Positions 1-27,375 of a stretch of DNA of 27,375 nucleotides are shown piece by piece. Source of the stretch: Comamonadaceae bacterium (GTDB taxonomy: Bacteria; Pseudomonadota; Gammaproteobacteria; Burkholderiales; Burkholderiaceae); the NCBI GenBank assembly GCA_947374535.1, contig CANCCJ010000032.1, positions 1 to 27,375 on the forward strand, written 5' to 3'. Each line of letters starts with the position of its first letter. Within the stretch, counting starts at the first letter, position 1. Made by a program: the position numbers and the translations under genes. A model generated the notes under the pieces. The model did no database searches and was not told where the DNA came from. It was given only the letters and a program-made list of their open reading frames with translations.

Positions 1-207
1 GCGGGGTTGGAGGATTTACGCATGCATGATTTGCGGCACAGCTTTGCGAGTGCGATGGTGAACTCGGGGATGACGCTGTATGACGTGAAAGAGATTTTGG
101 GGCATGCCAACATCAAGACGACGCAGCGGTATGCGCACTTGTCTAACCACCGGTTGAGGAAGGCGGCTGAGTCGGTTTCGGACTTCTATGGCGATCAGGG
201 GTGGTGA
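1..207 (+). CDS. Tyrosine recombinase/integrase, C-terminal fragment (5' end outside window)
   Basis: The reading frame is open from base 1, so the gene begins upstream and only about 68 C-terminal residues are visible. They carry the last part of a tyrosine recombinase catalytic domain: an HDLRHSFAS stretch (the HxxR motif), LGHANIKTTQRYAH (the second conserved His and the Tyr nucleophile, Y of TQRYAH) and a basic tail. Such enzymes cut and rejoin DNA through a 3'-phosphotyrosine; family members include XerC/D and phage or island integrases. The stop overlaps the convergent cysQ end by 13 bases. The tail looks intact with all expected residues, so there is no sign of a pseudogene here. Whether it is an island integrase or a housekeeping recombinase cannot be decided from this fragment. 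Confidence 0.88.
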   Translation, partial: AGLEDLRMHDLRHSFASAMVNSGMTLYDVKEILGHANIKTTQRYAHLSNHRLRKAAESVSDFYGDQGW

Positions 208-989
208 TGGATGTGCGTGAGCAAATCACGCGATGCAGCCGCCACGAAGTGCGGGTTGAGGATGGGGTGGTCTAGACCGTAGCGTAAGGGGTGCGCGTTG
301 AGGTCAGTCACGACACCACCTGCAGCTTCCAAGACGGCTTGGGCCGCCGCGGTGTCCCATTGGCTGGTGGGGCCAAAGCGGGGGTAGACATCGGCCAAGC
401 CTTCGGCAATGCGGCAAAACTTGAGTGAGCTGCCGGCTGCTAAAAAGTGGTGTGGAGTGGCAAGGCGCTGGAGCCATGCGTCCAGCGCCTGTGTGCCGTG
501 AGAGCGACTGCCGATGACACGCAAGGGCGAAGGGGCTGTGGCGGGCGAGGTGCAGATGGCGCGAAGGCTGGTGGCATCGCGCTTCCAAGCGCCTAAAGTT
601 TGGGATGCGTAAAACAGTTCATCGCGTGCGGGGGCAAGGACCACGCCGGCAATGGGGCGGCCTTGATGCACGAGGGCGATGTTGACGGTGAATTCATCGT
701 TGCGTTTTAAAAACTCTTTGGTGCCATCTAGTGGGTCAACCAGAAAAAAGGTGGCGTGGGTTTGCGGATTGGCAGAGGTTGATTCCTCAGACAAGATAAA
801 GACGTTGGGGAAGTGTTGTTCGAGGCCTTGGCGTATCACGCGGTCGGCGCGCAAGTCTGCTTCGGTTAAGGGAGAGGCATCGTCTTTTTGCCAAGTTTGA
901 CCACCATGGCGGTAGACATCCATGATTTGTTCGCCTGCTTGTTCCGCAAGGTGACAGAGGGTTTGTAAGTCGGTTTGGCTGAAGATCAT
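195..989 (-). CDS. cysQ: 3'(2'),5'-bisphosphate nucleotidase CysQ
   Basis: A 264-residue inositol-monophosphatase-fold enzyme that hydrolyses 3'-phosphoadenosine 5'-phosphate (PAP, and PAPS) to AMP (APS), recycling the product of PAPS-dependent reactions in the cytoplasm. Visible family motifs are the metal-binding SEE (residues 67-69), DPLDGT (85-90) and [15 protein letters not shown] (from 211), all in the expected order. Length is typical for the family. Its ATG overlaps the stop of the upstream APS kinase gene as ATGA, so the two are translationally coupled. The pairing of PAPS synthesis with PAP removal makes functional sense. General inositol monophosphatase activity is the main alternative, made less likely by the cysC coupling. 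Confidence 0.93.
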
Positions 990-2389
990 GGGCGCAGCGA
1001 TGTGGTGAAAAGAGAGATGCGTTCGATACAGTCTTCTTGGGAGGTGTCTACGGTGCGCAGATGGATTTCGGGTGACTCTGGCGGCTCGTAAGGGCTGTCG
1101 ATGCCTGTGAAGTTTTTCAGTTCGCCTTTTCGGGCTTTTGCGTAGAGGCCTTTGACATCGCGTTGTTCACAGATTTCAAGGGGGGTGTCGACAAAGACCT
1201 CGATGAATTCGCCCTCCTGAAACGCTTGGCGTGCCATGAGGCGTTCCGCACGATAGGGGGAGATGAAGCTCACCAACACAATCAGCCCTGCATCGACCAT
1301 GAGTTTGGCAACTTCTGTCACGCGTCGAATGTTTTCAACGCGGTCGGCCTCGGTGAAGCCCAAGTCGCGGTTGAGCCCATGGCGCACGTTGTCGCCATCG
1401 AGTAGATAGGTGTGTTTGCCTTGCGCGTGAAGGCGTTTTTCTAGGAGGTTTGCCAAGGTGGATTTGCCCGACCCCGATAGTCCTGTGAACCAAATGCATT
1501 GGGGGTGCTGGTGTTTTTGGGCTGCACGGTGGGCTTTGCTGAGTTCGAGGGCTTGCCAATGGATGTTGCTTGCGCGGCGTAAGGCAAATTCAATCATGCC
1601 GGCGCCAACGGTTTCCCGGGTGACCGGGTCCATCAAGGTGAAGCCCCCCATGACGCGGTTGACCTTGCTAGGCTCAAAGGCGAGGGGAGCGCTCGTCGAG
1701 AGATTGACGGTGGCGATGCCATCAAGGGCGAGTGTTTTCGCCGCGAGATGTGCGCCGGTGTCGATGTCTTCTTGGTATTTGATGGCGGTGATGGTTGCGG
1801 TGACTTCTTGGGCTGCCAGTTTCATCAGGTATTGGCGCCCAGGTGTCATGGCATGCGCACTCATCCATAAGAGCTTGGCTTCAAATTGATCGGCGATTTC
1901 TTCTGGGCCGTCGACGGGCCGATTCTGTGTGTCCAAAGTGTTGAGGTGCTGGATCAACGTAGGGCCTGTGTACCAACCCATGTGCTCGCTTGGACGAGGT
2001 ATGTTGCCGCCAGTCAGCTCTGACAATGGAATGAGCTGGATGGTTTGGCGTTGAAGATCGGTTGTCAATCGACGGCAGTCCGCTTCTATGGCATTAAAGG
2101 TTTGCGCACTGAAAGCCACTTGATGGGTGGGTTTGATGACAAAAACCACATGCCGAATGCCCATCATGGCTGCAATTCGAGTGTGGCGTCTGGTTGTGGC
2201 GAGGATGCCTTTTTGTGCATCAATCCAAATGATGGCGACATCCGTCGTGGAGGGCTCGTCCACCACGTCAATATTCGCTGATCGCAAGTATTCGATAAGG
2301 GCGCGCCGCTCATCGTCAATGCCTGCGTAGGTGATCACTCGCAGGTGATGTGCAACGCCTTGGCCGGATCTAGCTAGATGTGTGTTCAT
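986..2389 (-). CDS. cysC: Adenylylsulfate (APS) kinase with degenerate CysN-like N-terminus
   Basis: A 467-residue protein. Residues about 295-467 form a complete APS kinase, which phosphorylates APS to PAPS: P-loop GLSGSGKST (303-311), [10 protein letters not shown] (331-340), SFISPYR (374-380) and the [19 protein letters not shown] region. Residues 1-273 align by eye with sulfate adenylyltransferase subunit 1 (CysN) but with large losses. The P-loop position reads [11 protein letters not shown] instead of GxxDDGKSTL. The switch regions with DTPGH are missing, NKMD is replaced by IKPT, and the middle beta-barrel is absent between [11 protein letters not shown] and [15 protein letters not shown]. 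The C-terminal CysN barrel (GRQYLMKL to [12 protein letters not shown]) is kept. A normal CysN-CysC fusion is about 630 residues. No CysD is in the window. The kinase is expected to work; the front part cannot bind GTP in the usual way. The start at 2389 has no strong ribosome-binding site. Confidence 0.9.
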
Positions 2390-2455
2390 GCGTGCTATTT
2401 TCGATTTGCGAATGCGCTATCTTAGACATGTGTTATCCTATATGAAGTTTCTTAT

Positions 2456-3142
2456 ATGAAAAATTCAACCCTCATCGTTTCTCTTTCGCCTACACCTCAG
2501 CAAGCGCAAAGTTTGCTGGCGTTGCAGCGTGCGTTTGCCGAGGTTTGCAATGCCATTGCGCCGACGGTGCGAGAAACGAGATGCTGGAATCGTGTGACTT
2601 TGCATCACTTGGCCTACCGTTCCTTGCGTGAGCGGTTTCCGCAAGTGGGGTCGCAAATGGTTTGCAATGCCATTTATTCGGTCTCTCGCACCTGTCGATT
2701 AATTTTTCAGTCCCCTGGCAGTCCTATGCATATTCAGAGGCTGGCTAATAGGCCTTTGCCATTGCTGCAGTTTTTGTCCAGCTCCCCCGTGTATTTTGAT
2801 CGCCACACCTTGAGCATTCGTCATGGTGGGTTATCGATGTATACGTTGGATGGCCGAATGCGTTTCCAGCTCAACCTTTCCCCAGAAGAGGAAGAGCGTT
2901 TTGCCACAGCGCGACTTCAGGAAATTGTTTTACGTGGCACGGGGCAGCAGTTCTCGCTGAGCTTTAGTTTCGGGGACGAGCCTGTGCAAGTGACGGGGAC
3001 GTTACCTGTTGAGGCTGTGTGGCCGCAATACGTGGTGCTGAATCAGAACGAAGATGGCACAGAGTTTCCGTTGCCAAAAGACTTGATACAAACATTGGCT
3101 GGGCTTGAGTCGATGCCAACCCAACCCGGAGTGAACAGATGA
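2456..3142 (+). CDS. TnpB/IS605 OrfB-derived protein lacking the RuvC nuclease domain
   Basis: A 228-residue protein resembling the non-catalytic N-terminal half of TnpB. Residues 4-10 fit the first strand (TLIVSLSPTPQQ). Residues 13-85 fit the helical REC part, with NRVTLHHLAYRSLRERFP and GSQMVCNAIYSVSR matching the TnpB-style 'N-K-x-x-L-H-x-L-x-Y-x-x-IRE... QM-x-x-RAI-x-x-V' pattern. Residues 111-139 (PVYFDRHTLSIRHGG, then SMYTLDGRMRFQL) and about 157-173 fit the return of the WED barrel just before RuvC. From about 180 the sequence diverges. There is no DxG RuvC-I motif, no later catalytic Glu/Asp region and no CxxC zinc finger, so nuclease activity is not expected. The stop overlaps the start of the secretion ABC gene as ATGA. 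A weak GAAG site precedes the ATG. Homology is by eye and function is unknown; RNA binding or a regulatory or adaptor role is inference. Confidence 0.72.
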   Translation: MKNSTLIVSLSPTPQQAQSLLALQRAFAEVCNAIAPTVRETRCWNRVTLHHLAYRSLRERFPQVGSQMVCNAIYSVSRTCRLIFQSPGSPMHIQRLANRPLPLLQFLSSSPVYFDRHTLSIRHGGLSMYTLDGRMRFQLNLSPEEEERFATARLQEIVLRGTGQQFSLSFSFGDEPVQVTGTLPVEAVWPQYVVLNQNEDGTEFPLPKDLIQTLAGLESMPTQPGVNR

Positions 3143-4908
3143 ATCCACAACAAATGGGCGCTAAGCCCAAGGCCGTGCTGAAGAAAGCACTTCGTGATTT
3201 AGGGGAGGGGAGTTATGGCAAAGTCATTCTCTATAGCCTCATCGTTGGGGTGTTGTCGCTCTCTTCGACCTTCTTCATGCTGGAGGTCTACGATCGGGTA
3301 GTCAACAGTCGCAATGGCTTCACGCTGGTGATGCTGTTGCTGGCAGTGATTGGCGCTTATGTGATGCTAGAAATGCTGGAGTTGGTGCGTGCCGGCATCA
3401 TGCACGGCGTGGCGCAGAAATTGGATGCTGCTTTTTCGACGCAACTCTTCAACACGGCTTTTGAGGCCAGGCTCAAGGGCTTGCCCGGGGGGACCACTCA
3501 GTCGTTGACTGATCTTAAAACGATCCGTGATTTTTTACCCTCCAGCGCTGTGATGGCGGCTTTGGATGGCCCTATGTCTCTGGTGTGTTTGTTCATCGTC
3601 TTCATGGTGAGTCCTTGGCTGGGCGTGTTTGCCTTGATTGGCGCTGTGGTGCAGGTATGGATTGCTGTACGGACCGAGAGCAAAACTATGCCGGTTCTGA
3701 CCGAGGCCAACCGTGCCGCAATTGATGCGCAAAACTATGCCAATGGCACGTTGCGCAATGCGCAGGTGATTGAGGCGATGGGAATGATGGGCTCAATCCA
3801 CAAGCGTTGGATGGGAAAACAACGCAAGTTTTTATCGATGCAAGCGATGGCATCAGACACAGGCGGTACCAACAACGCCAGTTCCAAGTTTGTTCAGACC
3901 ATGCAGTCTTCTTTGATTTTGGGGGCTTCGTGCTGGTTGACGATCAAGGGACAAATGCTTGGTGGCGGCGGCATGATGATTGTGGCGTCAACGCTTGGTG
4001 GCAAAGTTTTGACTCCGCTGGTTCAATTGGTGGCTCAGTGGCGCGTGGTGGTGAATACGCGTGATGCTTACCAACGGCTCGAAACAGTGCTCAGCGCTTT
4101 CCCTGTGCGTGAGGCGGGAATGCCTTTGCCTGCGCCAAAGGGGTTGCTCACAGTCGAGGGCGTGGTTGCTGGCGCGCCTGGCAGTCCGATACCTATTTTG
4201 AAGGGGGTTAACTTTGCCGTGCAACCGGGCGAGTGTGTGATGTTGATCGGCCCATCGGCCGCTGGCAAAACGACACTTGCGCGATTGATGATGGGTTTGT
4301 GGCCAACTTCTGGCGGCAAGGTGCGTCTAGATGGCGCTGATATGTACAGCTGGAACAAAACAGAGCTGGGACCTCATTTGGGGTACTTGCCTCAGACAGT
4401 GGAGTTGTTTGATGGCACCGTTGCTGAGAACGTTGCCCGCTTTGGTGATGTGGACATGGCTGAGGTCGAGCGTGTTATCAAACAGGTTGGTTTGACAGAC
4501 ACCATTGCTGCGTTGCCCGAGGGAGTGAATACGCGGGTAGGTGAGGACGGTGCGATTTTGTCCGGCGGCCAGCGCCAGCGTGTCGCATTAGCGCGTGCCA
4601 TCTATGGGACGCCGAAATTTCTGGTCTTGGATGAACCAAACTCAAGTTTGGATGAGGCAGGTGAACTTGCTTTGATGGATACCTTGCGCTACTTGAAAGC
4701 GCAAGGCTGCAGCGTGCTGGTGATCACACATCGCACCAGTGTGCTGCCAGCAGCAGACAAGGTGTTGATGTTGCGTGATGGTCAAGTCGCAGCCTTTGGT
4801 CCACGCGATGAAGTACTTGCTGCATTGCAAAAAGCCCAACAACAAGCGTTACAACAACAAATTGCCGCACAAGCGTCGCAAAACAGATCGATGGAGCCGA
4901 CTCGATGA
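3139..4908 (+). CDS. Type I secretion ABC permease/ATPase (PrtD/HasD-like), first of a tandem pair
   Basis: A 589-residue half-transporter that powers one-step export across both membranes. The N-terminal half has membrane segments (about residues 28-48, 60-80, 140-180 and 260-290). The C-terminal ATPase has Walker A GPSAAGKTT (371-379), signature LSGGQRQR (474-481), Walker B FLVLDEP (about 494-500) and an H-loop at VITHRTS. There is no N-terminal peptidase or peptidase-like domain, which fits the PrtD/AprD/HasD type rather than HlyB. The C-terminus ends in a Gln-rich tail (KAQQQALQQQIAAQ). The start overlaps the upstream TnpB-like gene by ATGA, and the stop overlaps the next ABC gene by ATGA. 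It probably forms a heterodimer with the next protein; a homodimer is possible. Cargo is most likely the nearby RTX protein. Confidence 0.93.
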   Translation: MNPQQMGAKPKAVLKKALRDLGEGSYGKVILYSLIVGVLSLSSTFFMLEVYDRVVNSRNGFTLVMLLLAVIGAYVMLEMLELVRAGIMHGVAQKLDAAFSTQLFNTAFEARLKGLPGGTTQSLTDLKTIRDFLPSSAVMAALDGPMSLVCLFIVFMVSPWLGVFALIGAVVQVWIAVRTESKTMPVLTEANRAAIDAQNYANGTLRNAQVIEAMGMMGSIHKRWMGKQRKFLSMQAMASDTGGTNNASSKFVQTMQSSLILGASCWLTIKGQMLGGGGMMIVASTLGGKVLTPLVQLVAQWRVVVNTRDAYQRLETVLSAFPVREAGMPLPAPKGLLTVEGVVAGAPGSPIPILKGVNFAVQPGECVMLIGPSAAGKTTLARLMMGLWPTSGGKVRLDGADMYSWNKTELGPHLGYLPQTVELFDGTVAENVARFGDVDMAEVERVIKQVGLTDTIAALPEGVNTRVGEDGAILSGGQRQRVALARAIYGTPKFLVLDEPNSSLDEAGELALMDTLRYLKAQGCSVLVITHRTSVLPAADKVLMLRDGQVAAFGPRDEVLAALQKAQQQALQQQIAAQASQNRSMEPTR

Positions 4909-6593
4909 AAATTCCCGAAGTACTCGCGCGTAGCCAGTTAGGGCGAAGCATTTGGACCTTTAGGCGAGAGTTTGTCTGGGTAGGTGTCTTTAGTTTTTTT
5001 GCCAACTTACTGATGCTCTCTCCCACGTTGTTCATGTTGCAGGTGTTTGATCGCGTGATGATCAGCCAAAACGAGTTCACATTGATTGGTTTGATTCTTG
5101 TGATCAGTTTGTTTTTCGGGGTGATGGCGTTTGCGGAGTGGATTCGATCGCGACTCTTGGTTCGCGCGGGTGTGCGCTTTGATGAGTTTTTGAACTCGCA
5201 AGTATTCAAGGCCAGTTTTGATGCAAATTTGAACCAAGTCGCCAACAATCCCATTCAATCGTTCAGTGACTTGACCAACCTGCGTCAGTTTTTGACGGGT
5301 AATGGCATCTTTGCCATCTTTGATACACCTTGGACGCCAATCTACATCATTGTTTTGTTCATGATGAATTTCTGGTTAGGTTTTGTTGCCATCATTTTCA
5401 CAGGGTTTTTCATTGCCCTGGCTTGGTATAGCCATCGCATCACCGCAGCAGGCAATGAACGCGCGAATCAAGCGCAAATCAAAGCCAATACCTATTTGAA
5501 TGGAAAGTTACGGCATGCAGAGACCGTTGAGGCGCTGGGCATGCTTGCTAATTTGCGCCGCCACTGGTTGGTGTTACACGGGACACAAAATGTGGAAGCA
5601 TTTGAGGCGCAACACCTGCAACATCAGGTGCAGGCTTTCGTGAAGTTTGTTCAATACAGCCAGCAGTCTTTGGTCTTGGCATTGGGCGCGTTATTGGCGA
5701 TTCGTGGTGAAATTTCTGCCGGGGCCATGGTGGCTTCCAATGCGTTGGTCGGCAATGCTTTGCGTCCCATCAGCGTGTTGGTGTCGACTTGGAAGCAGTT
5801 TGCAGATGCCCAAGCGTCTTATGGTCGTCTGGAAAAGCTGCTTGAGGACCATCCTGAACGCGAAGCTTCACATGCCACTGATGTTGTTCGAGGCCAGATT
5901 ACCTTGGAGAACCTAGTGGCGACAGCCCCTGGGCGTAAAGACCCAATTTTGCGAGGTTTGAACGTCAGCTTCAATGCCGGCGAGGTCGTCGCGATTGTGG
6001 GGCCCTCAGGTGCAGGCAAATCCACATTGGCACGTTGCATCATCGGAATTTGGCCCAATGTGACGGGGCGCGTTCTGTTGGATGGACAAGACATTTCCAC
6101 ATGGTCGCGCGATGAGTTGGGTCCTCACTTGGGCTATCTGCCACAAGACATTGAATTGTTTGAAGGCACGATTGCGGAGAACATTGGACGTTTCAGTGAT
6201 CTCAAGCCAGAGTGGGTGATTGAAGCGGCGCAGCGCACGGGCATCCATGACATGGTTCTGCGTTTCCCGAAGGGATACGACACACAGATGGGCGAGGCTG
6301 GAGGCTTGCTTTCCGGCGGGCAGCGCCAGCGCGTGGGATTGGCGCGCGCAATTTATGGAAATCCAGCGATGGTCGTGCTTGATGAGCCAAACGCGAATCT
6401 GGATGAGGCAGGCGAAGTCGCTTTAATCAAAGCAGTGAAAGAGCTTCGCGACCAAGGACGTACCGTGTTCATGGTGGTGCACCAACAAAACATATTGAGT
6501 GTCGCGGATCGCGTGCTGGTGCTCAATGAGGGTGTGATTAAGCAGTTTGGGCGACTGGCGGTAAACCCCGCGATAGCAGCTCCACAGGCATAA
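4905..6593 (+). CDS. Type I secretion ABC permease/ATPase (PrtD-like), second of a tandem pair
   Basis: A 562-residue half-transporter related to, but clearly different from, the preceding gene product. The membrane domain occupies about residues 20-300; the ATPase has Walker A GPSGAGKST (366-374), signature LSGGQRQR (469-476) and Walker B MVVLDEP (about 489-495). The H-loop residue is in VVHQQN. Both nucleotide sites therefore look competent in both half-transporters, unlike heterodimers in which one site is degenerate. The start codon lies in the ATGA overlap with the upstream ABC gene, giving strict coupling. Immediately downstream are the adaptor and outer-membrane genes, completing a type I system. 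Family and role are clear; the heterodimer assignment is inferred from the tandem arrangement. Confidence 0.93.
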   Translation: MKIPEVLARSQLGRSIWTFRREFVWVGVFSFFANLLMLSPTLFMLQVFDRVMISQNEFTLIGLILVISLFFGVMAFAEWIRSRLLVRAGVRFDEFLNSQVFKASFDANLNQVANNPIQSFSDLTNLRQFLTGNGIFAIFDTPWTPIYIIVLFMMNFWLGFVAIIFTGFFIALAWYSHRITAAGNERANQAQIKANTYLNGKLRHAETVEALGMLANLRRHWLVLHGTQNVEAFEAQHLQHQVQAFVKFVQYSQQSLVLALGALLAIRGEISAGAMVASNALVGNALRPISVLVSTWKQFADAQASYGRLEKLLEDHPEREASHATDVVRGQITLENLVATAPGRKDPILRGLNVSFNAGEVVAIVGPSGAGKSTLARCIIGIWPNVTGRVLLDGQDISTWSRDELGPHLGYLPQDIELFEGTIAENIGRFSDLKPEWVIEAAQRTGIHDMVLRFPKGYDTQMGEAGGLLSGGQRQRVGLARAIYGNPAMVVLDEPNANLDEAGEVALIKAVKELRDQGRTVFMVVHQQNILSVADRVLVLNEGVIKQFGRLAVNPAIAAPQA

Positions 6594-6610
6594 CAGTTAA
6601 GGACAGAGTC

Positions 6611-7915
6611 ATGAGTAACAAGTGGAAACAATTTGGGCGAAATTTATTAGCGCCATCAAAAAAAAATTCAGACATCACCGACATCGATGATGTGAAGGAT
6701 TTGGGCGCACATACGGACACCAATGCCCCCATTCGTTTGGGTTTTTGGGTTTTGGTGGTGGGTTTTGGTAGCTTCTTGCTCTGGACGGCGTTTGCGCCGC
6801 TAGATGAGGGCGTTTCAGCCCAAGCCTCAGTTTCTATCGAGACACGTCGCAAGACGATTCAACACCTCAGTGGTGGCGTCGTGCGACAAGTTTTGGTCAA
6901 GGAAGGCCAATGGGTCAAAGAGGGCGAAGTGCTGGTCGAGTTGGACGAGGCTACCGCCAAGGCGAACTACCAAGCCGTGCGTCAAAACTACATGAGTCAG
7001 CGCGCGACAGAGAGTCGTTTGTTGGCTGAGTTGAGTGGCGCTTCTGCGATCAAGTTTCATCCAGACTTGGTCAAGGCAGCAAATGACCCTTTGGTGCAGC
7101 AGCACATGCAAACGCAGCGTGAGTTGTTCCAGTCACGTCGCTCCTCCAACATGGCAAGCACCTTGGGCGTAGCGACAATGCTTGAAAATCGTCATGCCCA
7201 AGCTGCTTTGCAATCCAAACAGCTAGATTCGCTGAAGGAGTTGGCTGCCGAGGGCTATGCGTCTCGCAATCAGGTGCTGCAAATGGAACAGTCGCAAGCG
7301 GAATTGCGCGCTGTGATTGCAGATCTCACCTCGAACTTTGCGCGTGTACGCCAAGAGTATTTGAAAGAAGTGTCGACCCAGCTCGCAGATGTGCGCCGCG
7401 AAGTTCAGTCGGGTCAAGAAAAACTTACCGCTGTGACAGAAGATTTGGCACGCACCCAAATTCGTAGCCCAGCAGAGGGGCAGGTGGTCGGACTGACGCT
7501 TGGTTCTACGGGCGGGGTTGTGAGCCCTGGGCAGCGCTTGATGGATGTGATTCCTAAGGGCGAAGCGTTGGTTTTGGATGCCAAGGTTCCTCCAAATCTT
7601 ATTGACCGAGTGTTTGCGGGTGAAGATGCCGAAGTGCGCTTTGCCACTTTTGCTAACTCTCCCCAGTTGGTACTCGATGGCAAGCTTGTGTCAGTGTCTA
7701 GCGATGTGATCACCGAGCAGGGGGCAATGGGTAGCGTGAGCTACTACTTGGCTCGCGTTGAGATTACGCCAGAGGGGTTGCGTCAATTGGGCAAACGAGT
7801 TATGCAGCCTGGTATGCCTGCCGAAGTGTTGCTGAAAACTGGTGAGCGTAGCGTATTGACTTACCTCTTGCACCCACTGACTAAACGTTTGGCTGCGGCC
7901 ATGAAAGAGGAGTAA
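6611..7915 (+). CDS. HlyD/PrtE-family periplasmic adaptor of type I secretion
   Basis: A 434-residue membrane fusion protein that bridges the inner-membrane ABC pair to the TolC-type channel. It has a short cytoplasmic N-terminus (1-40), one membrane segment (about 42-62, LGFWVLVVGFGSFLLWTAFA) and a first lipoyl half (TRRKTIQHLSGGVVRQVLVKEGQWVKEGEVL). A long helical coiled-coil section follows (about 115-270). The second lipoyl half contains TQIRSPAEGQVVGL, and a beta-barrel follows with the C-terminal PGMPAEVLLKTGERS signature of HlyD proteins. An AAGGA ribosome site sits upstream in the 17-base gap after the ABC gene. Length is typical of PrtE/HasE. Confidence 0.94.
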   Translation: MSNKWKQFGRNLLAPSKKNSDITDIDDVKDLGAHTDTNAPIRLGFWVLVVGFGSFLLWTAFAPLDEGVSAQASVSIETRRKTIQHLSGGVVRQVLVKEGQWVKEGEVLVELDEATAKANYQAVRQNYMSQRATESRLLAELSGASAIKFHPDLVKAANDPLVQQHMQTQRELFQSRRSSNMASTLGVATMLENRHAQAALQSKQLDSLKELAAEGYASRNQVLQMEQSQAELRAVIADLTSNFARVRQEYLKEVSTQLADVRREVQSGQEKLTAVTEDLARTQIRSPAEGQVVGLTLGSTGGVVSPGQRLMDVIPKGEALVLDAKVPPNLIDRVFAGEDAEVRFATFANSPQLVLDGKLVSVSSDVITEQGAMGSVSYYLARVEITPEGLRQLGKRVMQPGMPAEVLLKTGERSVLTYLLHPLTKRLAAAMKEE

Positions 7916-7918
7916 GCC

Positions 7919-9274
7919 ATGCCTATAGCTCGCTTCGCTTTGCGCCTACCCGCATTGGCTTGTCTCGTGTGGGCGTTCAATGCAAGTGCTCAGGATAGCT
8001 TGTCTGATGCTGTTGCAGCTGCGCAGTCCAAAGATCCTGCCTTACAGTCCGCTAGCCTTAACCGTGAGGCCGCACGTCTCAACATCTGGATAGCAGGTTC
8101 ACGTCTTTTGCCGCAGTTGACGTTTCAAGAAACACGCCAAAACACCAACCAGACCACGACCCAAGACACGATTGCAGGACCGGTTGCGCGTGACTTTGTT
8201 GGGCAGTCGTACAACAAGCAGTTGAGTTTGCGCCAAGGGGTGATTCGCGCCCGTGACGTCGAGGGATATCGACAAGGGCACCTGCAGTTTGAGTACGGCG
8301 ACCAGAAGTACGTGTCTGCACAAGCAGACTTGTGGTCGCGCGCGACGGGGGCTTGGCTTGATGTGCTAGCAGCGCACTCGTTGGTGGATGTTTACTTGCG
8401 TGCTGTGCAGTCTGCCAGTGAGTCTGCACAGCAAGAAATCAAGCGTTATAAAGTCGGTGACGGTACCAAGGACAGCCGAGCAGAAGCTTTGGCGCAGTTG
8501 GCGCAAGCCAAGGCCATGTTGCTGGACTCTGAGTTGAATTTGAAGGCGCGTGAGCGTGCCTACATGCTCTTGACGGGGTTGCCGGGTGAAGGTTTGGCAA
8601 AGCGCCGCTTGCCGATAGAGTCGACCGTCAAGTTTGACGGCAGTCAACGCGATGAGCTTTGGAGCTTGGTGCTGTCGACGGCACCAGAGCTTCGTGCGGC
8701 GCGGGCGACACAGAATGTGAGTTTGTCTCGCGCCAATCAAGCCTTGTATGACCATCTTCCCACGCTGGATTTGGTGGCCAGCGCATCGTCAGCACAAAAC
8801 GATTCCACCAACACTTTGGGTTACCGATATACCAATCGGCAGGTCGGTGCGCAATTGGTGGTGCCTCTGTTTTCGGGCGGTGGGGTAGAAGCCAGTCGAC
8901 GTCAAGCGGTTGCCAGTTACGAAGCCAGTGTGGCCGATGGTGAAGCCTTGTTGATGCGTGTGGAAACGCAGTTCATGGCTGACTGGGCTAGTCAAGCGGG
9001 TTTGCTAGAACGGGCGCAAGCCGCACGTAGCTTGGTCGTCGCCGCGCAAGAGCAACGCCGTGCGGCTGAGTTGGGGCTTGCCAAGGGTTTGCGCACTTGG
9101 ACTGAATTGAGCAATGCAGACCTTTTATTGGCCCGCCGCTCTAGCGACTTGGTGAATTTACAGGTCTCACTCTTTAAAACCCAAGCGCGTATTCTTTCAT
9201 TGCTTCCCATTCAAGTACCAGCGTGGGATGAATGGGTCAAAAGTCTAGACAGCGCGAGCCAACAGGGTCGGTAG
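7919..9274 (+). CDS. TolC-family outer-membrane channel protein
   Basis: A 451-residue outer-membrane efflux protein with a signal peptide (residues 1-24, basic start, hydrophobic core, cut predicted after NASA and before QDS). The mature protein shows the repeated helical TolC pattern: LSDAVAAAQSKDPALQSASLN near the start, LWSRATGAWLDVLAA in the first repeat and ELRAARATQNVSLSRANQALYDHLPTLDLVAS opening the second repeat. The VPLFSGGGVEASRRQA motif is also present. It should form the trimeric outer-membrane duct for the upstream ABC-HlyD machinery. A GAGGAG ribosome site at 7907-7912 is embedded in the end of the adaptor gene, and only three bases separate the two reading frames. It is the last gene of the operon, meeting the convergent Thr-rich gene seven bases on. 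Confidence 0.94.
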   Translation: MPIARFALRLPALACLVWAFNASAQDSLSDAVAAAQSKDPALQSASLNREAARLNIWIAGSRLLPQLTFQETRQNTNQTTTQDTIAGPVARDFVGQSYNKQLSLRQGVIRARDVEGYRQGHLQFEYGDQKYVSAQADLWSRATGAWLDVLAAHSLVDVYLRAVQSASESAQQEIKRYKVGDGTKDSRAEALAQLAQAKAMLLDSELNLKARERAYMLLTGLPGEGLAKRRLPIESTVKFDGSQRDELWSLVLSTAPELRAARATQNVSLSRANQALYDHLPTLDLVASASSAQNDSTNTLGYRYTNRQVGAQLVVPLFSGGGVEASRRQAVASYEASVADGEALLMRVETQFMADWASQAGLLERAQAARSLVVAAQEQRRAAELGLAKGLRTWTELSNADLLLARRSSDLVNLQVSLFKTQARILSLLPIQVPAWDEWVKSLDSASQQGR

Positions 9275-9281
9275 GCCTACC
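9270..9281. other. Perfect 12-base palindrome between convergent stop codons
   Basis: GGTAGGCCTACC is a perfect palindrome that includes the TolC-gene stop codon and ends one base before the complement of the opposing stop codon. It is followed directly by CCTAGG. It has no loop and no T-tract, so a classical intrinsic terminator is not supported. A protein-binding site or chance are equally possible. Confidence 0.3.
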
Positions 9282-10070
9282 CTAGGCTGCTTGAGGTTCC
9301 TGATCCATCGCTTTGATGAGCGCTGATTCAACACTGGCAGAAGCTGCGGTGCTTGCACCGGTTAAATATTGCTGAACCAGATCGCCATACGGGGCGGTTT
9401 GTGTCGCGTTGGTCGCTGCATTGGGTGTCAGCGAAGGTGTCACCGTTTCAGAGGCTGCTGCGACGCTTGTTTCAGAGGTCGGTGTGCTTGGTGTGGTGGT
9501 CGCCGTTGCGCTGGTGTCGTTACTTTGGTAGTTCAACTGGGCCTCAATCGTGCTCAGGAGGTCAAAGATACTTGACGATCCAGCGTTGGACGACGTCCCA
9601 GAGGTCGTAGGTGTAGATGTAGGTGTCGGTGTCGGTGTCGGTGTCGGTGTACTCACCACCGCTGTGCTGACTGCTGTGGGCATTGCCGGGGTGGCGGGCG
9701 GAAGGGCGTCGAACGTTGTCAGCGGCGTGCTCGCGGTCGGTGATGGCTCTGTTGCGGTAGGCGTCAGCGGCTTGCCCATCATTTGTCGAATGGCTTGCAA
9801 GAACGTGTTGCTTTCAGGCACGATGCCGACCACGCTGAGGGCATCGAAGACATAGTCTGACGTTGGCACAGTGGTCGAGGATACCGTCGCTGCGAGCACT
9901 TCGGGGCTGAGAGACTGGGTCGGCAGTATGGATGACTGTGCCAACATGTCTTTGAAGCCGCTGGCAGTTGTAGTCGCGTCTGCGGTACTGGCTGTCCCCG
10001 TGACCGTGCTAACAGCGGTGCTGTTTAAGACGTTATTGGTCGTGTTACTCGAAATTGTGTTCACTGACAT
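9282..10070 (-). CDS. Unrecognised Thr/Ser/Ala/Pro-rich protein, 262 aa
   Basis: No family is recognised. The start at 10070 (MSVNTISSNTT) was chosen over a GTG at 10100 because a strong GGGAGGA site lies five bases upstream. The GTG would also lie upstream of the predicted -24/-12 promoter start. No signal peptide or membrane segment is visible. The chain is low complexity, with a Thr/Asn/Ser-rich N-terminus and a (TP)n run in the middle encoded by hexamer repeats. A few more ordered patches are present: FKDMLAQSSILPTQ, DYVFDALSVVGIVPESNTFLQAIRQMMGKP, SIFDLLSTIEAQLNYQS and, near the end, YGDLVQQYLTG and SALIKAMDQ. It lies between the secretion operon and the RTX gene and is divergent from the latter. 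A secreted or surface-associated partner is possible but not shown; no RTX repeats are present. Confidence 0.75.
   Translation of the reverse strand: MSVNTISSNTTNNVLNSTAVSTVTGTASTADATTTASGFKDMLAQSSILPTQSLSPEVLAATVSSTTVPTSDYVFDALSVVGIVPESNTFLQAIRQMMGKPLTPTATEPSPTASTPLTTFDALPPATPAMPTAVSTAVVSTPTPTPTPTPTSTPTTSGTSSNAGSSSIFDLLSTIEAQLNYQSNDTSATATTTPSTPTSETSVAAASETVTPSLTPNAATNATQTAPYGDLVQQYLTGASTAASASVESALIKAMDQEPQAA
9622..9651 (+). repeat. Hexamer tandem repeat GGTGTC inside the Thr-rich gene
   Basis: Four perfect GGTGTC copies (9622-9645) and a fifth with one change (GGTGTA), preceded by degenerate copies from about 9606. On the minus strand this encodes a Thr-Pro run. Six-base units allow copy-number change without frameshift. 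Confidence 0.9.
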
Positions 10071-10075
10071 CACAG

Positions 10076-10082
10076 TCCTCCC
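10076..10082 (-). promoter_or_regulatory. Ribosome-binding site GGGAGGA that fixes the Thr-rich gene start
   Basis: Reading the minus strand, GGGAGGA is followed by five bases and then ATG at 10070. It is among the strongest Shine-Dalgarno matches in the window and supports the 262-residue start over the longer GTG start. Confidence 0.8.
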
Positions 10083-10101
10083 ATAAATCGTGAGTAACAC
10101 A

Positions 10102-10117
10102 AGCAGATTTCATGCCC
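10102..10117 (-). promoter_or_regulatory. Candidate sigma-54 -24/-12 promoter for the Thr-rich gene
   Basis: Minus strand GGGCATGAAATCTGCT against the consensus TGGCACGNNNNTTGCW: the GG and GC dinucleotides are exactly ten bases apart, with three mismatches elsewhere. The predicted start near 10091 would leave a leader of about 20 bases containing the GGGAGGA ribosome site. That geometry supports it, but the match alone is modest. Confidence 0.45.
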
Positions 10118-10218
10118 GACAAAACACGTCGCTCGTCAAATTCCGCCGATCTCATTTAAAGCTAATCCAGTTGGTGCCGATAAATAGGGTGACTGTGATA
10201 TAAATCTTTAGCTATTCA

Positions 10219-10234
10219 TGGCACACACTTTGCT
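10219..10234 (+). promoter_or_regulatory. Strong sigma-54 -24/-12 promoter match before the RTX gene
   Basis: TGGCACACACTTTGCT matches TGGCACGNNNNTTGCW at all fixed positions but one (A for the seventh-base G), with GG and GC ten bases apart. The predicted transcript start is about 10245, one base before the ATG at 10246. The mRNA would therefore be nearly leaderless, or translation would begin further in. An RpoN-dependent activator would be required; none is encoded in the window. Confidence 0.65.
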
Positions 10235-10245
10235 AAGTTGGAACA

Positions 10246-11904
10246 ATGACGACAACATCAGCCTTACTCACCCGCGCTGCTCGGATTTTCATGCAGGATC
10301 AACCGTCTGCCGCCGAGCTCACAAGCTGGGTCATGCGTGTTGACCAAGGCGTGGTCTCTTTAGATCAGCAAATACTGGATATCTCGCATGCAACGAAGCG
10401 AGAGTTATCGAATACAGACGAGTTGGCACGTTTGTTTTTCGTGCTGTTAAATCGAGCGCCCGACTTGGCGACATTCTCTGAGGCCATGCGAATGATGGAG
10501 AAGGACGGTTGGTCTTTCCAAAGCATTTGTAAGCTAGGTTTGAGTATGAGCGCGGGGCAACTCAGTGACAGTCTAGGGCTGTCGAACCGACAGTTTGTCG
10601 ATAAGCTGGCTGCGCTGATGTTTGAGAGTCCAGTGGACGTGGTTGGTTTATATGCGGTCATGGATACCTTGGTGACTGGGCTCAACAACGGCGTGATCAC
10701 TCGGGCGCAACTGTTGGACAGTGCCATGCGCTACGACGACCCTAATGTGGTTTATCGGGAATATGTACAACCTGCGCTGCTTTATTTGGCGGCAGCTGGT
10801 CGTGAAGCATCGCTGGCCGAACTCGACAGCGGCAAATCTTTGCCTGAACTTGCCCTGACGCGGCAAATTTTGACCGCAGCCGGAGAGTCGCCATTTGCCA
10901 CTTTTCCCTCGTACACCGTCAACGCCTCTTCTGCGACCCTCAACGGCACATTCACAGACGCTTTTGAGATGAACCTGAACACGCACACCAGCTCGATTGG
11001 TGTGAACACCCAGTACAAAATGTTCTTGCTGAATGCGGCGGGGACCATGGAACAGAGCAAACAATATGACACGACCTTGCTGTCTGGCATCACGAACCTT
11101 GACGGCAGTGGGTTAAATCCGGCCCTCAAAGGGTTTACGGTGACGGCCAATTCTGGGGGCTCAATCATCAAAGCCCCAAACGCGAAATCAACGCTGACGG
11201 GGGGCGATGGCTCTGATGTTCTCACTGGGGGGGCGGCGGCGGATACGCTGTCAGCCGGGGGCGGCGACGATAGCTTGGTTGGTGGTGCTGGCGATGATGT
11301 GCTCGTGGCTGGCACTGGGAACGACAACCTGACGGGTGGTCTTGGCAAAGATACGTTCACGTTCTGCAATTCAAATGCGCTTTTGGCGCAGGGCGGCATG
11401 ACAACGATTACAGATTTTGGTAATGATGTGGACGTGCTCAACTTTGGACCGCTGCAGGGCAACACGGTCAAGCCTGCGAATGTCGCACTGATTGTGGGCT
11501 CCAGTGATCGCAACTCTGGATTCGTTTTGACCAAGTCAGCCGTCAACAACAGCGTGTTCTTGGTCAACAACACTGGCAACTGGGTTGACGCCGTCAACAA
11601 TGGCTTAGCACCGCGTACGCCTGAGCAGATCGCAGACTTATTTACTGAAGTTGTGCCGAACCCTGATGTGCCTGACACTACCATGGTTCAACATGTCACC
11701 TTTACCAAACCGCCTGTGCTCGGCGCGACTTACTATGTGATCTCATATGAGGCCGTTCATGGTGCAGATATTTGGATGGTGTCCAACTTCAGTGATGTCC
11801 TCTCGGTCACTGACAACGAAGTTCAACTGATTGGACACATCAACCTCAGCTCCTATGGCAATTTATGGAATGCCCTTCAAGTGCCCGGGGCTGTGGTTGC
11901 TTGA
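10246..11904 (+). CDS. RTX protein with DUF4214-like N-terminal region, probable type I secretion cargo
   Basis: A 552-residue protein with no Sec signal peptide. Residues about 5-200 are helical and resemble the DUF4214-type repeats often found on RTX proteins (LARLFFVLLNRAPDLATFSEAMRMM, later LSNRQFVDKLAALMFESP). Residues about 316-375 hold five to six calcium-binding nonapeptides of GGxGxDxLx type (GGDGSDVLT, GGGDDSLVG, GAGDDVLVA, GTGNDNLTG, GLGKDTFTF). They are followed by ITDFGNDVDVLNF, typical of RTX export modules. About 150 residues follow with no recognised enzyme motif. Repeats would fold on calcium outside the cell after export by the adjacent ABC/HlyD/TolC system. The ribosome-binding site at 10246 is weak, and the sigma-54 element puts the transcript start at the ATG. 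The next Met (residue 16) falls inside the first helical unit and has no better site. Confidence 0.88.
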   Translation: MTTTSALLTRAARIFMQDQPSAAELTSWVMRVDQGVVSLDQQILDISHATKRELSNTDELARLFFVLLNRAPDLATFSEAMRMMEKDGWSFQSICKLGLSMSAGQLSDSLGLSNRQFVDKLAALMFESPVDVVGLYAVMDTLVTGLNNGVITRAQLLDSAMRYDDPNVVYREYVQPALLYLAAAGREASLAELDSGKSLPELALTRQILTAAGESPFATFPSYTVNASSATLNGTFTDAFEMNLNTHTSSIGVNTQYKMFLLNAAGTMEQSKQYDTTLLSGITNLDGSGLNPALKGFTVTANSGGSIIKAPNAKSTLTGGDGSDVLTGGAAADTLSAGGGDDSLVGGAGDDVLVAGTGNDNLTGGLGKDTFTFCNSNALLAQGGMTTITDFGNDVDVLNFGPLQGNTVKPANVALIVGSSDRNSGFVLTKSAVNNSVFLVNNTGNWVDAVNNGLAPRTPEQIADLFTEVVPNPDVPDTTMVQHVTFTKPPVLGATYYVISYEAVHGADIWMVSNFSDVLSVTDNEVQLIGHINLSSYGNLWNALQVPGAVVA

Positions 11905-11921
11905 GGTAATTTACACGCCTT

Positions 11922-11937
11922 AGGCAAACAAGTTGCT
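11922..11937 (+). promoter_or_regulatory. Candidate sigma-54 -24/-12 promoter for the uppS/polysaccharide operon
   Basis: AGGCAAACAAGTTGCT has a perfect -12 half (TTGCT), GGCA in the -24 half, and the required ten bases between GG and GC. The first T and the C and G after GGCA differ from consensus. The predicted start near 11948 gives a leader of roughly 100 bases before uppS. It lies in the only intergenic gap before the operon (11905-12050), where no clear sigma-70 promoter or terminator was seen. Confidence 0.45.
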
Positions 11938-12050
11938 TCCATGTGAGGTTGTGCTTGAACTATTAATAGGTTGAGGCTTGAGGCTGAAGTCTGTGCTTAG
12001 CATTCGAGTTAATAACGTTCCCGAGTAGTTGGGACACGTATCATTACCTT

Positions 12051-12791
12051 ATGCAAGTCACACAAGAAAAAATCGGTCAGCATCGTGCCATTCCTTTGCA
12101 CTTGGCCATCATCATGGATGGCAATGGGCGGTGGGCGCAACAAAGGCATATGCCCCGCAGGTTGGGGCATTACAAGGGTGCCGCCCGTGTTCGTAGTTTG
12201 ATTGAATATTGCACTCGCGCTGGCGTTCAGTGTGTGACGCTTTTTGCATTCAGCACTGAAAATTGGCAGCGCCCTGAAGACGAAGTACAGGCTTTGATGG
12301 CGCTATTTGTTGAATATCTCGACAAAGAGTTGCCCGCGATGTTAGCGAATCAGGTGCGCTTCAGGGCCCTTGGTGCCTTGGATCGCTTCAGCTCTGAGGT
12401 GCGTGAGCGAATTGAAAAGGCTCAAAAGCAAAGTGCGAATAACCATGGGCTGTTACTGAACGTGGCTGTGAATTATGGGGGACGATGGGATATCTTGAAT
12501 GCGGTGCAAACTTGGCAGGACGAGCACCCACAAGCGCCATTGCGCACACTCCAACCTGAGGCCCTTTCGGACTACCTGAGTACGCGTGGGCAACCAGATT
12601 TAGATTTGATGATTCGCACGGGAGGGGAGTCGCGTATCAGCAACTTCTTGCTGTGGCAAGCGGCCTACGCCGAGCTGTATTTCACGGACACGCTATGGCC
12701 TGACTTTGATGAAAAGGCGCTGCAGGCCGCTTTTGAATGGTTTGCGACCCGAGATCGTCGCTTTGGACAAGTTCAGAAGTCCGCCATCTAG
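12051..12791 (+). CDS. uppS: Undecaprenyl diphosphate synthase (isoprenyl transferase)
   Basis: A 246-residue cis-prenyltransferase that extends farnesyl diphosphate with isopentenyl diphosphates to undecaprenyl diphosphate, the precursor of the lipid carrier for cell-envelope glycans. Visible motifs are HLAIIMDGNGRWA (catalytic Asp23), GHYKGA, FAFSTENWQRP and the C-terminal RTGGESRISNFLLWQ with AELYFTD. All key residues are present and length is normal. It opens the polysaccharide operon instead of sitting with envelope housekeeping genes (cdsA, dxr), so it is probably a second, dedicated copy; the rest of the genome is not visible. The ribosome-binding site is weak. The flippase gene starts 28 bases after its stop. 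Confidence 0.94.
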   Translation: MQVTQEKIGQHRAIPLHLAIIMDGNGRWAQQRHMPRRLGHYKGAARVRSLIEYCTRAGVQCVTLFAFSTENWQRPEDEVQALMALFVEYLDKELPAMLANQVRFRALGALDRFSSEVRERIEKAQKQSANNHGLLLNVAVNYGGRWDILNAVQTWQDEHPQAPLRTLQPEALSDYLSTRGQPDLDLMIRTGGESRISNFLLWQAAYAELYFTDTLWPDFDEKALQAAFEWFATRDRRFGQVQKSAI

Positions 12792-12819
12792 AATCAAGCA
12801 TGCTAATTTTCGATACGCC

Positions 12820-14325
12820 ATGAACTTGCGCTTTAGTATTCTGGCCAACTATGTGAGCCAGTTTTACGTCATGCTAGTCAGTATGGCGTTGGTGCCTGTG
12901 TATTTGCACGAGATGGGGCCAGAGGTTTACGGCCTCGTTGGATTTTTTTCTTTGCTGTTTTCTTTGTTTTATCTTTTGGACATGGGGCTGACGCCTACCA
13001 TCTCGCGTGAAACTGCCCGATTTCATGGAGGTGCCCTATCTGCGCAAGCTTTTCGCCAATTGTTTCGCGCGATGAGTCTGGCTTTTGCTGTCGTGGCGTT
13101 CTTGGGTGGTGGCGTTATTTGGCTCTCCAGTGACTGGATTGTGGGGCGCTGGTTTAGGCTCGATGCCATACCCCATGGTGTAGCCCAGTTTGCGATTGAG
13201 CTTATGGCGATGAGTGTCTCCTTGCGGTGGATGGGAGGGCTATATCGGGGGGTACTGAGCGGCGGTGAGCGCATGTTTTGGTTGCCGACGTTTAATGCGC
13301 TGATGGCGACGTTGAGATTTGTTGGTGTGCTCGTGGCGATGTGGTTATGGGGATACACGGCTACGGTGTTTTTTGCCTATCAATTGGTTGTGGCTTGGGT
13401 AGAGTTCGTCATACTGGCTGCAAAAACCTTTTCGTTGTTACCTGCTAGCTCAGTGATTGGTTGGTCATTTAGCCCCCTGCGACCCTTATTGCAGTTTGGC
13501 ATGATCACCGCATTGTCTTCGGCCCTTGGCATGGCCGTCATGCAGGTGGATAAGTTCTTGTTGTCGGGTTTGCTGCCGCTGGCAGATTACGGATACTTTT
13601 CATTGGCTGTGTTGGTCGCGACAAGTGTGATGGTGGTCAGTACACCGATCAGCACCGTGCTGATGCCACGTATGGCGCGTTTGCATGCGCAAGGGCGTGT
13701 GTCGGAAATGCTGTCGGTCTATCGTTTGTCCACAAGGCTCACGAGTGCAATTGCTGGTGGAGGCTCGCTCACGTTAGCTTTTTGTGCCCACCCGTTATTG
13801 ACGATGTGGACGGGAGATGCGCAATGGGCGCACCTTTATTGGCCGATATTGTCACTGTATGCGCTTGGTTATGGGTTGTGGGCGCTGAGTTTGTTCCCTT
13901 ATTACTTGCAATACGCACGCGGGCAAATGCGTTGGTATTTGCTTGGTAACCTGATGTTTTTATTGATTCAAGTTCCCGCGATCATTTATGCAGTCCCTCA
14001 ATGGGGTGCCGTCTCTGCGGGATGGGTTTGGCTAATTCTGACGGCGTTGTATTTGGTGCTGTGGGGTGGTGTTGTTCATCATCGTTTGAGTACTTTGTCA
14101 CATACAGTTTGGTTGTTTCGCGATGTTTTCAGTGTGAATTGGCCTGTGCTTGTCGGCATGATGTTTGTTGGACTGTTGGATTTGCACCCGCAAAGTCGCT
14201 ATGAGACGATGGCCTATGTTGTCTTGGTTGGTGGGGGGTTGATGACCGCCAATGTTGCGTGGTTGGCTTGGTTAGAGCGCGAAACTTGGCGAACATGGCT
14301 GAAGCCAACGGGGAAGACTACATGA
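12820..14325 (+). CDS. Wzx-type polysaccharide flippase (MATE/oligosaccharidyl-lipid family)
   Basis: A 501-residue integral membrane protein with about 12-14 hydrophobic segments. It should flip undecaprenyl-diphosphate-linked repeat units from the cytoplasmic to the periplasmic face. The N-terminus (MNLRFSILANYVSQFYVMLVSMALVPVYLHEMGPEVYGLVGFF) is typical of polysaccharide export flippases, with the Asp-Met-Gly-Leu stretch (LLDMGLTPTISRE) that follows. The open frame extends upstream to 12706 inside uppS, but the family-like N-terminus begins at Met 12820, so that start is used. The stop overlaps the next gene by ATGA. Substrate specificity cannot be read from the sequence. Confidence 0.88.
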   Translation: MNLRFSILANYVSQFYVMLVSMALVPVYLHEMGPEVYGLVGFFSLLFSLFYLLDMGLTPTISRETARFHGGALSAQAFRQLFRAMSLAFAVVAFLGGGVIWLSSDWIVGRWFRLDAIPHGVAQFAIELMAMSVSLRWMGGLYRGVLSGGERMFWLPTFNALMATLRFVGVLVAMWLWGYTATVFFAYQLVVAWVEFVILAAKTFSLLPASSVIGWSFSPLRPLLQFGMITALSSALGMAVMQVDKFLLSGLLPLADYGYFSLAVLVATSVMVVSTPISTVLMPRMARLHAQGRVSEMLSVYRLSTRLTSAIAGGGSLTLAFCAHPLLTMWTGDAQWAHLYWPILSLYALGYGLWALSLFPYYLQYARGQMRWYLLGNLMFLLIQVPAIIYAVPQWGAVSAGWVWLILTALYLVLWGGVVHHRLSTLSHTVWLFRDVFSVNWPVLVGMMFVGLLDLHPQSRYETMAYVVLVGGGLMTANVAWLAWLERETWRTWLKPTGKTT

Positions 14326-15062
14326 TTTCAGTTTCGGTGGTTAGCCACGGCCAGATGACACTTGTCAGCAATTTATTGGATGACATCCAGGCCTATTGCG
14401 AAAACACCTCGCTAGAGCTCATCTTGACGCTGAACACCCCACACGAGCCTATTCCGAACTTTGAATGCTATGGCTTTCCCATCGTGGTGATTCAGAACGA
14501 TTTACCCAAAGGGTTCGGCGCAAACCATAACCAAGCATTTGTCTGTGCAAAGGGGGACTATTTTTGTGTTTTAAATCCAGACGTTCGTTTGCAAGCAGAT
14601 CCTTTTCCTGCTTTGATGGCGTGTTTGGCAGATCCGTCTGTAGGGGTGTCTGCACCCATGGTTTTGAACGGTGAGGGGCATATGGATGACAGTGCTCGAT
14701 ATTTTCCAAGTCCACTTTCGATTGCCTGCAAGGTTTTAGGTTTCTCGCGTAGCGCACGCTACGACGTGGGGCAAACCGTCGCATATCCCGACTGGGTAGC
14801 GGGGATGTTCATGTTGTTCAACGCTCGTACCTTTTCTCAATTAAATGGGTTTGATGAGCGTTATTTCTTGTATTACGAAGATGTGGATATTTGTGGTCGT
14901 TTGACGAACATGGGATTACGTGTTGCATGGTGCCCATCTGCGCAGGTGATCCATTTGGCGCAGCGTACGAGCCATCGAAATTTCAAATACCTGCGTTGGC
15001 ATGTCACGAGCATGCTGAAGTTTTTTTCGTCGAGAAATTATTGGCGATTGTTATGGAAATAG
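14322..15062 (+). CDS. Family 2 glycosyltransferase, WbbL-like rhamnosyltransferase
   Basis: A 246-residue GT-A fold transferase. The start at 14322 is set by the ATGA overlap with the flippase stop and the GGGGAAG site just upstream. Motifs are VSVVSHGQM at the N-terminus, IQNDLPKGFGANHNQAF, the metal or nucleotide site VLNPDVRL (NPD at 85-87), DWVAGMFMLF and FDERYFLYYEDVDICGRL. The overall pattern, including the VIHLAQRTSHRNFKYLRWH end, resembles WbbL. WbbL transfers L-rhamnose from dTDP-rhamnose to a HexNAc on undecaprenyl diphosphate. The four rml genes downstream would supply this donor. Rhamnose specificity is inferred from resemblance and context. The last ten bases overlap the next gene. 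Confidence 0.85.
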   Translation: MISVSVVSHGQMTLVSNLLDDIQAYCENTSLELILTLNTPHEPIPNFECYGFPIVVIQNDLPKGFGANHNQAFVCAKGDYFCVLNPDVRLQADPFPALMACLADPSVGVSAPMVLNGEGHMDDSARYFPSPLSIACKVLGFSRSARYDVGQTVAYPDWVAGMFMLFNARTFSQLNGFDERYFLYYEDVDICGRLTNMGLRVAWCPSAQVIHLAQRTSHRNFKYLRWHVTSMLKFFSSRNYWRLLWK

Positions 15063-15934
15063 GGCTGACGGGGGCGAATGGTTTTGTCGGCCGGCATTTC
15101 ATTCCTTATTTAACGGCGCGTGGACTCCATGTCGTGCCCCTTGTGCGCGGGGTTGACATCGGTCCCGTGCTAACGGGACTTGAGGTGGTGGTGCATCTGG
15201 CGGCCAGGGTCCATGTGATGATCGAAACGTCATCGGACCCACTAACTGAGTTTCGGCGCTCGAATGTAGTGGCCACTGAGGCGTTGGCTCGTCAAGCAGC
15301 CAAGGCCGGCGTTCGTCGATTTGTTTTTATGAGCTCGGTCAAAGTGAATGGTGAGGAAACCCAACCTGGTCAGGCTTTTCGTGAGACCGATGAGCCTCAT
15401 CCTCAGGACGCGTACGGTATTTCTAAATGGGAAGCCGAGCTTGTATTGAGGCAGGTCGCCATTGAGACTGGTATGGAGGTCGTCATCATTCGTTCGCCCT
15501 TGGTGTATGGGCCGGGTGTCAAAGCGAACTTTGCTGCCTTGATGCGAGCTGTACGACGAGGGTGGCCTCTGCCATTCGGTGGAATTAAGAATGCCCGCAG
15601 TTTGGTCGGCTTAGATAATTTGATGGACTTTATCTATTGTTGTATGACACACCCCGCAGCTAAGGATGAGACGTTCTTGGTCAGCGATGGGCAGGACGTG
15701 TCTTCTGGGGAATTGGTCATCAAGTTAGCCTTGGCTCTAGGAGTTACGCCCCGTGTATGGTCTGTGCCGCCGTGCGTTTTAGAGTCGATTGCAGGATGGT
15801 TGGGTAAGCGAAAAGCCGTGCAACGCTTATGTAGCAGTTTGCAGGTCGATATTTCAAAAGCTCACCAATTGCTGGCATGGCAACCCCCGCTGTCCTTGCA
15901 AGAAGGTTTTCAAAAGGCCGTGTCTAAAGGATGA
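15053..15934 (+). CDS. NAD(P)-dependent sugar epimerase/reductase, WbpV/WreQ-like
   Basis: A 293-residue extended short-chain dehydrogenase. The Met at 15053 puts the Rossmann GxxGxxG (GANGFVG, residues 7-13) at the N-terminus; longer starts lie within the upstream gene. Further motifs are VVHLAARVHVM, FMSSVKVNGE (active-site Ser region), and YGISK (Tyr121, Lys125). These are followed by RSPLVYGPGVKANF and the C-terminal substrate region. The type is the WbpV/WreQ group often paired with a WbpM-like dehydratase. There it can reduce UDP-4-keto-6-deoxy-GlcNAc to UDP-QuiNAc, though some relatives are 4-epimerases. Coupled by overlap to both neighbours: ten bases upstream and ATGA downstream. Confidence 0.82.
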   Translation: MEIGLTGANGFVGRHFIPYLTARGLHVVPLVRGVDIGPVLTGLEVVVHLAARVHVMIETSSDPLTEFRRSNVVATEALARQAAKAGVRRFVFMSSVKVNGEETQPGQAFRETDEPHPQDAYGISKWEAELVLRQVAIETGMEVVIIRSPLVYGPGVKANFAALMRAVRRGWPLPFGGIKNARSLVGLDNLMDFIYCCMTHPAAKDETFLVSDGQDVSSGELVIKLALALGVTPRVWSVPPCVLESIAGWLGKRKAVQRLCSSLQVDISKAHQLLAWQPPLSLQEGFQKAVSKG

Positions 15935-16500
15935 ATGTGGTGAAACGATTATTTGACATTGCATTGGCGTTGATCGCTGCTATCTTTTTGATACTTCCGA
16001 TTGTTATGGTGGCAATTTGTGTTCGTCTGACGTCGCGCGGTCCTGCTTTGTATTGGTCCGATCGTGTGGGGCAATACAACCGCATTTTTAAAATGCCGAA
16101 ATTTCGTAGCATGCGAGTCGATACCCCTGCTGTGGCGACGCACCTGCTGACCGATCCGAACTTGTATCTGACGCCAATTGGTCCTTTCTTACGAAAAAGT
16201 AGTTTGGATGAGTTGCCTCAGTTGTGGAGCATTTTGGTGGGGGATATGAGTTTTGTAGGTCCTCGGCCAGCCTTGTTCAATCAGGATGATTTGATTCAGT
16301 TGCGTGAGCAAGTCGGAGTACATGCTTTGGTGCCCGGTTTGACGGGGTGGGCACAAGTCAATGGTCGTGATGAGCTGAGCATTGCAGAAAAGGTGGCTTT
16401 GGATGCCGCATATTTACAGCGTCAGTCATTGTGGTTTGATCTCCAAATTTTGTGGATCACTTTTTTGAAGGTGGTTCGCAAGGATGGCGTATCCCATTGA
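15931..16500 (+). CDS. Small membrane phosphoglycosyl transferase (PglC/WreU-type, initiating)
   Basis: A 189-residue monotopic phosphoglycosyl transferase that moves a sugar-1-phosphate from a UDP-sugar to undecaprenyl phosphate, starting glycan assembly. One re-entrant hydrophobic helix (about 8-31) is followed by SRGPALYWSDRVG, KFRSM (57-61), the catalytic Asp-Glu pair in SLDELPQLW (93-94), GDMSFVGPRPAL and VPGLTGWAQVNGRDELS. It has only the catalytic core, unlike the large WcaJ-type enzyme at the right end of the window. Flanking by a dehydratase and a reductase suggests a 6-deoxy-HexNAc donor (QuiNAc or FucNAc type). ATGA overlap with the upstream gene. Confidence 0.9.
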   Translation: MNVVKRLFDIALALIAAIFLILPIVMVAICVRLTSRGPALYWSDRVGQYNRIFKMPKFRSMRVDTPAVATHLLTDPNLYLTPIGPFLRKSSLDELPQLWSILVGDMSFVGPRPALFNQDDLIQLREQVGVHALVPGLTGWAQVNGRDELSIAEKVALDAAYLQRQSLWFDLQILWITFLKVVRKDGVSH

Positions 16501-16515
16501 TATGAAAATAGTCGC

Positions 16516-18447
16516 ATGATGTTTAAATTCCTTGCTCTTCCTGTGCTTGCTTTGCCGCGTGTCGTCAAGCGCTTGGTGGTGATTAGCTTGGATATCATCC
16601 TGTGCAGCCTAACTGTTTGGTTGGCTTTCTATTTGCGTCTGGGGGAGTGGGTGTCACTGGGCAACGGCACGATGTGGCGACCCATGTCTGCCATATTTGT
16701 TGCGTGGGCATTTGCGCTGCCTATCTTTATGTTGGGCGACTTGTACCGCGCAATTTTTCGCTATTCTGGTTTAAAGGCGACAGCCACCGTGGTGAAGGCG
16801 TTGGCGATTTATGCGGCCTTGTACGCTACAGTCTTCACGCTCTTCGGTATGGATGGAGTGCCGCGAACTATTGGCATTATTCAACCCATCTTGTTGGGTT
16901 TGTTTGTGGTGGCATCACGAGCGTTAGCGCGGTATTGGCTGGGGGGCTCTTACCGCCATGCATTCAAGCGTGCGTTATTGCCTCGCGTTTTGATTTATGG
17001 CGCTGGAACTACAGGGCGCCAATTAGCCGATGCTTTAGCCAATAGCCATGAAATGCGAGTCATTGGCTTCTTGGATGACGCTCCTCAGTTGGTTGGTCAA
17101 TTGTTGAATGGTCAACCTATTTATCACCCCAATGAGTTAGATGATTTGCTAATCTCGCATGGCGTGAGTGACGTTTTGCTCGCCATGCCGTCAATCAGTC
17201 GCAAGCAGCGCAATGAAATTTTGCACAAGATGACACAAGCCAAAGTGGCGGTGCGGACCTTGCCCAGTGTGAATGAGTTGGCACAAGGCAAGGTGCAGAC
17301 ATCAGATTTGCGAGAACTAGAGATCGATGATTTGCTGGGGCGTGATGCGGTACCGCCAAATACTGCGTTGTTGACCAAGAACATCAAAGACAAAGTGGTT
17401 TTGGTCACAGGGGCAGGTGGATCAATCGGTAGTGAGTTGTGTCGACAAATTTTGGAAATCGGTCCTACTTGTTTGTTATTGGTGGAGTCAAGTGAGTTTG
17501 CCCTCTATCGTGTGCATGCTGAGTTGAGCGAAAAATTGCAAACAAAGGAAATTCATCTGATTCCTTTGCTTGCATCCGTGCAAGAAGAGCGTCGCGTGAA
17601 TGAGTTGATGGCTGCATGGCATCCAGATACCGTGTACCACGCTGCCGCATACAAACATGTGCCCTTGGTGGAGCACAACCCGGCGGAAGGCATTCGTAAC
17701 AACGTCTTTGGGACCTTGACGGTTGCAACAGCCGCAGCATCTCATGGCGTGAAAGATTTCGTCTTGATCAGTACCGACAAGGCGGTGCGCCCGACCAATG
17801 TGATGGGCGCGAGTAAGCGTTTGGCTGAAATGGCGTTGCAGGCGTTGGCGGGCAATGGGTCGAGCACAAATTTTTCGATGGTGCGTTTTGGCAATGTATT
17901 GGGATCTTCGGGCTCTGTAGTGCCCAAATTTCGCCAGCAAATAAAAGATGGCGGTCCGATTACGCTGACGCATCCTGAAATTACCCGTTACTTCATGACG
18001 ATTCCCGAAGCCGCCCAGCTGGTGATTCAGGCCGGCGCCATGGCAGAAGGTGGCGAAGTCTTTGTTTTGGATATGGGTGAACCCGTCAAAATCATCGATT
18101 TGGCACGGCACATGATTGAACTGACGGGTTTGACGCTGAAGGATGCCAGCCATCCCGATGGCGATATTGAGATTGAAATCACAGGATTGCGTCCAGGTGA
18201 GAAGTTGTATGAGGAACTTCTGATTGGGGATGACCCCAAACCGACATCACACCCTCGGATCATGAAAGCCAACGAGAAATTCTTGCCTTGGACTCATTTG
18301 AACGAACGATTACGCGTGTTAGAGAGTGCGCTGAACGTGAATGATGTGGCGTTGATCTTGACGTTATTGCAAGAATTGGTGTCTGGTTATCAGCGAAGTC
18401 CAACAATTGTGGATTGGGTGCATGTGCAGACGACGATGGAAAATTAA
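16516..18447 (+). CDS. Membrane UDP-HexNAc 4,6-dehydratase, WbpM/CapD/PglF-like
   Basis: A 643-residue protein. The N-terminal third has four membrane helices (within about residues 10-130), then a first Rossmann region (VLIYGAGTTGRQL, about 158-170). The catalytic SDR domain has TGAGGSIG (298-305) and STDKAVRPTNVMGASKR (419-435). Met430 stands where most SDRs have the catalytic Tyr, four residues before Lys434, as in WbpM and PglF. The family removes water from UDP-GlcNAc to give UDP-4-keto-6-deoxy-GlcNAc at the cytoplasmic face of the inner membrane. The neighbouring reductase and phosphoglycosyl transferase fit as the next steps. The start is one of two adjacent Met codons 15 bases after the upstream stop. 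Full length for the family. Confidence 0.92.
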   Translation: MMFKFLALPVLALPRVVKRLVVISLDIILCSLTVWLAFYLRLGEWVSLGNGTMWRPMSAIFVAWAFALPIFMLGDLYRAIFRYSGLKATATVVKALAIYAALYATVFTLFGMDGVPRTIGIIQPILLGLFVVASRALARYWLGGSYRHAFKRALLPRVLIYGAGTTGRQLADALANSHEMRVIGFLDDAPQLVGQLLNGQPIYHPNELDDLLISHGVSDVLLAMPSISRKQRNEILHKMTQAKVAVRTLPSVNELAQGKVQTSDLRELEIDDLLGRDAVPPNTALLTKNIKDKVVLVTGAGGSIGSELCRQILEIGPTCLLLVESSEFALYRVHAELSEKLQTKEIHLIPLLASVQEERRVNELMAAWHPDTVYHAAAYKHVPLVEHNPAEGIRNNVFGTLTVATAAASHGVKDFVLISTDKAVRPTNVMGASKRLAEMALQALAGNGSSTNFSMVRFGNVLGSSGSVVPKFRQQIKDGGPITLTHPEITRYFMTIPEAAQLVIQAGAMAEGGEVFVLDMGEPVKIIDLARHMIELTGLTLKDASHPDGDIEIEITGLRPGEKLYEELLIGDDPKPTSHPRIMKANEKFLPWTHLNERLRVLESALNVNDVALILTLLQELVSGYQRSPTIVDWVHVQTTMEN

Positions 18448-18454
18448 ATAACCG

Positions 18455-19699
18455 ATGAATACGCTTCCCTTACCCTTTCGGCTAGCCAGCATTTTCAGCA
18501 TAGGCATTGGATTGACCTTGCTAACTACGGTTGCAGGTACAAATTTCATGGTGCTATTTTTGTTGCTCACGGCTCCGTGGGCTTGGGCGAGCTTCAAGTT
18601 AGAAGGGGCTCAGCGCACCCAAGTCCTTCAGTTCTTAAGCTTGATTGTTGTCTTGTGTGTTTGGTCAATGGTGCCGAACTTGATTTCAGGATATGGCGTC
18701 ACTGATGTTTTGAAAGCGCTTCTGCACGACATGCGGACCTTTGTGTTTGTGGTGCTGCTCTGGCCCGTGTTCGCGAACCCTGTTGTATCGCGAACCGCTT
18801 TGTGGGCCCTGCTTGGAACCGTGGTGTTGCTAGCAACCGCCAACTTGTTGCTAACACTGGGGGGTTATGTGCCACCAGGCCAATATTTTTGGCCAACAGC
18901 GCCGCATTTGTATGGTCAGATTTTGGTGGGTTTCTTTTTCTTATTGGCTCAAATGTTACTGGTTCGTCCCAGCTTGTCCTGGCGAGTCATTTTGCCAATG
19001 GGGCTGCTGCTGCTGTCTTTATTTTTTGCCAGTGAACGTCGAACGGGTTACTTGCAATTGGCAGGGGGTTTTGTGGTCTGGGCTACTTTGAATCGCCAAC
19101 GTTTGTTGGTGGGGAATTACAAATGGTGGTTTGTTATAGGGGCTGTTGTGGCGTTGTTTGCCGCATTGGCTTCACCTATCGTTCAGCGGCGCATGGCGCA
19201 AGTCGTTTTTGAGGTTCAGCAATTTCTATCGCAAACCCCGGAGCAGCGCACGGCGAAGGAAACGGCAGTAGGTATCCGTTTGCAGTACTACGTCTCAGTG
19301 TGGCAGCTGATCAAGCAAAGCAACATCTGGACGGGCGTCGGCAGTATTGATTTCATTGAAATGTTTTGGCAAGTGAATCAAAGCATGGGGGGTACGGAAA
19401 AAACCTTGTTCAGCAACCCTCACAATGAATACTTATATACGTTGGCCACAAAAGGGGTGATTGGGCTACTCCTTTATTTGGCAGTGTTTGGGCAAGCTTG
19501 TCGCATGGCTTGGCAAAATACCGATGAGGTACAACGCATTGGTCTGCTGGTGTTTATATTTCTATTTATGCTTAGCATCACGACCAACTCCATGATGGTC
19601 GATATGGAAGAGGGGCATTTCACAATGTTGATCTTGCTTATCTTCTTAGCGCCGCTACAACTCACTTTGATTCGCGCAAAGAGCGCGAGCACTCTTTGA
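18455..19699 (+). CDS. O-antigen ligase/polymerase family protein (Wzy/WaaL-like)
   Basis: A 414-residue membrane protein with about ten to twelve hydrophobic segments. It has the family signature parts: SERRTGYLQLAGG (Arg-rich loop after a helix) and, in a large periplasmic loop, FSNPHNEYLYTLATKG with the conserved His-Asn. WIZ-type motifs of other ligases are not seen. The family either polymerises undecaprenyl-diphosphate repeat units (Wzy) or transfers glycan to lipid A core or another acceptor (WaaL and O-glycan ligases); sequence alone does not separate these. With a flippase and a full initiating module in the same operon and no second such protein here, polymerase is the better guess. 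It starts seven bases after the dehydratase stop. Confidence 0.82.
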   Translation: MNTLPLPFRLASIFSIGIGLTLLTTVAGTNFMVLFLLLTAPWAWASFKLEGAQRTQVLQFLSLIVVLCVWSMVPNLISGYGVTDVLKALLHDMRTFVFVVLLWPVFANPVVSRTALWALLGTVVLLATANLLLTLGGYVPPGQYFWPTAPHLYGQILVGFFFLLAQMLLVRPSLSWRVILPMGLLLLSLFFASERRTGYLQLAGGFVVWATLNRQRLLVGNYKWWFVIGAVVALFAALASPIVQRRMAQVVFEVQQFLSQTPEQRTAKETAVGIRLQYYVSVWQLIKQSNIWTGVGSIDFIEMFWQVNQSMGGTEKTLFSNPHNEYLYTLATKGVIGLLLYLAVFGQACRMAWQNTDEVQRIGLLVFIFLFMLSITTNSMMVDMEEGHFTMLILLIFLAPLQLTLIRAKSASTL

Positions 19700-19711
19700 C
19701 GTAGGATTTTT

Positions 19712-20773
19712 ATGACAATTTTGGTTACCGGTTGCGCTGGATTTATTGGCAGTAATTTCGTTCACACATGGCTTGCGTCGTCTGATGAAACCGTGATTAA
19801 TCTCGACAAACTCACCTATGCCGGCAATTTGGCCAATTTAAAGAGCTTGCAAGGTGACGCACGTCATGTGTTTGTGCATGGCGATATTGGTGACCGTGCA
19901 TTGGTCGATCAACTACTGCGCGAGCACCAGCCCCGGGCGGTGCTTAACTTTGCAGCAGAAAGTCATGTGGATCGCTCCATTCATGGCCCCGGTGAATTTA
20001 TTCAAACCAACGTGATGGGCACCTTTCATTTGTTAGAGAGCGTCCGCGCTTATTGGCAAGTTTTGCCAGAAACTCAACGTCAAAGCTTCCGCTTCTTGCA
20101 TGTGTCTACGGACGAGGTATATGGCACTTTATCGCCGACCGATCCCCCGTTTGCTGAAACCAAGAATTACGAACCCAACAGTCCTTACTCTGCCAGTAAA
20201 GCCGCGAGTGATCATTTGGTGAGGGCATGGCATCACACCTACGGATTGCCCGTGTTGACGACCAATTGCAGCAACAATTACGGGCCATTTCACTTCCCCG
20301 AGAAGCTTATCCCCCTTGTGTTGCTCAATGCGTTGGCTGGCAAAGCTTTGCCCATTTATGGTGATGGCCAGCAAGTGCGGGATTGGTTATATGTGCAAGA
20401 CCACTGCCGTGCGATTACTCGCGTGCTTGATGCTGGTAAGGTCGGTGAGACCTACAACATTGGCGGTTGGAACGAAAAGCCAAACCTTGAGGTAGTCAAT
20501 ACCCTTTGCGCTGTGCTGGATGAGCTAAAGCCTCGTGCTGATGGCAAAAATTATGCAGAGCAAATTACATACGTTAAAGACCGCCCTGGCCATGATCGCC
20601 GCTATGCCATTGATGCCCGAAAAGTCGAACGCGAACTAGGTTGGCGGCCTGAAGAAACCTTTGAGACCGGGATTCGTAAAACCGTAGCGTGGTATTTGAT
20701 CAATCAAGCTTGGGTCGAGGATGTGACCAGTGGTGCTTACCGCCAATGGGTGGGGCAGCAGTACGGAGCTTGA
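19712..20773 (+). CDS. rmlB: dTDP-glucose 4,6-dehydratase RmlB
   Basis: A 353-residue short-chain dehydrogenase catalysing the second step of dTDP-L-rhamnose synthesis, dTDP-glucose to dTDP-4-keto-6-deoxyglucose. It shows GCAGFIG (7-13), [26 protein letters not shown] with the Asp134-Glu135 pair, [10 protein letters not shown] (Tyr159, Lys163), NCSNNYGP and [16 protein letters not shown], all diagnostic for RmlB. A TAGGA site precedes the ATG. First gene of a compact rmlBDAC set. Confidence 0.97.
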
Positions 20774-20776
20774 CGC

Positions 20777-21700
20777 ATGACTGCGCACAAAATATTGTTG
20801 CTTGGTGCCAATGGCCAATTAGGTTATCAGCTCGGGAATGTTCTAAAAAAATTGGGTCACGTTCAAGCGTTGACGCGTGCAGAGGCCGACTTTGCTAATC
20901 CAGCGATGTTGCGTGCAGCGTTGTTGAAGTTTGCTGAAACAGAAGTCCCCACGGTGGTGGTGAATGCAGCGGCATACACCGCGGTTGATAAAGCTGAAAC
21001 TGAGTCAGAGTTAGCTCATGCTGTGAATTCCGAATCGTCAGCGGTGCTGGCTGAGCTGGCGCATAGATGGGGCGCCATGCTGGTTCATTACTCAACCGAC
21101 TATGTGTTTGATGGTTCAGGGGTTCAACCTTGGCGAGAGTCCGATGACGCGCATCCATTGTCTGTGTATGGCGCAAGCAAGTTGCGGGGTGAAGCCGCGA
21201 TTGCTCAGCGATGCCCTAAACACTTGATACTGCGCACCAGTTGGGTGGTGGGCCCGCATGGGGGGAATTTCTTAAAAACAATGTTGCGACTTGCGGCGGA
21301 GCGTGAAACTTTGCGAGTAGTCGCCGATCAAATAGGTGCGCCGACTTCTACGACTTTACTAGCTGATGTGACGGTAGCGCTGATCGCAGCTATGGAAAAG
21401 GCAGAAGCCAGTGATGCACGCTGGGGTGTTTACCATGTTGCTGCTGGAGGCGAAACCTCATGGCACGCTTATGCGCAACACGTCATTGCGGGCGCTGCTG
21501 CACGCGGCGCTGTCCTGAAAGCGGATGCAGCATCGGTGTTTCCTATCGCGACGGTTGAATACCCGCTGCCTGCACCTCGCCCCTTGAATTCCCGGATGGA
21601 TACACAAAAAATTCAGCGCACATTCCATGTCAAGTTGCCAACATGGCAGGTTGGCGTAGACGCAATTCTCGATCACTTATTTGAAAAGAAAACATCATGA
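20777..21700 (+). CDS. rmlD: dTDP-4-dehydrorhamnose reductase RmlD
   Basis: A 307-residue reductase that makes dTDP-L-rhamnose in the last step. It has GANGQLG (10-16), [27 protein letters not shown] (Tyr131, Lys135), [15 protein letters not shown] and [16 protein letters not shown], typical of RmlD. It starts three bases after rmlB and its stop overlaps rmlA by ATGA. Confidence 0.97.
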
Positions 21701-22572
21701 TCAAACAGCGTAAAGGCATTATTTTGGCGGGCGGCTCGGGGACGCGTTTGTATCCCGTTACGCAAGCGGTGAGCAAGCAACTTATGCCCGTGTATGACAA
21801 ACCCATGATTTATTACCCACTGACCACCTTGATGTTGAGTGGCATCCGCGAGGTGTTGATCATCTCCACTCCGCAAGACACGCCACGTTTTACGGAGCTG
21901 TTAGGTGACGGAAGCCAGTGGGGCATGCACATTGAATACGCGGTCCAGCCTAGCCCTGATGGTTTGGCGCAGGCGTTCATCATTGGTAAAAAATTTGTGG
22001 CCGATCATCCAAGTGCTTTGGTGTTGGGAGACAATATTTTTTACGGCCATGACTTGGTCAAGTTATTGCAGAGCGCCGATCGAAAAACTGCGGGCGCTAG
22101 TGTGTTTGCCTATCATGTACATGACCCTGAGCGCTATGGCGTGGTGGAGTTTGAAAGTCAGTTTCGTGCGCTCAGTATTGAAGAGAAACCTGTTAAACCT
22201 AAGAGCAATTATGCGGTGACAGGGTTGTATTTCTACGACGAGCAGGTGTGTGACATTGCGGCTGCTGTGAAGCCTTCGGCGCGTGGTGAGTTAGAAATTA
22301 CCGATGTCAATAGACGTTACCTTGAATTGAATCAACTCAATGTTGAAATCATGGGGCGTGGCTATGCTTGGTTGGATACTGGCACGCACGATAGCTTATT
22401 GGAGGCGGCCAGTTTTATTGGGACGCTACAAAAACGCCAAGGTTTGATGGTGGCGTGTCCAGAGGAAATCGCTTTTCACCAGCATTGGATCGATGCCGCT
22501 GCATTGCAAAAATTGGCTGCACCTTTGGCTAAAAATGGTTACGGGCAGTATTTGATGAATTTGCTGAAATAA
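21697..22572 (+). CDS. rmlA: Glucose-1-phosphate thymidylyltransferase RmlA
   Basis: A 291-residue nucleotidyltransferase joining dTTP and glucose-1-phosphate, the first step of dTDP-L-rhamnose synthesis. It shows GGSGTRLYP (12-20), [64 protein letters not shown] and [15 protein letters not shown]. Length and motifs are those of RmlA. ATGA overlap with rmlD gives coupling; rmlC follows after three bases. Confidence 0.97.
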
Positions 22573-22575
22573 ACC

Positions 22576-23136
22576 ATGCCATATCAAGTGACCACCACGC
22601 CCATCGATGGCGTCTTAGTGCTAGAGCCCAAAGTTTTTGGTGATGCGCGAGGCTTTTTCTTTGAAAGCTTCAATACGCGCGATTTTGAACAGGCTACTGG
22701 CTTGCAGCGTAGTTTTGTGCAAGATAACCATAGCAAGTCAAGCCAAGGGGTGCTGCGTGGTTTGCATTACCAACTACAGCATCCGCAAGGCAAACTCGTA
22801 CGAGTCACACAGGGCACTGTATTTGACGTGGCTGTTGATATTCGCCCTCAGTCACCAACGTTTGGCAAATGGTATGGCTTAGAGTTGTCTGCGGACAATA
22901 AAAAACAACTGTGGGTACCCGAGGGCTTGGCGCACGGATTTTTGGTGACCAGTGAAAGTGCTGAGTTTTTGTATAAAACGACCGATTTCTATCACCCAGA
23001 ATTCGAGCGGAGTTTGTTGTGGAATGATTCCGTTATTGGTATTGATTGGCCTTTGCATTTGCTAGATGCAGAGCCAGTGATGTCACCTAAAGATGCAGCT
23101 GCTTTGACGTTTCAGGCATCTGGGTTTATCGCTTGA
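22576..23136 (+). CDS. rmlC: dTDP-4-dehydrorhamnose 3,5-epimerase RmlC
   Basis: A 186-residue cupin epimerase acting before RmlD. It shows GFFFESFN, QDNHSKSSQGVLRGLHYQ (catalytic His64), GKLVRVTQGTVFDVAVDIR, VPEGLAHGFLV and LWNDSVIGIDWP near the C-terminus, all typical. It is the last gene of the plus-strand polysaccharide operon; eight bases separate it from the convergent flippase-like gene, and no terminator hairpin was seen there. Confidence 0.97.
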   Translation: MPYQVTTTPIDGVLVLEPKVFGDARGFFFESFNTRDFEQATGLQRSFVQDNHSKSSQGVLRGLHYQLQHPQGKLVRVTQGTVFDVAVDIRPQSPTFGKWYGLELSADNKKQLWVPEGLAHGFLVTSESAEFLYKTTDFYHPEFERSLLWNDSVIGIDWPLHLLDAEPVMSPKDAAALTFQASGFIA

Positions 23137-23144
23137 TCGCGCGA

Positions 23145-24350
23145 CTAGCGCAACCGCGCCATCCAGACGGTAAGCCCTAGCAGCCCGACGCTGCTGGTGA
23201 GCGCAAATGCTGCCATATGTTGCTCTGCGTCGATCTGCAGATGCCATACCGTGGGCAGCAGTAAAACAATGGCTTGCACCAACCCCAAACCTATGCAGGC
23301 CCATGAATAGTGGCGAGTAGTCTGTGTTTGAAATGGACGATGACTGAAGGCGGCAGAGAGGCATGCGCAGCCTTGCCACAAAACCAAAGGTGCAATGTAG
23401 TGCCAAACACCTTGCCACCGTAGGTCAAGCCACTCTTGGGACAGCGTTGCGGCGCAAGACACTCCCAATGCGATGACACAGCCAAACGCCGCAAGGCCGA
23501 GTCGCCATGGGTTGTACCAGCCACGGATGTGCGTGTGTATTGAATTTCCTTGCGCCAAGGCAACCTGCGCCCATGCCATGTGGACCAACGCTGGCAGAAA
23601 TCCCAACACACGAAGTAGTGCCATCATCCAGCCGGTCTCTTCTGCGCCATAGAGGCGTTGCCAAACGACGACGATGGCTGTTGCTAATGTGGCATCTACC
23701 AATGTGTGCGCCATGCGCAGGCTGGTGCTGCGTGAGTCCGCTGGGGTGTTGTGCGCGTGGGGTTCTGCAGACTCGGGCTTTGCTGCAGGAGGGGCTTGTA
23801 ACGCCGGCACCAGCCAAGCCGCACCGATGGCATAACCTAGAAGTGCTGATAGCACCAAGGTGGGCGCTGTCCAATCCTTTGTGTTTTGGAGTAATGCCAT
23901 ACAAACCGCCGTCAGTGCAGCGACCAAGGGTGGTAAGACGCGGACGCCTGCTTGTTGCCAGTGACTGCCCGTGCGCAGTGTGAAACTTTGCGCCAACATC
24001 CAACCGATCTGACAAAACGCCAGCAGTGCAGCCCATAGCAAGGTGGGCCACAAGGTCAGTTGAGTTAACCAGAGGCATAAAGCTGCGATCGGTAATAAGC
24101 CTGCACAACGAAGTAGGCTCGCCCGCCATGCGTGCTGTGCTGCTGTGTGCGCTGACACGTCGTGGTTGGCCAGCAGGGTCAAAGGTGCTTGGGCCAGTGC
24201 CAATGTCATCCATAAGAATGCAATTTGGCTGATGACAGAAAACTCACCCACCTCTTGTGGCGTAAATAGGCGCAACATAAGAAGAGCAAACACCACTTGT
24301 GTCGCAAAGGCCACCATGCTGGCAACGGCTACTGTGCGGGTCGCATTCAT
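23145..24350 (-). CDS. Second flippase-like polysaccharide membrane protein
   Basis: A 401-residue membrane protein with roughly ten to twelve hydrophobic segments. The start at 24350 (MNATRTVAVASMVAFATQVVFALLMLRLFTPQEVGEFSVISQIAFLWM) was chosen because it gives an ATGA overlap with the upstream gene and an N-terminus like Wzx-type exporters. An in-frame Met at 24401 lies deeper in the neighbour. The LFTPQEVGEFSVIS phrase is typical of oligosaccharide flippases. The remainder is divergent and somewhat short for the family (usually 420-500). The loop at about residues 200-225 is Ala/Pro/Glu/His-rich. It probably exports the lipid-linked unit made by the minus-strand block. Another polytopic membrane role cannot be excluded. 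Confidence 0.72.
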   Translation of the reverse strand: MNATRTVAVASMVAFATQVVFALLMLRLFTPQEVGEFSVISQIAFLWMTLALAQAPLTLLANHDVSAHTAAQHAWRASLLRCAGLLPIAALCLWLTQLTLWPTLLWAALLAFCQIGWMLAQSFTLRTGSHWQQAGVRVLPPLVAALTAVCMALLQNTKDWTAPTLVLSALLGYAIGAAWLVPALQAPPAAKPESAEPHAHNTPADSRSTSLRMAHTLVDATLATAIVVVWQRLYGAEETGWMMALLRVLGFLPALVHMAWAQVALAQGNSIHTHIRGWYNPWRLGLAAFGCVIALGVSCAATLSQEWLDLRWQGVWHYIAPLVLWQGCACLSAAFSHRPFQTQTTRHYSWACIGLGLVQAIVLLLPTVWHLQIDAEQHMAAFALTSSVGLLGLTVWMARLR

Positions 24351-25312
24351 ACGATTTGCAAATGTTTCCAAATCGGTAATGCCGCCAACAGCCTCGGCCA
24401 AACCAATGCCCGCACATCAGGCACCACATAGGGGTAAGCCTCAAGCGCTTCCCCAAAGCTGTGCTGCCAACTGCTGGGGTCATCACGCAGCAAATGCAAG
24501 TTGCCTTGGTAGTGCGTGGCAAAGTAGCGCACCCACGCGTAGTCGTTGCTGACCACGGGCAGGCCGACAGCGCAGTATTCCAGCAGCTTGGTGGAGGTTT
24601 GTTGGTTGTAGGGCTCAAGGTCGCTGACGAGGTTCAGCCCCAGTCGTGCGCGGCGCAATTGGCGCGGCACATCCGCGTGCGGGACGCGTCCTGTGCAGGT
24701 CACAGAGGCAGGTAGCTGCGTGCGCAAGGTCTCTGGAATATCGCCCACCAACAGCAAGGTGCGACCGGCATCATGAATGGCCTGTAGCAAAGGCAAGAAG
24801 GGCTGCAAGCGGTTCATCTCGCCCAAGTAGACCAGGTCAAATTCGTTGGGGGGGATGTGTGCAGGGGCTTCGTCAGCGTAGGAGGGGTCTGGCAGCGCAG
24901 GGGCGGCGGCATCGAAAAAGATTTGCGCGACGCCCATGTCACGCAGGGCGTGGGGAACGCCGTCGTCAAAACCCAAACGCTCGCGCACCCAGCCGTTTTG
25001 AAAAAAACGGTAGTCGGGTTTGGGTTGTGTCCAGTGTTTGACAAAGTCTTTCAGCCAGGCATGGGGTGGTACTGAGGCAGAGGCGTATTCATGGATGTGA
25101 AACGCATGTTTCAAACGTCGCGCTTCTGCGCTGGGGACGCGTCCGCACATCCACCACACCACTTGCGCGTGAGCAGGAACCGAGGCGCTGGTGTCATGCA
25201 GCAAGGCTGAGTGACCCCGGGAAGTGATGAAGCTGACATACGCATCTAGCTCGGGCAAATAGGCCGGGCCATTGCGTACAAAGTGCACCTGCACGGTCGG
25301 CTTCGTCAGCAT
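24347..25312 (-). CDS. GT-B type glycosyltransferase (GT4-like), 321 aa
   Basis: A 321-residue protein. The C-terminal half has the donor-binding Rossmann pattern of GT4-like enzymes: FDLVYLGEMNRLQPFLPLLQAI, RTLLLVGDIPETL, TCTGRVPHADVPRQLRRARLGLNLV and YNQQTSTKLLEYCAVGLPVVSNDY. This includes the usual Glu in KLLEY. The N-terminal domain (VQVHFVRNGPAYLPELDAY to IHEYAS) is divergent, with few landmarks. Sugar donor and acceptor are unknown. It overlaps the upstream glycosyltransferase by seven bases and the downstream flippase by ATGA. Base composition appears richer in GC than the plus-strand operon. Confidence 0.8.
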   Translation of the reverse strand: MLTKPTVQVHFVRNGPAYLPELDAYVSFITSRGHSALLHDTSASVPAHAQVVWWMCGRVPSAEARRLKHAFHIHEYASASVPPHAWLKDFVKHWTQPKPDYRFFQNGWVRERLGFDDGVPHALRDMGVAQIFFDAAAPALPDPSYADEAPAHIPPNEFDLVYLGEMNRLQPFLPLLQAIHDAGRTLLLVGDIPETLRTQLPASVTCTGRVPHADVPRQLRRARLGLNLVSDLEPYNQQTSTKLLEYCAVGLPVVSNDYAWVRYFATHYQGNLHLLRDDPSSWQHSFGEALEAYPYVVPDVRALVWPRLLAALPIWKHLQIV

Positions 25313-26319
25313 GTGTGCAGTACCTCTTGCCAGTGGCCCACAAAACCATCCACATGGTGTCGCGCCACGATGCGGGCAATGTCATCACGTACCTGTTGCT
25401 CGGGTAAGCTGCGCACTGTCATGACGGCTTCTGCCAAAGCGACGGGGGCGTCGCCTCGGGCCAATAAGTAGGGCGCATCCAAGTCGTACAACTCACGCAT
25501 GGCCGGGATGGGTAGCGACACACAGGGCACGCCGCAGGCGAGCGACTCTAGCGCGGTCATGGGGCAGCCTTCGTAGCGCGAGGTGAGCAGCGTCATTTGC
25601 CATGGCTTGTACAGGCTCGTCCCGCTCGGGTGCTTGCCCAAGAAGTGCACGCGGCCTTGAACCATCAGGTCCATGCCGTCGTGAATCATTTTGCGGTGCA
25701 TAGGACCTTCACCCACGATGCCCAGCTGCGCTTCTTCTGGCAAATAGCGCAAGGTGTCTAGCAGTAGATGCGGACGTTTTTCTGAAGACAGGCGCCCCAC
25801 GTAACCCAACAACAAAGGTGCTAGGCCTTCGCCACCGTGGCCTGCATGCACATGGATGGCTTGGCCATCCGCCATGGGCGCAATGCCGTTGGGCACCACG
25901 ATGCAACGTTGTTGCTTGCCCAGATGGATCAAGCTGAGTAGCGAGTCTTGTGTGGTGCGCGACACACACACAAACTGGTTGACTTGTTTGTAGAGCAGCT
26001 TGAGCCACAACTTTTTTACAGCCGAGGTGTTGGCTTCTTGCAGCACCTCCATCAGAGGTCCATGCACCCAGCTGACCAGTGGTTTGCCGGTGATGGCTTT
26101 GAGTGCCGCCCCGCAATAGGTGGGGCCAAAGTTGTGCGTGGCCACGATCACGTCGTGATGCTTGGCAGCATTCACCAAGGTGGTCCAGGGTGTTTGTTGC
26201 CAAGGCAACGCGGTGACTTGCCAGGCTTGCACGCTGAGTGCGTCGGCCAATGTGCGCGTCATGGTGTGCACACCGCCCCAGGTGGGCTCATCGAGCAGCA
26301 GAATTCGGCGGGTACTCAA
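25306..26319 (-). CDS. GT4-family glycosyltransferase, 337 aa
   Basis: A retaining GT-B glycosyltransferase acting on cytoplasmic lipid-linked intermediates. The N-terminal domain has DEPTWGGVHTMTRTLADAL (the Gly-Gly loop seen after the first strand of this family), then SWVHGPLMEVLQ and CVSRTTQDSLL. The C-terminal domain has IVVPNGIAP, LLLGYVGRLSSEKRPHLLLDTL, LGIVGEGPMH, VHFLGKHP and the nucleotide-sugar motif SRYEGCPMTALESLACGVPCVSLP (EGCPMTALE is the EX7E-type region). Sugar specificity is not evident. It sits 33 bases after the phosphoglycosyl transferase gene on the same strand. Confidence 0.9.
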   Translation of the reverse strand: MSTRRILLLDEPTWGGVHTMTRTLADALSVQAWQVTALPWQQTPWTTLVNAAKHHDVIVATHNFGPTYCGAALKAITGKPLVSWVHGPLMEVLQEANTSAVKKLWLKLLYKQVNQFVCVSRTTQDSLLSLIHLGKQQRCIVVPNGIAPMADGQAIHVHAGHGGEGLAPLLLGYVGRLSSEKRPHLLLDTLRYLPEEAQLGIVGEGPMHRKMIHDGMDLMVQGRVHFLGKHPSGTSLYKPWQMTLLTSRYEGCPMTALESLACGVPCVSLPIPAMRELYDLDAPYLLARGDAPVALAEAVMTVRSLPEQQVRDDIARIVARHHVDGFVGHWQEVLHTC

Positions 26320-26352
26320 GGCGTTGTTCTCATGGACAGGGCTGCGAATGGC

Positions 26353-27375
26353 TTAGCGTGCGCCAAAACCGGTACACACAGTTTTGACAGTTTTGGCAGC
26401 AATCAACAAATCCAGCGCGAGTGAGTAATGGGCCACGTAATACAAGTCGTAGCTGAGTTTGATGCGCGTGGCGTCCACGCTGTCGGCATAACCTTGCTGC
26501 ACTTGGGCCCAGCCCGTGAGGCCCGGGCGCACCAAGTGGCGGTAGGGATAGCTGGGGATGGTGGCGGCAAAGTCGCGCACAAAAGCGGTTTGTTCGGGGC
26601 GAGGGCCAATCAGGCTCATGTGGCCCATGAGCACGTTGAAGAGTTGCGGCAATTCGTCCAAGCGCGTGCGGCGCAAGATGCGGCCCACACGCGTGATGCG
26701 GGGGTCTTCCGCTTGTGCAAAGTGCACCCCTGGCGCTTGCAAGCCGTGCACCATGCTGCGAAATTTCCAAAGCGTGAACACTTGGCCATCGCGGCCGACG
26801 CGGGACTGCGAGTACAGCGAGGGACCTTTGGAGTCCAAACGCACCGCCATGGCGACGCCCGCAGCAAGCGGCACCCACACGGGGGATAAGACGATGACGG
26901 TGATCACGTCTAGCCAACGCTTGGCGCGGTCATAGCCGGGGTCGTTGTCAATCTCCCAAAGCGAGTCTGTGGTGGTGGGCAGCATTTTGCGGCCACTGGT
27001 GAGTTCGGCCACCGCCTCCACGCTGTAGAGGCGCAGGTGCTGCATTTTCAACTCGCCCAACAAGCGTGTGCGCTCGTCGGTGCTGCGCACATGGCGGTCA
27101 AGCACCACGCCGTTGCATGCGGGCAGGGGGGCGCCGCTGTTGGGACTCCAAGCGATGAGCTGCACGGCTTGCGGGTCGAGTGTGTTGGGGGTCAAGCAGG
27201 CGGCCAACTGGGCGGGCACGTTGGGATCGATGTGAACCAACCGCAAGGCCCGGTGTTTGACGTGACGGTGGTAGCCCCACCACAGCCACAGCGTGGTGGC
27301 GGCATAGGCCCACACCACCGCCGCGCGTGAATACGGTTGCTGTAGCAATGCAAAGCCCAAAGGCATGAACACAAA
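26353..27375 (-). CDS. WcaJ-type polyprenyl glycosylphosphotransferase (N-terminus outside window)
   Basis: The frame stays open to the right edge, so the N-terminus is missing. About 340 residues are visible, against roughly 450-470 for the full family. An N-terminal domain with a hydrophobic segment and a divergent nucleotide-fold region (RLVHIDPNVP to LYSVEAVAELTSGRKMLP) is followed by the catalytic core. The core has a membrane helix at VITVIVLSPVWVPLAAGVAM, then SKGPSLYSQSRVG, TLWKFRSM, TRLDELPQLFNVL with the Asp-Glu pair, MSLIGPRPEQ and RPGLTGWAQVQQGYADSVD. It transfers a sugar-1-phosphate to undecaprenyl phosphate, starting the polymer of the minus-strand block. It is a separate type from the small enzyme at 15931-16500. 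Confidence 0.92.
   Translation of the reverse strand, partial: FVFMPLGFALLQQPYSRAAVVWAYAATTLWLWWGYHRHVKHRALRLVHIDPNVPAQLAACLTPNTLDPQAVQLIAWSPNSGAPLPACNGVVLDRHVRSTDERTRLLGELKMQHLRLYSVEAVAELTSGRKMLPTTTDSLWEIDNDPGYDRAKRWLDVITVIVLSPVWVPLAAGVAMAVRLDSKGPSLYSQSRVGRDGQVFTLWKFRSMVHGLQAPGVHFAQAEDPRITRVGRILRRTRLDELPQLFNVLMGHMSLIGPRPEQTAFVRDFAATIPSYPYRHLVRPGLTGWAQVQQGYADSVDATRIKLSYDLYYVAHYSLALDLLIAAKTVKTVCTGFGAR

Follow-up and report, generated by a model that had tools for sequence, protein, structure and literature searches.

The closest described relatives of the gene studied here are TnpB and the proteins domesticated from it. The domesticated TnpB descendants named in one study, the Cas12 effectors and TldR, are RNA-guided, and TldRs have a RuvC domain inactivated by mutation and have apparently kept guide RNA binding (PMC13418256). 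In ISDra2 TnpB, the DNA duplex carrying the target-adjacent motif (TAM) is bound in a cleft between WED and REC, and a surface made by WED and RuvC carries the RNA scaffold (PMC10097598); seven TAM-contact residues are reported (PMC10097598; also PMC11844463).

Here we describe a gene in a 27,375-nucleotide stretch of DNA, called the window below. Like TldR, its product is a domesticated TnpB which is tied to non-transposon genes and is a proposed repressor. Unlike in TldR, RuvC has been deleted in this family rather than mutated, and no guide RNA was matched by Rfam at gathering thresholds in window positions 1-12100. The WED-REC lobes of Cas12f and Cas12k differ in that they belong to full RNA-guided effectors, and their identity to our protein is 7-13% over the aligned part. 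The operon headed by the gene is of the PrtD/HlyD/TolC type I secretion kind, but it differs from such systems in having its ABC genes in tandem and in that Pfam, NCBIfam and PHROGs give the first gene no name. We propose, with a probability of about 0.65, that the domesticated TnpB half reads the TAM and binds DNA without a guide, and that it thereby represses its own secretion operon.

A TnpB-derived gene heads a type I secretion operon

The gene (2456..3142, plus strand) starts with ATG and encodes 228 aa, and an ATGA overlap joins it to the next gene (3139-4908); both the reading frame and the coupling had been described correctly in the initial annotation of this DNA. Homology, predicted fold and conserved columns identify the product as a TnpB-derived protein that lacks RuvC. 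Residues 1-175 (2456..2980, +) make up the WED-REC module, which is the TAM-reading half of TnpB, and residues 176-228 (2981..3139, +) form a C-terminal tail in place of RuvC, predicted with a pLDDT of 57-87 per 10-residue block. After residue 228 there is no RuvC or zinc ribbon, and ABC1 is already under way.

The genes that follow on the same strand encode two PrtD-type type I secretion ABC exporters, ABC1 (3139..4908; TIGR01842, 599 bits) and ABC2 (4905..6593; TIGR01842, 641 bits), an HlyD-type periplasmic adaptor (6611..7915; TIGR01843, 296 bits) and a TolC-like outer membrane channel (7919..9274; TIGR01844, 144 bits, under the curated cut-off of 225). The position at the head of an exporter operon, recognised earlier, is supported. 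An RTX-repeat protein (10246..11904, +; PF00353, 1e-11) is a possible export substrate, judging from its position and its repeats. The RTX gene was rejected as a constant neighbour, as upstream neighbours differ between loci. The RTX gene is separated from the secretion operon by a T/S/P-rich ORF of 272 aa on the minus strand (9282-10100), for which Pfam gave no match. Among the window ORFs neighbouring the gene, no TnpA was recognised by eye.

The retained half is the WED-REC module of TnpB

Sequence searches of Pfam, NCBIfam, PHROGs and the PDB with the family gave no useful match; it was a profile search across genomes, together with the fold, that revealed the link to TnpB. In the profile search, full-length TnpB was matched by the family profile with an E value of 1.1e-38, and hhalign aligned the family with TnpB at a probability of 100 (E 1e-40, 34% identity across 169 columns). 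The similarity is to the WED-REC part of IS200/IS605 TnpBs of the Mariprofundus ferrinatatus / Thermochromatium tepidum type (PF01385 plus PF07282), with which the family has blocks such as NRVxLH and SQMxCxA in common; unlike these TnpBs, the family lacks both RuvC and the zinc ribbon, and it has an acidic tail and a conserved exporter operon. The predicted N-terminal fold is WED-REC. The TnpB origin suggested by the initial annotation is thus confirmed by profile search, hhalign and fold. Structure prediction returned the WED-REC fold and not an unrelated one, the profile comparison found similarity to TnpB, and a survey of neighbourhoods found conserved linkage to PrtD-like ABC genes in 79/80 loci and not scattered fragments.

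The same annotation took the retained half mainly as a holder of guide RNA, and this premise is not supported: in ISDra2 TnpB the WED/REC cleft grips the TAM duplex (PMC10097598). Deletion of RuvC spares WED-REC, so the whole cleft for double-stranded, TAM-containing DNA is retained. The family profile gave a probability under 1 against ISDra2-like TnpBs (small alignments), and the ISDra2 link hence rests on the fold and on a weak residue alignment, with about 10% identity and an uncertain register. In this alignment, the TAM-contact residues Y52, S56, K76, F77, Q80, T123 and N124 of ISDra2 TnpB correspond to Y54, R58, S66, Q67, C70, S120 and L126 of the window protein, and a manual mapping (Q80 to Q67) is one helical turn off the placement given by the alignment (F77 to Q67, Q80 to C70). 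Four of the seven equivalents (Y54, R58, Q67 and C70) are invariant in 63/63 relatives and in 47/47 TnpBs (hypergeometric p 0.018, with 30 of 172 positions universal). For S66 and S120, near-invariance is confined to the family, and L126 is variable.

A large, conserved family has lost RuvC

In a protein search, 4,796 of 5,125 candidates matched the 228-aa protein at E<=1e-3, and among GTDB representative genomes tblastn confirmed a relative in 209 of 225 pattern-matching stretches, which places the family beyond chance. The 120 matches listed of the 4,796 were 200-343 aa in size, and no Pfam domain was found in any of them.

The best 80 of the 209 confirmed relatives (loci L002-L081) were used as the set of loci; they bear names from Burkholderiales and Rhodocyclales, or just 'Betaproteobacteria/Proteobacteria'. 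Their reading frames span 181-317 aa in 79 loci, L011 being excluded, and L076 (181 aa) and the start of L055 being clipped by contig ends. A PrtD-type ABC gene follows in 79/80 loci, and the next gene is a homologue of ABC1 in 78/80; the exceptions are L076, which stops at the contig end, and L069, which has a single ABC gene that is closest to ABC2. An alignment of 63 relatives contains 48 invariant columns, including W44, R46, V47, H50, H51, Q67, C70 and 112-VYFDRHTL-119, and the landmarks by which TnpB had originally been recognised fall within the family's best-conserved blocks. In 13 of 14 close pairs, picked by hand, dN/dS was 0 to 0.124, and the 14th was saturated and gave an undefined value. 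The conserved operon, the invariant columns and this purifying selection bear out the earlier view of the gene as domesticated. Truncated transposon debris was rejected on the basis of uniform length, conserved operon and the same dN/dS range.

No member among the 63 was matched by PF01385 at E<=1, indicating that the RuvC nuclease domain is absent, and the zinc-ribbon/TNB domain PF07282 is absent from the window protein and from the 63 family members. In the genome assembly of the window (77% complete), there was no match to PF07282 at E<=1e-3. With frames of 181-317 aa throughout, the loss of RuvC and the zinc finger, which had been noted for the single protein, holds family-wide. Past residue 165, the tail motif P[EDQH][YF][VLI] occurs in 61/63 relatives, and the tails are acidic, with a mean net charge of -7 in the 63 relatives. 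As a speculation, the acidic tail may sense export or a partner.

A protein of this descent might act in the manner of TldR, with a guide RNA encoded elsewhere leading it to the promoter. Nuclease-dead RNA-guided TnpB repressors provide a precedent (PMC13418256), and WED contributes to the RNA binding of TnpB. However, RuvC, which shares in the contacts with the RNA scaffold, is lost, and besides the Rfam result given above, the stop codon overlaps ATGA, GTGA or TTGA in 57/78 loci, so that an adjacent downstream guide has no room. Moreover, in a 60-genome sample, four of the seven carriers (G000, G009, G024 and G055; some incomplete) had no PF07282 match, which leaves them with no obvious TnpB guide RNA. 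We therefore regard RNA guidance as quite unlikely.

An 11-bp site encloses the start codon and recurs upstream

When upstream regions were read, an 11-bp word, TCCTATATGAA, was found to enclose the start codon, with more copies upstream. Without preselection, the start-codon 11-mer is exactly TCCTATATGAA in 57/75 loci. Within 300 nt and allowing at most one mismatch, the site is present in 74/76 regions (75 loci and the window), at least two sites are present in 71/76, and the total is 156 sites. TATATG is invariant in all 156, and the remaining positions are 92-99% conserved, which is partly an effect of the one-mismatch selection. The arrangement varies: 41/76 regions have inverted pairs with steps of 22-29, and there are direct pairs (steps of 12-14) as well as other layouts; in L044, no site was found.

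The window belongs to the four of 76 upstream regions with a '++ 14' direct-repeat arrangement. Its putative operator copy 1 is an exact TCCTATATGAA (2436..2446, +), the sole exact occurrence in the 77%-complete assembly, and copy 2 is TCTTATATGAA (2450..2460, +), which has one mismatch and contains the ATG (2456-2458); the two form a direct repeat with a 14-nt step. At two mismatches, the window taken alone has 5 sites, a number matched by 15/100 shuffles and thus not above chance, and so the case for the site rests on the relatives.

Of the 51 loci in which an upstream copy is inverted, 48 have their best-scoring -10-like hexamer beginning 12-17 nt 5' of the ATG; in L005, L007, L009, L043 and L078, a TTGACT -35-like box directly adjoins that copy. 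Such hexamers are best matches, and their placement is partly expected. This spacing suggests that the mRNA is near-leaderless and that the sites cover the core promoter. A simple scan of window positions 2300-3200 found no sigma-70-like promoter.

The same layout might be read at the level of RNA, with the protein acting as a translational autoregulator that recognises UCCUAUAUGAA where the mRNA begins and blocks initiation. Exact coverage of the start codon by one copy in those 57/75 loci, a near-leaderless mRNA as implied by the -10-like hexamers, and the ancestral RNA-binding activity would all fit. Nevertheless, more copies, in either orientation, sit 5' of the -10-like box and would not be part of that mRNA, and the loci with GTG or TTG starts (L008, L013 and L019) keep the site, yet away from the start codon. 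In L023, where tolC precedes the TnpB-derived gene, three tandem copies (207-240) stand ahead of tolC, so the site belongs to the promoter of the operon and not to one start codon. Translational control is accordingly very unlikely in our judgement. For the RNA-binding regulator or adaptor guessed at in the initial annotation we found no positive evidence, and the conserved operator favours a DNA-binding autoregulator and makes RNA binding less likely. The sign of the regulation can also be considered. Some activators have repeated, variably spaced sites, and the protein could in principle activate from the operator, but the sites extend over the presumed start point and -35/-10 spacer, positions typical of repressors, and activation is highly improbable.

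The site tracks the gene and is also found at mobile tnpBs

In a census of 20 genomes selected for carrying the gene, the exact word was present in all 20 carriers, and 38 of its 39 occurrences were at the gene locus (the exception is L107, in G372); the reversed control word occurred once, in 1/20 carriers. A regulon is unsupported in these 20 carriers, given that 38/39 exact words are at the gene itself. Of 200 genomes drawn from the window's family, presumably Burkholderiaceae, 16 have the full gene, one has it clipped at a contig end (G435) and 183 are without it, three of the latter showing weak partial matches; the distribution is thus patchy. The exact word was found in 14 of these 16 carriers, always at the gene, and the other two are G024, which has a one-mismatch form, and G025, which has none within one mismatch. 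Exact pairs were found in 10/16 carriers versus 0/183 non-carriers (Fisher p 4e-13). Stray single exact words were present in 19/183 non-carriers, and the reversed control word in 3/200 genomes.

Exporters without the gene were also examined. Of 30 exporter loci retrieved with ABC1, 19 were examined and 13 of these had no gene, and no site with at most one mismatch was found upstream of any of the 13 in about 1.4 kb each (0.5 kb in L203). These site-less, gene-less exporter loci include G044, G477 and G396, in which ABC1 shows 54-55% identity. The 11-bp site follows the gene rather than the exporter.

Outside the operon, ten phage-contig loci encode TnpBs that are 51-61% identical to the Mariprofundus TnpB, and eight distinct loci among them have tnpB without detectable tnpA in the sequence covered (L173 duplicates L168). 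These tnpB-only relatives share the start-codon site of the family: the exact word is at the tnpB start codon in 4/8 (L166, L168, L170 and L174, the last clipped by a contig end), a one-mismatch form in 3/8 (L165, L167 and L169), and L172 has two mismatches on that strand. The upstream regions of L165, L167 and L172 are 83-85% alike, and other pairs are at most 50% alike. At the tnpB start, the site is absent in the tnpA-linked L094, L148 and L171 and in a 33-36% identical group (L175-L178). Judged from these sequences, the site is older than domestication, since it is present at the tnpB start codons of mobile tnpB-only elements. A lone mobile tnpB brings the site along, which makes TnpB itself the likely binder and suggests that the TnpBs of the phage-contig clade (L165-L174) may regulate themselves.

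These observations also bear on whether an unrelated host transcription factor binds the site, the TnpB-derived protein being a secretion adaptor or chaperone without a role in nucleic-acid binding. Such a role would agree with the tight linkage to exporter genes and with the conserved acidic tail, which could contact the ABC transporter, and non-carriers do hold stray copies of the word. However, the site goes with the gene and not with the exporter, and pairs occur at this locus only; the phage-contig mobile tnpBs that have the site would all require the same unlinked factor, and the positions shared with TnpB remain invariant. An adaptor is for these reasons unlikely, and we retain the DNA-binding autorepressor as the preferred reading.

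The site contains the TAM of the related insertion sequences

The TAM was read from the left flanks of the insertion sequences, which end in TCAT. Two insertion triplets (L162/L163/L164 and L165/L167/L172) are identical up to TCAT and no further, and the uninterrupted site L150, from a Mariprofundus relative, reads CATTCA and then A, versus CATTCAT in G068. The LE boundary is thus fixed independently by the two triplets, together with the partly matching L150; the single-copy cases G068, L161, L168, L169, L170 and L174 fit the TCAT boundary but were placed by hand. L171 also fits it, and L166 shows no LE. A search for more IS copies found none at E<=1e-60 among 369 genomes from the class to which the window belongs, and 398 genomes of its phylum at E<=1e-80 yielded only the already known IS copy. 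As a separate observation, L163 and L164, two short elements on one phage contig, have the LE and RE hairpins typical of this IS family about 100 nt apart and are apparently internally deleted copies.

Read as TTCATATAGGA, with TCCTATATGAA on the other strand, the site contains TCAT, and so do the 93 upstream copies; the ATGA inside TCCTATATGAA is the complement of this TAM. In the start-codon copies, the ATG is forced by position. The question of whether the TAM is part of the motif was set before the TAM was looked at. Since TCAT or ATGA is present by chance in 6% of random 11-mers (13% of site shuffles), its presence in the site is support and not proof.

Proposed mechanism and its implications

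In the mechanism that we propose, a tnpB lost the half with the RuvC nuclease and zinc finger and kept the WED-REC half, which in TnpB grips TAM-containing double-stranded DNA. The WED-REC cleft, without guide RNA, would bind the 11-bp site with the ancestral TAM TCAT inside. In most relatives, one site would be just 5' of the -10-like box and another would cover the start codon and the point where transcription presumably starts, and binding there would block transcription of the near-leaderless tandem-ABC type I secretion operon. The acidic tail may sense some signal.

A broader version of this reading, which we hold to be somewhat better than an even bet, is that the TAM-reading half of TnpB is by itself a guide-free DNA-binding module, by which mobile tnpBs would regulate themselves and from which bacteria would have made a transcription factor for a secretion operon. 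If true, it would be a second route for TnpB, leading from an RNA-guided nuclease to ordinary protein-DNA recognition in a large conserved family that keeps only the TAM reader, and mobile TnpBs would control their own expression through guide-free binding of a TAM-containing operator. It also yields hypotheses about what thousands of unnamed proteins do and about how a tandem-ABC secretion system is controlled in Burkholderiales and Rhodocyclales. What is new here is that an 11-bp site, present over the start codon and in the promoter, tracks the gene and is also found at mobile tnpBs. Among the matches listed in searches of the open-access literature, there was no RuvC-less TnpB regulator, nothing about TnpB linked to type I secretion and nothing relevant-looking with the letters of the site.

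Besides the family described here, three short proteins of 82-95 aa (L142:1435-1680, minus strand; L143:1447-1731, plus strand; L144:1465-1713, plus strand) match the family profile over its REC-like part (E 3e-8 to 1e-4) and belong to no Pfam family. They are encoded directly 5' of a polyphosphate-kinase-2-like gene, which was named by eye, and they are possibly a second, even shorter TnpB-derived family.
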